A stretch of 64,000 nt of DNA from Cyanobium usitatum str. Tous (GTDB taxonomy: Bacteria > Cyanobacteriota > Cyanobacteriia > PCC-6307 > Cyanobiaceae): NCBI RefSeq assembly GCF_963920485.1, contig NZ_OY986431.1, positions 1,860,001-1,924,000 of the forward strand, in the 5' to 3' direction. A program made the position numbers and the translations under genes. Shown one piece after another: positions 1 to 64,000 of the stretch; within the stretch, counting starts at the first letter, position 1; each line of letters starts with the position of its first letter. Under the pieces are notes generated by a model that was not told the origin of the DNA, ran no database searches, and worked only from the letters and a program-made list of their open reading frames with translations.

Positions 1-174
1 TTTGAGCTGCCCAGCTGCCGCCAGGGCTGGCTGAGGGTGATTGATACGGCCCTACCCCCCGGCGAAGACCTGCCTTCCCAGCCTGAGGCGTGGCTACCCG
101 CCGGCGCACCCCTGCAAAGCCGCAGCCTGATGCTGCTGGTGGCGGCCCCGCTGCTGGAAGGCCGGAAGCTTTAA
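1..174 (+). CDS. glgX: Glycogen debranching enzyme, C-terminal end (partial)
   Basis: Only the last 57 codons are present; the gene begins upstream of the window. The frame is open from base 1 and ends at TAA 172-174. The segment (FELPSCRQGWLRVIDTALPP, then a short stretch ending in LVAAPLL) resembles the C-terminal beta domain of GlgX/isoamylase-type debranching enzymes, which hydrolyse alpha-1,6 branches of glycogen. The assignment rests on this short tail only, so another glycoside hydrolase of the same family is possible. Confidence 0.65.
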   Translation, partial: FELPSCRQGWLRVIDTALPPGEDLPSQPEAWLPAGAPLQSRSLMLLVAAPLLEGRKL

Positions 175-176
175 AG

Positions 177-247
<71 letters not shown>

Positions 248-345
248 AGCAGTACATGTGTACGAATCACATGCTCTGATGATGTTACCTAAGTAACTCA
301 GCTCAGCCATTATGGCCTGCCCACCCCAAGCCCCAAGCGGCCCCG

Positions 346-1710
346 ATGATTACAGCTGAAGAACCAAGCTTGGGGCAGGCAGCCCGGCGTCGCCTGCTGT
401 GGAGCTATGGCCTCGGCGACATCGGCACCGGCATGGCTGCCACCCAGCTGGGCTTCTACCTATTTGTTTTTTACACTGGCGTGGTCGGGCTGCCGGCCTG
501 GATGGCGGGCCTGGTGCTGATGGTGCTGAAGGTGTGGGATGGCATCAACGACCCCCTAGTGGGCTGGCTCAGCGACCACACCAAGCACCCCTGGGGCCCT
601 CGGCTGCCCTGGATGGCTGGCAGCGCCCTTCCCCTAGGCCTGGCGCTGGTTGCGATGTGGTGGGTGCCGCCGGGGGGGAACTGGCAGAAGTTCGCGATTT
701 TGGTGGCGATTCAGCTGGTGGCCATGGGGCTGTACACCTGCGTCAACCTGCCTTACTCAGCCCTGGCCTCCGAGCTCACCAGTTCCACCCAGCTGCGCAC
801 CCAGCTGAATGCCAGCCGCTTCACCGGATCGATCCTGGCTGGATTAGCCGGCTTGGTGCTGGGGGCCCTGCTGGTGGGCCAGGGCGCGGAGGGCTACCTA
901 CGTATGGGCTGGGTGTCCGGAATTGTCCTCACGGTGTTCACCCTGCTGTGCTGCTGGGGCTTAGCCCCCTTCGCGCGCAACTGCCAGCGCCCTACGGGCC
1001 ACCCGGAACCGATCCGGCGCCAGCTGCAGCGCGTCGCCGCCAACCCTCGCTTTCTCAAGGTGCTGGGGCTTTACCTGCTGCTCTGGTGTGCCCTGCAGCT
1101 GATGCAGCCGGTGTCGCTGATTTTCCTGGCCGTGGTGATGCAGCTACCGGAGAGCTGGAGCACCTGGATCCTGATTCCCTTCCAGCTCAGTGCCCTGGCG
1201 GGGCTGCAACTGTGGAGCCGGGTGGCAGGGAGCCACGGCCGCGTCTGCGCCCTGCGCTGGGGCACGGGTCTGTGGATTGCCGGCTGCCTGGGAGCCAGCC
1301 TGCTGGTGCCCCTCGATGGCAGCACTGCCCCCCTGGGCAGCTTCAGCAATGGCATCTCCCTGGGCCTACTGGTGCTCACGATCATGGTTACGGGCCTGGG
1401 GGCCTCCACCGCCTACCTGATCCCCTGGGCCCTGTTGCCCGACGCAATCGATGCCGATCCCGACAAACCGGCCGGGCTCTACACCGCCTGGATGGTGGTG
1501 ACTCAGAAACTGGGCATCGGTGTGGCCGTGTTTGCCCTTGGTAACGGCTTGAGCCTCAGCGGCTACCAGGCCGCCCAGGGACTGGCCCAGCCGACTACTG
1601 CCCTCACCACCATCCGCCTATGCATGGGCCTGATTCCGGCCGTGCTGATCGCCGCTGGCCTGCTGGTGATGCGACGCTGGCCGGAGAAAGGCCTGCACCG
1701 CCAGCCATGA
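346..1710 (+). CDS. GPH-family (MelB-like) sugar:cation symporter, MFS
   Basis: A 454-residue membrane protein with about 12 hydrophobic segments. The early segment GLGDIGTGMAATQLGFYLF followed by KVWDGINDPLVGWLSDHTK matches the glycoside-pentoside-hexuronide symporter signature, in which the conserved Asp residues of the KxWDxxxDP motif take part in cation and sugar binding. It probably moves a sugar or glycoside with H+ or Na+ across the plasma membrane; the substrate cannot be read from sequence. The start ATG gives a family-typical N-terminus. It overlaps the next gene by four bases (ATGA), which suggests one transcript through at least plsY. Confidence 0.85.
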   Translation: MITAEEPSLGQAARRRLLWSYGLGDIGTGMAATQLGFYLFVFYTGVVGLPAWMAGLVLMVLKVWDGINDPLVGWLSDHTKHPWGPRLPWMAGSALPLGLALVAMWWVPPGGNWQKFAILVAIQLVAMGLYTCVNLPYSALASELTSSTQLRTQLNASRFTGSILAGLAGLVLGALLVGQGAEGYLRMGWVSGIVLTVFTLLCCWGLAPFARNCQRPTGHPEPIRRQLQRVAANPRFLKVLGLYLLLWCALQLMQPVSLIFLAVVMQLPESWSTWILIPFQLSALAGLQLWSRVAGSHGRVCALRWGTGLWIAGCLGASLLVPLDGSTAPLGSFSNGISLGLLVLTIMVTGLGASTAYLIPWALLPDAIDADPDKPAGLYTAWMVVTQKLGIGVAVFALGNGLSLSGYQAAQGLAQPTTALTTIRLCMGLIPAVLIAAGLLVMRRWPEKGLHRQP

Positions 1711-2471
1711 AGCGCCCCGCCTGGCTGACAACACCGCGCTGGCTGCGGCGCCTGGGAGCCAGCCTGCTGGTTGGCGGCCAGGCGGTGAGCGCCATCGCCA
1801 AGGGGCGCATCGGCTTCAACGATCTGATGCAAGAGCTGATGGAAGCCGGCCCTGGCAGCTTCCTGATCGTGCTGATCACGGCCTTGGCTGCGGGCACCGT
1901 GTTCAACATCCAGGTGGCTGCGGAACTCTCCAAACAGGGCGCCAGCGCCACGGTGGGCGGTCTATTGGCCCTGGGGCTGTCACGGGAGATCGCGCCCCTG
2001 CTCACCGCCACCCTGCTCACCGGCAAGGTGGCCACGGCCTATGCGGCCCAGATCGGCACCATGAAGGTGACCGAGCAGATCGATGCGATCACGATGCTGC
2101 GCACCGACCCCGTGGAGTACCTGGTGGTGCCCCGGGTAGTAGCGATGGTGATCATGGCGCCGGTGCAATGCCTGCTGTTCTTCTGGGTGGGGATCTGGTC
2201 GGGCCAGGTGAGCAGCACGCTGCTTTACAACATCCCCCCGGCGGTGTTCTGGAGCTCGGTGCGCACCTGGATGGAGCCCGATGACCTGCCCTCGATGCTG
2301 CTCAAAGCCCTGGTATTTGGGCTGCAGATCGCTGTAATCGCCTGTGGCTGGGGACTCACCACCCGGGGTGGTCCCAAGGAGGTGGGCACCAGCACCACCG
2401 GCGCCGTGGTCATGATTCTGGTCACAGTCGCCCTGATGGACGCCCTGCTCACCTCGCTGCTGTTCACCTGA
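1707..2471 (+). CDS. MlaE/TGD1-like ABC transporter permease
   Basis: 254 residues. The ATG overlaps the previous stop; an upstream in-frame ATG would lie deep in the symporter gene. The central segment (NIQVAAELSKQGASATVGG, LGLSREIAPLLTATLLTGKV) and the EQIDAITMLRTDP motif are typical of the YrbE/MlaE permease family, which with an ATPase and an MCE protein moves lipids between membranes. The partner genes are not adjacent. Five or six membrane segments are visible. In cyanobacteria and chloroplasts this family is linked to envelope lipid trafficking; the exact cargo here is inference. Confidence 0.88.
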   Translation: MKRPAWLTTPRWLRRLGASLLVGGQAVSAIAKGRIGFNDLMQELMEAGPGSFLIVLITALAAGTVFNIQVAAELSKQGASATVGGLLALGLSREIAPLLTATLLTGKVATAYAAQIGTMKVTEQIDAITMLRTDPVEYLVVPRVVAMVIMAPVQCLLFFWVGIWSGQVSSTLLYNIPPAVFWSSVRTWMEPDDLPSMLLKALVFGLQIAVIACGWGLTTRGGPKEVGTSTTGAVVMILVTVALMDALLTSLLFT

Positions 2472-2905
2472 TGACCTCCCCTGCCCCCGGCACTAGCGGC
2501 GTAGTCCTCGACCCCGCCTACGGCGTAGCCCTTGGGGTGATCGGCCTGGGAGTAGCAGCCCTGGCCCTAACCCCGCTTTGGGCTGGGGCCATCTGGCTCA
2601 GCCTGGTCATAGCGGTGTTCGGTTTGTTTCTGCTGCTGCAAACCCGCCTGCTGCGGCTGGAATTTGGCGGTGATGCCCTGCTGGTGTGGCGTCAGCAGAG
2701 CCTGCTGCGCCGCTTCCCCTACCAGGAATGGCTGAGCTGGACAATCTTTTGGCCGGGGCTGCCGGTGCTGTTTTATTTCCGTGAACAGGGCAGCATCCAC
2801 TTCCTGCCCGTGCTCTTTGATGCAACCAGCCTGCGCCAGCAGCTGGAGCAGCACCTGAGCCAGCTCCCCCCCGCCGCACCTCCCGATTCCCCAAGCGATG
2901 TCTGA
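2471..2905 (+). CDS. Cyanobacterial DUF3119-type membrane protein
   Basis: 144 residues, starting in a TGATG overlap with the permease stop. Two hydrophobic helices lie at about residues 18-55 (GVALGVIGLGVAALALTPLW, then IWLSLVIAVFGLFLLLQ), followed by a soluble part with FPYQEWLSWTIFWPGLPVLF and the IHFLPVLFD stretch. This is the pattern of the cyanobacteria/plastid DUF3119 family as I recall it. Function unknown. Tight coupling with the MlaE-like permease and the DUF3086-type gene hints at an envelope role, which is inference. Confidence 0.7.
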   Translation: MTSPAPGTSGVVLDPAYGVALGVIGLGVAALALTPLWAGAIWLSLVIAVFGLFLLLQTRLLRLEFGGDALLVWRQQSLLRRFPYQEWLSWTIFWPGLPVLFYFREQGSIHFLPVLFDATSLRQQLEQHLSQLPPAAPPDSPSDV

Positions 2906-3812
2906 CGACCCCAGCCAGGCTTCCCCCACCCCTGCCAGCCCCGAGCCCCCCTCAGCGGCCCCCTGGCAGGAGCTGGCCCTTACTGAGCTGCAGCAGCAGC
3001 GCACAGCCCTGCTCGAGGAGATCCGCCAGCTGGAAGCGCGCCGCGGCCAGATCCAAAAGGAGATCGAAGCGAGCTTTGCTGGCCAGGCCGATGGGGTGGC
3101 CAGACGGCTCAAGGGCTTCCAGGACTACCTGGTGGGAGCCCTGCAGGATCTCGCCGTGGCCGCCGAGCAGGTGGAGCTGGTGCCCCAGCAGGTGCTGGTG
3201 CAGCCCTCCCCCCTCGACCAGATCAGCAGCACCCCCGTAGCCAGCCAACCCCAAGCGGCTGTAGCGGCCGCGGGGCTGTTCGGCCCAGACGAAGTCCTAA
3301 TTCGCGAGCGCCTGGCCGGCTTTGGCGGCCAGCCCGACTTCTACGCCGATCCCTGGCAGCTGCGCCGCAGCCTGGATGCCAGCGGGGCCGCCCTGCTCGA
3401 TGACTGGTTCCTGGGCCAGGGCGGCCGGGGCGCCCAGCCCAGCTGCGGCAGCCGCAGCCGCAATGCCTTGGTGGCCGCCGCCGCCATCGCCATCCTGGGC
3501 GAGCTCTATGGCGAGCGCTTCCAAACCCTGGTGCTGGCCAGCCAACCGGAGCGCCTGGGGGAGTGGCGCCGCGGCCTGCAGGACTGCCTGGGCCTTTCCC
3601 GCGAGGATTTCGGCCCCAGCAGCGGCATCGTGCTGTTTGAGCGGGCCGATGCCCTGGTGGAGCGGGCCGACCGCCTCGAAGAGCGGGGCGAGCTGCCCTT
3701 CATCCTGGTGGATGCGGGCGAGCCGGTGCTTGAGATCCCGATCCTGCAGTTTCCGCTCTGGCTGGTCTTCGCGGCCGGCCCCGGCGAACTTATGGCCGAC
3801 GAAACCTACTGA
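2898..3812 (+). CDS. Cyanobacterial DUF3086-type protein
   Basis: 304 residues, overlapping the previous gene by 8 bases. A Pro/Ser/Ala-rich N-terminus is followed by a coiled coil at about residues 25-65 (LQQQRTALLEEIRQLEARRG), a KGFQDYLVGALQDLAVAAEQ helix, and a globular C-terminal half beginning near FYADPWQLRRSLD and ending with FPLWLVFAAGP. No catalytic motif is evident. I recognise it as a conserved cyanobacterial family (DUF3086) of unknown role. It probably belongs to the same operon as its upstream neighbours and plsY. Confidence 0.72.
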   Translation: MSDDPSQASPTPASPEPPSAAPWQELALTELQQQRTALLEEIRQLEARRGQIQKEIEASFAGQADGVARRLKGFQDYLVGALQDLAVAAEQVELVPQQVLVQPSPLDQISSTPVASQPQAAVAAAGLFGPDEVLIRERLAGFGGQPDFYADPWQLRRSLDASGAALLDDWFLGQGGRGAQPSCGSRSRNALVAAAAIAILGELYGERFQTLVLASQPERLGEWRRGLQDCLGLSREDFGPSSGIVLFERADALVERADRLEERGELPFILVDAGEPVLEIPILQFPLWLVFAAGPGELMADETY

Positions 3813-3823
3813 CCCCTGCAACC

Positions 3824-4489
3824 GTGACCCTGCCAACAGCTGTGACCCTGCTCACCCTGGCCATGCTGATCGCCGGCTACCTGCTCGGCTCAATCCCCAG
3901 CGGTTACCTGGCGGGGCGCTGGCTGGCTGGCCTCGACATCCGCCGCGAGGGTTCCGGCTCCACCGGTGCCACCAACGTGCTGCGGGTGGTCGGCAAGGGG
4001 CCGGCCTTGGCGGTGTTCTTGGTGGATGTGCTCAAAGGAGCCGCCGCCGTGCTGCTGGCCAAGGCGCTGCTGCAGCCCCCTGGAGCACCGCTATTGGGCA
4101 CCGGCACGAGTGTGACTGACACAGGTGTGGTCGCGGCGGGCTTAGCGGCCCTGGCCGGCCACATTTGGCCCATCTGGCTCAACTGGAAGGGGGGCAAGGC
4201 CGTGGCCACCGGGCTGGGGGTATTGCTAGGCCTGGTACCGGCGGTGGGCATGGCCTGTTTTGGCATCTTCCTCACCGTGTTGAGTTCCACCCGGCTGGTG
4301 TCTCTCGCCAGCGTGGTGGCGGCAATCAGCCTGCCACTTCTGATGGTGGGGGCCCATGGCATGCGGCTTGCTTATCTAGCCCTTGCCGTGCTCACTACCC
4401 TTGTGGTGGTATTGCGGCATCGCAGCAACATCCAACGCCTTCGCGCGGGCACCGAACCGCGCCTGGGCCATGCAAAGCCGGAATCCTGA
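3824..4489 (+). CDS. plsY: Acyl-phosphate:glycerol-3-phosphate acyltransferase PlsY
   Basis: 221 residues with a GTG start 11 bases after the previous stop. Integral membrane enzyme that makes lysophosphatidic acid from acyl-phosphate and glycerol-3-phosphate, the first step of phospholipid synthesis. The three family motifs are visible: GSIPSGYLAGR near the N-terminus, the glycine-rich GSGSTGATNVLRVVGKGPA in the middle, and GHIWPIWLNWKGGKAVATG later. Length is slightly above the usual 200 or so. It closes the run of overlapping genes that begins with the symporter. Confidence 0.96.
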   Translation: MTLPTAVTLLTLAMLIAGYLLGSIPSGYLAGRWLAGLDIRREGSGSTGATNVLRVVGKGPALAVFLVDVLKGAAAVLLAKALLQPPGAPLLGTGTSVTDTGVVAAGLAALAGHIWPIWLNWKGGKAVATGLGVLLGLVPAVGMACFGIFLTVLSSTRLVSLASVVAAISLPLLMVGAHGMRLAYLALAVLTTLVVVLRHRSNIQRLRAGTEPRLGHAKPES

Positions 4490-4594
4490 CCAATACCCTG
4501 TCCCAAACAACCCAATCCGCCCCTGGCTTCCTCCCTGTCGACCCTCTCCTCAGCCAACGTTTCACAAGCCAGGCTGACCCCGCGCTCCCTGGCA

Positions 4595-5968
4595 ATGGTT
4601 CTGCTGCTTGCGAGCCTCTTGACCCAGGCCACCAGCCTGTGGACTGGCCACAGGGCCCTCAACAGCCAAGCCCAGCTGGCCCGCGAGCGAGGTAGATCAG
4701 ACGCCCTCGACCAACTCCAGGATGAGCAGAACCACCTTGCCCTTGCAGAGCGCCTCCTGGGCAACCCTCTGGCCAATGAGAAAGTCCGAAGGGGTCTGAT
4801 TTCCCAGATGGTCCAGGGGCAGCGTGCCCGCGATCAGGCCCTCCGCGACCTGCTGCGAGCCGACACGATGGAAAAACCCGCCGGCGTCGCCCATCAGCCC
4901 TTGTCGTATGCCCAACTGGAGCAGGCCCTCCAGCAATGGGACCGGGGCCATCACGCTCTGCTCAAAACCCAGGCACCCTTGCTGAACACGGGTGGGCCCC
5001 TAACCCCCCAGGCGCGAATCAGCCTGCCCGCCTTTCAGGCCATGCAACGCCTGGCCCAAGGCCGCCTACAAGCCCAGTGGACAGTGGCGGAGGCCCTGAA
5101 GCGAGCCCAGGAAGAAGAGCACAACAGCCAACAAATGACCCTGGCCAGTGTCAACGCCGACCTGAGCACCAGCCAGTCCTCTGGCCTGATAGCCCTGCTT
5201 CTTCTGCTGGCAGGCGGGGGACTACTTCTGCAGAAGACCACCACTACATCCTCTGCCGCCACCAACGGCAGCGACGCCAACGCCCAGCCGACACGAAAGG
5301 CGGACCATGAAGCGCCCGGCCGCCTGGCGGGAGCTTCCACGGAACCGACGGCTGCCCCAACCCAGCCAGGAGCGCCAGCCCCACCAAGCACAGATGTAGC
5401 AGATCTCGGAGGGCGATCAGCAGCTGTCAACGACGTCACGGCCCCAACCACCGCATCGCCCAATGCGGTCTCATCATCTCTGGGGCCAACCATTCAGCCC
5501 CCAGGCCCCGGATCCCCCGGCACGGAGCTGGCGGTGGTGATCCAACAGCTGCTTGCCCTAGCGCCCGGCGTCGAAGCACTTCACGGGGCCCTCGTCCAGC
5601 TAAGCCAGGGCTCCACCGCCCAGCCCACCGCTGGCCTGCTCGCCACAGCTCAGCAAGCCAGCGCATCGGCTGACGGACCAGCTAACACCACCATCGATCC
5701 GACCGCGGCAGAGCTTCCAACCTGGACGGCCCTGCAGCAGACCCTCGAGGATTTGCTACGCAATCCCTTCAAGCTGGAGGACCGGCAGCGACTCAGGACC
5801 CTGCTCCACCACCTACTCAAGACCGCCGGCCCCCAAGGCGACCCAGAGTTGGAACAGGCCTTCGCCAAGCTGATGAAGGAGAGCGGCGATGGTCGCCTGC
5901 CGGTGCCCTCCAGGGAGCTCCTGCACGAACTGCTGGGACTGGTGCAACGGCCCAGAACTAGCGTCTGA
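4595..5968 (+). CDS. Unrecognised membrane-anchored protein with low-complexity middle
   Basis: 457 residues from the only ATG near the N-terminus. A hydrophobic segment sits at the very start (MVLLLASLLTQA), then a helical Gln/Arg-rich region, a second hydrophobic stretch at about residues 197-210 (GLIALLLLLAGGGLLLQ), a long Thr/Ala/Pro-rich stretch at about 215-310, and a charged helical C-terminus (LEDLLRNPFKLEDRQRLRTL). This may be a bitopic protein with two soluble parts. No enzymatic motif is seen. The same frame is open all the way back to the plsY stop but offers no earlier ATG, GTG or TTG, so the chosen start cuts into the first helix and is uncertain. Confidence 0.6.
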   Translation: MVLLLASLLTQATSLWTGHRALNSQAQLARERGRSDALDQLQDEQNHLALAERLLGNPLANEKVRRGLISQMVQGQRARDQALRDLLRADTMEKPAGVAHQPLSYAQLEQALQQWDRGHHALLKTQAPLLNTGGPLTPQARISLPAFQAMQRLAQGRLQAQWTVAEALKRAQEEEHNSQQMTLASVNADLSTSQSSGLIALLLLLAGGGLLLQKTTTTSSAATNGSDANAQPTRKADHEAPGRLAGASTEPTAAPTQPGAPAPPSTDVADLGGRSAAVNDVTAPTTASPNAVSSSLGPTIQPPGPGSPGTELAVVIQQLLALAPGVEALHGALVQLSQGSTAQPTAGLLATAQQASASADGPANTTIDPTAAELPTWTALQQTLEDLLRNPFKLEDRQRLRTLLHHLLKTAGPQGDPELEQAFAKLMKESGDGRLPVPSRELLHELLGLVQRPRTSV

Positions 5969-5987
5969 ACTTAGTTCCGCATGGGGC

Positions 5988-6779
5988 TCAGGCCAGCTGT
6001 CGGCTCCGTTCGGCGGCCGCCAGCACCGCCTCCAGCAGAGCCGAACGCACACCACCAGCCTCAAGGCGCCGCAGGCCCGCGATGGTGGTTCCGCCGGGAC
6101 TGCTCACCATGTCCTTGAGCTGGCCGGGATGCAGATCCTGCTCGTGCAGCAGAGCGGCGGTGCCAGCCAGGGTGCGGTTAGCCAGGTGATGGGCCAAGGC
6201 CCGCGGCAAGCCGGCAGCCACGGCTCCATCGGCCAAGGCTTCAGCTACCACCGCCACAAAGGCGGGCCCAGATGAAGTGAGCGCCAGAAAGGCATCGAGC
6301 TGGGCTTCAGGCAGCTCGTGCACCTCACCCACCTGACCGAAGAGCTGCTGCACCCAGCGGCGTTGGTCTGGGGGCACGTCGACACCAAAGGCCAGGCCCG
6401 TGAGCCCCGCCCGCACCAGGGCCGGAGTATTCGGCACGGCGCGCACACACTGCCAGCCAGGAAACAAACGCTGCAGCCGCGCCAGGGTGACACCGGCGAG
6501 CACGGAGATCAGCAGCCCGCCCGAACCAGCAGCCGCCGCCGGTGCTACGGCCTCGAGCTGCTGGGGCTTAACCGCCAGCAAAACGACCGGCGCAGACCAG
6601 GCTGCAGCTGCATCAGTAGCCACAGTCAAACCGTGGGTTTGGGCCAGGCCGGTGGCGGAGGCTTCGCTGGCAACAACGGCCCGCACACCCTCGCGCTGCA
6701 CCAGGCCTGCTTCCAGCAGGGGAAACAGCAAAGCCTGGGCCATACGGCCCAGGCCCACAACGCCGAAGGTTGGCGTCAT
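5988..6779 (-). CDS. proC: Pyrroline-5-carboxylate reductase
   Basis: 263 residues. Catalyses the last step of proline synthesis, reducing pyrroline-5-carboxylate with NAD(P)H. The N-terminus FGVVGLGRMAQALLFPLLEAG is the Rossmann dinucleotide fold, followed by VLLAVKPQQLEAV, the conserved RAVPNTPALVRAG segment, and the C-terminal LTSSGPAFVAVVAEALADGA and DMVSSPGGTTIAGLRRLEAG signature. Length is normal. It lies 7 bases downstream of sepF on the same strand, an arrangement I recall as common in cyanobacteria. Confidence 0.96.
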   Translation of the reverse strand: MTPTFGVVGLGRMAQALLFPLLEAGLVQREGVRAVVASEASATGLAQTHGLTVATDAAAAWSAPVVLLAVKPQQLEAVAPAAAAGSGGLLISVLAGVTLARLQRLFPGWQCVRAVPNTPALVRAGLTGLAFGVDVPPDQRRWVQQLFGQVGEVHELPEAQLDAFLALTSSGPAFVAVVAEALADGAVAAGLPRALAHHLANRTLAGTAALLHEQDLHPGQLKDMVSSPGGTTIAGLRRLEAGGVRSALLEAVLAAAERSRQLA

Positions 6780-6786
6780 AGCCGGC

Positions 6787-7338
6787 CTAAATGGCGGCGT
6801 CCTGGCGGCCCCAGGCCGGGCTCGGGGCCGCGTCCTGCTGGGGCTCGCTGATCTCGCGGCTCACGATCGTGGGCGAAGAGGCCTCGTCGCTAGCGGCGGT
6901 GGTCACCGTGACGCAGCTAGGCGCAAACAGAAAAATGCTTTCACCCACCCGCTCCTGGTGGCCGTCGATAGCGAAGGTGCCGCCTGCCACAAAATCCACG
7001 GCGCGCTGGGCCTGATCCGGCTCCATCATCGTGAGGTTGAGGATCACGGTCTTGCGCTCGCGCAGGGCCTGGATGGCGCGGGGCATTTCATCGAAGCTGC
7101 GCGGCTCCATCAGGGTCACCTCGGCAACGGCCGTGGATAGGCCGGGCATGCCGATCACATTGGTGCCGGCAAAAGGATCGTCAGCGCCGAAATCGGAGCT
7201 CAGGGCTAGGGCGCTAGAGCGACTGGTGTAACTCGGCTCAGGCTGCTCGCCACCGTCGTAATCGAGCTCATCGTCGTAGTCGCCCTCGAGATAGTCGTCT
7301 CCTGAGACAACGGCACGCAGGCGGGAAAACAACGACAC
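6787..7338 (-). CDS. sepF: Cell division protein SepF
   Basis: 183 residues from a GTG start that gives the family N-terminus [19 protein letters not shown]; a GAGG ribosome-binding site lies about ten bases upstream. An ATG at 7404 is possible but adds 22 residues not typical of the family. SepF binds FtsZ and the membrane and helps assemble the division ring. After the acidic linker (residues about 15-35) comes the conserved domain with [39 protein letters not shown] and [14 protein letters not shown]. Confidence 0.92.
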
Positions 7339-7430
7339 GAACTGAACCTCAAAGTTGCTTTCTACCTGAATAGCGTCCCACACCAATCGCGGCAAGGCTT
7401 TCAAGCGGAGATTGGCACCTTGTGGGGGAA

Positions 7431-8093
7431 TTATTGAATTTGACGCGGCCCAAACAGGCCGCTACCAATGCGAACCCAGGTGCTGCCGGCCGCAGCCGCC
7501 TCGGGCCAGTCGCCACTCATGCCCATTGAGCGCTCCGGCAGGCCCAGCTGGGTCGCCAGGGCGTCGCACTCGCCAAACAGGTCCCGGCGCTCGGCCTCGC
7601 CCAGGCCCAGGGGCGCCAAGGTCATCAAGCCCAAGGGCTGCAGGGGAGCCAGGCCGGCCAGCTCGGGCCAGTGCTGGCAGAGCTCAGCGGGCTCAAAGCC
7701 GGTCTTGGCGGGATCGGGGCGAAATTTCACCTGAAAAAACACCGCCGGCTGGCGCTGCTCCTCGGCGGCGATGCGGGCCAGGCGCCTAGCCAGCTCAAGG
7801 CTGTCGAGAGAGTGGATGGTGCCGAAGTGGCGCACCACACCCCGGGCCTTATTGGCCTGCAGCCGGCCGATGAAATGCCAGTCGAGGGGCGCCAGATCGG
7901 CCAGCTCGGCTTGCTTGAGCACCGCCTCCTGCAGGCGACTTTCACCAAAGCTGAGCTGGCCAGCGGCCACCGCTTCGCGAATCCGATCAGAGGGTTGGCC
8001 CTTGCTCACCGCCAGCAGGCGGCAGCCTGGCGGCAGCTCGGCCTGGAGGGCGGCCAGTCGCCCAGCCAAGGATTCAGATAAAGGTCTGGTCAA
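7431..8093 (-). CDS. yggS: YggS-family pyridoxal phosphate homeostasis protein
   Basis: About 220 residues. Single-domain TIM-barrel PLP-binding protein thought to control PLP and amino-acid pools. Family features are LLAVSKGQP (the PLP lysine), [38 protein letters not shown] and [20 protein letters not shown] near the C-terminus. The TTG start at 8093 overlaps the pipX stop by 20 bases; the longer ATG frame from 8174 would add 27 unrelated residues. The pair pipX-yggS is conserved in cyanobacteria (the second gene is called pipY there), which supports the call. Confidence 0.92.
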
Positions 8094-8370
8094 ACAACTG
8101 ACGCCAATGGGCGTGGGCCTCGGGACCGTCGCGGCGGGAGCGCACCAGGTTTTGCTCAGCAAAGTGGCGGGCATCCATCAGCGGCACCACCTCAAAGGTG
8201 GCGCCACGGGGCTGCAGGGTGACGACGAAAAAAATGCGCTGGGCGTAGAGGGTGGCGAACAGATCCCGGCCTTCGGAAACCGCCGCCACCCGATAGAGCA
8301 TCCCGAAGGTGGGATGGTTGAGGTAGCGCTCCGGACTCACAAATGCGCTGCTCGTCAATGCGCTGCTCAC
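8074..8370 (-). CDS. pipX: PII-interacting protein X
   Basis: 98 residues. A small Tudor-like protein that in cyanobacteria co-activates the nitrogen regulator NtcA and is titrated by the signal protein PII. The signature YLNHPTFGMLYRVA and DLFATLYAQRIFFVVTL is clear, followed by FEVVPLMDARHFAEQNLVR. The N-terminus (MSSALTSSAFVSPE) is slightly longer than usual. It is followed by yggS with overlapping ends, indicating translational coupling. Confidence 0.95.
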   Translation of the reverse strand: MSSALTSSAFVSPERYLNHPTFGMLYRVAAVSEGRDLFATLYAQRIFFVVTLQPRGATFEVVPLMDARHFAEQNLVRSRRDGPEAHAHWRQLFDQTFI

Positions 8371-8391
8371 CGATGCGGTCGAACTTGGCCA

Positions 8392-9324
8392 TTAAAGGTC
8401 ACCGACTTTCCAACGCAGCAGGAGCATCAGCAGCAGCAAGCCCGCCGCCGTGGCGTTGAGCAGGCCCAAGCCCCGCCCCACAACTGCAGGTCGCAGCAGC
8501 TGGTCGGGCGGCAGCCAGACCCCGCCGCGGGCAAGGAGCGCCTCGGCTCCCTGCTCGGAGCGCAGCAACACATTGGCCAGCAGCCGCTCGCCCAGGGCCA
8601 GCACCAAAGCCAAGCCCCCCTTCCAGCCAAGCTGCTTGAAATTCACCGCCCGGGTTGCAATAGATCGCAACAGGTTTTGCAACTCCTCCTGCACCAGGGG
8701 CAGGAAGCGCAGGGCCAGCAGCAGGGTGAAACCGAGCCTCTCCACCGGCAGGCCCAGCCGGGCCAGGGGCGCCAGCAGCCAGCTGATCGCCCACACCAAC
8801 TGTTCGGGGGAGGTGCTGAGCAGCAGCAGGTTGGCGCTGTGCACCAGAGTGAATAGCAGCGTGGCGCCGTTGAGGCCCAGCTCAGCTGAACGGCGGGTCA
8901 CCAGTAGGGGGCCAGCGCGCAGCAGCACCCAGGGGGTGCCTGAGCGCTCGGGCGGCGGGCTGCCAGGGGGACCGGGCTGGAGCCGCAACTCCGCCGGCGG
9001 CCGCTGCAGGGCTGCGGGTGACGCCGTGCCCGCCGGTAGCAGGGCCGCTAGGCCGCCCACCAATAGGGCCAGGGCCAGTAGCAGCGGCACGCTGCGGCGC
9101 CATAGCCGCCAGCTGAGCCCGCTAGCGGCGGTAATCAGCAGCAACAAGGCCACCAGGCTGAGACGCCAGAGCGGTCCTGCCAGGATCGGCGTTACTAGAA
9201 AAATCAGACTCCAGGCCAGCTTCAGGCGTGGATCAAGCCGGCGCAACCAGCTGCCGCCCGTGGCCGCCTCCGCCGGATCCGGGGCGGCAAATTGGCCGAT
9301 GGGGATCTGGCGTAAAAAATCCAC
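8392..9324 (-). CDS. Energy-coupling factor transporter T component (CbiQ/EcfT family)
   Basis: 310 residues. Membrane component that couples ATPases to substrate-binding S subunits in ECF vitamin and metal transporters. The N-terminus has GSWLRRLDPRLKLAWSLIFL, followed by several hydrophobic helices, and the C-terminal half carries LALRFLPLVQEELQNLLRS and ATRAVNFKQLGWKGGL, matching the cytoplasmic coupling region. No ATPase or S subunit is adjacent, so it may serve unlinked partners. It sits between der and pipX, 21 bases from pipX. Confidence 0.87.
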   Translation of the reverse strand: MDFLRQIPIGQFAAPDPAEAATGGSWLRRLDPRLKLAWSLIFLVTPILAGPLWRLSLVALLLLITAASGLSWRLWRRSVPLLLALALLVGGLAALLPAGTASPAALQRPPAELRLQPGPPGSPPPERSGTPWVLLRAGPLLVTRRSAELGLNGATLLFTLVHSANLLLLSTSPEQLVWAISWLLAPLARLGLPVERLGFTLLLALRFLPLVQEELQNLLRSIATRAVNFKQLGWKGGLALVLALGERLLANVLLRSEQGAEALLARGGVWLPPDQLLRPAVVGRGLGLLNATAAGLLLLMLLLRWKVGDL

Positions 9325-9337
9325 CTAAGCGCAGGCC

Positions 9338-10702
9338 CTAGCGCCCACGAGTCTGGCTGCGGGCCAGCTCCTTCTCGGCATCGCGCTGCTGCTTGCCGCG
9401 CCAGAAAAGCTTGATCGGCGTGCCCTCAAAGCCCAGGCCCTCGCGGATCTGACGCTCCACATAGCGGCGATAGGTCTCACCGAAAAGCCTCGGCTCGTTG
9501 ACAAACAACGTGAAGCTGGGGGGCCGCACCGCCACCTGGGTGCCGTAGTAGAGGCGGCCCTGGCGGCCGCCGCGGCTGGTGGGCGGCGTGCGCCAGCTGA
9601 GCGCTTCGGTGAGCACCTCGTTCACCACCGAAGTGGTGACGCGGCGGCGGTGCTGCTCCACCGCCAGCAGGGCTAGGGGGAAGATCGCCTGCACCCGCTG
9701 GCCGCTGAGGGCCGAGGTGAACAGCATCGGCGCCCAGTCGAGGAAATAAAGCTTGGCGCGGAGCTCCTTCTCCATCGCCGGCATGGTGTGACTGTCTTTT
9801 TCAATGGCATCCCACTTATTCACCACCACCACGCAGGCGCGGCCGTCCTCTTCGATGCGGCCGGCCAGGCGCTGGTCTTGCTCGGTGACGCCATCGAGGG
9901 CGTCAATCACCAGCACGCACACATCGGAGCGCTCGATCGCCTTGAAGCTGCGGCTGATGCCGAAGTATTCGGGGCCATAGCTCACCGAACGGCGGCGGCG
10001 GATGCCGGCCGTATCGAGCAGCTTCCAGGTTTTACCCTCCCGCTCGATCGTGGTGTCAATCGTGTCGCGGGTGGTGCCCCGAATCGGGCTGACGATCGCC
10101 CGGTTTTCACCGCACACCGCATTGAGCAGGCTGGATTTGCCCACATTGGGGCGGCCGATGATCGCCAGCTGAATCGGCTCTTCGCCCTCGTCTTCTTCGC
10201 TGGGGGGCAGGTAACTCACCACCTTGTCGAGCAGGTCGCCGGTGCCGGCACCGTGGATCGCCGAAATCGGGAAGGGCTCGCCCAGGCCCAGGCCCCAAAA
10301 CTCGGCCGCCATGGCCAGGCCCGCATCGGGCGACTCGCACTTATTCACCGCGAGCATGGTGGGAACCCCCTGGCCCCGCAGCCACTCGGCAATCGACTGG
10401 TCGGCAGCGGTGCAACCCAGCTGACCATCAACAACAACCAGGGCCACGGCCGCCTCGGCCAGGGCCAGGTTTGCCTGCTCACGGATCTCCGGCAGAAACT
10501 CGCTGTCGTCGTCAAACACCAGGCCGCCGGTGTCGACCACCCGGAAGGTGCGATCAGCCCAGTAGCCCTCCTGATAGGTGCGATCCCGCGTCACGCCGGG
10601 CGTGTCGTGCACGATCGCTTCGCGGCTGCGGCAGAGCCGGTTCACCAGGGTGGATTTGCCCACGTTGGGGCGGCCAATAATGGCAACGACCGGTAAGGCC
10701 AA
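9338..10702 (-). CDS. der: Ribosome biogenesis GTPase Der (EngA)
   Basis: 454 residues with two consecutive GTPase domains and a C-terminal KH-like domain. G1 motifs [12 protein letters not shown] (about residue 10) and [12 protein letters not shown] (about 184), both DTGG/DTAG switch II motifs, and NKCE and NKWD G4 motifs are visible. Der acts in 50S subunit maturation. The C-terminal LPRL-type region and [20 protein letters not shown] are typical. Length matches the family. Confidence 0.98.
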
Positions 10703-10783
10703 GGGAGGTATTCCTACGTCTGTCCTGTATTGACCCTAACGTCTGCCCGGCTTGAGCCAAAAGAGAGGCCCTAACCCGAGCCA

Positions 10784-11263
10784 TTAGCTGATGGGCAGGT
10801 CGCCCGAATGGCCCTGCACCGGATCGGCCGGCTGGTCCAACAGTTGCGGCAGCGGCCCCACACCCGGCAGCGGCTCGCCCCGCTCGGCCAAATGGGCCAG
10901 CAGCCAGTTCACGGCGGTGGCCCGGCGGGTGCGGCGCGGGTAGAGCTCGCCGATCCTGTAGCCCGCAAAACCCAGCTGCTCCTTCAGCAGCTGCTTGTGC
11001 TCTTTTGCAATTGAGCGGGTTAGGGCCACCGAAGGAGGCCGCTCGGCGATGAACTGGGGTTCAACGGGGAAGGACTCCCGCCAGCCAGCGCTGGTAGCCG
11101 GGCCGGCGCTCCATGTGCCGGAGCCATTCAGCTCGTATCCCAGGCGCGGCCAGATCAGCACACACACGAAGCGATCGCTGGTGCGGTCGGCCAGCACCGC
11201 CTCCAGCAACTGCCGGCTCAAGGGGTAGGGCACGGCAGCGGGGGCGGCCTGAGCGGAAGCCAT
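10784..11263 (-). CDS. Cyanobacterial conserved protein, DUF1823-like
   Basis: 159 residues. Soluble, with motifs YPLSRQLLEAVLADRTSDRF, CVLIWPRLGYELNGSGTW and a Lys/Arg-rich segment KEHKQLLKEQLGFAGYRIGE that precedes TRRATAVNWLLAHL. I believe this is the cyanobacterial DUF1823 family, based on memory of the FVCVLIWPRLGYE pattern; function unknown. It lies 81 bases upstream of der on the same strand and divergent from dus. Confidence 0.7.
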   Translation of the reverse strand: MASAQAAPAAVPYPLSRQLLEAVLADRTSDRFVCVLIWPRLGYELNGSGTWSAGPATSAGWRESFPVEPQFIAERPPSVALTRSIAKEHKQLLKEQLGFAGYRIGELYPRRTRRATAVNWLLAHLAERGEPLPGVGPLPQLLDQPADPVQGHSGDLPIS

Positions 11264-11291
11264 CGGCCTGAAGCATCACAATCGGATCACC

Positions 11292-12338
11292 ATGATCACT
11301 GGTTCACCGATCACAGCTTCTCCCCTGCAGCTCTCTGGCAACGGCACGGCCCGCGCCCTGCGCTGCCGGGTGCTGCAGTCGCCCCTGGCGGGGGTGAGCG
11401 ATCGCATCTTCCGGGCGCTGGTGCGGCGCTGGGCGCCCGATGCCCTGCTGTTCACCGAGATGGTGAACGCCACCAGCCTGGAGCTGGGCTTCGGGCTGCA
11501 GAAGGTGGAGGAGCTGGGCAGCGAGGCCGGCCCGATCGGTGTGCAGCTATTTGATTACCGGCCCGCCGCCATGGCCGAGGCCGCCAAGCGGGCCGAGGCC
11601 GCCGGCGCCTTTCTGATCGACATCAATATGGGCTGCCCGGTGAAGAAGATCGCCAAGAAAGGCGGCGGCAGTGGCCTGATCCGCGATCCCGAGCTGGCGG
11701 CCCGCGTTGTGGAAAGCGTGGTCGCGGCCGTAGCTCTCCCGGTGACGGTGAAAACGCGGCTGGGCTGGTGCGATGGCAGCGATGCGGTGAGCTGGTGCCA
11801 GCGGCTCGAAAATGCCGGTGCCCAGCTGCTCACCCTGCACGGCCGCAGCCGCGAGCAGGGCTTCAAGGGTCAGGCCGACTGGGCCGCCATCGCTGCGGTG
11901 AAGGCGGCGCTGACGATCCCGGTGATCGCCAATGGCGATGTCAATAGTCCGGCCGCTGCCAGGCGCTGCCTGGAGCAGACGGGCGCCGATGGGGTGATGG
12001 TGGGCCGGGGCAGCATGGGATCCCCCTGGTTGGTGGGCCAGATCGATGCGGAGCTCAGCGGCCGGCCCATCCCGCCCACCCCCGGCGCCCTAGAGCGCCT
12101 CGCCCTGGCGGCGGAGCAGCTGCAGGCCCTGGTGGCGGCCAAGGGCGACCACGGCCTGCTGATCGCTCGCAAGCACATGGGCTGGACCTGCCAGGGCTTC
12201 GCCGGCGCCCCCCAACTGCGCCATGCCCTGATGCGGGCGCCCACCCCCGGCGCAGCCCTGGAGCTGCTGCAGCGAGCGGAGGCGGCCCTCGAGACCATCA
12301 AGCCGCAGGCTGGCTTGCCGGAGGCCGCAGGGCCATGA
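11292..12338 (+). CDS. dus: tRNA-dihydrouridine synthase
   Basis: 348 residues, a flavin enzyme that reduces uridine to dihydrouridine in tRNA. TIM-barrel motifs in order: SPLAGVSDRIFRALVRRWAP, FTEMVNATSL, IDINMGCPVKKIAKKGGGSG (with the catalytic Cys), VTVKTRLGW, LTLHGRSREQGFKGQADW, VIANGDVNS and DGVMVGRGSMGSPWLVGQI. Most like the DusB type. Its 3' end overlaps the convergent aquaporin-like gene by 41 bases, so the C-terminal residues of the two are encoded on opposite strands of the same DNA. Confidence 0.95.
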   Translation: MITGSPITASPLQLSGNGTARALRCRVLQSPLAGVSDRIFRALVRRWAPDALLFTEMVNATSLELGFGLQKVEELGSEAGPIGVQLFDYRPAAMAEAAKRAEAAGAFLIDINMGCPVKKIAKKGGGSGLIRDPELAARVVESVVAAVALPVTVKTRLGWCDGSDAVSWCQRLENAGAQLLTLHGRSREQGFKGQADWAAIAAVKAALTIPVIANGDVNSPAAARRCLEQTGADGVMVGRGSMGSPWLVGQIDAELSGRPIPPTPGALERLALAAEQLQALVAAKGDHGLLIARKHMGWTCQGFAGAPQLRHALMRAPTPGAALELLQRAEAALETIKPQAGLPEAAGP

Positions 12339-12936
12339 GCGCCAGTGCCGCCAGCAGCTGGGCGGCAACCAAGGGCAGCACCCCCTCTCCACCGCGGGCG
12401 ACCAGCGCCAGAGCGATAGCCGGGTTGTAGAGACCCGAGCCGGTAAGGCCCCCGAGCACCACCAGCACCACCAGCCCAAGCCCGATCACCACGCCTGCCA
12501 AAGGTTGGGCAAAGGGGCAGATCCGCCCCTCATGGCTCCACACCAGGATCAGGGCGAACAGGGCGATGCTGAAGGCGAATTCCGGCACCACGCCGCCAAG
12601 GGCCAGGGGCTCGGGCGCAGCCGCCAGGGGATCGAGGGCGAAGCCGACCCGGGCGCCGATCAGCTGGGCCACCCCGTAGGCGAAGCACTCCCGCCAGACC
12701 CCACCACGCCCCAATCCGGCCCAGCCCCAGCGCTGGTGCTGGAGCAGCAGCGTGACCTCCGGATTGAAGTGGGCGCCACTAAGGCGCCCACACAGGTGAA
12801 TGAGCAGGCTGAGGCTGAGACCGATCATGCAGGCCTGCTCAAAGGAACTGAGCTGACCGGAAGCGGCCCGGGAGATCGTGAAGGCCAGCAGCGCCGTGCC
12901 GGCGCCCTCCATTGCGGCGCGTTGGAACAGGGTCAT
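12298..12936 (-). CDS. Divergent MIP-family (aquaporin-like) channel
   Basis: 212 residues with about six hydrophobic segments, starting MTLFQRAAMEGAGTALLAFT as in aquaporins. The first half-helix motif is GAHFNPEVT, with NPE in place of NPA (residues 58-60). The second is GLYNPAIAL (171-173), so NPA is present but the Arg that normally follows it in the selectivity filter is absent. The protein is shorter than typical aquaporins. Fold assignment is fairly safe; water or solute transport is inference and the pore chemistry is probably unusual. Confidence 0.75.
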   Translation of the reverse strand: MTLFQRAAMEGAGTALLAFTISRAASGQLSSFEQACMIGLSLSLLIHLCGRLSGAHFNPEVTLLLQHQRWGWAGLGRGGVWRECFAYGVAQLIGARVGFALDPLAAAPEPLALGGVVPEFAFSIALFALILVWSHEGRICPFAQPLAGVVIGLGLVVLVVLGGLTGSGLYNPAIALALVARGGEGVLPLVAAQLLAALALMALRPPASQPAA

Positions 12937-12984
12937 GGGCCGCAGCCTGAACGAGGTCAGGCTAGGCGGATAGTTCGGTCTGGA

Positions 12985-13764
12985 TCAGGGCAGCACCTCT
13001 GGCCAGCTCTGACGAATAAGCAGTAGCGAAAAGTAGGGCTGTTCATCGGCAGGCACCTCGGCCGCCGGCGCCAGTAGTTGGTCGGGCCAGCCCACCCGCT
13101 GGGCAAACAGGGCCCCTGGCAGCAGGTTGCGCTGCGCCAGCAGGGGCCGCACCCAGGCCCAGCGGTGGCCGAGCTTGAGCAGGGCCAGCACCGTGGCCGC
13201 TGCCGCCGCCTCAGTCAGCAGCGCCTCGAGCTGGGCCGGATCGTCGGGGGTGGGGCGAATCAGCAGGGCGTCCTGCTGCAGGGCCAGCGGCCAGGGCAAC
13301 CCCTGGGAGGAGGCAGCGGCGGCGGCGGCGGCCACTGCCGTGATGCCGGGGATCACCGCCACCGGACAGCTGGGATGGCGCTCCGCCAGGGCCAACAGGG
13401 CGTAGGAGGCGCTGGCATAAAGGGAGGCGTCCCCCTCGCACAGCAACACCACGGCCTGGCCAGCAGCCACTTCTGCGGCCAGGGCCGCGGCGGCGGCATG
13501 CCAGGCCTGGCGGCGCGGCTCCGCCTCGCTCACCATCGGAAACAGCAGCGGTAGGCGCCGTTGCTCGGGGCCAATCCAGGGGGCGGCGATCTGGGCCGCC
13601 ATTCCCTCCGCCTCGAGCCGGGCCACCGGGTAGGCGACCACCGCCGCGGCCCCAATTGCCCGCACCGCCGCCACGGTGAGCAGCTGCGGATCACCGGGGC
13701 CAACGCCAACCAGGGTGAGCCCTGCCTCAGGCGCCAGGGCTCCCGGAAATTCTGCCGAAAACAC
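12985..13764 (-). CDS. cobI: Precorrin-2 C20-methyltransferase
   Basis: 259 residues, SAM-dependent methylase of cobalamin synthesis acting on precorrin-2 (or cobalt-precorrin-2, then called cbiL). Motifs are LTLVGVGPGDPQLLTVAAVR at the N-terminus, the VLLCEGDASLYASASY segment and VIPGITAVAAAAAAAS, all typical of the CobI/CbiL branch of corrin methylases. Whether the aerobic or anaerobic route is used cannot be told from this gene alone. No other cob gene is adjacent. Confidence 0.9.
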   Translation of the reverse strand: MFSAEFPGALAPEAGLTLVGVGPGDPQLLTVAAVRAIGAAAVVAYPVARLEAEGMAAQIAAPWIGPEQRRLPLLFPMVSEAEPRRQAWHAAAAALAAEVAAGQAVVLLCEGDASLYASASYALLALAERHPSCPVAVIPGITAVAAAAAAASSQGLPWPLALQQDALLIRPTPDDPAQLEALLTEAAAAATVLALLKLGHRWAWVRPLLAQRNLLPGALFAQRVGWPDQLLAPAAEVPADEQPYFSLLLIRQSWPEVLP

Positions 13765-13819
13765 AATGGGCCTGCTGCAGCAGCCTTTCTAAGCTGGGAA
13801 AAGACCGTGATCTGGCCCG

Positions 13820-14380
13820 ATGACTCTTCTGCAGGTATTTGGCACCGGCCCTGCCGCATCAGCCGCCCCAAAGCTAAGCAGCAGTGATCCGGCCACAATC
13901 GCCGCCACCCTGGCGCCATTGGGCATGGGCTTTGAGCGCTGGCAAGTTCAGGGCGGCTTGGCCCCGGATGCCGATCCGGCCGCGATCCTGGCCGTCTACG
14001 CCACCGAAATCGCCCGAGTGCAAGCCGGTGGGTCGTACCCCACGGTGGATGCGATTCGCCTCACGCCAAACCATCCCGACCGCCAGGCCCTGCGCCAGAA
14101 GTTTCTGGCCGAGCACACCCACAGCGAAGACGAGGTGCGCTTTTTCGTGGAGGGGCGTGGCCTTTTCTGCCTGCACATCGGTGATGCAGTGCTGCAGCTG
14201 CTCTGCGAAGCAGGCGATTGGATTTCCGTGCCCGCTGGCACGAAGCACTGGTTTGACATGGGTCCTGAACCCCATTTCTGCGCCCTGCGCTTCTTCAACA
14301 ACCCGGCAGGCTGGGTGGCCGAATTTACTGGCGACCAAATCGCCGACCAATATCCCCGCCTCGACGAGTTAGCAACTTAG
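13820..14380 (+). CDS. mtnD: Acireductone dioxygenase
   Basis: 186 residues, cupin metalloenzyme of the methionine salvage pathway. Depending on the metal (Fe or Ni) it makes the methionine precursor ketoacid plus formate, or an off-pathway product. Metal ligands are visible in EHTHSEDEVRFFVEGRGLF (His, His, Glu) and in PAGTKHWFDMGP (second-strand His). The other salvage genes seen here, the mtnB-mtnC fusion and metK, are about 13 and 38 kb away, so the pathway is not clustered. Confidence 0.95.
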   Translation: MTLLQVFGTGPAASAAPKLSSSDPATIAATLAPLGMGFERWQVQGGLAPDADPAAILAVYATEIARVQAGGSYPTVDAIRLTPNHPDRQALRQKFLAEHTHSEDEVRFFVEGRGLFCLHIGDAVLQLLCEAGDWISVPAGTKHWFDMGPEPHFCALRFFNNPAGWVAEFTGDQIADQYPRLDELAT

Positions 14381-14427
14381 AGTTTGGATTGGAGCCGGAA
14401 AAAAGGAGTTACGGGTTTTCTTTCCAA

Positions 14428-15588
14428 ATGACATTTCCGGCCAGCCATCTCTCCCCTCCTGAGCCCGAGAGGAATACGGAAGCTGCCAGCATGATCCGTC
14501 AAGTTGGCGATGACCTCAATTTTAGATTGCGTCAGCTGCACGAGCAATTATTAGAGCAAGTGCCGGACGTGGATCGCATCGCCTGCGCTCTCTACGAACC
14601 CAGCGATGACATGCTCAAAACCTTTGTGCATAGCACTCGCCAGGGCGAAGCCATCAAGGGATATGAGTTTCACCTTGCCGAAAGTGCCTCGCTTAGCGCC
14701 TTAGCAGCTAGCCGTAGCGTTCGGATTTTGGATGAAATCGCCGATGTCGTAAGCCCTGCCAATCCTCACTCCCAATGGCTCCTTAACGAGGGCTACCGCT
14801 CCTCCTTCACCGTGCCCCTATACGAGAGACAGGAGTTTATCGGCTTCCTTTTCTACGACTCATTAAAACCAGCTGCTTTCAGCAAAAAGGTTCAGCGCAG
14901 CTTGGAGGTTTACAACGCCCTGATCAGCCTGACAATTTCAAACGAATTAAATTTAGTTCGCTCGATCACCACATCGGCTCAGGTTGCTCGCGAATTTGCC
15001 AACCTGCGCGACTTTGAAACCGGCAATCACCTTGAGCGCATGGCTCATTACTCCCGCCTGATCGCCAGGGAGCTAGCCCCTCGCCACGACTTAAGCGATG
15101 AATACATTGAGCACCTTTATTTATTTGCACCATTACATGACATTGGCAAGATCGGCATTCCCGACAGCATTCTGCTCAAGTCCGGCGGTCTAAACCCCGA
15201 AGAGCGAGCCCTGATGAACACCCACGTTCAAAAGGGTATTGATGTGCTGGAGCGCATGATCGGCGAATTCGGACTAGACGCCCTGCCCGACTCCCAGGTG
15301 ATGCGCAACGTGGTGGCCGGGCACCACGAGTGTCTCGATGGCAGCGGCTACCCCAATGGGCTTAAAGGCGCTGAGATTGCCCTAGAAGCCCGGATCATCG
15401 CCGTCGCCGACATCCTTGACGCCCTCACCAGTCATCGGCCTTACAAAGAGCCCTGGTCTGTGGAGGCTGCCATTGGTGAGCTGGAGCGCTTAGTGGAAAG
15501 GGGCAAGATCGATGGCGATTGCGTTCAGGCCTTGAAGTGCCATCTCCCGGAGGTCAACACCATCCGCGACCGGTTCAAAGACAGCTGA
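14428..15588 (+). CDS. GAF-like plus HD-GYP domain protein, probable c-di-GMP phosphodiesterase
   Basis: 386 residues from ATG 14428; a TTG at 14389 would add 13 residues. The N-terminal part (about 35-175) looks like a GAF sensor domain, with VDRIACALYEPSDDMLKTFV and a later RSSFTVPLYERQEFIGFLFY strand pair. The C-terminal HD-GYP domain has the metal-site HDIGKIGIPDSILLKSG (237-253), then GHHECLDGSGYPNGLKG (299-315) and IIAVADILDALTSHRPYKE. All residues expected for activity on cyclic di-GMP appear present. The ligand of the sensor half is unknown. Confidence 0.88.
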   Translation: MTFPASHLSPPEPERNTEAASMIRQVGDDLNFRLRQLHEQLLEQVPDVDRIACALYEPSDDMLKTFVHSTRQGEAIKGYEFHLAESASLSALAASRSVRILDEIADVVSPANPHSQWLLNEGYRSSFTVPLYERQEFIGFLFYDSLKPAAFSKKVQRSLEVYNALISLTISNELNLVRSITTSAQVAREFANLRDFETGNHLERMAHYSRLIARELAPRHDLSDEYIEHLYLFAPLHDIGKIGIPDSILLKSGGLNPEERALMNTHVQKGIDVLERMIGEFGLDALPDSQVMRNVVAGHHECLDGSGYPNGLKGAEIALEARIIAVADILDALTSHRPYKEPWSVEAAIGELERLVERGKIDGDCVQALKCHLPEVNTIRDRFKDS

Positions 15589-15687
15589 GCTAATGCTCCG
15601 GACTTAATCAAGCTGGAAAGGCTCTAGTCCCATGGTCGATGCCCTGATGGGCTTTCTGGGGTCGGTTTTGCTGGGCTGTCGCCGAAG

Positions 15688-16305
15688 TCAGCTCACCAGC
15701 TCAATCCCCACCGAGTGCATGCGCAGCCGCTGAGGATCGCTCAAATCCCCGCTCAGCGCCTGCGCTTCGGCCAGTGCCAGCTCCTGCAGCCGCTCCACCG
15801 TGGCCTGGCGGCCGAAGCGCTCTTCGCAGAGCAGCCAGTAGAGACCGAAATGGCGCGCTTCGCTGGCCAGCAGCTCGCCATACAGCGCCCGCAGCTCGGC
15901 ATCGGGGCTATGGGCCGCCAGCAGGGCCATGCGCTCATGGCTGCGGGCCTCAATCAAGCCAGCCACCAAAAAAGAATCGAGCATGCGCTGGGGGTCGCCC
16001 TTGCGCACCTGGGCCGTGAGGGCCGAGCCGTAGGCCGGTGCCTGCAGGGGGCGCAGGGCTGCGCCGCGCCGTTGCAGCAGCAGCAGCACCTGCTCGAAGT
16101 GCTCCAACTCCTCCCGTGCCAGAGGGCTAAGGGCGGCCGCCAAGCCAACCTCGCTTGGATAACGGAACATCAGCTGCAGGGCTACGCCGGCGGCCTTGCG
16201 CTCGCAGTGGGCGTGGTCAATCAACAGCAGCTCTGGCTGGGCAATCGCCTGCTCCAGCCAGGCGGGGCTGGTGGGGGCCGCCAGCCACTTCACCCGGGCC
16301 ATCAA
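15688..16305 (-). CDS. miaE: tRNA-(ms2io6A37) hydroxylase MiaE-like
   Basis: 205 residues, ferritin-like di-iron protein. Helices carry the expected carboxylate and His ligands: [19 protein letters not shown] (DHAHCE, E-x2-H type), [17 protein letters not shown] (EELEHF), and later [14 protein letters not shown] and [17 protein letters not shown]. The enzyme hydroxylates the isopentenyl group of a modified adenosine next to the tRNA anticodon. Overlaps aroQ by 4 bases on the same strand, so the two are co-transcribed. Confidence 0.9.
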
Positions 16306-16742
16306 GGCTGGGCTCGCAGGTGGGCCACCAGGCCCTCCAGGGCCAGGGTGTAGCTGAGCGGCCCAAAGCCACAGATCACGCCCAGGGCCTTATCAGCCAG
16401 GGTGGAATGGTGCCGAAACGGCTCGCGGGCATGGGTGTTGCTCAAGTGCAATTCCACGAAGGGAATCGCCACCCCCAGCAGGGCATCGCGCAGAGCAATT
16501 GAGCTGTGGGTGTAAGCGCCGGCATTGATCAAAATGCCATCCACGCTGCCACGGCCCTCGTGGATGCGATCCACCAGGGCGCCTTCATGGTTGCTCTGAA
16601 AGCAGCTGATCGCCGCCCCCAGGGCCTGGGCGCGACTCTCCAGCTCAGCGTTGACCTGATCAAGGGTCTGACTGCCGTAAACACCCGGCTCACGGGTGCC
16701 CAGCAGGTTGAGATTGGGACCGTGGAGAGCGAGCAGCTGCAT
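16302..16742 (-). CDS. aroQ: 3-dehydroquinate dehydratase, type II
   Basis: 146 residues. Third step of the shikimate pathway. Family motifs: [21 protein letters not shown] (with the catalytic Tyr in the lid), [53 protein letters not shown] and the C-terminal [11 protein letters not shown]. Length is normal. Confidence 0.97.
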
Positions 16743-16779
16743 GGAGTAGGTCGGCTGGTAAGTTCTTCGGGTGTGGTTC

Positions 16780-16861
16780 GGGTCGGTGCCCGAGTGGTTA
16801 ATGGGGGCGGACTGTAAATCCGCTGGCTCTGCCTACGTTGGTTCAAATCCAACCCGGCCCA
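16780..16861 (+). tRNA. trnY: tRNA-Tyr(GTA)
   Basis: Class II tRNA with a long variable arm. Acceptor arms GGGTCGG and CCGGCCC pair with one G-T. The anticodon loop CTGTAAA gives GTA, and the T-arm reads GTTCAAATC. The next tRNA gene follows 10 bases later and the two are probably co-transcribed. Confidence 0.95.
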
Positions 16862-16871
16862 CCTTCCACAT

Positions 16872-16943
<72 letters not shown>

Positions 16944-17002
16944 TACAAAAAGAGGGGCAGGCACCGCTCCTCAAGCACAGTGGTCTACCGGCTGCATCCT
17001 GG

Positions 17003-17599
17003 TTGACCCTCCGCTGCCTGATCGTGGAAGACCAGGTCATGTTCCTGCAGCTGCTTTGCAAAATGCTGCAAGGACTGCCCGGCTTGGAGGTGGTGGGTAC
17101 GGCCACTAATTGCCACGACGGCTTTGAAGCCTGTCGCAAACTCCGCCCAGATGCCCTGATCCTCGATCTGGCCCTGCCCGACGGCGATGGCCTGGGGGTG
17201 GCCCGCTTCCTGCGGCTGCTCCAACCCGAAGCAAAGGCGCTGGTGCTCTCGGCCCAGGCCAGCAGCTTTGTGTGCCCGGAGGAGCTCGAAGCGATGCTGG
17301 TGGGAGTGGTGGATAAAACCTCCACCTACGAAACCCTGCGCAATGTGATCGAGGCCGCCCTGCTGCAGGAGACGCCCCAGGACGCCGAACCAAACGGGCC
17401 AGTGGCGGCGCTGACCCCACGCCAGCGGCAGATCTTCAGCCTGATTGGCCATGGCCTCAGCAATAAGGCGATCGCCCACGCCACCGGGCTGGCAGTTGCC
17501 ACGGTGGAAACCCACCGCAAGGCCATTGCTCGCCGCCTTAACTGCAGCGGAGCTGAGTTGGTGCGCCGGGCAGCCCTGGATCTGGGCCCGGTGCCATGA
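17003..17599 (+). CDS. NarL/FixJ-family response regulator
   Basis: 198 residues from a TTG start; the longer frame begins inside tRNA-Tyr and runs through tRNA-Thr, so it cannot be real coding from that ATG. The receiver domain begins LRCLIVEDQVMFLQLL, has the phospho-acceptor Asp55 in LILDLALPDGDG, the Ser of VLSAQ and the Lys of VVDKTSTYE. The C-terminal LuxR-type HTH has LTPRQRQIFSLIGHGLSNKA and ATVETHRKAIARRLN. The last codons overlap the sensor kinase start (ATGA), so it is the likely partner. Confidence 0.93.
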   Translation: MTLRCLIVEDQVMFLQLLCKMLQGLPGLEVVGTATNCHDGFEACRKLRPDALILDLALPDGDGLGVARFLRLLQPEAKALVLSAQASSFVCPEELEAMLVGVVDKTSTYETLRNVIEAALLQETPQDAEPNGPVAALTPRQRQIFSLIGHGLSNKAIAHATGLAVATVETHRKAIARRLNCSGAELVRRAALDLGPVP

Positions 17600-19629
17600 G
17601 GGGTAGGGGACTGCGCAACCGAATCGTCTGGGCGACGACTCTGCAGCTGCTGCTGGTGAGTGGGGCGGTGGGCGGCTTGGCCTATTTCAGCGGCCAACGC
17701 GGTGGCTTTGGCCTGGCCGAGGCCTACCGCCAGCAAGACGCCATCACCGACCTTTCGGAGCAGCTCTCGGGCCGCCTGGCGGCACCGCAGCTGATCAACA
17801 GCCTCAACGTGCTCGCCATCCAGCAGGGCCAGCTCTCCTTAAACGACTTCGACGCCATGGGGCAGCGCTTCTGGAGTCAGATGCAGCTCTTCCCCGTGGG
17901 CTACATCAATTACGGCAGCGTTCGAGGGGAATTCCTCGGGGTGGAAAGGCTCGACAGCGGCGCCTTTGTGATCAACGAAGACGCGTTCGCCAGCCCCCTC
18001 GGCAAGGGCACGATGGGCGTCTACGCCATGGGAGCAAAGGGACAACGGGGCGCCCTGCTGGAGTCAATTCCTGGCATGACCGACAGCCACGAGGAGGCCT
18101 GGTACGTGGAAACGGTGAAGGCCGGCCAGCCCACCTGGAGCTCGATCTACCAGTGGGAAGACAAGCCCGAGGTGCTGGCGATTGCCTTTAATCAACCCCT
18201 CTACGGCCCTGGGCGCCAACTGCTCGGCGTCATCGGCGTCGACTTCGTACTCAGCCAGCTCAACACCTGGCTTAAAGAAGTCTGGAAAGACAGAAACGGC
18301 TTCGCCTTGATCGTGGAAAGAAACGGCATGGTCGTGGCCAGCTCCCGGCCTGGCCTGACCAGCACAGGCAGGGGCTCCACAACCAAACGCGTGCGGCTGG
18401 ACCAACTGCCCGATCCCCTGGTGCAGGCCACCAACCGCCGCCTGCAGGAAGTGGGTGGCCTCGCTGCCCCCAGCTCCCTAGCCAGCACCCAGACCGTGCA
18501 ATACAGGGGCAACACCTACCTGGTAGGCCTCCATTCCTGGGGCCAGGCGGAGAAGCTCGACTGGCTGCTGATCACAGCCCTGCGCTCAGATCAGATCGTG
18601 CAGGCCAGTCAGCGCCATGCCCTGATCGCCCTGCTGCTGAGCCTGGGGGCGGTAGCCACCGCGGTGGTGGTGACAATCCGGGTGAGCGACTGGCTGCTGG
18701 CGCCGCTAGAGCTGCTGCGCCGGCGCTGCCAGAGCGCCTCCGAGCAGGTGGGCCAGGGGGACGCAAATCTTGTATTTGAAGCAGGGCTGCCCAAGGGCAG
18801 CGCCAGAGAGATAGAGGCCGTTTCCCAGGCGTTCGGAGCCCTGGTGGAGCGGCTAACCCAGGCCCGGCGACAACTCGCTGAAGCCATCGAGCGGGAGCGA
18901 CTCAAGGACGCCCAGACCGTGTTGGTGCTGGAAGACAAGCTCAAAAGCAGCCTGCAGGCCGCAGCCGTGGCCCACGAAATCAACCTGCCCCTCAGCACCC
19001 TGCTACTGAACAGCAAATTGCTGCTGGAGCAGCAAGAAGCTCACCTGCCCACCAACCTGAACGAGCATCTCCAGGCGATCGCCAGCAACGCCGATGAGGT
19101 CGTAACGACGATTGAAAAGATGCGCAGCCTGCTGCGCAACGTGCAGACCCACCACCGGCGACTCAACCTGGCCAACGTGGCCCGCAGCGCCCTGCTCTAC
19201 GCAGGCCCGAGCCTCAAGGCCGCAGGCATCACGGTGCAGCGCGAGGGCCTCGAAGCCAGCCTGGCGGTATTGGGGGACGCGGCCCAGATCCAGATAGCCG
19301 TGGTCAATCTGCTGCGCAATGCCCTTGAAGCGCTGGAAACAGCCGGCCCTGCCGCAGCCACCCCCGCCACCATTGCGGTGCGGCTGCAAAGCGAGGGCGA
19401 CGCGATTGTGCTCAGCGTGGCCGACAACGGCCCGGGGTTCCAGGCACCGCAAACGGCCTTAACCCCACTGGAAACCAGCAAGGCCAGTGGCAGTGGCCTG
19501 GGCTTGTTTGTGGTGCAAACCACCATGGAAAACCATCGCGGCTCCCTGGCCATCGGGCGCTCCAGCCTGGGCGGCGCCGAAGTGCGACTGATTTTTCCCG
19601 CCGCTCCTTCCCTACCTATTACTCAATAG
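17596..19629 (+). CDS. Membrane sensor histidine kinase with Cache-like periplasmic domain
   Basis: 677 residues. First membrane helix at about 11-31, second at about 341-363, enclosing a roughly 300-residue outer domain with features of a double Cache/PDC sensor (for example GVIGVDFVLSQLNTWLKEV). A HAMP-like linker follows. The H-box is VAHEINLPLSTLLLN with His460; the usual family form is HEINQPL, so Asn-Leu here is a small deviation. N-box NLLRNALEALE, G1 VADNGPGF and G2 GSGLGLFVVQTTMENHRG are intact. It is translationally coupled to the response regulator. The ligand is unknown. Its stop codon lies inside the first copy of a 22-bp repeat array. Confidence 0.92.
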   Translation: MRGRGLRNRIVWATTLQLLLVSGAVGGLAYFSGQRGGFGLAEAYRQQDAITDLSEQLSGRLAAPQLINSLNVLAIQQGQLSLNDFDAMGQRFWSQMQLFPVGYINYGSVRGEFLGVERLDSGAFVINEDAFASPLGKGTMGVYAMGAKGQRGALLESIPGMTDSHEEAWYVETVKAGQPTWSSIYQWEDKPEVLAIAFNQPLYGPGRQLLGVIGVDFVLSQLNTWLKEVWKDRNGFALIVERNGMVVASSRPGLTSTGRGSTTKRVRLDQLPDPLVQATNRRLQEVGGLAAPSSLASTQTVQYRGNTYLVGLHSWGQAEKLDWLLITALRSDQIVQASQRHALIALLLSLGAVATAVVVTIRVSDWLLAPLELLRRRCQSASEQVGQGDANLVFEAGLPKGSAREIEAVSQAFGALVERLTQARRQLAEAIERERLKDAQTVLVLEDKLKSSLQAAAVAHEINLPLSTLLLNSKLLLEQQEAHLPTNLNEHLQAIASNADEVVTTIEKMRSLLRNVQTHHRRLNLANVARSALLYAGPSLKAAGITVQREGLEASLAVLGDAAQIQIAVVNLLRNALEALETAGPAAATPATIAVRLQSEGDAIVLSVADNGPGFQAPQTALTPLETSKASGSGLGLFVVQTTMENHRGSLAIGRSSLGGAEVRLIFPAAPSLPITQ

Positions 19630-19684
19630 GGGGCAGGAGGTTACTCAATAGGGGGCGTGAGGTTACCCAATAGGGGGTAGGAGG
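19619..19684. repeat. Three tandem 22-bp direct repeats
   Basis: Three abutting copies at 19619-19640, 19641-19662 and 19663-19684, sharing the core TTACYCAATAGGGGG followed by a variable 3-base step and GAGG. The first copy contains the TAG stop of the histidine kinase; the other two are intergenic. The next gene begins 53 bases downstream. The array could be an operator for the response regulator or the LysR-like protein, or a copy-number-variable repeat. Confidence 0.95.
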
Positions 19685-19737
19685 CGATTGGTGGGCAGGC
19701 ACAAATTCATAAGGTCGCCACTCTGCGCAGTAGAAGA

Positions 19738-20334
19738 ATGCGCGACATCCTGCTCGACGGATTGCCAGTTCTGGATCTGCTGGAGATCACTGCCAGCACT
19801 TCGGTCGTGGCGGCCCTGACCAACTGCGACCAAAGCTCCGTTTCGCGCCTGCACCGCCGCGTTAGCGATCAGCTCGGCCTGGATTTCCGCAAAACCAACG
19901 GCCACTACCGGGCCCACGCCAACCACGCCGTTTTGGGCTCCCTGCGGCAAGCCTCCCAGCTGCTGCGCCTCGGCCGGGGCCAGCTGCAGCTGCAGTGGCA
20001 GGGCACCCCCCGGGATGTTCAGGCTCTCCAATCGATCGGCGACCGCGCCCTGGAGCTGGTGCGCGAGCGGGTGCTGGATCTGGCCGTGATCAATGGCCTC
20101 GATACCCTGCCGCCGGGCTGGGAGGACAGCCGCAAACCCTTTGCCTTCTTCGATCTGGTAGCCATTGGTCTGGTGCGTTACCCAATCCAGCCCAGCTGCA
20201 GCGGCACCAACCTCGATGCGGTGGTGCTGCGCCGGGAGCATTTGGAGCAGCCGGCCGTGCAGGCCTTGATCAGCCAAATCCGCGCCATATACCTGCGGGA
20301 GTTCGCGCAATTGCCAGAGCTGGCCTGGCTCTGA
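19738..20334 (+). CDS. Short LysR-like DNA-binding protein
   Basis: 198 residues. The N-terminus looks like a winged HTH of LysR type: VLDLLEITASTSVVAALTN, then CDQSSVSRLHRRVSDQLGLD, FRKTNGHYRAH. The rest is only about 120 residues and holds one LysR-effector-like strand pair (LVRERVLDLAVINGLDTLP), so a full two-lobe effector domain is missing. It probably acts as a transcription factor with reduced ligand sensing; targets are unknown. Its position after the kinase and the repeat array suggests a regulatory link, which is inference. Confidence 0.7.
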   Translation: MRDILLDGLPVLDLLEITASTSVVAALTNCDQSSVSRLHRRVSDQLGLDFRKTNGHYRAHANHAVLGSLRQASQLLRLGRGQLQLQWQGTPRDVQALQSIGDRALELVRERVLDLAVINGLDTLPPGWEDSRKPFAFFDLVAIGLVRYPIQPSCSGTNLDAVVLRREHLEQPAVQALISQIRAIYLREFAQLPELAWL

Positions 20335-20387
20335 GCAGCCGAAGCCTCACTCAATTTGCCAGCTTGGGTTGACACGCAGCCCGCCCC

Positions 20388-21788
20388 TTGAGCTCCGCCC
20401 CAACCGCCACCCCGCTGCTTGCCACGCCGATCGCAGCGATGCGGGCACCCGTCAGCACGGGCCTCACCCGCAGCCTGGCCTGGCGGCTGGAGCAGCTAGA
20501 TCGCCTGGAAGGCCTGTTGCGCGATCAGGAGGCGGCAGTGCTCGAAGCCTTGGCGGCCGACTTAGGCAAACCGCCCCTCGAGGCCACCTTTGAGCTGATA
20601 GCGGTGCGTCAGGAGCTGACCCTCACCCGGCGCCAGCTGAAGCGCTGGATGGCACCGCGGCCGATTGGGCTGGATCTGGCCCTGCGGCCCGGCCAAGCCT
20701 GGGTGCAGACCGAACCCCTTGGCTGCGTCTTGATCATCGGCCCCTGGAACTACCCATTCCACCTCTGCCTGCACCCGCTGGTGAGCGCCCTGGCGGCGGG
20801 CAACACGGCCGTGCTCAAGCCCTCAGAACATGCTCCCCACATCTCCGCACTCCTGGCCCGCTGCCTACCCCTGGCCTTTCCAGCCGAGGTGGTGCAGGTG
20901 GTCACCGGCGATGGGGCCGTGGCAGCCGAGTTGCTGGAGCAGCAGTTTGACCACATCTTTTTCACCGGCGGCGGCCGGGTGGGCCGGCTGGTGATGGCCG
21001 CCGCCGCCCGCCATCTCACCCCCGTGACCCTGGAGCTGGGCGGCAAGAGTCCGGCGATCGTGCTTGCCGATGCCGACATCGCCACCAGCGCCAAGCGCCT
21101 GGCCTGGGGCAAGGGGCTCAATGCTGGTCAAACCTGCATCGCTCCCGACCACCTGCTGGTGCAACCAGCCGTGCGGGAAGCGCTAGTGGCAGCTATCGCC
21201 GCCGAATGGCAGCGCTTCTATGGCAGCGATCCCCTCGCCAGCGAGGACATGGGCTGCATCGTCAATGAAGTCCAGTTCCAGCGGCTGGAGGCCCTGCTGG
21301 CGGGGGCCCGCAGCCGCGGCCAGGTGCTGGCGGGGGGGCGCAGCGATCCCAGCCGCCGGCGCATCGAACCCACCTTGGTAGCGATCGAATCCGGCGACGA
21401 TCCGCTGATGCAGGAGGAGCTGTTTGGCCCAATCCTGCCCGTGCTGGCAGTAGCGAACCTGGAAGCGGCCCTGGCCGAGGTGAGGGCGAGGCCCAAGCCC
21501 CTTGCCCTCTATTTGTTTAGCCACGATCGAGCCGCCCAGCAGCGCACTCTGGACACCACCAGCTCCGGTGGCGTCTGCTTCAACGATGTGGTGATGCAGG
21601 CGGGTGCGGCGGCCCTGCCCTTAGGCGGCGTCGGCGAAAGCGGCATGGGCAGCTACCACGGCGAAGCTGGCTTTCTCACCTTTTCGCACCGGCGCACGGT
21701 GCTGCGGCGCCCCTTCTGGCTGGATCTGCCCTTCCGCTACCCCCCCTATGCGGGCAAGTTGGCCCTGGTCAAGCGGCTGCTGGGCTAA
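20388..21788 (+). CDS. Aldehyde dehydrogenase (class 3 / fatty aldehyde type)
   Basis: 466 residues from a TTG start. NAD(P)-dependent oxidation of aldehydes to acids. Motifs: GPWNYPFHLCLHPLVSALAA, GNTAVLKPSEHAPH, FTGGGRVGRLVMAAAARHL, the catalytic Glu region VTLELGGKSPAIVL, and the catalytic Cys in NAGQTCIAPDHLLV. The C-terminus has LPLGGVGESGMGSYHGEAGF and a hydrophobic tail (RRPFWLDLPFRYPPYAGK) as in class 3 and fatty aldehyde dehydrogenases. In cyanobacteria such enzymes can oxidise fatty aldehydes from lipid turnover, an inferred role here. Confidence 0.93.
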   Translation: MSSAPTATPLLATPIAAMRAPVSTGLTRSLAWRLEQLDRLEGLLRDQEAAVLEALAADLGKPPLEATFELIAVRQELTLTRRQLKRWMAPRPIGLDLALRPGQAWVQTEPLGCVLIIGPWNYPFHLCLHPLVSALAAGNTAVLKPSEHAPHISALLARCLPLAFPAEVVQVVTGDGAVAAELLEQQFDHIFFTGGGRVGRLVMAAAARHLTPVTLELGGKSPAIVLADADIATSAKRLAWGKGLNAGQTCIAPDHLLVQPAVREALVAAIAAEWQRFYGSDPLASEDMGCIVNEVQFQRLEALLAGARSRGQVLAGGRSDPSRRRIEPTLVAIESGDDPLMQEELFGPILPVLAVANLEAALAEVRARPKPLALYLFSHDRAAQQRTLDTTSSGGVCFNDVVMQAGAAALPLGGVGESGMGSYHGEAGFLTFSHRRTVLRRPFWLDLPFRYPPYAGKLALVKRLLG

Positions 21789-21912
21789 CTGGGGCACGGC
21801 GATTGGGGGGCGAAGGCAGGGCGATCAGCAGCTTTGATGCGCCGAAAGCAATCCGGGGACTGGATGGGACGAGACAACGCCCTTAACGTTCCCGTACCTA
21901 TACGTGGTGCCG

Positions 21913-23289
21913 ATGCGTCGCTCCCTTGCCGCCCTGGCCCTAGCGGTGGTGTTGCCCTTCCCGGGTCTTGCCCCTGCCGCAGCCCTGGCAAACGTGGTGG
22001 TGAAGCCAGGCGAAACCCTCTCGGAAATTGCCGACCGCCACGGCGTCAGCCTCACGCGACTGATGCAGGCCAATGGCATCAGCAACCCAAACGTGATAAC
22101 TGCGGGCCAGAGCCTGCGGCTGCCAGGTAGTAGCACAGCTGCCGCTGGGAGTGCCCGGGGCGGCAGTATCACCGTCCAGCCCGGAGACACCCTCTCCGAC
22201 ATCGCCGATCGCCAGGGGGTCAGCCTCAACCAGTTGATGCAGGCCAACGGCATCACCAACCCCAACATGGTGGTGGCAGGCCAGAAGCTTGTGCTGCCTG
22301 GATCTCGCCGGGCAACGGCCGCCGCCGCTCCGCGAGCCCTGCCCACCGCTCCTTACACGGTTAAAAGCGGTGAAACCCTTTCAGAAATCGCCGATCGCTT
22401 CGGCACCAGCACCGAGCGACTGATCAAGATCAACGGGATCAGCAATCCAAATCTGGTGGTGGCGGGAACACGCCTGGCCATCCCTGGGCGTCCCTCCTCA
22501 TCGGCCGCCCCCCGCAACGCCAAGGAACACGTGGTGCGCAGCGGCGAAAGCCTCTCCAGCATCGCCGGCCGCTACGGGCTGCCGGTTGAGCGGCTGGTTG
22601 CCATCAACAAAATCGACGACCCCGATCTGGTGGTGTCCGGCACCCGCCTGAAACTGCAGGCCCCGCCTCCCGTGAAGGCCACTCCAAAGCCAGCAGCCCA
22701 AGCAAAGCCCAAGCCCAAACCCAAGCCTGCGGCAACGCCAGTGGCAAAGACAACGCCAGTTGCAACGCCAGCCCCTAAACCCACTCCCCAGCCCACACCC
22801 AGCGTTCAACAGGCCACACAACAGCCCGTGCAACAGCCCGTTCAACAGCCCGTTCAACAAAGCGTGCAACCCGCCGCAAAACCAGTGGTTCTGGCGGCGG
22901 CCCAGCCCAAAATCCAACCCACTCCCAAGCCCTCAGCTGTCGTTGCCACGCCGATCGCCAAAGCCTCAACCACTCCGACTACAGCAACCACCTCTCCCGC
23001 CAGCCGGCCGAGCACTGGCAGCAAGCCCAGCAGCAGCAAGCCTCAGGGGCCCGACTGGCGCAGCTACGGCCCGCTGCAGGTGGACTGGGCCAACTGGCAA
23101 CCTATGGGGGGCAGTTTTGTCGCCCCAACCCTCAATGGCGATGGCAAGCCCGTTTATCTGGCGGTCAACTGCGGAGCCCGCAAGCTCAATGCCACCAGCC
23201 AATCAGGCCAATGGAAGAGCTGGGATGCACCCCAGAGCGACTTTGAGGAGCAGCTAATCAGCGATATCTGTAAGGCCCGGGCCAGCTAA
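21913..23289 (+). CDS. Secreted LysM-repeat protein
   Basis: 458 residues from ATG 21913 (GTG at 21904 adds three). A signal peptide (RRSLAALALAVVLPFPGLAP) precedes four LysM domains at about 27-72, 83-130, 145-190 and 205-248, each with a PGETLSEIADRHGVS-like start and an N-G-I-x-N-P turn; they bind peptidoglycan. A Pro/Lys/Gln/Thr-rich linker follows, then an 80-residue C-terminal domain beginning DWRSYGPLQVDWANWQPMGG that I recognise only as conserved. It is likely a periplasmic or cell-wall protein. No peptidase motif is visible. Confidence 0.85.
   Translation: MRRSLAALALAVVLPFPGLAPAAALANVVVKPGETLSEIADRHGVSLTRLMQANGISNPNVITAGQSLRLPGSSTAAAGSARGGSITVQPGDTLSDIADRQGVSLNQLMQANGITNPNMVVAGQKLVLPGSRRATAAAAPRALPTAPYTVKSGETLSEIADRFGTSTERLIKINGISNPNLVVAGTRLAIPGRPSSSAAPRNAKEHVVRSGESLSSIAGRYGLPVERLVAINKIDDPDLVVSGTRLKLQAPPPVKATPKPAAQAKPKPKPKPAATPVAKTTPVATPAPKPTPQPTPSVQQATQQPVQQPVQQPVQQSVQPAAKPVVLAAAQPKIQPTPKPSAVVATPIAKASTTPTTATTSPASRPSTGSKPSSSKPQGPDWRSYGPLQVDWANWQPMGGSFVAPTLNGDGKPVYLAVNCGARKLNATSQSGQWKSWDAPQSDFEEQLISDICKARAS
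22803..22870 (+). repeat. Short in-frame tandem repeat coding for VQQP units
   Basis: Imperfect 12-base units around CAACAGCCCGTT give a run of Val-Gln-Gln-Pro in the linker of the LysM protein. Such coding repeats tend to vary in copy number between strains. Confidence 0.7.
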
Positions 23290-23315
23290 TCCAACCGGCT
23301 AGCCAACGGCCACCC

Positions 23316-23341
23316 ATCAGGCAGCCCAATCAGGCAGCCCA
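23316..23341. repeat. 13-bp tandem duplication at the recQ 3' end
   Basis: Two abutting copies of ATCAGGCAGCCCA. The copy at 23329-23341 holds the recQ stop codon and its last codons; the other copy is intergenic, between recQ and the convergent LysM gene. It looks like a small slippage duplication. Confidence 0.85.
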
Positions 23342-24859
23342 GTGGAGTGGCCAGGGCTGGCGCACGTAGCGCCGGCCCGAGGCGCGCAGATAGAGCCGCT
23401 GGGCACCGTCATCACTTTCGCTGAGCAATTCCTCCTGGGCCAGCCGCCGCAGCAGCCACCCCCAGCTCGCTTGTTGCTGCTGTCGCTGCTCAGCCGACAC
23501 GGCCGATGCCAGCTCCTCAGCCAGGTTGCGTAGATCGCGGCCAGGACGAAGCTCCAGCACCTCCAGCGCCTGGTGCGCCTCAACAGACCAATCCCGACTT
23601 TCACGGGGGTTGCGGCAGTTGTCGCAGCGGCCGCAGGCAGCCGCCAGTTCCCCTACGGCCAGCAGCAGCGCCTGCTCCCGGCAGCCCTCGCCCTCCGCCA
23701 CCGCTTCCATGCGCCGCAATTGCTGCTGGGCCAGCTCCAGCCGTTGCTGGTCCTGCTGGCGCTGGGCCCCCACGCCCCGAATTGCCCAGCCCAAGCTGGT
23801 GCGATCAGCCGGGTCGTAGAGCACCAGGCAGCGCGCCAGTTCCCCATCCCGACCGGCCCGGCCCGATTCCTGCAGGTAGCCCTCCGGACTGGCCGGCAGG
23901 TCCAGGTGCAGCACTAGTCCCACATCCGATCGATCCACTCCCATGCCGAAGGCCACGGTGGCCACCAGCACCGGCCGCGGCTGCAGCTGGAAATGCTCCA
24001 AGGCCAGCTGGCGGCTTTCGGGGTCCATGCCGGCGTGATAGGCGATCGCCTCCACCCCGACCCCGGTCAAGCGAGCTGCCCATTGCTCCACCGAGCGGCG
24101 AGTGCGCGCATAGATCAGCACGGCGCCCCGGGATGCCCCCAGCTCCGCCAGCACCAGGGGCAGGGGATCGGGCGGGCGCACCTGCATGCCGTACACCAGG
24201 TTGGTGCGGCGGGCAGAACGCACCTGGATCAGCGGTCGCCGCAGCTGCAGCAGACGAATGATGTCGGCCCGCACCTGGGGGGCTGCGGTGGCGCTGAGCG
24301 CCACTAGGGGCACCCCGGGGCACTGAGCCCGCAATTGGCCTAGGCGGCGGTAGTCGGGGCGGAAATCATGGCCCCAAGCGCTGATGCAGTGGGCCTCGTC
24401 CACCGCCAAGGCCACCAGCTGGCCGCTCTCGAGCACGTCATCGAGCAGCTGGCGGGTGGCTTCCCCCTGCAGCCGCTCCGGGGCCAGATAAAGCAGCCGC
24501 AGCCTGTGATCGCGCAGCCGCTGCAGCAGCTGGCGCCGCTCCGGCAAGGCCAGGCCGCCATGCAGGCAGGCGGCAGGGATGCCTCGGCGTTGCAGCTGGC
24601 TCACCTGGTCCTGCATCAGGGCAACCAGCGGTGAAATCACCAGCACCAGCCCACCACGCACCAAGGCGGGCAGCTGATAGCAAAGCGACTTGCCCCCGCC
24701 GGTGGGCAGCACCGCCAGGCAGTCCTGGCCGGCCAGCAGGGCCTCCACCACCGGCCGCTGACCGGGACGGAACTCGGACCAGCCAAAATGGCGCTCCAGG
24801 GCCAGCGCCAGGGGATCAGCGGGGCCAGAAGGCAATTGGGCCCTAGCAGTAGTGCTCAC
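23330..24859 (-). CDS. recQ: ATP-dependent DNA helicase RecQ
   Basis: 509 residues. 3'-5' DNA helicase for recombination and fork repair. Motifs: GWSEFRPGQRPVVEALLAGQ (motif 0), VLPTGGGKSLCYQLPALV (Walker A), VDEAHCISAWGHDFRPDYRR (DEAH), ALSATAAPQV, and QESGRAGRDGELARCLVLY (motif VI). The zinc site is present as a distant Cys plus CGRCDNC. A winged-helix remnant follows but no HRDC domain, so it is shorter than E. coli RecQ. Convergent with the LysM gene. Confidence 0.94.
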   Translation of the reverse strand: MSTTARAQLPSGPADPLALALERHFGWSEFRPGQRPVVEALLAGQDCLAVLPTGGGKSLCYQLPALVRGGLVLVISPLVALMQDQVSQLQRRGIPAACLHGGLALPERRQLLQRLRDHRLRLLYLAPERLQGEATRQLLDDVLESGQLVALAVDEAHCISAWGHDFRPDYRRLGQLRAQCPGVPLVALSATAAPQVRADIIRLLQLRRPLIQVRSARRTNLVYGMQVRPPDPLPLVLAELGASRGAVLIYARTRRSVEQWAARLTGVGVEAIAYHAGMDPESRQLALEHFQLQPRPVLVATVAFGMGVDRSDVGLVLHLDLPASPEGYLQESGRAGRDGELARCLVLYDPADRTSLGWAIRGVGAQRQQDQQRLELAQQQLRRMEAVAEGEGCREQALLLAVGELAAACGRCDNCRNPRESRDWSVEAHQALEVLELRPGRDLRNLAEELASAVSAEQRQQQQASWGWLLRRLAQEELLSESDDGAQRLYLRASGRRYVRQPWPLHWAA

Positions 24860-24897
24860 CGACCATAGCGACCACCAGATGCGGTGTTAGGGGCCGG

Positions 24898-25959
24898 TCA
24901 TGGCAGGGGTGGTGTTGGTAGGGGTGGTGGCGGCAGCTGCTCCGGCGACTCCTCCACTAGTTGCAAGCGCACCCGCTTACCCCCCGCCAGCTCCCCCAGG
25001 GACACCCGCAGGGTGCTGCCGCTGAGCGACTGCAAGGCAGTGAGCAGTTCGCGCAGGTGGGGCGTGCTGCTGCCGCTCTCCACCCAGAGGCGCTCCTGCA
25101 GGCCCCCGAGCCGCCGCCAGCTGGTGTGCAGCTTCAGCACGGCACTCTCCAGCGCCTGGGCCTGGCCCACCGCATCGGCCAGCAAGCCCAGGGCATCGAG
25201 TCGTTGAGCCTCCTGCAGCGCCTTATCGAAATCCAGGTCCCCCTGCTGAAAAGCCCGCACCGCCAGAGCTGCCTCCGCCGCCTTGCTCAACCAGCGGGCC
25301 GTGCAGGTCACCTCCTTGACTCGCTCCAGCTCCGGCTCCTCGCGCAACACCCTGCGCAGGTCCTCCTGCTGATCTTCAGGCAGCTTGGCCAGCTCCTTGA
25401 CCAGGGGAGCCACAGCCCGCGGTGGCAGGAGATTGTCAGCTGTGCGCTGGCGGATCTCCTCGGGCAAAAGGGGGCTGGTGGCAGCTGTGAACTCATCACT
25501 GAGGCGACGCACCTGCTTGCGGGTGATCTGCTGACCCTCATTAGCCGCCTCGCTGATCATCTGCTGCACCTCTGGATCGGCCTGGGCCGTCTCCAGAAAG
25601 GCCCGCTTCGAAAAATTGTTGACGCTGGTTTCCTCAAGCAGGCCGCCACCCACCAAGCTCTCAGCCGACTCAGCCAGCTGGATCAAGGTGTAGGCCCGGG
25701 TCTTGCTGATCTCCCGCTCCCGCAGCCATTGCAGGAAACCCGTGCCTCGTCCCTCGCCGCCACGCTTTTCCCGGTCCCGCACCGCCGCCAAAATCCGCCC
25801 TCGCCAGATTTCGGTCTGCAGGTCGAAGCGATCGCACACGGCCCAGGCTTCTTCAAGCCTGGCCAGAAATTCCATCGTGCTGATGGTGTCGCTTTCGGGG
25901 TCGGGCAGCTCGAGGTTGAGCACCGGCGGCGCCGGGACCTCCATCGGGTCCATGGCCAT
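24898..25959 (-). CDS. Conserved helical protein of unknown function
   Basis: 353 residues from ATG 25959. Predominantly alpha-helical and charged. The segment [20 protein letters not shown] followed by AESAESLV resembles an HTH-like region seen in some ParB/DUF3102-type proteins, and [13 protein letters not shown] recalls the helix after it. The C-terminus is Pro-rich. No enzyme motif. It lies upstream of recQ on the same strand (38-base gap) and divergent from psaE. DNA binding is a guess. Confidence 0.6.
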
Positions 25960-26010
25960 GGGAAGGGACGCTCTGCTGTGCTGTCGATGGTGCCATGGGC
26001 AGCCAACCTC

Positions 26011-26045
26011 TCACCAAGGGCGACGAATCGTGACGCCCTTGGTGA
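26011..26045. repeat. Perfect 12-bp inverted repeat upstream of psaE
   Basis: Arms TCACCAAGGGCG and CGCCCTTGGTGA are separated by 11 bases. It sits in the divergent spacer, 58 bases before the psaE start and 51 bases before the start of the unknown minus-strand gene. No T-run follows on either strand, so it is more likely an operator or a 5'-UTR hairpin than a terminator. Confidence 0.9.
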
Positions 26046-26103
26046 AGCCCACCGCCTGCGCGGGTATCTTCGCTCTGGCAGCCACCCGATCTACAGCGCA
26101 GCG

Positions 26104-26313
26104 ATGGCAATCTCCCGCGGCGACAAGGTACGCATCAAGCGCCCCGAGTCTTACTGGTTCAACGAAGTCGGCACCGTCGCTTCGATCGACACTTCCGGCA
26201 TCCGCTACCCCGTGGTAGTTCGCTTTGAAAAGGTGAATTACAACGGCTACAGCGGCTCTGAAGGCGGCATCAACACCAACAACTTCGCCGAAAGCGAACT
26301 CCACAAGGCCTGA
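26104..26313 (+). CDS. psaE: Photosystem I reaction centre subunit IV
   Basis: 69 residues, the stromal PSI subunit that helps dock ferredoxin and supports cyclic electron flow. The sequence [20 protein letters not shown] and the following [20 protein letters not shown] and [19 protein letters not shown] are diagnostic of the SH3-like PsaE fold. The ATG gives the exact family N-terminus; the longer frame upstream is antisense to the neighbouring gene. A terminator follows. Confidence 0.98.
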
Positions 26314-26368
26314 AGCTCTTCAGCCTCTTGGAATCCAAGTTCCGGGAAGCTTTCCAGGCCTCTCTAAA

Positions 26369-26400
26369 GCCCGTGCGACTTTTGGTTGCGCGGGCATTTT
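26369..26400 (+). terminator. Rho-independent terminator after psaE
   Basis: An eight-pair stem GCCCGTGC / GCGCGGGC (one G-T pair), extended by three weaker pairs around a short T-rich loop, is followed by ATTTT. It lies between psaE and mutM. Confidence 0.8.
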
Positions 26401-26421
26401 GCTGGGCAAGCGCCTAAGCCA

Positions 26422-27267
26422 ATGCCGGAATTACCCGAAGTTGAAACCGTGCGGCGGGGTCTCGAGCAGCAGACCCAGGGCTTTGAGATCAGCAGGGTTG
26501 AGGTGCACCGGGCTAGAGCCATAGCCAGCCCGGCCACCCCCGCCGCATTCGCTGCGGCCTTGTGCGGTTGCCGAGTTGGCGCCTGGTCGCGACGCGGCAA
26601 GTATCTGATGGGCGAGCTCAGTCGAGGGGGTAAGGAGGCTGGCAGCTGGGGCGTGCATTTGCGCATGACCGGCCAATTCCTTTGGCTGGAAACCCCGAAA
26701 CCGGCCTGCTCCCACACCCGCGTGCAACTGTTTGCTGCCAGCAACCAGGAGCTGCGCTTCGTAGACACCCGCAGCTTCGGCCAGATGTGGTGGGTACCCC
26801 CCGGCCAACCGCTGGACTCGGTAATCACGGGCCTGGGGCGGCTGGGCCCCGAGCCCTTCAGTCCAGCCTTCAACTCGGCCTACCTGGCCGAGCGGCTGCG
26901 GGGTTCGAGGCGTCCAATCAAAAATGCCTTGCTAGATCAAGCGCTGGTGGCAGGGGTGGGCAACATCTACGCCGATGAGTCCCTGTTTGCTGCAGGAATT
27001 CGGCCCGCCACCGCCAGCGGCAGCCTTGGCGTGTCCCAGCTGGAGCGCCTACGCCAAGCCCTGGTGGAGGTGCTGGAAACCAGCATCGGCGCCGGCGGCA
27101 CAACCTTCAGCGACTTCCGCGACCTCAAGGGCAACAACGGCAATTACGGCGGCGTGGCCTGGGTCTACAGGCGCGGTGGTGAACCCTGCCGCCGCTGCCA
27201 CACCCCCATCCAACGGGAGAAACTCGGCGGGCGCAGCAGCCACTGGTGCCCGAGCTGCCAGCATTGA
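26422..27267 (+). CDS. mutM: Formamidopyrimidine-DNA glycosylase
   Basis: 281 residues from the ATG that gives the catalytic N-terminus MPELPEVETVRRGLE (Pro2 nucleophile after Met removal); a 12-codon longer frame is rejected for that reason. Removes oxidised purines such as 8-oxoguanine. Also visible are GRRGKYL-type SRRGKYLMGEL, HLRMTGQF, QALVAGVGNIYADESLF (H2TH region) and a C-terminal zinc finger with CRRCHTPI and CPSC. Closely followed by the mtn fusion gene. Confidence 0.97.
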   Translation: MPELPEVETVRRGLEQQTQGFEISRVEVHRARAIASPATPAAFAAALCGCRVGAWSRRGKYLMGELSRGGKEAGSWGVHLRMTGQFLWLETPKPACSHTRVQLFAASNQELRFVDTRSFGQMWWVPPGQPLDSVITGLGRLGPEPFSPAFNSAYLAERLRGSRRPIKNALLDQALVAGVGNIYADESLFAAGIRPATASGSLGVSQLERLRQALVEVLETSIGAGGTTFSDFRDLKGNNGNYGGVAWVYRRGGEPCRRCHTPIQREKLGGRSSHWCPSCQH

Positions 27268-27284
27268 ACCAACCGCAAGCTTGC

Positions 27285-28685
27285 GTGAATACCACCGCAT
27301 CACAAACAGCCGAATTAGCCCAACAGCTCAGCGCGACGATGGCCGCTATTCATCGCCGCGGTTGGTGCGATGGCACAGGAGGCAATTTCAGCTGCGTTCT
27401 GCGGTGGCAGCCCCTGGAGTTGCTGATGGCCCCTAGTGGGGTGGATAAGGGCAGCGTCGCTCCCGAGCAACTGATCGTGGTTGATGCTGCTGGGGCAGTG
27501 CTAAAAGGCGCCGGGCGGGCCAGCGCCGAAACGGCCGTACACCTGGCCCTGGTGGAGACCTGTGGAGCCGGTGCGGTGCTGCACACCCATTCCCAAGCGG
27601 GCACCCTGCTGTCCCAGCACTACGCCACCAAAGCAGGGGTTGCCTTCCTTGTGCTCCAAGACCTGGAGATGCTTAAAGGACTTGAAGGTGTAGCCACTCA
27701 CGCCACCAGCGTCTCAATTCCAGTACTGGGTAACGATCAGGATCTGGTACGACTGCGCGGCAAGGCAGAACCCCACCTCGCGGCAGCGCCCTATGGCCTA
27801 CTGATTGCGGGCCATGGCCTCTATGCCTGGGGCAAGGATCTAACGACAGCTCGAAGACATCTCGAGATTCTGGAGTTTCTGCTGGAGCAGCACTGGCGCC
27901 AACTATTGCTTCAGGGGCTAAGCGCTAGGCAGCACGGCAGGGCAGTTGTGCAACGGCATGGCGTGAGCCATGTGCTGCTTGACATTGAGGGCACCACCTG
28001 CCCGGTGAGTTTTGTCTCAGACACCCTTTTCCCCTATGCAGCCGAACATCTCGGCAGCTTTTTGAACGAGCACCACAAGGACCCGCAGGTTCAGGAATTG
28101 CTTGCCGAAGTAGCAAAAGCCTGGGCCGAAGATCCAGACCCCGAAGCTCAGTCAATTAGGCAGAAGAGGGGATCAACAGGTAGCGATGATGTAGTGAGCT
28201 ACTTGCTTTGGCTAATCGGCAAAGACCGCAAGCTCGCGCCACTCAAAGAGCTGCAGGGGATGATCTGGGATATTGGCTATCAAGCCGGCAAGCTTCAGGG
28301 TCCCCTATTTGAAGATGTACCAGGCGCTCTACGGCAGTGGCATGCAGCCGGACTGCAATTGGCGGTCTATTCGTCTGGATCAGTTGGAGCCCAACAGCTG
28401 ATCTACGGATACAGCAGTGGTGGGGATTTAAGAGGGATGTTTGGCCACTGGTTTGACACCCGCATTGGCGGCAAGCGTGACCAGAGCAGCTACACAAAGA
28501 TTGCGGGGGCGCTTGATGTTCCAAGCCACCAAATTTTGTTTATAAGTGACACCCTGGCCGAATGCGAAGCGGCAGCGGCCAGCGGCATGCAGGTGCTGCT
28601 CAGCATCCGGCCAGGCAATTCGGAGCAAGAGGTGAGTCGATTTGAGAGGATCAGCTCATTCCAAGAACTGGAGCTAAATCCATGA
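27285..28685 (+). CDS. mtnBC: Fused methylthioribulose-1-phosphate dehydratase / enolase-phosphatase
   Basis: 466 residues from GTG 27285; in-frame GTG 27246 and TTG 27264 would overlap or abut mutM, and no clear ribosome-binding site decides. The N-terminal half is MtnB, an aldolase-class II fold with RRGWCDGTGGNFSCVL and the zinc histidines in LHTHSQAG and AGHGLYAWG. The C-terminal half, from about residue 225, is MtnC, a HAD phosphatase with LLDIEGTTCPVSFVSDTLFP, YSSGSVGAQQLIYG and FISDTLAECEAAAASG. Together they convert methylthioribulose-1-P to acireductone, which MtnD then uses. Same order as plant DEP1-type fusions. Confidence 0.93.
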   Translation: MNTTASQTAELAQQLSATMAAIHRRGWCDGTGGNFSCVLRWQPLELLMAPSGVDKGSVAPEQLIVVDAAGAVLKGAGRASAETAVHLALVETCGAGAVLHTHSQAGTLLSQHYATKAGVAFLVLQDLEMLKGLEGVATHATSVSIPVLGNDQDLVRLRGKAEPHLAAAPYGLLIAGHGLYAWGKDLTTARRHLEILEFLLEQHWRQLLLQGLSARQHGRAVVQRHGVSHVLLDIEGTTCPVSFVSDTLFPYAAEHLGSFLNEHHKDPQVQELLAEVAKAWAEDPDPEAQSIRQKRGSTGSDDVVSYLLWLIGKDRKLAPLKELQGMIWDIGYQAGKLQGPLFEDVPGALRQWHAAGLQLAVYSSGSVGAQQLIYGYSSGGDLRGMFGHWFDTRIGGKRDQSSYTKIAGALDVPSHQILFISDTLAECEAAAASGMQVLLSIRPGNSEQEVSRFERISSFQELELNP

Positions 28686-29113
28686 ACCAAGGCATTCAGG
28701 ATATTGATGCCAAAGCTGAGGCGGAGACAAACGAGCAGCAGTTGATTAGCCTCAACCAAACCCTGCTTGAAAGCGTAGTCAGCGGTGATTGGCTCACCTA
28801 TGCCAGCCATTGCAGCGTGGACCTCACCTGCTTCGAAGCAGAGACCAACGGAGTGCTTGCAGAAGGTCTTGCCTTCCACCAGTTCTATTTCGACCTACCA
28901 GCAGCAGCGCCAAGCGGCCCTCCAGCCCCCATACAGGTGAGCATGGCCAGACCCCATATCCGCTGGATCAGTGCCGACGCGGCCGTATTGAGCTACACCC
29001 GTCTCACCCAGAAAATGGTCGACGGAGCAGCGGTAACCGCTAGCTGCTGCGAGACCCGTGTTTGGCAGAGAATCGATGGCAGCTGGAAACACGTCCATGC
29101 GCATCGTTCCTGA
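28682..29113 (+). CDS. SnoaL/DUF4440-like (NTF2-fold) protein
   Basis: 143 residues, ATG overlapping the mtnBC stop (ATGA). Motifs such as LNQTLLESVVSGDWLTYASH, CSVDLTCFEAETNGVLAEGL, FHQFYFDL and the C-terminal TRVWQRIDGSWKHVHAHRS match the CaMKII-association/DUF4440 branch of the NTF2-like superfamily. These proteins form a cone-shaped pocket and vary in activity. Coupling with mtnBC suggests a role related to methionine salvage, but nothing in the sequence proves it. Confidence 0.8.
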   Translation: MNQGIQDIDAKAEAETNEQQLISLNQTLLESVVSGDWLTYASHCSVDLTCFEAETNGVLAEGLAFHQFYFDLPAAAPSGPPAPIQVSMARPHIRWISADAAVLSYTRLTQKMVDGAAVTASCCETRVWQRIDGSWKHVHAHRS

Positions 29114-29148
29114 AAGTCATTACCCAAGCAAAAGCTTAACCAACAAAA

Positions 29149-29172
29149 AAGCCACCCCTAAGGGTGGCTTTT
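29149..29172. terminator. Bidirectional terminator between the mtn gene pair and the rRNA operon
   Basis: A stem GCCACCC / GGGTGGC with a CTAA loop, flanked by an A-run on the left and TTTT on the right, can terminate both the plus-strand SnoaL-like gene and the minus-strand rRNA operon, whose 5S ends about 60 bases away. Confidence 0.88.
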
Positions 29173-29230
29173 GAGTCAACTGACACATCCTCTTTCAAGA
29201 GAATGCAGCAGTTGATTGGGATGAATGTTT

Positions 29231-29350
29231 TACCTGGCATCGAGCTATTTTCTCAGGGGGCTGCCCCCCAAATATCGTTGCCGCTGCAGCGTTTCACAGC
29301 CGAGTTCGAGATGGATCGGAGTGGGTCCACTGCGCCATGGACACCAGGAT
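29231..29350 (-). rRNA. rrf: 5S ribosomal RNA
   Basis: On the minus strand it begins TCCTGGTGTC and ends GATGCCAGGTA, with the conserved ACCCACTCCGATCCATCTCG and CTCGGCTGTGAAAC segments. The ends pair as the 5S terminal stem. Exact ends are estimated within a few bases. Confidence 0.95.
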
Positions 29351-29462
29351 AGTGTTCATCCTCAGGTTGAACCCTGAGAACTACATAGGTAAGACAAACA
29401 CTCAACCTTACGGTCAGATGATTGTGAACTGGAAACAAGCTTTTGTTTAGAGCCTGAGTTTT

Positions 29463-32344
<2,882 letters not shown>

Positions 32345-32840
32345 AATTTCAACTCCCAGTCCTTCAGGCTGTTGAGGCCTATTCTCTCTAGATTCACCTA
32401 CAATCAACACTCAAATCTCTTTGAGTATCTCCTGCGGTTTGAATGCCAGGATCAAACTCCCAAACCCTCGGCGGGCTCAGAAGAAAACTGGAAGCTCTCG
32501 GCTCTAAAAACTCAATAGAATTTTCTTGATACCAACTTTAAGCCTTATCCATTGCTGGATAAAACTCAAGCTAGAATCAAGCATCCATGAGATGCTTTAT
32601 TTCCAGACTTTACCTATGCAGTTGTCAAGGTTCTGCTGACATTCAAACAGCCCTGTCTCCAGGGCAAGGTTGAATCCAGCGTCTTTTCAACCAAACTAAT
32701 CAACCAGACATCTGATTAACTCGGAAAGAATGAAAAGAAGCTGAAATCTTCAGCGAACAACAGTCAAGATCACAATCACAGCTAAACTCCTTACTGCAAT
32801 ACTTGCAGTTACAGATTGAGGGATGAGCATCATCATTGGA
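32345..32840 (-). other. Internal transcribed spacer between tRNA-Ala and 23S
   Basis: About 500 bases of rRNA-operon spacer without a gene, AT-richer than the surroundings. It holds a box A-type antitermination element (listed separately) and should contain the processing stems of 23S. A shorter spacer of about 260 bases (32997-33255) separates 16S from tRNA-Ile and also holds no gene. Confidence 0.85.
32615..32633 (-). promoter_or_regulatory. Box A antitermination element in the rRNA spacer
   Basis: The minus strand reads GAACCTTGACAACTGCATA, which matches the conserved cyanobacterial spacer box A (usually GAACCTTGAAAACTGCATA) upstream of 23S. Confidence 0.75.
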
Positions 32841-32913
32841 TGGAGGTTAGCGGACTCGAACCGCTGACATCCTGCTTGCAAAGCAGGCGCTCTACCAACT
32901 GAGCTAAACCCCC
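32841..32913 (-). tRNA. trnA: tRNA-Ala(TGC)
   Basis: In the 16S-23S spacer. Acceptor GGGGGTT with 3' partner AACCTCC, D-arm GCTCAGTTGGTAGAGC, anticodon loop TTTGCAA (TGC) and T-arm GGTTCGAGTCC. Usual position after tRNA-Ile. Confidence 0.97.
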
Positions 32914-32922
32914 AAACACGAA

Positions 32923-32996
<74 letters not shown>

Positions 32997-33255
32997 AGGA
33001 GCTCTCGCCGCAACCTAGCTCGCCTTTCGGCTTGCCAGATCAAACACAAATAAAAAAATTAGTGTTCTCGGCTTTACCCGCTGTGGGGTGACCTAGACAA
33101 AGTTTAGGAACTGAAATTAAGATGTTCATCTCTAAACTGATTACTCAGCTCTTCTTGAACGCTCAAATTGAGGTACCGATCGACCTTAGAGATGACAGAA
33201 TCATGGCCTGAGAATAAAATACTCAGACATCACAATTAGTTATTGTATCCCTGTT

Positions 33256-34736
<1,481 letters not shown>

Positions 34737-35545
34737 GTAGTTCACGTCCTATCGGCTTTCGCCTCAACCTGAATTGCTTCTCACCCGCTTTGACCCACTG
34801 GCGCAGGTCTCACAGTTGGAGCCCCTTCCTCTGACAGAAGGTTTCAAAGAGTGCATTCAGAAATTTCTTTCCTCTTGACTTTCCCGAATCCCAGATCCGG
34901 TCGCGCTCGCCTCTCCTATCGGCACACCAGCTCCTGTTCCCTCGTGAGAAGGCAACAAAAACCAACCAACAGGCGCGTCACGCTATGTTTTTTTTTGACG
35001 GGACCTCACACCTTCACTGCTATTTCCGTCACTAGCTAATCTCTCAGCTAAAAAATCAAAGCTCCAACACCCTCCCTCTCGGGCGGTGCAGGCTCCCTTG
35101 ATCCGTGACGCAGTGAAAGCGTCAGTTCCTAAACTTTTTAGTTGTCCAGGTGCTTCCGCTTCCTCCCCCTCTCGGGAGTTCTCGGCGGAACGCCGCTTCT
35201 CAGCGACTCAGAAAACTTACAACACCGTCGGCTCTCGCCTCCTCCGTCGTAAGCCTGCTCGCTTCCGGGGCTTCCCCCCTTGCGCGCAGTCCAAAAACAT
35301 ATCACCACGCTTGCCCTTATGGCAAGAACCCGTATCGAGCGCGACAGCGCCCCAAGCCAAAACCATTGCGGCCAGGCGCTTAGGTGCACTCCATTTGCCG
35401 CCTTTCCCCCTAGGGCCGCTGCAGGCCCTTCAGCGCCATATGGGCCACAAGGGTGGCTATCGGGAGCGCTTCTGGGGCAGGGAGGCTCACAGAGCTCAGC
35501 TGAGGAAGGGCCAAAGCAGCTGAAAGAGACTCTCTTACATGCCAT
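34737..35545 (-). other. rRNA operon leader and promoter region
   Basis: About 800 bases upstream of 16S with no convincing gene; the small frames here have no family features. It should contain the rRNA promoter, leader and 5' processing stem. A short hairpin TGACGC/GCGTCA lies at 35106-35124. I could not place a promoter with confidence. Confidence 0.7.
34840..34854 (-). promoter_or_regulatory. Box A-like element in the rRNA leader
   Basis: The minus strand reads TGCACTCTTTGAAACC, close to the bacterial box A antitermination consensus (TGCTCTTTAACA), about 100 bases upstream of 16S. Similarity only. Confidence 0.45.
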
Positions 35546-35572
35546 AAAAAAAGCCGCGACCGAAGTCGCGGC
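35546..35572 (-). terminator. Rho-independent terminator after petD
   Basis: On the minus strand, stem GCCGCGAC / GTCGCGGC with a TTCG loop is followed by a run of seven T residues. It ends the petB-petD transcript and separates it from the rRNA leader. Confidence 0.93.
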
Positions 35573-35621
35573 TTGATAAGGGGGGCCAGGCAGGGTGCCC
35601 AAGACGATTTGCTCCTAAATA

Positions 35622-36104
35622 TCAGAACAGACCAAGGGTGAGTGACTTGTCGATCGGCATGGCGGCGCCAATGCCGAGATAAATCGCAAACACCGTGCCG
35701 AACAAGAAGGTGGCCATGGCCACGGGCCTGCGGAAGGGATTCTGAAACTTATTGAAACTCTCGATGAAGGGCACAAGCATCAGACCCAGGGGGATCATCG
35801 TCTGCAGGGCAATGCCCAAAAGCTTGTTTGGAACAACCCTGAGAATCTGGAAGACCGGATACAGGTACCACTCAGGCAGGATCTCAAGCGGTGTTGCAAA
35901 GGGATCAGCCTTGTCGCCCAGCATGGCCGGATCCATGACTGCCAGGCCAACCATGCAGCCAATAGTCCCCAGGATCACCACGGGGAACATGTAAAGGAGG
36001 TCGTTGGGCCAGGCTGGCTCACCGTAGTAGTTGTGACCCATACCCTTCGCCAACTTGGCGCGGAGCTTGGGATCGGTGAGATCGGGCTTCTTAAGGATGT
36101 GCAT
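35622..36104 (-). CDS. petD: Cytochrome b6f complex subunit IV
   Basis: 160 residues from the ATG that gives [20 protein letters not shown]; a 28-codon longer frame is rejected because it lacks family similarity. Three membrane helices, with the conserved [32 protein letters not shown] (the PEWY motif of the quinol-oxidising site) and [20 protein letters not shown]. Works with PetB in plastoquinol oxidation. Same strand as petB, 88 bases downstream. Confidence 0.98.
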
Positions 36105-36192
36105 GGCAGCTGCCGGCAGCAGGGATCTTTGAGGTGTTGGTGTGAAGCTTAAGGGGGGAGATTCGGGAGGCGAGAGGCCTCGAATCAATAGG

Positions 36193-36876
36193 TCACAAGG
36201 GGCCAGAGATGCCCTGCTTCCGGATCATCAGGAAGTGCATGAGCATGAAAACCGCAAGCAGCCAAGGCATCACGAAGGTGTGGAGGCTGTAAAAGCGGGT
36301 AAGGGTGGACTGGCCAACGCTCTCTCCACCACGGAGGAGCTCGACCATGAAATCACCGATGACCGGAACAGCCGCGGGGACTCCAGAAACAATTTTGACG
36401 GCCCAGTAACCGAGTTGATCCCAAGGCAAGGAGTAGCCAGTAACGCCGAAGGAGACAGTGATCACTGCCATGGTGACGCCAGTAACCCAGGTGAGCTCCC
36501 TTGGGCGCTTGAAACCACCGGTGAGATAAACCCGGAAAACGTGCAGGATCAGCATCAGCACCATCATCGAGGCGCTCCAGCGGTGCACAGACCTGATCAA
36601 CCAGCCAAAGCTGACGTCGGTCATGAGGTACTGGACAGAGGCATAGGCCTCAGCCACCGTTGGCTTGTAATAGAAGGTCATCGCAAACCCAGTGGCGAAC
36701 TGGATCAGGAAGCAAACCAGGGTGATGCCGCCCAGGCAATAAAAAATGTTGACGTGAGGGGGCACGTATTTGGACGAGATGTCGTCGGCAATCGACTGGA
36801 TCTCAAGGCGCTCGTCGAACCAGTTGTAAACAGGGTTCGAAGCCTGTCCGGAGTTTCCAGCAGGAGTGTTCGCCAT
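36193..36876 (-). CDS. petB: Cytochrome b6
   Basis: 227 residues. Membrane cytochrome with four helices that holds the b hemes and heme c(n) of the b6f complex. The N-terminal insertion GNSGQASN before [20 protein letters not shown] makes it a few residues longer than usual. Visible are [14 protein letters not shown] (Cys for heme c(n)), the heme His residues in [20 protein letters not shown] and [20 protein letters not shown], and [17 protein letters not shown]. Start is 100 bases from the divergent ctpA start. Confidence 0.98.
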
Positions 36877-36976
36877 GCAGCTGGGGTATTGGTTGCGAGA
36901 TCCTACCGATGACCTCGAGCCGCTTGTGAGTGTCCAGCCCTCTAGGCCAGCGCCTTCTCAACCGTTTGCAACAGCC

Positions 36977-38203
36977 GTGAAAAACCTTTTGGCAACCATG
37001 CTGCAGCGTTTGCTTGGCCCCGTGCTGGCCCTAGCCCTGCTGGCAGCCTCCGGCGCCTCGGCCTTGGCCCTCAGCGATACCCAGCAGCTGGTGGTTGAGG
37101 CATGGCGCCTAGTGAACCAGAGCTACGTGGATCCAGGACGCTTTGAAACGGTGCATTGGAAGCGGCTGCGCCAAAAAGCGCTCGAGCAACCAATCAACAG
37201 CTCAGGCGATGCCTACGACGCCATCGAATCAATGCTCACCCCCCTTGGGGATCCCTACACCCGCCTTTTGCGGCCTGCCGACTACGCCACCCTGCGCTCC
37301 AACACTCAGGGCACCGTGACCGGAGTGGGACTGCAGCTGGGCTTGCGCAGCAACGACCAAGCAGTCGTTGTGATCGCCCCACTGGACGGCTCCCCCGCCG
37401 CTGAAGCCCTGATACCTAGTGGCGCCGAGGTGCTGCGGGTAGATGGCCAGGCCACTGAGGTTCTGGGGCTGGAACGCACCGCAGCCGCCCTGCGCGGCCC
37501 CGCCGGGAGCCGGGTGCTGGTGCAACTCAACATGCAAGGGCAGTCCCGCGAAGTGGAGCTCGAACGGCGAGAGGTGGAGCTGCGTCCGGTGCGCAGCAAG
37601 CGTCTGCGGGTGGGAGAGCACACCCTCGGCTACCTGCGTATCACCCAATTTTCTGAACCGGTGCCCCAGGACGTGCAGGAAGCCCTCGCCGATCTCAACA
37701 GCAAGGCGATCGAGGGGCTGATTCTTGATCTACGCAACAACTCCGGCGGGCTGGTGAGCGCCGGCTTAGCCGTGGCCAACGACCTACTCAATGGCGAGCC
37801 CATCGTGGAAACCCAGGACCGTGATGGACTCAGTTCGCCCCAACAGGCCAACCCCGGCATGCTCTTCGACGGGCCGATGCTCACCCTGGTGAACGGCGGC
37901 ACAGCTAGTGCCAGCGAAATCCTGGCGGGGGCCCTTCAAGACAATGGCCGCAGTGAGCTGGTGGGAGCTCAAACCTTCGGCAAAGGGCTGATTCAGACCC
38001 TGATCCCCCTGAGCGACTCCAGTGGACTGGCCGTAACCGTGGCCCGCTACCTCACCCCCAGCGGCAGGGACATTCAGCACCAGGGAATCGCGCCGGATCT
38101 AGTGCTGCCCGAACCCGAACCCCTAGACCCCGGCGGTGAGGCTGACAGCTGGCTTGATGCCGCGGGCCGCTTGCTGGCCAGCCGGCTTGAAGCGAACCTT
38201 TGA
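36977..38203 (+). CDS. ctpA: Carboxyl-terminal processing protease
   Basis: 408 residues from GTG 36977 (an ATG at 36998 is also possible; the longer frame would start inside petB). The signal peptide is LLGPVLALALLAASGASALA. S41-family serine protease with a PDZ domain (about 95-180: GVGLQLGLRSNDQAVVVIAP) and a catalytic domain with LILDLRNNSGGLVSAGLAV, the Ser in NGGTASASEILAGALQD and Lys in GAQTFGKGLIQT. In cyanobacteria CtpA trims the C-terminus of the PSII D1 precursor in the lumen. Confidence 0.93.
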   Translation: MKNLLATMLQRLLGPVLALALLAASGASALALSDTQQLVVEAWRLVNQSYVDPGRFETVHWKRLRQKALEQPINSSGDAYDAIESMLTPLGDPYTRLLRPADYATLRSNTQGTVTGVGLQLGLRSNDQAVVVIAPLDGSPAAEALIPSGAEVLRVDGQATEVLGLERTAAALRGPAGSRVLVQLNMQGQSREVELERREVELRPVRSKRLRVGEHTLGYLRITQFSEPVPQDVQEALADLNSKAIEGLILDLRNNSGGLVSAGLAVANDLLNGEPIVETQDRDGLSSPQQANPGMLFDGPMLTLVNGGTASASEILAGALQDNGRSELVGAQTFGKGLIQTLIPLSDSSGLAVTVARYLTPSGRDIQHQGIAPDLVLPEPEPLDPGGEADSWLDAAGRLLASRLEANL

Positions 38204-38205
38204 AT

Positions 38206-39447
38206 ATGGGAGAGCGCACTTATCACGATCCGCTGCACGGGGCGATTCGACTCGATCGCAGCGATCCGGCCGAAGCCCTGGCCATCGACCTGATCGATTC
38301 CGCCCCCTTCCAGCGCTTGCGTCGAGTGCGTCAATTGGGGCCAGCCTTTCTGACCTTCCATGGAGCCGAGTCCAGCCGCTTCACCCATTCCCTCGGGGTG
38401 CTGCACCTAGCCCGCCTGGCTCTGCAACAGCTGGAGCGCCACCACCTTGAACTGGCGGAACATCGAGCCGTGCTCTACGCCGCGGCCCTCCTGCACGATG
38501 TGGGCCACGCTCCCCTGAGCCACTCCGGCGAGGAGATGTATGGGCTACACCACGAGGCGTGGTCGGGGCGACTGATCCGGGAGCATCCGGCCTTGCGCGA
38601 CCGCCTCGAAGCCCACGCCCCCGGCACGGCCAGCGCCGTGGCCGACCTGCTGGAGCACGGCCGCCACCCCTGCCCGGCGATCAAGGCCCTAGTGAGCAGC
38701 CAGCTGGACTGCGACCGGCTCGATTACCTGGTCCGCGATAGCTACAGCACCGGCACTACCTACGGCAGGCTGGATCTCGAGCGCATCCTGGCCGCCTTCA
38801 CCTTGGCTCCCGATGGCCAGCTGGCGATCACCCCCAAAGGGCTGATGGCCGTGGAGCACTACCTGGTGGTGCGCAACCTGATGTATCGCAGCGTCTACAA
38901 CCACCGGCTCAACGTGGTGTGCAACTGGCTGCTCAACCAGGCCATCGCAACCGCCCGACGCCTGGGAGCAAAGCGAGTTTGGGCCGACCAGGTGATGGGC
39001 CGCTGGCTGTGGAACTGCGACGCTCTCGATCTGGAGACATTCCTTGCCAACGACGACATCCGCACCGGGTACCACCTGATGCGCTGGATGGAAGAGGGCC
39101 CGGCCGAACTGCAGGATCCCTGCCGCCGCCTGCTGGAGCGGCGGCTGCTCAAGGCCACCGATGTGAGTCACTGCAGCCCCGCCCAGCGACTAGAGCTCCT
39201 GGCTGCAGCGCGGCAGCTAAGCGAAGCCGAGGGCCTGAGCGCCGAAACCAGCTGCGGCCTGCAGCAGCGCCAGAGCCGCGGTTATCACCCCTATAAAGGT
39301 GGCCTGCGCCTTTGGGATGGCGAGCACCTACAGGCCCTGGAGCAGCGCTCAAGCCTGGTGCAAAGCCTCACTGTTGCGGTCGAGCTGGCCTGGCTGATCC
39401 ATCCCGGTGAGGTGGCACCTAAGTTGCGCCAATTGCTGGGTCGCTGA
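38206..39447 (+). CDS. HD-superfamily phosphohydrolase (dNTPase-like)
   Basis: 413 residues from ATG 38206; a TTG two codons earlier overlaps the ctpA stop. N-terminal YHDPLHGAIRLD, then FQRLRRVRQLGPAFLTFHGA, SRFTHSLGVLHLARLALQQ, and the HD motif in AALLHDVGHAPLSHSGEEM, followed by QLDCDRLDYLVRDSYSTGTT. This is the SAMHD1/YdhJ-type family of HD hydrolases. Substrate unknown; the neighbourhood ctpA-HD-minC is one I recall from other picocyanobacteria. Confidence 0.88.
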   Translation: MGERTYHDPLHGAIRLDRSDPAEALAIDLIDSAPFQRLRRVRQLGPAFLTFHGAESSRFTHSLGVLHLARLALQQLERHHLELAEHRAVLYAAALLHDVGHAPLSHSGEEMYGLHHEAWSGRLIREHPALRDRLEAHAPGTASAVADLLEHGRHPCPAIKALVSSQLDCDRLDYLVRDSYSTGTTYGRLDLERILAAFTLAPDGQLAITPKGLMAVEHYLVVRNLMYRSVYNHRLNVVCNWLLNQAIATARRLGAKRVWADQVMGRWLWNCDALDLETFLANDDIRTGYHLMRWMEEGPAELQDPCRRLLERRLLKATDVSHCSPAQRLELLAAARQLSEAEGLSAETSCGLQQRQSRGYHPYKGGLRLWDGEHLQALEQRSSLVQSLTVAVELAWLIHPGEVAPKLRQLLGR

Positions 39448-39453
39448 GCGGGA

Positions 39454-40182
39454 ATGGGGATGGGGATAGGGCCGGAAATGGAGTTGGAGCCGGCGCAAGG
39501 AGCATTGCTGGTTGCAGACCAATCGGGGCGAGGCAGCCACCGACTAGTGCTGCCCGCCTACTGCCAAACCCCTTTGCCCGCTCTGGTGCAACAAGCAATT
39601 GATAGTGGCGCCCTGCTGGGTGATGGGCCAATCGAGGGCCAGGTGCTGCTCGAGGCTGGCGCCTGGCGTCTCGGCCTAAGCCAGCTTGGCGAGCTGCAGC
39701 GCACCCTGGCCGGCCGGGGGCTTGAGCTGGTGATGATCTGCGGCAGTCAGCCCCACACCCACGTAGCAGCTGCGGGGCTGGGGATCTTGAGCCAGTGGCC
39801 TAATGCGGCCGCTCCAGCGAGCCCCGCCAAACCAGATCCCGACCTGCAAGTGCATCGGGGCACCCTGCGCTCCGGCGACCATCTGGAAACATCGGCCAGC
39901 GTGCTGCTGCTTGGGGACGTAAACCCAGGCGCGCGGATTTCAGCCGCAGGCCATGTGCTGGTGTGGGGGCGATTGCGGGGTATGGCCCACGCCGGCTGCC
40001 AGGGCGACAACAGCGCCCGCATCGTGGCCCTGCAGCTACGACCGCTGCAGCTGCGGATTGCCGGGGCGGTGGCCCGGGGGCCCGAGGGAGCCCCCCCAGC
40101 CGGGTTTGCAGAAGAAGCTCGGATAGTGGCGGGCGCCATCCAAATAGACCCGGCCCAACCGATCTGGCCCCTTAGCGGTTAA
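39454..40182 (+). CDS. minC: Septum site-determining protein MinC
   Basis: 242 residues. FtsZ polymerisation inhibitor that works with MinD and MinE. The C-terminal right-handed beta-helix domain is clear: LQVHRGTLRSGDHLETSASV, LLLGDVNPGARISAAGHVLV, WGRLRGMAHAGCQGDNSARI, VALQLRPLQLRIAG. The N-terminal domain is weakly conserved as usual. Its stop overlaps the convergent PLD-like gene by 4 bases. Confidence 0.93.
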   Translation: MGMGIGPEMELEPAQGALLVADQSGRGSHRLVLPAYCQTPLPALVQQAIDSGALLGDGPIEGQVLLEAGAWRLGLSQLGELQRTLAGRGLELVMICGSQPHTHVAAAGLGILSQWPNAAAPASPAKPDPDLQVHRGTLRSGDHLETSASVLLLGDVNPGARISAAGHVLVWGRLRGMAHAGCQGDNSARIVALQLRPLQLRIAGAVARGPEGAPPAGFAEEARIVAGAIQIDPAQPIWPLSG

Positions 40183-40916
40183 TTACACCCAGACCACCCA
40201 GCACACCGGCCACTGCCATAAACCAGAGCGGCGAAATGCGGGGGCGCAACATCAGCACGCAAACCAGCACTGACACCACTCTCGAGCGCCATATCAACAA
40301 TCCTGGCCATTTGGCCGCGGCTACGAACGCTGCTCCACACCAGCCCCACAGTGAGGTCGGGATGGAAAAAGCTGCGGTTCCAGTCGGCCTCAAAGCCAGC
40401 GATCACCTGCTCTACAACAGGCACCGCGTAGCTGACGACTCCGTAGTCACGGGTCTCAGTGAAGTATTTGTCGCTGAGGTTGAAGGTGGCAACCAGCACG
40501 CAGGTGGAATCCACCACCAGCGACTTCTCGTGGGTCAAGGGAAGGGCTTCGCTGGTCCAGGCCACCTCAATGCCGCAGGCGCCGAGCCGCCCATAGGCCT
40601 CATCATTCCAACGGTCGCCGCCGGAGGTGTGTGGATTGAGCATCACCCGCACCTGCACGCCACGCTGGTGCGCCCGGATCAAGGCATGCTCGACAGTCTC
40701 CGACTGCAACTTGAACTGCTTGAGCCGAAGTGTCTCCTGGGCAGCATCAATCAAGGCCACCACAGCCACTGCGCCGTCATCGGGCATCACCAGCAGCTGC
40801 TGCTGATGGTGCAGATGGTTCAGCCCGCCCTGGGTTTGGGTCATCCCTTCTGGGAGCCTGATCCCCCTTTTTAGAGCAGCTGCCGCCTGTAGCAATGCCA
40901 GCCCCGATACCTGCAA
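40179..40916 (-). CDS. Truncated phospholipase D-like protein, probable gene remnant
   Basis: 245 residues (an ATG at 40844 gives 221). The first half is a good PLD-like domain: LLVMPDDGAVAVVALIDAAQ, VEHALIRAHQRGVQVRVMLN, and one HKD motif LTHEKSLVVDSTCVLVATFN. The GLVWSSVRSRGQMARIVDMA segment that opens the second domain is there, but the rest, including the second HKD motif needed to complete an active site, is missing and is replaced by an unrelated 25-residue tail. It is inserted backwards between minC and minD. It may be non-functional or act as a dimer. Confidence 0.7.
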   Translation of the reverse strand: MQVSGLALLQAAAALKRGIRLPEGMTQTQGGLNHLHHQQQLLVMPDDGAVAVVALIDAAQETLRLKQFKLQSETVEHALIRAHQRGVQVRVMLNPHTSGGDRWNDEAYGRLGACGIEVAWTSEALPLTHEKSLVVDSTCVLVATFNLSDKYFTETRDYGVVSYAVPVVEQVIAGFEADWNRSFFHPDLTVGLVWSSVRSRGQMARIVDMALESGVSAGLRADVAPPHFAALVYGSGRCAGWSGCN

Positions 40917-40959
40917 CTCAAAGTTTTGGCCTTAACCTGCACTCAATCCAGCCTGTGCC

Positions 40960-41778
40960 GTGGCCGCCACGTCTACCCGCTACATCCTGATCTGCTCTGG
41001 CAAGGGAGGCGTGGGCAAAACCACCCTCACCGCCAACCTCGGCATTGCTCTTGCCAAGCAAGGGGCTCGCACCGCCGTGCTCGATGCCGACTTCGGCCTA
41101 CGCAACCTCGACTTGTTGCTCGGCCTAGAAAACCGGATCGTATACACAGCCCAGGAGGTGCTGGCGGAAACCTGTCGGCTCGAGCAAGCATTGGTAAAAC
41201 ATAAGCAGGAGCCAAATCTGGCCTTGCTTCCCGCTGGCAATCCACGGATGCTCGAGTGGCTCCAGCCCGACGACATGCGCAAGATCGCTGCCATGCTGGG
41301 AGAGCATTTTGATTACGTATTAATCGATGCACCGGCGGGAATTGAGGGCGGCTTCAAGAACGCCATGGCGGCCGCACGCGAAGCAATCGTGGTCACGACA
41401 CCAGAGGTTTCGGCCGTGCGCGATGCCGACAGGGTGATTGGCCTGCTCAACAGTGAAGGCATAAAGCCGATCCAGCTTGTGCTGAACCGGGTGCGGCCAA
41501 AAATGATGGCAAATCAGGAGATGCTGGGCGTCAGCGATGTCACCGACATCCTGGCCCTGCCCCTACTTGGCCTAGTGCTGGAAGACGAACAGGTGATTGT
41601 GAGCACCAACCGCGGTGAGCCCCTCACCCTGACCGGCAATAGTTCACCGGCTGGCCGCGCTTACTTCAATGTGGCTCGCCGCCTGCAGGGTGAAGAGGTG
41701 CCACTGATCGATCCGAGCAAAGAGCGCAAAGGGCTGCGGGCCTCGATCGGGCGCCTGATGCAAACCAAGATCTTCTGA
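40960..41778 (+). CDS. minD: Septum site-determining protein MinD
   Basis: 272 residues from GTG. ParA/MinD-type ATPase; deviant Walker [21 protein letters not shown], then [39 protein letters not shown] (Walker B) and a C-terminal amphipathic membrane-targeting segment [10 protein letters not shown]. It oscillates with MinE and recruits MinC to the membrane. minE follows 5 bases later. Confidence 0.97.
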
Positions 41779-41783
41779 AGCCG

Positions 41784-42098
41784 ATGACCTTGCTTGATGT
41801 GATTAACAAACTGTTGGGGCGGCATCCCGCCAGTGCCAACACGGCTAAGCAACGACTGCAGTTGGTGCTAGCCCACGACCGCAGCGACCTCAATCCAGAG
41901 CTGCTGCAACAAATGCGTCGGGAAATCCTTGAGGTTGTGAGTCGTTATGTGGAAATCGACTTTGAGGAAGGGGATGTGACCCTGGAAACGGAGGACCGAG
42001 TAACAGCCCTGGTAGCAAACCTGCCGATTCGGCGAGCCAAGTTGCCAGCTCCCGCTCCTATCTCTGAGCCAACCCTGGAGAGCGAACTCAGTTCCTGA
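41784..42098 (+). CDS. minE: Cell division topological specificity factor MinE
   Basis: 104 residues. N-terminal anti-MinC/MinD region with [20 protein letters not shown], then the dimerisation domain [20 protein letters not shown]. The last 20 residues are Pro/Glu-rich. Directly downstream of minD, forming one unit. Confidence 0.96.
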
Positions 42099-42136
42099 GA
42101 CAGTGTGGGAACTCTGAGGGGCGCCGCACCAATGCC

Positions 42137-42349
42137 ATGCCCTGTTCAAACGCCTTCGAGCATTCAGAACTCTCCGCCGCAGAGCGGCGTGTGCTCCAGC
42201 AACTAGAACGGGGCTACAGCAACAAGGCAATTGCCGCCGCCTTAATTCTCAGCAGGCGTACGGTCGAAAGCCATATATCTAGCCTGCTGGCCAAAACCGG
42301 CTGTCAAAGCCGCACCCAGCTGCTGCTCTGGGCACTGGGTGAGCGATAA
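42137..42349 (+). CDS. Small LuxR-type HTH-only regulator
   Basis: 70 residues, consisting almost entirely of a LuxR/GerE helix-turn-helix: LSAAERRVLQQLERGYSNKA, IAAALILSRRTVESHISSLL, AKTGCQSRTQLLLWALGER. No receiver or ligand domain. It resembles the small redox-responsive PedR (Ssl0564) type of cyanobacteria, and it has a Cys in KTGCQ, but homology is from memory only. 38 bases after minE; may be transcribed with it. Confidence 0.85.
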   Translation: MPCSNAFEHSELSAAERRVLQQLERGYSNKAIAAALILSRRTVESHISSLLAKTGCQSRTQLLLWALGER

Positions 42350-42383
42350 AGTGAAAGGTGGTTGCCGCCTAGCGACTTCCATT

Positions 42384-42455
42384 GCCGGCTTAGCTCAGTG
42401 GTAGAGCAGCGCTTTTGTAAAGCGAAGGCCATCGGTTCAAATCCGTTAGCCGGCT
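42384..42455 (+). tRNA. trnT: tRNA-Thr(TGT)
   Basis: Acceptor arms GCCGGCT and AGCCGGC, D-arm GCTCAGTGGTAGAGC, anticodon loop TTTGTAA (TGT) and T-arm CGGTTCAAATCCG. The first anticodon-stem pair is a G-A mismatch; the rest pairs well. Confidence 0.93.
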
Positions 42456-42465
42456 TATTCGATCC

Positions 42466-42630
42466 TCAATTTCGAGCAGCGTTGCCAGCCAGAAGCCAGA
42501 TACCAAGGGCCAGCAGTACCCAGGGCAAAAAGCTGAGCTCCATCAAGTCGGACAAGACATGAAGCAAGGGCTCCATAGTCCAATAGAACACCGCTACCGA
42601 GACCGCCACCACAACAATCAGTGCCCCCAT
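42466..42630 (-). CDS. Small two-helix membrane protein (54 residues)
   Basis: Begins MGALIVVVAVSVAVFYWTME (first helix) and has a second helix in LSFLPWVLLALGIWLLAG, ending AARN. A ribosome-binding site AGGAG lies 10 bases before the ATG. It is encoded 12 bases downstream of tsaC on the same strand. Function unknown. The two-helix layout with a short polar loop and the SD sequence make it a likely real gene. Confidence 0.65.
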   Translation of the reverse strand: MGALIVVVAVSVAVFYWTMEPLLHVLSDLMELSFLPWVLLALGIWLLAGNAARN

Positions 42631-42642
42631 CCCTACGCGCTC

Positions 42643-43254
42643 CTAGATACCTGGGGGCAGTAGAGCACCGGCTCGCAATACAAGCCAGCCTGCCTCAGGG
42701 CGCCAAGCAACCACCGTGCTGGCCTGACCTGCGCCGAGGGGCCAGGGGATCGGTGCCAAAAGCGGCACCCCGGGAAATTGCTGGGCAGCCTCCTGAGCTG
42801 TGCAGGCGGCCGGACAGCCTGAAATGTTGGCGCTGGTTGTAGCCAAGGGGCCACTGAGCTGCAGCAAGGCCTGGGCTTCCGCACTGGCCGGCAGTCGCAG
42901 GCCCAGGCTCGACCCACCGGGATTGAGAGTCTCTGCCACCACTCCAACGGCAGGCAGAACCAAAGTGACCGCCCCTGGCCAGGCCCAAGCAGCCATCTCC
43001 AACCACTCGGAGCGCGGCGCTATACCGAGGCATGCAAACAAAGCTTCGGAGCTGGCCGCCATCAAGATCAAAGGCTTGTCTGCCGAGCGCTGTTTCAGGC
43101 GCCAAAGCTGGTTGGCCTGGCCCGGTGAAGCCGCCAGGGCTGGCAAGGTATCTGTGGGGAAAAGGGCAGCAGAACCCTCCAGGAGCCGTGCCGCCAGATC
43201 TGGCGACTCCAAGGCTGGAGATGGAACCGGCATCAATCCAGGCTTAATGGTCAT
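42643..43254 (-). CDS. tsaC: Threonylcarbamoyl-AMP synthase (Sua5/YciO/YrdC)
   Basis: 203 residues from ATG 43254, which overlaps the prmC stop by 11 bases; a longer frame from 43293 adds 13 residues. Makes threonylcarbamoyl-AMP for the t6A37 tRNA modification. Motifs: ALFPTDTLPALAASPGQANQ, LWRLKQRSADKPLILMAAS, WPGAVTLVLPAV, LGLRLPASAEAQALL, and LATTSANISGCPA. Most similar to the YrdC-like single-domain form. Confidence 0.92.
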   Translation of the reverse strand: MTIKPGLMPVPSPALESPDLAARLLEGSAALFPTDTLPALAASPGQANQLWRLKQRSADKPLILMAASSEALFACLGIAPRSEWLEMAAWAWPGAVTLVLPAVGVVAETLNPGGSSLGLRLPASAEAQALLQLSGPLATTSANISGCPAACTAQEAAQQFPGVPLLAPIPWPLGAGQASTVVAWRPEAGWLVLRAGALLPPGI

Positions 43255-44140
43255 GGCAATCCCCGCCCGATCCTGGCCAGCGAGCCGACGCAAAGCGCTC
43301 TACACCCTCGAGATCCCCATGGGCCCGCACCTCGGCATATCCGGCAGCATTGAGTAGATCGATCACCGCATGGCTCTGGTCGAAGTGATGCTCCATCAGC
43401 AGCAGACCACCAGGCGCAAGGGCCGCCGCCCCACCCGCCACTATTAAGCGCAGGGCATCGAGTCCATCGACTCCGCCATCGAGGGCAAGGGCCGGCTCAT
43501 GCTCCCTCACCCCGGGCTCCAAACCAGCCCATACAGCAGTCGGTATGTAGGGGGGATTGGTCACCACCAGCTCAAACCGTCCCCACCAGGGGCTCAACGG
43601 CTGCCACCAACTGCCCTCCAGCAATTGCACCTGATCAGCAACGCCAGCTGCCGCCAGATTGAAGGCCGCCTGGCGAAGAGCCCCTGGACTGCAGTCGACG
43701 GCCCAGCCACGACTGGACGGCCAGGCCAGGGCCAAGGCCAGGGCCATACAGCCAGAGCCGGTGCCGAGATCGGCCCAACAGCCCTGGCCGGAAGGGGCCA
43801 GCTCCAGGGCCAGCTCCACCAGTAATTCCGTTTCCTGCCTAGGGATCAGCACTCCTGGGGCCACGCTGATTTCCAGGTCACGCCAGGGGCAGCGCCCCAC
43901 AAGATATTGAAGCGGCTCGGCTGTATCGAGATGGCAGCGCCACATCGCCTCCAATTGGCTGAGATCACAGGCCAGTTGAACCGGCAACTGAGGCTGAAGC
44001 CGCAGCTGCTGTTGAACCCGCCAGGGCAGGCCTCCCGCCAGATCCAGCAGCCAGTCGAGATCACCAGGGCTGCCGCCCAGGGCTAGTTGCTGTCGCCGCC
44101 AGGCCAACAACTGCTCCCCATCGAGCTGCCCATTCACCAT
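43244..44140 (-). CDS. prmC: Peptide chain release factor N5-glutamine methyltransferase
   Basis: 298 residues. Methylates the GGQ glutamine of release factors. The N-terminal helical domain carries LLDLAGGLPW-type residues, and the SAM domain has VLIPRQETELLVELAL, WADLGTGSGCMALALALAWP and the catalytic VVTNPPYIP. C-terminal end overlaps tsaC, indicating an operon. Confidence 0.96.
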   Translation of the reverse strand: MVNGQLDGEQLLAWRRQQLALGGSPGDLDWLLDLAGGLPWRVQQQLRLQPQLPVQLACDLSQLEAMWRCHLDTAEPLQYLVGRCPWRDLEISVAPGVLIPRQETELLVELALELAPSGQGCWADLGTGSGCMALALALAWPSSRGWAVDCSPGALRQAAFNLAAAGVADQVQLLEGSWWQPLSPWWGRFELVVTNPPYIPTAVWAGLEPGVREHEPALALDGGVDGLDALRLIVAGGAAALAPGGLLLMEHHFDQSHAVIDLLNAAGYAEVRAHGDLEGVERFASARWPGSGGDCHDH

Positions 44141-44149
44141 GGCTTCAGG

Positions 44150-45304
44150 CTAGGCCGGACGCCAGCAAAGCCCAGGCTCAGCCCGCACCAGCCCCTGAAG
44201 CTCTAAGGCCAGCAAACGGGAGGCAAGGGAGGCTGCCGGCTGCTCCAGCATCAGGCAGAGCTGCTCAAGCGAAGCTCCATGCCCCAAGGCTTCTAGCAGC
44301 GCGGGATCGGCCGATCGCAGTAGCCCGTGGGCGGCCGCAGGAGCAGCGGGATCTGGCGAGGCCAGGGGGCCAGGCCCTAGCTGGCGAATTAAATCTGCGG
44401 GCTCAAGCAGCACCGTGGCGTCTTGGGCGAGCAGACGATTGCTACCGGCAGCCGATGCCTTGCCCGCATCAGCCGGCACGGCCCAGACCGGCAACTCCTG
44501 CTGCATGGCGAGGGTGGCCGACTGGAGGGCCCCACTGCGTATAGGGCACTCGACTACCACCACCGCCCGAGCCAGGCCGACCTGCAGCCGGTTGCGAGCC
44601 GCAAAATGACCTGCCTGCACCGCAGTGCCCGCCGGCAACTCGCTCACCAGCAGCCCCCCAGCACCCACCTCAGCCTGCAACTGCTGATGGTGCCTTGGAT
44701 AAACCCGCTCAAGGGGAGTGCCCAACACCCCCACAGGCCGGCCGCCCTTGGACAAGCAGCCCCGGTGGGCGGCTCCGTCGATCCCTTCTGCCAGGCCACT
44801 CACCACCGGCCAACCCGCCTGGGCAAGGGCCGCACCGATCGCCTCAGCCATGGCCACCCCATGCAGGGAGGGCCGGCGCGTGCCCACAACCGCAATGGCC
44901 TGGCGGCGCCGAAGCAGGGGCCACAACCCGCCCTTACCCCGCCAATACAGGCGCAGAGGCGGCCGCGCCAAGGCGAGCAACTCGGGCGGAAAGGCCGGAT
45001 CAGCCGGCACCAACACCCCCTTGCCGCCGCGCAGCTCTTGGCAGAGACGGGGCAAGGGATCGAGACCCCAGCGATCGCGATAACGCTGCAGCTGGCGGCA
45101 GCCCACCGCACCAAAACCGGCAAGGGCAGCAAAGGCCTCGAGCGGTGCGCCCCAGGCTGCGGCCCAGCCACAAAAGTTGTCCCGAATGGCAACCAGCCGC
45201 TGGGCGCCAATTCCTGGGCAACCCGACCACAGCAGCCACCAAAGCCGCTGCTCCTGATTCCAACCGGCGCCATCGGCGCTCCGCAGCAGCCCCTGAATCG
45301 CCAT
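44150..45304 (-). CDS. dprA: DNA-processing protein DprA (Smf)
   Basis: 384 residues. Loads RecA on incoming single-stranded DNA during natural transformation. The Rossmann-like core is visible in AIAVVGTRRPSLHGVAMAEA, WPVVSGLAEGIDGAAHRGCL, VGVLGTPLERVYPRHHQQL and GLARAVVVVECPIRSGALQS. An N-terminal SAM-like region and a C-terminal winged domain (LEQLCLMLEQPAASLASRLL) flank it. 9 bases before prmC on the same strand. Confidence 0.94.
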   Translation of the reverse strand: MAIQGLLRSADGAGWNQEQRLWWLLWSGCPGIGAQRLVAIRDNFCGWAAAWGAPLEAFAALAGFGAVGCRQLQRYRDRWGLDPLPRLCQELRGGKGVLVPADPAFPPELLALARPPLRLYWRGKGGLWPLLRRRQAIAVVGTRRPSLHGVAMAEAIGAALAQAGWPVVSGLAEGIDGAAHRGCLSKGGRPVGVLGTPLERVYPRHHQQLQAEVGAGGLLVSELPAGTAVQAGHFAARNRLQVGLARAVVVVECPIRSGALQSATLAMQQELPVWAVPADAGKASAAGSNRLLAQDATVLLEPADLIRQLGPGPLASPDPAAPAAAHGLLRSADPALLEALGHGASLEQLCLMLEQPAASLASRLLALELQGLVRAEPGLCWRPA

Positions 45305-45331
45305 GACGCCTTCAGTACAGATGTACTGATC

Positions 45332-45778
45332 CTAATGCGGTCCCCGCGCCAGGGTCGCAACCGCGGCCGCCAGATCCGCGGGCAAGCGGCGCACCAGCCG
45401 GCGCTGATCCAGCCCAGGGGCGCTCTCCACCAGCACAAGCTCAACCCTTGCCTCAGCCGCCAGCTTTCCGCTTGCAGCGACAAAACGGCTTCGCCAGGGC
45501 AATTTCAGACCAACGCGCGGCAGCACCTCGCTCCACAGCTGCACAGCTTCGCCGTGAAACAGGGGCTGCTTGTAGTCAATGGTCAAACTCACCACCGGCA
45601 GCTCCAAGCCCCGAGCGGAAAGATCGCTGTAGGCGATACCAGCTGCAGCTAGGGCCTCTACCCGCGCCTCCTCAAGCCAAGCCAAGTAAGCGCCATGCCA
45701 CATCACGCCGGCGTGATCCGTGTGTTGGGGCAGCACACGGCGCTCCAGCAACCAGCCCTCAGCCACTCTTTTCACCAA
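45332..45778 (-). CDS. 4HBT-family acyl-CoA thioesterase
   Basis: 148 residues. Hot-dog fold with RRVLPQHTDHAGVMWHGAYL, where the Asp of HTDHAG is the usual catalytic residue, followed by WLEEARVEALAAAGIAY. In cyanobacteria a member of this family hydrolyses DHNA-CoA in phylloquinone synthesis (menI-type), but YbgC-like and other substrates are equally possible. It lies 27 bases upstream of dprA, same strand. Confidence 0.82.
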   Translation of the reverse strand: MVKRVAEGWLLERRVLPQHTDHAGVMWHGAYLAWLEEARVEALAAAGIAYSDLSARGLELPVVSLTIDYKQPLFHGEAVQLWSEVLPRVGLKLPWRSRFVAASGKLAAEARVELVLVESAPGLDQRRLVRRLPADLAAAVATLARGPH

Positions 45779-45888
45779 AGCTGGGCCTGCTTGGCCGAAG
45801 GGGGATGGTTGCGGTGTGGCGGGCAGATGGTTTGCGCTTGCAGATCGGACATAGGGTGACAGGCAGCCTGCTACTTCGAGTCGCCTCA

Positions 45889-46737
45889 GTGTTTCGCAAC
45901 GTTCTAATCGCCGATTCCGGCAAAGGCCACGTGGAAGAGATGGTGCGCATGCTGCGCGACATCCCGGCGGTGCGTGCGGCCCGCATCAACCTGCTGCACG
46001 TGGTGCCTGAGCAGGCTGGTGAGAGCTTCGCGGACCAATCCCAAAAAGCGGCGACTATCGCCGCCGAAGCCGTGCAGCGGCTCGGGCTCAACCCCAGCGA
46101 GGTGAACACAATCATTCGCCAGGGAGACACCAAGCAAACGGTGCTGAAGGTGGCCGACGAACTCAACAGCGACCTGATCGTGATGGGCTCCAGAGGCATG
46201 GGTCGCCTTCAATCGATCCTTAGCAACAGCGCCAGCCAATACGTATTCCAGCTGTCGACCAGGCCGATGCTGCTGGTGCGCGACGACCTTTACATCCGCC
46301 ACATCAACCGGGTGATGGTTGCCATCGATGGCACCGGGGTCGGAGACGACGCCCTGAAACTGGCCTGCGAGCTTGTGCGGGAGATTCCTGGCGGCAGCCT
46401 CACCGGCGTGCACGTAACCCGCCAAGACATCACCCCTTCTCGGGGCGGCAAATCCCCAGCCGATGAAGTACTCGAGAAAGCAAGCCAGCGAGCCCGTAGC
46501 TACGGAGTGGAGCTCAAGGCAGTGCACCTCAGCGGCGATGTCGGCCGCAGAGTATGCGCCGCCGCTGAGGATCTCAAAGCCGACCTGCTGGTGATCGCTT
46601 CCCAGGATCGGCGCCCGGTGGTTGCTCGCGGCCTCGTCGACATCGACCGGCTACTGGGCAGCTCGGTGAGCGACTACATCCGCGTTCACGCCCCAGCCCC
46701 TGTGTTGCTGGTGCGGGAGCCTGAAGGGAGGCGCTAG
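45889..46737 (+). CDS. Tandem universal stress protein
   Basis: 282 residues from GTG giving [20 protein letters not shown]; longer upstream frames are antisense to the thioesterase. Two UspA domains: the first has [20 protein letters not shown], matching the ATP-binding G-x2-G-x9-G-S motif; the second is more degenerate ([16 protein letters not shown]). Probably a cytosolic stress or metabolic regulator. Its stop overlaps the psbM stop by a few bases at a CTAG. Confidence 0.9.
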
Positions 46738-46841
46738 CCCCCCTGGCGGCTGTTGGTTTGGATGTAAAGAATGATCAAAAAGACCGCGGGAACCAACACG
46801 AACAAAAGGCTGGCAACAAAGCCGAGATCGTTGGTTTCCAT
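46734..46841 (-). CDS. psbM: Photosystem II reaction centre protein M
   Basis: 35 residues, too short for most gene callers. [20 protein letters not shown] with [15 protein letters not shown] is a clear PsbM: one membrane helix at the PSII dimer interface. It lies downstream of the ferredoxin gene on the same strand and ends tail-to-tail with the stress protein. Confidence 0.95.
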
Positions 46842-46889
46842 GGCTGAAGGGGAAGTGAGGGGAGGGTATCACCGCCAAATGGGCGCTTC

Positions 46890-47375
46890 TCAGGAGGCTT
46901 CACCGCTCGTTGCGGTTGGCGCCTGTTCTTCACCCTCGCTGGGGCCTTCAGCCCCATCCTCTAAATCCTCGTCGCCTTCCTGCGCCGGAGGGGCAGGCCA
47001 GGCTGTGGGGCCGCTGGGCAGGGGCTTGGTCTGGGCCTCCGCCACCAAATTTTCCTGGTCGGCCATGCCCACTTGGGGCCGAGTCAAAACCAAAACAGAC
47101 TGCTGAACCATGGTTTGACAGGCAAGCCGCCAGGTTTGGGGGCGCCGGCGCAGTTTTTGGTCTTCCACGGGGGTGCGGGCGCTCAGCACCTGGGCAGCGG
47201 TGCCCTCCGGAATGGCCACAAAGCAGGTGATGCACTGGCCGCAGCCGCCGCAATTGCCTAGGGCACCCTTGAGCCCATAGAGCTGAATGCCCTCCCGCAA
47301 AGCCACTTCTCGCAGGTTTTCGCCGGGGTAGCACTCAATGTCGCGGCCCTCGCGAACAAATCGGATCACGGGCAT
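46890..47375 (-). CDS. 2Fe-2S ferredoxin with long acidic tail
   Basis: 161 residues. The ferredoxin domain (about 1-95) has Cys42, Cys48, Cys51 and Cys86 as likely ligands (C-x5-C-x2-C-x34-C) plus an extra Cys45. The tail from about 125 is rich in Glu/Asp/Gly and Pro ([20 protein letters not shown]) and looks disordered. It is divergent from psbB and upstream of psbM; it probably carries electrons in a photosynthesis-related reaction, but the partner is not known. Confidence 0.85.
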
Positions 47376-47489
47376 GAAACCTTTCTGCAGAGGTCTTCAT
47401 TCTGGGCCAGGCCGTTGCGGTCCGTTACCTGGAGCGCACGGCGGCCGGAGCGCCCCTTACGATCGCCCAACCCACCCAGAACTACCCCC

Positions 47490-49049
47490 ATGGGATTGCC
47501 CTGGTATCGGGTGCACACGGTCGTGATCAACGACCCGGGCCGTCTGCTCGCCGTGCACCTCATGCACACCGCCCTGGTTGCCGGCTGGGCCGGCTCCATG
47601 GCGCTCTATGAGCTCGCAATTTTTGATCCGTCCGACGCGGTACTCAACCCGATGTGGCGCCAGGGCATGTTCGTCATGCCCTTCATGGCCCGACTCGGCG
47701 TTACCGGCAGCTGGGGCGGCTGGAGCATCACCGGCGAGACCGGTGTTGATCCAGGCTTCTGGAGCTTTGAAGGTGTGGCTGCAGCCCACATCGTCTTTAG
47801 CGGCCTGCTCTTCTTGGCCGCCATCTGGCACTGGACCTACTGGGATCTAGAGATCTGGCAGGACCCACGCACCGGCGAACCAGCCCTCGATCTGCCCAAA
47901 ATTTTTGGCATCCACCTGCTGCTTGCCGGCCTTGGTTGCTTCGGATTCGGGGCCTTTCACCTCACCGGGGTCTTCGGGCCTGGCATGTGGGTCAGTGATC
48001 CCTATGGAGTCACGGGTCACTTGGAGGCAGTCCAACCATCTTGGGGACCAGAAGGATTCAATCCCTTCAACCCTGGCGGCATCGTGGCCCACCACATTGC
48101 CGCTGGCATCGTTGGAATCATTGCTGGCATTTTCCACATCACAACTCGACCGCCGGAGCGCCTCTACAAGGCCCTCCGCATGGGCAACATCGAAACGGTG
48201 CTGGCCTCGGCCATCGCGGCCGTGTTCTTTGCAGCCTTCATTGTTGCCGGCACTATGTGGTACGGCGCTGCCGCAACCCCTGTAGAGCTGTTTGGCCCCA
48301 CCCGCTATCAGTGGGACCAGAGCTACTTCAAGACGGAAATCAATCGTCGAGTCCAAACAGCTCTCGACAACGGAGCCACCAAGGAACAGGCCTATGCCTC
48401 GATTCCTGAGAAGCTGGCCTTCTATGACTACGTCGGCAACAGTCCTGCCAAGGGCGGCCTGTTCCGGGTTGGTCCGATGGTGAATGGCGACGGCTTGCCC
48501 ACCGGCTGGATTGGCCACATCTCCTTCACCGACAAAGATGGCCGGGATCTGGAAGTGCGCCGCCTGCCCAACTTCTTCGAGAACTTCCCTGTGATTCTCC
48601 TAGACCAAGAGGGAATCGTGCGAGCTGACATTCCCTTCCGCCGTGCTGAAGCGAAGTACTCCTTCGAGCAGACCGGCGTAACCGCAACCGTTTACGGAGG
48701 CGCCCTCAACGGCCAGGTCTTCACTGATCCTGCCGATGTGAAGCGCCTGGCCCGCAAGGCCCAGCTCGGGGAAGCCTTCGAATTTGACCGGGAGACTTAT
48801 CACTCCGACGGTGTATTCCGTAGCTCGCCCCGGGGCTGGTTCACCTTTGGCCACGCCACCTTCGCCCTTCTCTTCTTCTTCGGCCACATCTGGCACGGTG
48901 CTCGCACCCTGTATCGCGATGTGTTTGCCGGTATTGATCCTGACCTTGGCGAACAAGTGGAATTCGGTCTCTTCCAGAAATTGGGAGACCGCTCGACCCG
49001 TCGTCTGCCCGAGGGCTACGTGCCCCCGGCAGGCAGTCCCCTCAGCTGA
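47490..49049 (+). CDS. psbB: Photosystem II CP47 chlorophyll apoprotein
   Basis: 519 residues from the ATG giving [20 protein letters not shown]; a 25-codon longer frame is rejected. Inner antenna of PSII with six membrane helices and many His ligands to chlorophyll (for example [34 protein letters not shown]). The large lumenal loop is present and the C-terminus ends PPAGSPLS. psbT follows 24 bases later. Confidence 0.99.
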
Positions 49050-49073
49050 ACGCCAGCACCCCCGAGGACATCC

Positions 49074-49169
49074 ATGGAAAGCTTCGCTTACATCCTGATC
49101 CTGGCCCTGGCCATCTCCACGCTCTTCTTTGCAATCGCCTTCCGCGATCCCCCCAAGATCGGCAAATAA
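49074..49169 (+). CDS. psbT: Photosystem II reaction centre protein T
   Basis: 31 residues: [20 protein letters not shown] then [11 protein letters not shown]. One membrane helix, at the PSII dimer interface. The psbB-psbT pair is standard in cyanobacteria, and a terminator follows. Confidence 0.97.
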
Positions 49170-49186
49170 TCAGCCAGAGCCCTTTA

Positions 49187-49214
49187 AAGCCCCTGCTTCG
49201 GCAGGGGCTTTTTT
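49187..49214 (+). terminator. Rho-independent terminator after psbB-psbT
   Basis: A perfect 10-bp stem AAGCCCCTGC / GCAGGGGCTT with a TTCG tetraloop is followed by TTTTG. Confidence 0.95.
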
Positions 49215-49293
49215 GTTGTGCAATAGGCGAATGCAGGCCTTTCCAAATGAAAAAGTGCTGCTTACACTTGAAAGACACGCCCGGATGCCAGGG

Positions 49294-49788
49294 ATGCAAT
49301 GTCCCTCATGCCAACACACCGACAGCCGGGTGCTCGAATCTCGAGCGGCCGACAGTGGTCGCAGCGTGAGGCGGCGGCGTGAATGTCTCAACTGCGAATT
49401 CCGCTTCACTACCTATGAGCGGGTAGAGACCGTGCCCATCACTGTGGTGAAGCGCAACTCCTCGCGCGAAACCTTCAATCGCGTCAAGTTGCTGCACGGG
49501 CTGCTGCGCGCCTGCGAAAAAACAGGCCTAGAGCCGGCCAGGCTCGAAGGGGTGGTGGATGAAATCGAACTCCAGCTGCAGCAGCGCAGCGGACGGGAGG
49601 TGAGCAGTGCTGAAATCGGTGAACTTGTGCTTCAGCAGCTCAGCGAAATGAGTGAGGTTGCCTATGTGCGCTTCGCCTCCGTCTATCGCCAGTTCCAGGG
49701 CGTAAGCGATTTTGTGGCCACCTTGGAAGGACTGCACAAGCGCAGTAGTGGCCGCTTACGCAAAGCCAGCTTGGCCACTGTCGGCTGA
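49294..49788 (+). CDS. nrdR: Transcriptional repressor NrdR
   Basis: 164 residues from ATG giving [20 protein letters not shown]; longer frames run through the psbT terminator. N-terminal zinc finger (CPSC ... CLNCEFRF) and an ATP-cone domain ([20 protein letters not shown]). Represses ribonucleotide reductase genes in response to dNTP levels. Upstream spacing suggests its own promoter. Confidence 0.97.
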
Positions 49789-49925
49789 ACCAGATCTGCT
49801 GGATCAGATCAAAAAAATGGAAAGACGCTGCTGTCGCATTGGTACAGTGGTAGATCGGGTTTGCTCTGCTGGCGGGCAGATCACCCGTGCCTTTCCTACT
49901 GCTTCAGGCAGACCGCCACCTATCC

Positions 49926-51011
49926 ATGACCGTGACCCCTTCCGATACCAGCACTGAAGCGCTCAACCAAGAAGCGACCAGTGCCGAGGCCGAGCTCGAT
50001 TTCGCCGCCGCCATGGGCGATGACCTCGATCTAGCCATTCCGGAAGAGGTCCCAACCGCCGATGACCCCAGCAGTCGCGCTGCCTCCCGCAACGACGCTG
50101 ATGGCGTGGGTTTCACCCTGGATGAGTTTGCGTCGCTGCTGAGCAAGTACGACTACAACTTCAAGCCGGGTGACGTTGTCAACGGCACCGTGTTTGCCCT
50201 GGAATCGAAGGGCGCCATGATCGACATCGGCGCCAAAACAGCGGCATTTATGCCCGTTCAGGAGGTGTCAATCAACCGGGTTGAAGGCCTCAGCGACGTT
50301 CTCGTGCCAGGCGAGATCCGCGAGTTCTTCATCATGAGTGAGGAGAACGAAGACGGCCAGCTCTCGCTTTCCATCCGCCGTATCGAGTATCAGCGTGCCT
50401 GGGAACGGGTGCGCCAGCTGCAGAAAGAAGACGCGACCATCTACAGCGAAGTGTTTGCCACCAACCGTGGTGGCGCCCTCGTGCGGGTTGAAGGCTTGCG
50501 CGGGTTCATTCCGGGCAGCCACATCAGCACCCGCAAGGCCAAAGAAGAGCTGGTGGCCGACTTCCTGCCCCTTAAGTTCCTTGAGGTGGACGAGGAGCGC
50601 AACCGCCTGGTGCTCAGCCATCGCCGCGCCCTGGTGGAACGCAAGATGAATCGCCTAGAAGTGGGCGAAGTGGTGCTCGGCACCGTGCGCGGCATCAAGC
50701 CCTACGGCGCCTTCATCGACATCGGTGGAGTCAGCGGCCTGCTGCACATCTCCGAAATCAGCCACGAGCACATCGAGACACCGCACACGGTGCTCAATGT
50801 CAACGACCAGATGAAGGTGATGATCATCGACCTGGATGCCGAGCGGGGCCGGATCTCCCTCTCGACCAAGGCCCTCGAGCCCGAGCCCGGCGACATGCTC
50901 ACCGATCCCCAGAAAGTGTTCGATAAAGCTGAGGAAATGGCCGCCCGCTACAAGCAGATGCTGCTTGAGCAGGCCGAAGACAACGAACCAATGGGCGTCA
51001 CCCTCGACTAA
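49926..51011 (+). CDS. rpsA: 30S ribosomal protein S1, cyanobacterial form
   Basis: 361 residues from ATG (a 13-codon longer frame is not needed). An acidic N-terminus precedes three S1/OB domains, at about 72-140 (FKPGDVVNGTVFALESKGAM), 160-225 and 240-310 (LEVGEVVLGTVRGIKPYGAF), fewer than the six of E. coli S1 and typical for cyanobacteria. The C-terminal tail is acidic. Binds mRNA on the ribosome. Confidence 0.95.
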   Translation: MTVTPSDTSTEALNQEATSAEAELDFAAAMGDDLDLAIPEEVPTADDPSSRAASRNDADGVGFTLDEFASLLSKYDYNFKPGDVVNGTVFALESKGAMIDIGAKTAAFMPVQEVSINRVEGLSDVLVPGEIREFFIMSEENEDGQLSLSIRRIEYQRAWERVRQLQKEDATIYSEVFATNRGGALVRVEGLRGFIPGSHISTRKAKEELVADFLPLKFLEVDEERNRLVLSHRRALVERKMNRLEVGEVVLGTVRGIKPYGAFIDIGGVSGLLHISEISHEHIETPHTVLNVNDQMKVMIIDLDAERGRISLSTKALEPEPGDMLTDPQKVFDKAEEMAARYKQMLLEQAEDNEPMGVTLD

Positions 51012-51035
51012 GCCAGGCCCAACTACGAGCCCTCC

Positions 51036-51851
51036 ATGGCTGAGCTGTTTCTGCGGGGAGAACCCCTGGCCGATGCCACGGGAACACCATTCCCAATCGA
51101 AGCGGTGTTGTTCGACAAGGACGGCACCCTTTGCATCAGCGAACCCATGCTCCAAACCCTGGCCGAGGCCAGGGTTTTTCATGCCTGCGAGCTACTGCTG
51201 CTGCGCCACCAGGAGCTACCCGCCAGCCGAGGCGACGAGCTGGCTCAGCTACTGCAGCGGGCCTACGGGCTCCGCGATAGCTCTATCCATCCGGCCGGCG
51301 CCACGGCCGTCGGCTCCCGCAGCCACAACCTGATCTCCACCGCCACAGCGTTGGCCCAGGTTGGCCTTGGCTGGCCAGAAGCCCTTGAACTAAGCGAAAG
51401 CGTATTTACGGCCACCGATGGCCTGCATGGCCAGGGGAGTGAGCACCGGCCCATCGCCACCGCCGGACTCCACGATTTGATGCAAGCACTGCAGGAAGCA
51501 GGAGTGGTGTGCGCCGTGATCAGCAACGATGACGAGGCCGGCATCGAAGCTTTTCTGGCCAGCCAAAACCTCAGGTCCAGGTTTCAAGGCCTGTGGAGTG
51601 CCGACCACAACCCGCGCAAGCCAGACCCGGCGGCGGTGCACGCACTCTGCGCCCAACTCGGAATACAGCCCAACCGTTGCGCCCTGATCGGAGATGCCAA
51701 TAGCGACCTGCGCATGGCCCAGCAGGCGGGAGTGCCCGTGGTGCTCGGCTATGGGGCGGGCTGGAGCATCGCCCCGCCGCTAGATCCCCGCTTCCCCTAC
51801 CTGCAACATTGGCGCGAACTCCAGGTAAACGCAGGCCAGCACATAGGCTGA
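51036..51851 (+). CDS. HAD-superfamily hydrolase
   Basis: 271 residues. HAD motif I EAVLFDKDGTLCISE, motif II VCAVISNDDEAGIEAF, and motif IV ALIGDANSDLRMAQQAG are intact; the helical cap lies between I and II. Resembles the phosphoglycolate-phosphatase branch, but the substrate cannot be assigned. It begins 24 bases after rpsA. Confidence 0.88.
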   Translation: MAELFLRGEPLADATGTPFPIEAVLFDKDGTLCISEPMLQTLAEARVFHACELLLLRHQELPASRGDELAQLLQRAYGLRDSSIHPAGATAVGSRSHNLISTATALAQVGLGWPEALELSESVFTATDGLHGQGSEHRPIATAGLHDLMQALQEAGVVCAVISNDDEAGIEAFLASQNLRSRFQGLWSADHNPRKPDPAAVHALCAQLGIQPNRCALIGDANSDLRMAQQAGVPVVLGYGAGWSIAPPLDPRFPYLQHWRELQVNAGQHIG

Positions 51852-51872
51852 GTTCAGTTGAATTAAGGCTGC

Positions 51873-53135
51873 ATGAGCCGCTACGTCTTCACCTCTGAGT
51901 CGGTAACAGAAGGCCATCCAGACAAGATCTGTGACCAGGTGAGCGATGCGGTGCTCGACGCCCTGCTGGCCCAGGACCCGGCTTCTCGAGTTGCCTGCGA
52001 GACCGTGGTCAACACCGGCCTTTGCCTGATCACAGGTGAAGTAACAACCACCGCCCGGGTTGACTTCAACACCCTGGTGCGGGGCGTGATCAACCAGATC
52101 GGTTACGCCGGTGCCCGCGCCGGCGGCTTCGATGCTCACAGCTGCGCCGTGCTGGTGGCCCTAGACCAGCAGTCCCCCGATATTGCCCAGGGGGTAAATG
52201 AGGCCGACGACCACGACGGCGACCCCCTCGATCTGGTGGGAGCAGGCGACCAGGGGATCATGTTTGGCTACGCCTGCAACGAGACTCCAGAGCTAATGCC
52301 TCTGCCGATCAGCCTGGCTCACCGCCTGGCGCGGCGGCTGGCGGAGGTGCGTCACAACGGCAGCCTCACCTATCTGCTGCCCGACGGCAAAACCCAGGTG
52401 AGCGTCGTCTACGAAAACGAAGTGCCCGTGTCGATCGACACGATCTTGATCTCCACCCAGCACACAGCGGAGATCGATGGCATCTCGGACGAAAAAGCGA
52501 TTCGGGAGCGCATTGCCGCCGACCTCTGGAGCCACGTGGTGGAGCCCGCCACTGCCGATCTGGCCCTCAAGCCCTCCCAGGCAGACACTCGTTTCCTGGT
52601 GAACCCCACCGGCAAATTTGTGGTGGGCGGCCCCCAGGGTGACGCCGGTCTGACGGGCCGCAAAATCATCGTCGATACCTACGGCGGCTACGCCCGCCAT
52701 GGCGGTGGCGCCTTCTCGGGCAAGGATCCCACAAAGGTGGATCGCTCCGCCGCCTACGCCGCCCGCTACGTGGCTAAAGCCTTGGTGGCCTCAGGCCTGG
52801 CTCGCAAATGCGAAGTGCAGCTCAGCTATGCCATTGGCGTGGCCAAGCCGGTGAGCATCCTGGTGGAAAGCTTCGGCACGGGCGCCATCAGCAATGCCGA
52901 CCTCACCTCCCTGGTGCAGGAGCAGTTCGACCTGCGCCCCGGGGCCATCATCGCCACCTTCGGTTTGCGGGAGCTGCCCCAGCAACGCGGCGGCCGCTTC
53001 TATCAAGATGTGGCTGCATACGGCCATTTCGGCCGAACCGACCTGGATCTGCCCTGGGAAAACGTGGACGCCATCGCTGCCACGCTCAAGCAGGTCACCT
53101 CGGCCAAGGTCAACGCGGCGCAGGTCAACGCCTGA
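51873..53135 (+). CDS. metK: S-adenosylmethionine synthetase
   Basis: 420 residues. Makes SAM from methionine and ATP. Motifs: [56 protein letters not shown] and [21 protein letters not shown]-terminal tail is slightly extended compared with E. coli. 22 bases after the HAD gene. Confidence 0.99.
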
Positions 53136-53151
53136 ACTGCCGGCCCGGCAG

Positions 53152-54417
53152 GTGAACAAGGCACTTGCCCTTGGAGTGGATCTGGGCAGTAGTGGCCTGC
53201 GGATTGCCCTGATAGGGCCAGATGGCGAGCAGCTGATCGCAGAGTCCAGCCCCTACCCATCCAGCCTGGAGGAGCCTTTGGGCTGGGTGGAGGGCCTAAC
53301 AAGCCTCTGCGGGCTGCTGCCAGGAGCTGCCCTTAAACGGGTTGGGGCACTGGCGGTGGATGGCACCTCCGGCACCCTGCTGCTGTGCCGTGCCGATGGC
53401 CAGCCCGGCCCCGGCTGCCTAGGGCAAGCCTTGCCGTATCACTTCGCCTGCCGCGAGCAGGCCCCTATTGCTGCAGCCATTGCCGGTTCAGGCCCAGCCG
53501 CCAGTGCCAACGGCAGCCTGGCCCGGGCCCTGCACCTGCTGGCTCAGGCCCAAGCAATCGGAGCGGGCGGCCCCTGGCTGCTGCGTCACCAGGCCGACTG
53601 GCTAACCGGCTGGTTGCTTGGTGACTGGAGCTGGGGAGAAGAGGGCAACAACCTGCGCCTCGGCTGGGACCTGCAACGGCAGGGCTGGAGTGGCTCGATC
53701 GCGCTCCAGCCGTGGGCCACAGCCTTGCCAGCAATTCGCCCCAGCGGCGCGGTGCTGGGGCGAATCGCTGCTACGGCCGCCCAAAAGCTGGGACTGGCGC
53801 CTGGCTGCCAGGTGGTGGCAGGCAGCACCGACGCCAACGCCGGGGTGCTAGCCGCCCAGCCAGGCAAAGGCGATGGCGTCACCGTGCTGGGCACCACCCT
53901 GGTGCTCAAACAGTTCAGCCCCAGACCGATCGAAGGGCCAGGCATCAGCTGTCACCGAGTGGCAGGCAGCTGGCTGGTGGGTGGCGCCTCCAATGCCGGA
54001 GCCGGCATCCTGAGGCGCTTCTTCAGTGACGCACAGATCGAAGAGTTGAGCCGCCAGATCGATCCTCGCCTGCCCACGGGCCTGCAGCTGCGGCCGCTGC
54101 CAGCCCGTGGGGAGCGCTTTCCCGTAGACGATCCTGAGCTCGAGCCGCTACTAGGCCCGCGCCCGATCAGCGACGTCCGCTACCTCCAGGCCCTGCTGGA
54201 GGGCCTCACAGCCCTGGAAAAACAGGGCTGGCAGCGGTTGCAAGCGGCCGGTGCCCCCGCCCTGGAGCGGGTGATCACCCTGGGGGGCGGGGCCCGCAAC
54301 CCCCAATGGCGGCGGCTGCGCCAGCAGAGCCTCGGCATACCGGTGCTGAATCGACCGGGGTGCACAGCTGCCCTTGGCATGGCCAGACTGGCCGCAACAG
54401 CCCTGCAAAAACCATGA
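53152..54417 (+). CDS. FGGY-family sugar kinase
   Basis: 421 residues from GTG giving VNKALALGVDLGSSGLRIAL; the longer frame runs antisense or in another frame over metK. ATP-dependent kinase fold of the FGGY family: ALAVDGTSGTLLLC, QADWLTGWLLGDWSWGEEGN, VVAGSTDANAGVLAAQ and the C-terminal ITLGGGARNPQWRRLRQQSL. Resembles the cyanobacterial and plant xylulokinase-like/D-ribulose kinase group. Substrate is inference. Confidence 0.87.
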   Translation: MNKALALGVDLGSSGLRIALIGPDGEQLIAESSPYPSSLEEPLGWVEGLTSLCGLLPGAALKRVGALAVDGTSGTLLLCRADGQPGPGCLGQALPYHFACREQAPIAAAIAGSGPAASANGSLARALHLLAQAQAIGAGGPWLLRHQADWLTGWLLGDWSWGEEGNNLRLGWDLQRQGWSGSIALQPWATALPAIRPSGAVLGRIAATAAQKLGLAPGCQVVAGSTDANAGVLAAQPGKGDGVTVLGTTLVLKQFSPRPIEGPGISCHRVAGSWLVGGASNAGAGILRRFFSDAQIEELSRQIDPRLPTGLQLRPLPARGERFPVDDPELEPLLGPRPISDVRYLQALLEGLTALEKQGWQRLQAAGAPALERVITLGGGARNPQWRRLRQQSLGIPVLNRPGCTAALGMARLAATALQKP

Positions 54418-54533
54418 ACGACCGCCTGCGCTCTGTGATCTCCATGGCGGTGTTTGTGGTGCTGGCTGGCTATGTGGGCTTCAGTGCCCTGCGTCTTGGC
54501 CTGTTGTTGTGGCAGCGCTTCGGCGCCGCCTAA
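54414..54533 (+). CDS. Small single-helix membrane protein (39 residues)
   Basis: ATG overlaps the sugar kinase stop (ATGA), a sign of translational coupling. Sequence MNDRLRSVISMAVFVVLAGY then VGFSALRLGLLLWQRFGAA: a basic N-terminus and one membrane helix with a second short hydrophobic part. No family recognised. Too short for routine calling, but the coupled start and clean helix make it credible. Confidence 0.6.
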   Translation: MNDRLRSVISMAVFVVLAGYVGFSALRLGLLLWQRFGAA

Positions 54534-54592
54534 CTCCCTTAGCAGCTTCGTCCGAGCCAGAATCACTCCCACCCCCACCGCCGCGCATCACC

Positions 54593-54859
54593 ATGGCCGC
54601 CGACCCCCTCACCCCCGCCGTGAGCGATCGGATTTGCCGACACATGAATGACGACCATGCCGAGGCGGTGCTGGCCTATGCCCGTCACTACGGCGGCCTA
54701 GGCGCAGCCGAAAAGGCAAGCCTGGTAGCAGTCCGATCCGAAGCCATGGAGCTTGAGGTGGATGGCGCCAAGGTCACAGTGCCCTTCGACCACTGCCTTA
54801 GTGACAGTGAAGATGCCCATCGCACCCTGGTGGCGATGTTGCGGGCCCTGCCCCGCTGA
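54593..54859 (+). CDS. DUF2470-domain protein
   Basis: 88 residues from ATG 54593. SDRICRHMNDDHAEAVLAYA followed by YGGLGAAEKASLVAVRSEAM and ELEVDGAKVTVPFDHCLSDS match the DUF2470 (HugZ C-terminal-like) domain, here standing alone. In full-length relatives it lies next to a heme-binding FMN-like domain; alone, its role is unknown. Confidence 0.85.
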   Translation: MAADPLTPAVSDRICRHMNDDHAEAVLAYARHYGGLGAAEKASLVAVRSEAMELEVDGAKVTVPFDHCLSDSEDAHRTLVAMLRALPR

Positions 54860-54903
54860 AGCCGGCGGCGTGGGAACCCTGCGGGAAACCTGCAGACCCT
54901 TCC

Positions 54904-55590
54904 ATGGCCGCCTGGACCCCTGGCCCAACTCCCCTAACGGCAGGGCTGTTAAAGCTGCTGCCCCTGGACTGGATCGCCAAACCACCAAGCCTGCACGCCG
55001 ATCTGGCGGCGGAATTACCCGAGGGGGGACGCCAGGGCAGTGATCCCATCCATTGGTGGGCAGCTGGCATGTACTCGGGGCGGCTGCGCCGGCAGCTTCT
55101 TTATCTGCGCACCCATCCGAATCCAGCAATGGTGGCAGTTCTGGTACAGCAACTAGCCGCAAGACTGGGCGCCGAACCTTGGGCCAGACCACCCCTGCTA
55201 GTTGCGATCCCCAGCTGGAAGCGGCGGGCCAACCCTCTGCCCGGTCTGCTGGGCAGAGCCCTTAGCTGGCAACTGGGCTGGCCCCAAGTACCCCTCCTGC
55301 AACGCAGTCGGGCAGTGCTGGGCCAGCACCATCTAGGCCGCGAGCTGCGCTGGGCTAACCAGGCAGGAGCCTTTCGCTGCTCGGCGCATGGGCAGCAACA
55401 GCACCCCCGGGATAAACCTGCGGTAGTGCTGTTGGACGACATCCTCACGACAGGTGCTACGGCCTGCGCCGCTGCAGACACCCTGCGCGACCAGGGCTGG
55501 CAGGTGGCTGGCATGGCCTGCCTGGCCCGAACCCCATGGCAGGGCCGTGATCTAAGATTGCCTCGTCGCTTAGGCGACGGGCCGGGATAG
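54904..55590 (+). CDS. comF: ComF-type phosphoribosyltransferase-like protein
   Basis: 228 residues. C-terminal PRPP-binding signature VVLLDDILTTGATACAAADT, with LVAIPSWKRRANPLPGLLGR upstream. The usual N-terminal zinc-ribbon cysteines of ComF are missing. Related proteins take part in DNA uptake (ComF) or resemble amidophosphoribosyltransferases. Its TAG stop lies in the first ten bases of the tRNA-Phe gene. Confidence 0.82.
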   Translation: MAAWTPGPTPLTAGLLKLLPLDWIAKPPSLHADLAAELPEGGRQGSDPIHWWAAGMYSGRLRRQLLYLRTHPNPAMVAVLVQQLAARLGAEPWARPPLLVAIPSWKRRANPLPGLLGRALSWQLGWPQVPLLQRSRAVLGQHHLGRELRWANQAGAFRCSAHGQQQHPRDKPAVVLLDDILTTGATACAAADTLRDQGWQVAGMACLARTPWQGRDLRLPRRLGDGPG

Positions 55591-55653
55591 CTCAGTTGGT
55601 AGAGCAGGCGATTGAAAATCGCCGTGTCCCCAGTTCAAATCTGGGTCCTGGCA
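55581..55653 (+). tRNA. trnF: tRNA-Phe(GAA)
   Basis: Acceptor arms GCCGGGA and TCCTGGC (one G-T pair), D-arm GCTCAGTTGGTAGAGC, anticodon loop TTGAAAA (GAA) and T-arm CAGTTCAAATCTG. It overlaps the end of the upstream comF-like gene by 10 bases. I recall tRNA-Phe marking the left edge of the phycobilisome rod locus in marine Synechococcus, and the same layout is seen here. Confidence 0.96.
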
Positions 55654-55701
55654 TTCTCATCCCACTACTTTCCTGCCGCGAAAAACCTGCCCGGGTTTGG
55701 A

Positions 55702-56316
55702 ATGGCTCAACTAGAAACGGCTGAATATTGCGGCACCATGCAGAGCCAGCTCCAAGGCTTTTTCGTCGGCGAGAAAATTCGCCAACTTCTGCACTGCGAT
55801 GCAGCCTTTACGGAACATTGCGAGCGTCTCAACTACAAAGCTGATCCCAGCCGTGATCCCAAGCTGGTGAGCGCCACCATGGGGAGGGCCCTGCTTGAAA
55901 TCGCCCTCTGTTTTGGCGAGCTGGCCGAGCCAGGCACCTCCAACAAGGGCCTTTATTGGGCCGCTAGCACCATCACCGAACTGATCTGTGACCACGACCC
56001 CAAGGAGCCAGAGGTGGCGGGGGGCCGCTCCTTGGCCCTGAAGCGGCTACTGGGCAGCCGTGGTGGCATGGCGGTGGCCCAAACCATTACCAGGGTGCTT
56101 GCCAAAGTGGACCAGCTAGCACCCTGGGACGAAGAATCCACTATTGATGCCTGGCGGTCCTTCCTTCGCCACTACTGCCAGATTCTCTGGCGCGAAAGCA
56201 GCACCCCGATCGAAGTGGAAAAATGCGATACGGCAATCAATACCCTGCTTGAGATGCTGCTTGGTCCAGCCCAGCCAGCTCCAAGCCCCCAGAGCCCTAG
56301 CCAACGCCATGCGTGA
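55702..56316 (+). CDS. Phycobilisome-locus protein of unknown function
   Basis: 204 residues from ATG giving MAQLETAEYCGTMQSQLQGF; the longer frame starts inside tRNA-Phe. Mainly helical and soluble: FVGEKIRQLLHCDAAFTEHC, ETKALDPKEPE-like loops, RSLALKRLLGSRGGMAVAQT, AWRSFLRHYCQILWRESSTP. No family known to me. Its position beside the phycocyanin genes suggests a role in phycobilisome biogenesis, but no motif supports a function. Confidence 0.7.
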   Translation: MAQLETAEYCGTMQSQLQGFFVGEKIRQLLHCDAAFTEHCERLNYKADPSRDPKLVSATMGRALLEIALCFGELAEPGTSNKGLYWAASTITELICDHDPKEPEVAGGRSLALKRLLGSRGGMAVAQTITRVLAKVDQLAPWDEESTIDAWRSFLRHYCQILWRESSTPIEVEKCDTAINTLLEMLLGPAQPAPSPQSPSQRHA

Positions 56317-56557
56317 GCATCCACTGAACTCCAACCGGGTGTTCAATAACGCCGACAGCTTTGCGCAGGCTTTCGATGAAGCCTGGCAAAAACATGAGCA
56401 GAGCGACCCCCACCATGGCCTCGATCCAGCCGCCAAGGTCGACCTGATTCTCGAAGGGCTTGGCGAGCACCCCTTTCTGCAAAACCAACCAGAGCTGGCT
56501 CAGCAAGTAGCCACTTTTCGCCTCCGCCTCCTGGGGTTGGCCGGGCCCACCCAGTAG
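56309..56557 (+). CDS. Small unknown protein next to the lyase gene
   Basis: 82 residues, overlapping the previous gene by 8 bases. NRVFNNADSFAQAFDEAWQK, HHGLDPAAKVDLILEGLGEH and PFLQNQPELAQQVATFRLRL suggest a small helical protein. No recognised domain. Translational coupling places it in the same unit as the upstream unknown gene and the CpcT/CpeT-type lyase. Confidence 0.65.
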   Translation: MREHPLNSNRVFNNADSFAQAFDEAWQKHEQSDPHHGLDPAAKVDLILEGLGEHPFLQNQPELAQQVATFRLRLLGLAGPTQ

Positions 56558-56583
56558 CGTCATTCTCACTGCCGTGAACTGGC

Positions 56584-57189
56584 GTGATGGCGAGCTCCTT
56601 GGAGCGATTGGTGCGGATGTTGAGCGGTGGCTTCAACAACCAGGAGCAGGCCTTTGAGAATCCGCCCCTGTACGCCCACATCCTGGTCAAATTACGTCCC
56701 CTCCCCCAGCTGGCACTGGGCTCCCTACTGCTGGAGCAGAGCTATGCAATTAACCCGGCAGCTCCCTACCGAATTCGGGTATTAAGGGCGGAAGCACAGA
56801 ACGGCCAGCTGACGATCGTCAACCAGGCGCTGGCAGACGATCAACGCTTCTGGGGAGCGGTTGAGGACAGCGAACTGCGTAGCCGCATTCAAACCAGTGA
56901 CCTCATGCCCCTAGCTGGCTGCGCCTACGTGGTGCGCGAAGAGAGCGAAGGATTCGTGGGGGAAGTGGAGCCTGGATGTCGCTGTCTGGTGGAGCGCAAG
57001 GGAAGCACCTCCTACCTAGTGAGCCGGTTGGAACTAGACCCAGCTGGCATGCGCACGATCGATAGGGGCCACGATCCGATCACCCACGAACATCTTTGGG
57101 GATCACTCGCGGGTCCCTTTGAATTTGCCCGCACCGACGACTACAGCGACGAAATACCAGCCCATTGGTTTGAGAAGTGGCGTGATTGA
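56584..57189 (+). CDS. cpcT: CpcT/CpeT-type phycobilin lyase
   Basis: 201 residues; GTG 56584 and ATG 56587 are adjacent alternatives. Motifs SLERLVRMLSGGFNNQEQAF, ENPPLYAHILVKLRPLP, LEQSYAINPAAPYRIRVLRA, GCAYVVREESEGFVGEVEPG and CLVERKGSTSYLVSRLEL match the CpcT/CpeT family, which attaches bilin to the Cys153-equivalent of phycocyanin beta (CpcT) or phycoerythrin beta (CpeT). With phycocyanin nearby and no phycoerythrin gene seen, CpcT is favoured. Confidence 0.85.
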   Translation: MMASSLERLVRMLSGGFNNQEQAFENPPLYAHILVKLRPLPQLALGSLLLEQSYAINPAAPYRIRVLRAEAQNGQLTIVNQALADDQRFWGAVEDSELRSRIQTSDLMPLAGCAYVVREESEGFVGEVEPGCRCLVERKGSTSYLVSRLELDPAGMRTIDRGHDPITHEHLWGSLAGPFEFARTDDYSDEIPAHWFEKWRD

Positions 57190-57205
57190 GTGTCGGGATT
57201 GAGTC

Positions 57206-57619
57206 TCAGGCGCTGAGCTCATCGAGGAAGGGTTGCTCCTCTTCATCAAGGAAGGGCTGCTCGACCAAGCGGTCATCCAGAAAGCTCTCCTGCTGAGCCT
57301 CCTGGGCATGGGCCAGCTGGGAGGCAACAACTGGACGCAGGTGACGGCCTACCCCTTGATTCTCGATACCTTTAAGCAGGCCCTCAAGGCGCGCCAACCG
57401 GTCTTCGGTGTCATCGAGTCGTAGCTCCGTCTCGTCAGCGAGCAAGCCCTGGCTATCGGCATGGCCCTCAAGCAGAGGCTCGAGCCTCAACTCCTGGGCG
57501 GCAAGCCGCTCCTCCAGTTCAAGCAGCCGGAAGGTGATCGCTTCAGCCACTTCCGAGAGGGTCTGCAGCTGGTCAGCCAGCCGCTGGGTGCAGTCTGCAA
57601 CCTTTAGCTCAACAGCCAT
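57206..57619 (-). CDS. Coiled-coil protein in the phycobilisome locus
   Basis: 137 residues from ATG 57619 giving MAVELKVADCTQRLADQLQT. A long coiled coil runs through LSEVAEAITFRLLELEERLA, LEPLLEGHADSQGLLADETE and LRLDDTEDRLARLEGLLKGI, with an acidic C-terminus containing a repeated FLDEEEQPFLDE motif. Opposite strand to its neighbours. No family known; coiled-coil proteins of this size occur near rod genes but their role is unproven. Confidence 0.65.
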   Translation of the reverse strand: MAVELKVADCTQRLADQLQTLSEVAEAITFRLLELEERLAAQELRLEPLLEGHADSQGLLADETELRLDDTEDRLARLEGLLKGIENQGVGRHLRPVVASQLAHAQEAQQESFLDDRLVEQPFLDEEEQPFLDELSA

Positions 57620-58047
57620 AACCATTGCCCATGGAATGGGCGGATGGTATCGGCGCAGCCCGTAAGCGCCAGGGGTTGGCGCCCCAGGGCCTGCAGCACA
57701 GCATTTGTAACGATTGCAAAAGCCTTGTAATCCGATCGAAACAGGCCCATGTGGATCCCGCGGCCAAGTTTTTTTGAAAACCACCACACCCAACGCTTTG
57801 TTGAGCTAAAAATGAGGAATCTGCTGTGGTCACCTGCACCGAGCAAGCCCACCAGCCCCTAGGGCAGTGACCGTTTGTTAAGGGAGCAGTAGGCAGGCAG
57901 GCATCTTGAAGAGAATGGGCGAACCAAGTTGACAACACCCAGGTTGCTGCACCCTGCCCACAAGGGGCACTGCGCAGCCCTGGGCCCTGACCAGCCTGGA
58001 ACCCCTATCCACCCTTCCGACTCTTCGTCGCGACTAGGAGCCTCCCA
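57620..58047 (+). promoter_or_regulatory. Phycocyanin upstream region
   Basis: About 430 bases with no gene; it must hold the phycocyanin promoter and leader. A TTGACA lies at 57929-57934 but no good -10 follows. On the minus strand, TTACAA-type words lie at 57704-57731 (GTTACAAA and ATTACAAG), partly resembling the HLR1 sites bound by RpaB; spacing is not canonical. A clear AGGAG ribosome-binding site sits 8 bases before the beta-subunit ATG. Confidence 0.45.
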
Positions 58048-58566
58048 ATGTTCGACGCCTTCACCAAGGTTGTAGCCCAGGCTGATGCCCGTGGCGAATT
58101 CATCAACGCCGGTCAAATCGACGCACTTGCGGCGATGGTTTCCGAGAGCAACAAGCGTATGGATGCTGTGAACCGCATCACCTCCAACGCATCCAAGATC
58201 GTCACCAATGCGGCCCGCGATCTTTTTGAAGCTCAGCCGGCGCTAACAGCTCCTGGTGGGAACGCCTACACCAGCCGCCGCATGGCTGCGTGCCTACGCG
58301 ACATGGACATCATCCTCCGTTACATCACCTACGCGATTTTCAACGGCGATGCATCCGTGCTGGAAGACCGCTGCCTCAACGGCCTGCGGGAGACCTACCT
58401 GGCGCTCGGCGTTCCTGGCGCTTCGGTTTCTGAAGGCGTTCGCAAGATGAAGGACGCAGCCATTGCAATTGCCAACGACCGCAACGGCATCACCCAGGGA
58501 GACTGCTCAGCTTTGATCAGCGAAATCGGCACCTACTTCGACCGCGCTGCAGCAGCCGTCGGCTGA
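58048..58566 (+). CDS. cpcB: Phycocyanin beta subunit
   Basis: 172 residues. [60 protein letters not shown] (bilin Cys82) and [20 protein letters not shown] (Cys153) are diagnostic of the rod phycocyanin beta chain. Whether it belongs to C-phycocyanin (cpcB) or a marine R-phycocyanin (rpcB) is not decidable by eye. The alpha gene follows 42 bases later. Confidence 0.96.
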
Positions 58567-58608
58567 TCAGCTCACTAAAAATTCAAACCAACTTATTTCC
58601 TCCTTCCC

Positions 58609-59097
58609 ATGAAGACTCCCCTTACCGAAGCCGTCGCAGCAGCTGATTCCCAGGGACGGTTCCTCTCAAACACTGAGCTCAACTCAGCTTTTGGTCGCTT
58701 TGACCGCGCCAAAAATGCTCTTGCAGCTGCTAAGGGACTAACAGCCAACGCAGACAACTTGGTGAACGGCGCTGCCCAGGCCGTTTACAACAAGTTCCCC
58801 TACACCACCCAGATGCAGGGTGCGAACTATGCCGCTGATGCCCGTGGCAAGGCGAAGTGCTCCCGTGACATCGGTTACTACCTCCGCATGGTCACCTACT
58901 GCCTCGTGGCTGGTGGCACCGGCCCCATGGATGAGTACCTGATTGCCGGGATTGATGAAATCAATCGCGCTTTTGAGCTCTCCCCCTCTTGGTATGTGGA
59001 AGCTCTTAACTATATCAAAGCCAACCATGGCCTTGCCGGCGAAGCAGCAACAGAGGCAAACAATTACCTCGATTACGCAATCAACGCACTTGTTTGA
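58609..59097 (+). CDS. cpcA: Phycocyanin alpha subunit
   Basis: 162 residues. [60 protein letters not shown] (bilin Cys84) and [20 protein letters not shown] are typical of the alpha chain. It could be rpcA in an R-phycocyanin strain. A strong terminator closes the beta-alpha unit. Confidence 0.96.
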
Positions 59098-59122
59098 TCA
59101 AGCCTCCTTTTAGAACGTAATC

Positions 59123-59155
59123 AATAGCCTCCCCGTCGAAGGGAGGCTATTTTTA
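59123..59155 (+). terminator. Rho-independent terminator after phycocyanin genes
   Basis: Stem ATAGCCTCCC / GGGAGGCTAT with a CGTCGAA loop, extended by one A-T pair, followed by TTTTA. Confidence 0.93.
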
Positions 59156-59174
59156 TTGAACAAAAGATAAAGGG

Positions 59175-59702
59175 ATGGGCGAAGCCAAGCATAAAGACAG
59201 CAGTCGTAAAGAATTAGTCGCCCACAGCAATTCGGCAAAAGTCATTCAGCCGGGGAAACCGTCCTCTTGCCACAAGAAAACCGTCATGCCGCCCAAAGAA
59301 GTTTTAAGCATAAAAGACTTAATAAAACAAGCCGGAGAGGAACAGGAGATTCAGTACGGAACAAACGAGGCACGCTTGCGCATAGACCTCAGAATTGAAG
59401 ACATTGGGCTTTGGAAATCCCATCACAACAAAAATCCTGACAACAACAATATTCTGCTTGCCTGCGAGAGCAATAGCGGCGAACTATCAGAAACCACTCT
59501 GACCTGGGTAGTCGGAGCAGCAATACGTTCTGCATTGGTAGAAGGAACGGCCCAAGCAAAGGATCTGCTCAAAAACCTCGGAGTGTCAGAAGAACTGGTG
59601 GATCTGGCATCTGAACACTGTCCAGGTCTAGGCGAGAACGCAATATGGGCTTTCCATTTGGAGCGACATGGCTGGCTTACCGCAACTCCTGTGGAATCGT
59701 GA
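59175..59702 (+). CDS. Unrecognised protein downstream of phycocyanin
   Basis: 175 residues, AAAGGG just before the ATG. A basic, Ser/Lys-rich N-terminus precedes a globular part with ARLRIDLRIEDIGLWKSHHN, a repetitive Asn stretch (KNPDNNNILL), TTLTWVVGAAIRSALVEGTA and EHCPGLGENAIWAFHLERHG. No motif I can assign. Codon use is clearly more AT-rich than upstream genes. It is followed 26 bases later by the allophycocyanin-like gene. Confidence 0.7.
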   Translation: MGEAKHKDSSRKELVAHSNSAKVIQPGKPSSCHKKTVMPPKEVLSIKDLIKQAGEEQEIQYGTNEARLRIDLRIEDIGLWKSHHNKNPDNNNILLACESNSGELSETTLTWVVGAAIRSALVEGTAQAKDLLKNLGVSEELVDLASEHCPGLGENAIWAFHLERHGWLTATPVES

Positions 59703-59728
59703 ACCTGACAAGAGAAGCAAATCGAAAA

Positions 59729-60286
59729 ATGGAGATCAGCCAACTGGCCAAGGCTGCAAAAGTATGCGGCATAAGCAATCGAGACAGTCTCCCCGAAGCA
59801 GTGAGAGCGGTGGTAGCTAAAGCCGATACTTCAAAACGGTTCCTAAACACAGAAGAAATAGGAGAGATTTGCAAATATTGCAAAACCTCAGAACATGCCG
59901 TTGAGCTACTGATAGCTGAGTCAAACCAGGTGGTTGATAAAGCAAGACAACAACTACTAGCCCAACAACCACAGCTCATCCTGCCTGGCGGGAAATTACA
60001 CCCAGAACCAAGGGCAGAAGCCTGCTGGCGAGATTGCCAACAGTTTCTACGGGTGATCATTTACGGGGTCGCGTGCGATTGCACAGAAGTAACAGATGCG
60101 GCAGGTATGACAGCAATGCGTCAGTTATACAAGGAGATGGAAGTACCTATCCCTGCGATGATGTATGTCCTAGCCCAGATGCGAACACTAACCACACAAG
60201 TCCTAAAAACTTCTGGCCATCTTCGCGAGGCAACCTGCCTCGACAAGGCTTTTGATAATCTGATCAAGGCCTTGCAACCAACCTAG
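59729..60286 (+). CDS. Divergent allophycocyanin-like phycobiliprotein (AplA-like)
   Basis: 185 residues from ATG giving MEISQLAKAAKVCGISNRDS; a 28-codon longer frame overlaps the upstream gene. The globin-type phycobiliprotein fold is recognisable: FLNTEEIGEICKYCKTSEHA, QVVDKARQQLLAQQPQLILP, then the bilin-site analogue CWRDCQQFLRVIIYG, where Cys99, Arg101 and Asp102 match the Cys84/Asp87 signature, and MRQLYKEMEVPIPAMMYVLA. It is neither rod alpha nor beta and looks most like the AplA branch. Several extra Cys residues are present. Confidence 0.78.
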   Translation: MEISQLAKAAKVCGISNRDSLPEAVRAVVAKADTSKRFLNTEEIGEICKYCKTSEHAVELLIAESNQVVDKARQQLLAQQPQLILPGGKLHPEPRAEACWRDCQQFLRVIIYGVACDCTEVTDAAGMTAMRQLYKEMEVPIPAMMYVLAQMRTLTTQVLKTSGHLREATCLDKAFDNLIKALQPT

Positions 60287-60392
60287 CCCGGAGAACAGGA
60301 AGCCAAATAAACCCGGCAACCAATTACCATTGCAAGCGAAACCACAGAACACTAACCCATCTAATTACTAGCGAAGTGAATCCCGTCTAAAC

Positions 60393-61124
60393 ATGAATCA
60401 AAAGCATCACGCATCTTTGTTGCCGGAAGATCCAAGCCAATGGAGTGCTCCTGAAAAGTGCGAACCTACTGCGGCGCAGCATCAACCCGTAGACGCGCGC
60501 GGTGCAAGCTGGAACAACCGTGTTCTACAACCACTGGACCTGCGCCAGGCAAACCTTTGTCGCATGGATATAAGGGGAACAGACCTAAGCAACTGTCTAC
60601 TAGAAGGATGCAATCTAACACTTGCTCGTTATGACAAAAAGACTCGTGTACCCGCTGATTTTGATCTTGAAAAATCAGGAGCAGTAGGCCCTGGTGCAGC
60701 ACTTAATGGGGCTTTTCTAAATGGTGCAGATCTCAGGGGTATGGATCTTCGGAACACCAACTTCATGGGTGCCTACCTAAGCGGATGTGACTTAAGTGGT
60801 TCAGTATTAGACGGAACACGTTTTGTTGGAGCAGATCTAAGGTTTGCGAAATTGCAAGGCTGTCGCTGCATCGCAACACGCTTTACCGGCAGTCAGTTGC
60901 AGCAGGCAGACTTTAGGGCTGCTGATTTAACAGAGGCAATCCTGGATGGGGCTGAAAGTATTCAAGGCGCTGACTTCAGTCAGGTAACAGGCATGGACAA
61001 GAAACAGCTCGCAAACCTCCTAACTCGCTCTCACATCGAACTGGATTGTTGGAACCCACTCACCCGGCAAGCCACCAGGGCGACCCTTGAATCGTTGCTT
61101 GAATCGGCAACAAGAACGGCATAG
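60393..61124 (+). CDS. Pentapeptide-repeat protein
   Basis: 243 residues. From about residue 45 to 210 it has A(D/N)LxG-type five-residue repeats such as ALNGAFLNGADLRGMDLRNT, NFMGAYLSGCDLSGSVLDGT and RFVGADLRFAKLQG, which fold into a right-handed beta helix. The N-terminal 40 residues and the helical C-terminus are unique. Function unknown; such proteins often act as scaffolds. It lies between the phycobiliprotein-like gene and the rod linkers, in AT-richer DNA. Confidence 0.85.
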   Translation: MNQKHHASLLPEDPSQWSAPEKCEPTAAQHQPVDARGASWNNRVLQPLDLRQANLCRMDIRGTDLSNCLLEGCNLTLARYDKKTRVPADFDLEKSGAVGPGAALNGAFLNGADLRGMDLRNTNFMGAYLSGCDLSGSVLDGTRFVGADLRFAKLQGCRCIATRFTGSQLQQADFRAADLTEAILDGAESIQGADFSQVTGMDKKQLANLLTRSHIELDCWNPLTRQATRATLESLLESATRTA

Positions 61125-61240
61125 CGAGCTGGCACTGCCAGACAAAGCGAAGCGATTGAAACAAAAGATTGAGGTTTATAAAGCTAAGGTCGAGGGTTAT
61201 GGGATGCCAGGGATAATTGCAAGGTATCGCCAAGAAAGTC

Positions 61241-62125
61241 ATGCCGTTTGGTCCAGCATCCATCCTGGGTGTGGAGAGCTTCTCCCAAGAGTGCGAAGCA
61301 CCACGTGAGCTAGTGCCAGGAGACGACGACCAAGCGAAGGAGTCAGTAATCCGGGCTGTCTACAGACAGGTGCTTGGGAATGCCTACGTCATGGAGAGCG
61401 AACGACAAGTTGTTGCAGAATCGCAGTTCAAGCTAGGCGAGATCAGCGTTAGAGAACTGGTACGACGTATCGCCAAAAGCGATTTGTATAGCACCCGCTT
61501 CTTTGACTCATGCGCGCGCTACCGCTATATCGAACTAGCATTTCGCCACCTACTCGGACGTGCTCCAGCAGATTTTGAGGAAATGCGAGGTCATGCCGAA
61601 AGACTAGATACAAGTGGGTATGAAGCAGACATCGACAGCTTCTTAGATTCTGACGAGTATCAGAACACCTTTGGTGAGTGGACAGTCCCATATCAACGTG
61701 GTTGGAAAACAGAATCCTGTGCAACGCTTCAAGAATTCACCTGGTCATTCCAGTTGCTGCGTGGAAACAGCAGCAGCAGCCTTAAAGGCAACTTGGCTGG
61801 AATCAGGAGCCGCCTTGGCGGTGCTGCTTATCAGAACCGACCCCTCCCTGTGGTAGCTCCCTCATCACAAGATACCCAAGGCTGGAGCTTCCGCCCAGCT
61901 GCCAACCTGACAGATCCTGTTACACGGATAGGTGTACTTGCAGGTGAAGCAGGCAAAGTCTATCGAGTTGAAGTAACAGCCTATAGGGCCAATAACGTGC
62001 GCCCCACATCACGCTACAGGAAGGCAAACAGAGTATTATTCGTCCCTTTCAACAAGCTATCTGAGCAGTATCAACTTATTCACCGCGAGGGAGGCAAGAT
62101 CGCAAGCATCACACCACTGAGTTGA
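61241..62125 (+). CDS. cpcC: Phycobilisome rod linker with CpcD cap domain
   Basis: 294 residues from ATG giving MPFGPASILGVESF; longer frames add nothing. PBS-linker domain at about 20-155 (VIRAVYRQVLGNAYVMESER, FRHLLGRAP, DIDSFLDSDEYQNTFGEWTV), then a linker and a C-terminal CpcD-like domain at about 238-292 (YRVEVTAYRANN, LIHREGGKIASITPL). This matches the 30-35 kDa rod linkers that join phycocyanin hexamers. The exact symbol is uncertain in picocyanobacteria. Confidence 0.88.
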   Translation: MPFGPASILGVESFSQECEAPRELVPGDDDQAKESVIRAVYRQVLGNAYVMESERQVVAESQFKLGEISVRELVRRIAKSDLYSTRFFDSCARYRYIELAFRHLLGRAPADFEEMRGHAERLDTSGYEADIDSFLDSDEYQNTFGEWTVPYQRGWKTESCATLQEFTWSFQLLRGNSSSSLKGNLAGIRSRLGGAAYQNRPLPVVAPSSQDTQGWSFRPAANLTDPVTRIGVLAGEAGKVYRVEVTAYRANNVRPTSRYRKANRVLFVPFNKLSEQYQLIHREGGKIASITPLS

Positions 62126-62258
62126 CCCATTACTCCCACCAGCCCTACTTACCCAGTAACCTGCCAAGCCTGCGGGGATAAGACAAATTAGATGCCTCTA
62201 AAACGTCTAGCACCGTATAATCCCCACAACAAAGCAAGTCCATCAACTCCATCTTCCC

Positions 62259-63875
62259 ATGACAGCAAATCAAAGCAATTCACTTGACTTCGGAGCCACT
62301 CAGCTTCTTGAAGCCCCAGCGAGTTTTTCTCGCAAAAGAACAGATGACGTAGAAACTGCAACAAGCGAAGATCAATTTCGCAACCAGCAGCTACTGAATA
62401 CACCTACAGCATTCACCGCAAGCGACAATGCTGCTTTTCACATCGCAGTAAGAGCTGCATACCGACAGGTATTCGGCAATGTTCAGCCGATGGAAAGCGA
62501 GCGCCTACTGAGTGCCGAATCAAGACTACGCAATGGGGACATAAACGTACGAGAATTCGTACGGAGATTGGCACAATCCAGTTTTTATCGCTCACGCTTC
62601 TTTGATGCCGTATCTCCGCATCGAGCAGTTGAGCTTAACTTCAAGCATTTGCTGGGCCGCCCCCCCCAGAATCAAGCAGAGGTTGCTAGCCATGTGGCAT
62701 TAATCGCCACAAGTGGCTTCACAGGCGAGATCAATAGCTATCTTGATTCCGATGAGTATCTAAAGTCCTTTGGCGAGGAAACAGTTCCATACCCAACAAG
62801 CTGGAACTCTCCAGTGGGCCAGCCTCAAGCAGCATTCAACAGGATCGCAGCACTTGAGCAGAATTTTGCTGGCAGCGACACAGCAGTAGGGACAAAAAGT
62901 CAGCTGTTAGGAAATCTAGTTAGCGGCTACAGGCTCTCGATAAAGGTGCCTGCACAGGTGTACCGATCCAGTTCCCTTGGACAGATGGGTAGAACAGGAT
63001 CTGGATCGGCCAGCATGCTAGAGCCTGTCAAGCGGAACAATGCAGACGGAGGCGACTCAACGCCAATGCGTGGTGATCTGTACGTTGGCTTTGGACTTGG
63101 TCAGCGCCAGCAGGAAGTGTTCGAGCGCTGCAGCGGCGATTCAGCTGATCAGATTACTGCGCTGATCCGCTCGGTATACCGCCAAGTGCTGGGCAATCCC
63201 CATGTGATGGACAGCGAGCGCAACTTAACCGCAGAGAGCCAATTTGCTGAGGGAAGACTTAGCACCCGCGAATTTATAAGAGCGGTTGGACTCTCGGCCG
63301 ACTATCGCCGGCGCTTCTTCGAAACAAATGCTCCCTACCGTTTTGTGGAGCTAAATTTCAAACATATTTTGGGGCGTGCACCCGCATCTCAGGCCGAGAT
63401 GAGTGAGCATCTACAAAGGCTAGCCATTCACGGCTATGACGCAGAAATCAACAGCTACGTTGATAGCGAAGAGTATCAGAACACCTTCGGTGAGAATACT
63501 GTTCCCTACCTGCGTGTAGCAACTGAAAATGGTCGCGAACAGGTTTCCTTTAATCGGCACATAGCACTAGTTCAAGGCTATGCGGCCAGTGACACCATTC
63601 AATGTGCCTCAAGCCTGCTAAATTCGGTAGCAACAAGATCTGCACCTACAAACTGGACAAATACAACCGTACGGATTAACAGGCTTGGTGCAGCCTCTGG
63701 ATCAGCTGATCCCACATCCAAGCGGTTCCGTATTGTCGTCAATGCCCAGCCTGCAGGCGGCCGCCAACGCAACCCGAACGCCAGTTACGTAGTAAGCGGC
63801 AATGACATTACAAGCCAACTGGGATACATCCATAGACGCGGTGGTCGGATCATTTCTGTGACCGAAATCACCTAG
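62259..63875 (+). CDS. Large rod linker with two PBS-linker domains and a CpcD cap
   Basis: 538 residues. First linker domain at about 62-185 (AVRAAYRQVFGNVQPMESER, LNFKHLLGRPP, EINSYLDSDEYLKSFGEET), second at about 298-420 (LIRSVYRQVLGNPHVMDSER, ELNFKHILGRAP, EINSYVDSEEYQNTFGENT), then a CpcD-like tail at about 488-535. A Ser/Gly-rich stretch joins the two linker domains. Such a protein could bridge several hexamers in one rod. Similar double linkers occur in marine Synechococcus rod loci, but I cannot assign a symbol. Confidence 0.85.
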   Translation: MTANQSNSLDFGATQLLEAPASFSRKRTDDVETATSEDQFRNQQLLNTPTAFTASDNAAFHIAVRAAYRQVFGNVQPMESERLLSAESRLRNGDINVREFVRRLAQSSFYRSRFFDAVSPHRAVELNFKHLLGRPPQNQAEVASHVALIATSGFTGEINSYLDSDEYLKSFGEETVPYPTSWNSPVGQPQAAFNRIAALEQNFAGSDTAVGTKSQLLGNLVSGYRLSIKVPAQVYRSSSLGQMGRTGSGSASMLEPVKRNNADGGDSTPMRGDLYVGFGLGQRQQEVFERCSGDSADQITALIRSVYRQVLGNPHVMDSERNLTAESQFAEGRLSTREFIRAVGLSADYRRRFFETNAPYRFVELNFKHILGRAPASQAEMSEHLQRLAIHGYDAEINSYVDSEEYQNTFGENTVPYLRVATENGREQVSFNRHIALVQGYAASDTIQCASSLLNSVATRSAPTNWTNTTVRINRLGAASGSADPTSKRFRIVVNAQPAGGRQRNPNASYVVSGNDITSQLGYIHRRGGRIISVTEIT

Positions 63876-63943
63876 AAAACACTAGTTCATTTATTCGGGA
63901 CAACTGCTAATTTCTGAACTCCCCCCCTACCAACCTAAAAACA

Positions 63944-64000
63944 ATGGAAATCGAAACTCTTAACCGGGCCAATTCGGGTTTACGCCAATCAGAAGCTCAA
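63944..64000 (+). CDS. Start of a gene running off the window (partial)
   Basis: 19 codons: MEIETLNRANSGLRQSEAQ, open to the window edge. It follows the rod linker on the same strand and is likely another phycobilisome-locus gene. Too short to identify. Confidence 0.45.
   Translation, partial: MEIETLNRANSGLRQSEAQ

Follow-up and report, generated by a model that had tools for sequence, protein, structure and literature searches.

The question raised by this locus is what a phycobiliprotein-like gene, placed between the phycocyanin and rod linker genes of Cyanobium usitatum str. Tous, encodes and what its product does. The window that was analysed comprises 64,000 nucleotides (contig NZ_OY986431.1, positions 1,860,001 to 1,924,000), and the gene was found in it, as earlier described, as an open reading frame of 185 codons at 59729-60286 (+). 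Proteins of the AplA class, to which its product is assigned below, have been called photoreceptors of unknown function for two decades. Co-distribution with phycoerythrin, adjacency to pebAB and lyase genes, and the presence of aplA on plasmid islands turn this vague question into one that can be put to a direct test.

Identification of aplA and its gene model

An earlier note on this DNA, made from the sequence alone, had proposed a divergent phycobiliprotein that is not a normal rod alpha or beta chain and may be an AplA-type allophycocyanin-like protein. The first claim was confirmed by a strongly significant match to the Pfam profile Phycobilisome PF00502 (E 6.7e-34; 117.5 bits vs a cut-off of 22.2), and the closest relatives in the PDB are allophycocyanin alpha chains (E of approximately 1e-17). 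The second also held: the best NCBIfam equivalog was ApcA, whose score of 77.6 bits is below the cut-off of 270, and none of the antenna equivalog cut-offs (ApcA/B/D/F, CpcA/B and CpeA/B) was reached. In a maximum-likelihood tree of 73 proteins, whose rows include neither the Fremyella AplA sequence nor those of bilin biosynthesis-associated globins (BBAGs), the window protein and 22 relatives formed one clade (23 rows) with 100/100 support, apart from ApcA, ApcB, ApcD, ApcF, CpcA, CpcB, CpeA and CpeB. When plasmid-encoded copies were added, the clade grew to 26 rows. Tree, profile and conserved residues uphold the AplA-type assignment, and the gene is almost certainly aplA, with AplA as its product. 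With the A1 profile, 254 confirmed relatives were found in cyanobacterial loci of named genomes; they extend from Cyanobium and Synechococcus as far as Nostoc, Calothrix, Moorena and Microcoleus. A phage origin of the gene was considered and rejected, as no relative was found in IMG/VR or INPHARED.

The start codon of aplA is better placed at GTG 59699 than at 59729, which gives a product of 195 aa. It was moved because the ATG at 59729 is absent from two of the seven close genomes compared, and the GTG is conserved in all seven, where it overlaps the stop codon of the upstream gene unk4 (GTGA). The upstream frame itself starts at ATG 59286, not 59175. The features of the locus are as follows (residues in 195-aa numbering):

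56584..57189 (+), Pfam CpeT match, E 5.4e-51 (cpcT in the window order)
58048..58566 (+), cpcB, phycocyanin beta (NCBIfam TIGR01339, 318 bits, above cut-off)
58609..59097 (+), cpcA, phycocyanin alpha (NCBIfam TIGR01338, 295 bits, above cut-off)
59123..59151 (+), strong terminator-like hairpin in the gap between cpcBA and unk4-aplA, 11 pairs with a T-rich tail (pattern scan)
59286..59702 (+), unk4, 138 aa, uncharacterised, a conserved partner that precedes aplA in picocyanobacteria
59699..60286 (+), aplA, 195 aa from GTG 59699, GTGA overlap with the unk4 stop
59699..59791 (+), AplA-specific N-terminal extension, approximately 31 residues, predicted helical
60023..60034 (+), bilin-attachment motif C109-W110-R111-D112 (C-x-R-D)
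60393..61124 (+), unk5-type pentapeptide-repeat protein (Pfam Pentapeptide)
61217..62125 (+), phycobilisome rod linker (PBS_linker_poly and CpcD)
62259..63875 (+), double-domain rod linker, 538 aa (two PBS_linker_poly and a weak C-terminal CpcD)

Gene order and the upstream partner unk4

The order in the window is cpcT, cpcB, cpcA, unk4, aplA, pentapeptide protein and linkers. The phycoerythrin genes are located approximately 10 kb downstream, just past the window end; this downstream region of the genome carries CpeS, CpeT, a cpeR-like gene, a CpeY-like lyase and other HEAT-repeat lyases, together with cpeA, cpeB, pebA and pebB, and after pebA/pebB there are ORFs resembling ferrochelatase and heme oxygenase (read by eye). 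The position of the gene had been regarded as unusual, a view that has to be abandoned because the gene order was already published. In marine Synechococcus, in which Six et al. had already named the gene aplA (PMC2246261), unk4 lies upstream of aplA and unk5, encoding the pentapeptide protein, is nearby (Six et al. 2007, PMC2246261). In the type IIB cluster, cpcBA is upstream of unk4/aplA and hemH follows pebAB (Larsson 2014, PMC4139726; Sanchez-Baracaldo 2019, PMC6363710), and cpcBA-unk4-aplA is the published type IIB order (PMC2246261, PMC4139726, PMC6363710). Neither the protein class nor the gene order of the locus is new. The unk5 pentapeptide family was found near aplA in 43 of the 81 loci compared and in two of the three plasmid islands described below.

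The hairpin at 59123-59151, which comes from a pattern scan and by itself is no evidence of function, separates cpcA from unk4 and suggests that unk4-aplA is probably expressed below the antenna level. The name unk4 was taken from Six et al. 2007 (PMC2246261) and was assigned here by position. Pfam and PDB searches with its product gave no relative worth naming; its dN/dS of 0.11-0.26 points to purifying selection. The unk4 and aplA codons overlap or abut (GTGA/ATGA-type) in many picocyanobacterial genomes. Among the loci examined, unk4 was restricted to picocyanobacteria, and so it is not the general partner of AplA.

Three further observations were made. In a Synechococcus UW140-type MAG (L085 7401-8618, identical to L164), unk4 and aplA form a single frame of 405 codons; this was seen in one assembly, and in relatives a stop separates the two genes. 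A second cpcB (genome G000:C1:1204520-1205011, L063), unlinked to cpcA and placed near the window CpcB in the tree, resembles the orphan cpcB genes reported for WH5701 and RS9917. Inside the phycoerythrin cluster, L052 encodes a DUF2656 protein (8327-8752) and, at 8054-8314, a protein of 87 aa that matches CpcD weakly.

Bilin site, cysteines and predicted structure

The earlier proposal that the protein keeps a bilin site gained support at the level of single residues, the pocket being judged from aligned residues. The C-x-R-D motif is intact: in the alignment its three conserved residues (Cys, Arg, Asp) fall on C81/R83/D84 of ApcA, C109, R111, D112 and Y144 are invariant in 48/48 AplA sequences, and the C, R and D of the motif are likewise invariant in all 50 other phycobiliproteins sampled. 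We infer that the AplA of Cyanobium usitatum str. Tous would bind a bilin. In one genome (G010, locus L004) the motif reads CWHD instead of CWRD, with His in place of the otherwise invariant Arg.

Beyond the motif, AplA has its own pattern of conservation. Invariant AplA-specific residues include Trp110, Phe116, Leu100, Pro102 and Thr132, and the superfamily-conserved Asp and Arg (D43 and R118 in the window protein) are kept. Antenna-type conserved residues have been lost: ApcA G111, E114, R36 and E148, invariant or nearly so in the 50 other phycobiliproteins, are altered in AplA. The count of about eight cysteines given previously proved to be exactly eight, most of the extra ones being common to the genus and not to the wider AplA family.

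The AplA class is recognised in part by an N-terminal extension of approximately 28 residues relative to allophycocyanin. In the window protein, residue 32 aligns with ApcA residue 1 and the profile match begins at position 31-32; the extension is conserved across the AplA class and is modelled with high confidence. In the AF2 model (pLDDT 96.7), AplA is predicted to have the phycobiliprotein globin fold: the Foldseek matches shown were all phycobiliproteins (E of approximately 1e-6), with TM values of 0.5-0.6 when scaled to query length and as high as 0.73 when scaled to target length. Superposition on phycobiliprotein crystals was poor (approximately 8 A). A control model of CpcB from the window was also approximately 5 A off most phycocyanin crystals, its best match being dissociated CpcB, so the deviation of AplA is at least partly an effect of single-chain modelling, and a refolded X-Y hairpin in AplA was rejected as a candidate feature because the control deviates as well. 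The AplA model interrupts the helix at the junction of Y and A (H51-61, H65-89), and in the control CpcB model Y and A are unbroken (H21-46), which is a milder structural hint.

Co-occurrence of AplA and phycoerythrin

A comparison of 291 genomes of the class revealed that 68 encode both AplA and CpeB, 9 have AplA with no detected CpeB, 16 have CpeB without AplA, and 198 lack both. Counted by genus, these figures were 34, 5, 9 and 82, respectively (Fisher 9e-18; such values ignore shared ancestry, which the genus-level count merely softens). Among the 150 phycobilisome-bearing genomes of the family, defined as those with an allophycocyanin-type match, 67 carry both, 3 AplA only, 8 CpeB only and 72 neither. 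In the three family genomes with AplA and no CpeB (G011, G132 and G154), aplA lies 1-6 kb from a contig start and the absence of cpe genes may reflect assembly gaps. In 59 of 80 named loci (and in 38 of the 46 that are full-length) a phycoerythrin-specific gene lies no more than 8 kb from aplA. AplA is thus very likely tied to phycoerythrin. Several phycoerythrin genomes lack AplA, and these, with the nine AplA-only genomes of the class, indicate that phycoerythrin does not require it in every genome. In the part of the literature that was searched, the link was found for marine PEII strains (PMC2246261) and the wider pattern was not found stated.

The association extends to plasmids. The 40.8-kb mobilizable plasmid pP880102 of Rippkaea orientalis PCC 8801 carries cpeBA, pebAB followed directly by aplA, a gene for a pentapeptide protein, lyases, linkers and a cpeR homolog. 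A comparable set is present on plasmid pP742401 of Gloeothece PCC 7424; on a plasmid of Pseudanabaena PCC 7367, aplA is located 7 kb from cpeB. All three plasmid-encoded AplA proteins contain CWRDFWHFLR and fall inside the AplA clade. The three plasmids (NC_011723.1, NC_011738.1 and NC_019690.1; L202, L201 and L200) bear compact phycoerythrin islands, whole or partial, each with aplA, and on them the gene is annotated merely as "phycobilisome protein" or "phycocyanin".

Proposed role of AplA

The best overall explanation, which we regard as probable, is that AplA acts as a bilin-loaded accessory factor of the phycoerythrin module and not as an antenna subunit. Within the phycobiliprotein superfamily it would be a globin that binds a bilin but has lost the antenna-subunit role. 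Translational coupling would allow AplA and Unk4 to be produced together, probably apart from the abundant phycocyanin message. AplA would most likely carry one covalent phycobilin on Cys109, and the bilin-loaded protein could then report bilin or light status to phycoerythrin production, or assist it. The regulatory or reporter step is put forward tentatively, at somewhat less than even chances; the role would be regulatory rather than catalytic. No output domain was seen in the AplA sequence, so that signalling would have to go through a partner. The earlier note had offered a photosensor, a bilin carrier or a special assembly subunit: co-distribution and plasmids narrow this to a phycoerythrin-tied role, and sequence cannot choose among the three.

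The alternative that survives best, possible but on balance unlikely, casts AplA as a factor in the maturation or assembly of phycoerythrin, i.e. a bilin acceptor, carrier or chaperone working with CpeS/CpeT/CpeY-type lyases and PebA/PebB. Besides its place in the plasmid islands, aplA adjoins pebAB or stands in line with cpeS-cpeT-cpeR in several lineages (loci L087, L090, L102, L089, L119, L121 and L133). However, the invariance of the attachment Cys suggests that a bilin would be bound stably and covalently and not passed on, AplA has no lyase-type fold, and some phycoerythrin genomes do without it.

It is improbable that AplA is a general light sensor, i.e. a photoreceptor of chromatic acclimation with no tie to phycoerythrin synthesis itself. 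This reading agrees with a passage of PMC2246261 which, citing Montgomery et al., calls AplA a photoreceptor of unknown function, but the near-exclusive co-occurrence with CpeB and the presence on plasmid phycoerythrin islands favour a part in the production or control of phycoerythrin over general light sensing. Less probable still is a minor phycobilisome subunit (a special rod or core subunit, terminal emitter or quencher). The phycobiliprotein fold, the retained D43 and R118 and the location of aplA among linker genes are in keeping with it, yet several antenna-invariant residues are altered, there is an additional N-terminal helix, and Fremyella AplA is reportedly absent from phycobilisomes. 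A decaying, functionless allophycocyanin paralog, to which relaxed conservation outside the bilin motif and a dN/dS of 0.55 to the nearest strain (based on few changes) might point, can practically be dismissed in view of class-wide conservation, the invariant motif and a dN/dS of approximately 0.2-0.3 over larger distances, indicative of purifying selection.

The accessory-factor reading can be carried one step further, as a conjecture to which we give only a small chance: AplA may be a dedicated, mobile part of the phycoerythrin module, complexed with Unk4 in picocyanobacteria, and the extra cysteines of the genus might add a redox response to the light or bilin response.

Comparison with known systems

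By sequence, ApcA and ApcD are the closest relatives of AplA among solved structures and they have the C-x-R-D motif in common with it; AplA differs in its separate clade, an identity of approximately 24-29%, an additional N-terminal helix and altered conserved residues. In 2004 Montgomery et al. reportedly described an AplA of Fremyella diplosiphon with a covalent bilin and absent from phycobilisomes, two traits known for this AplA only; the features said to define it are an N-terminal extension, retained bilin residues and substitutions at antenna-conserved positions. Both PMC2246261 and PMC6363710 cite the 2004 paper (J Bacteriol 186:7420). The window protein shares with Fremyella AplA the N-terminal extension, the ApcA-like body, the bilin-contact residues and the altered antenna-type residues, whereas the genus Cyanobium adds several lineage-specific cysteines. 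Picocyanobacterial AplA proteins, including that of the window, show a 3-residue deletion relative to allophycocyanin, which was rejected as a trait of the AplA family since it is present in only part of it.

Like AplA, BBAGs are non-antenna bilin-binding globins, several with C-x-R-D (PMC10151467); in contrast to it, they are described as forming a sister lineage of the light-harvesting phycobiliproteins (PMC10151467). With the type IIB and marine (PEII) Synechococcus clusters, the locus has in common the unk4-aplA order and a close unk5 (PMC2246261, PMC4139726, PMC6363710), and with type IIB also cpcBA upstream and a putative hemH downstream of pebAB. In marine strains cpcGII lies between aplA and unk5, whereas in the window unk5 directly follows aplA. 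What the present analysis adds to the known AplA is the class-wide co-occurrence with phycoerythrin and the plasmid islands.
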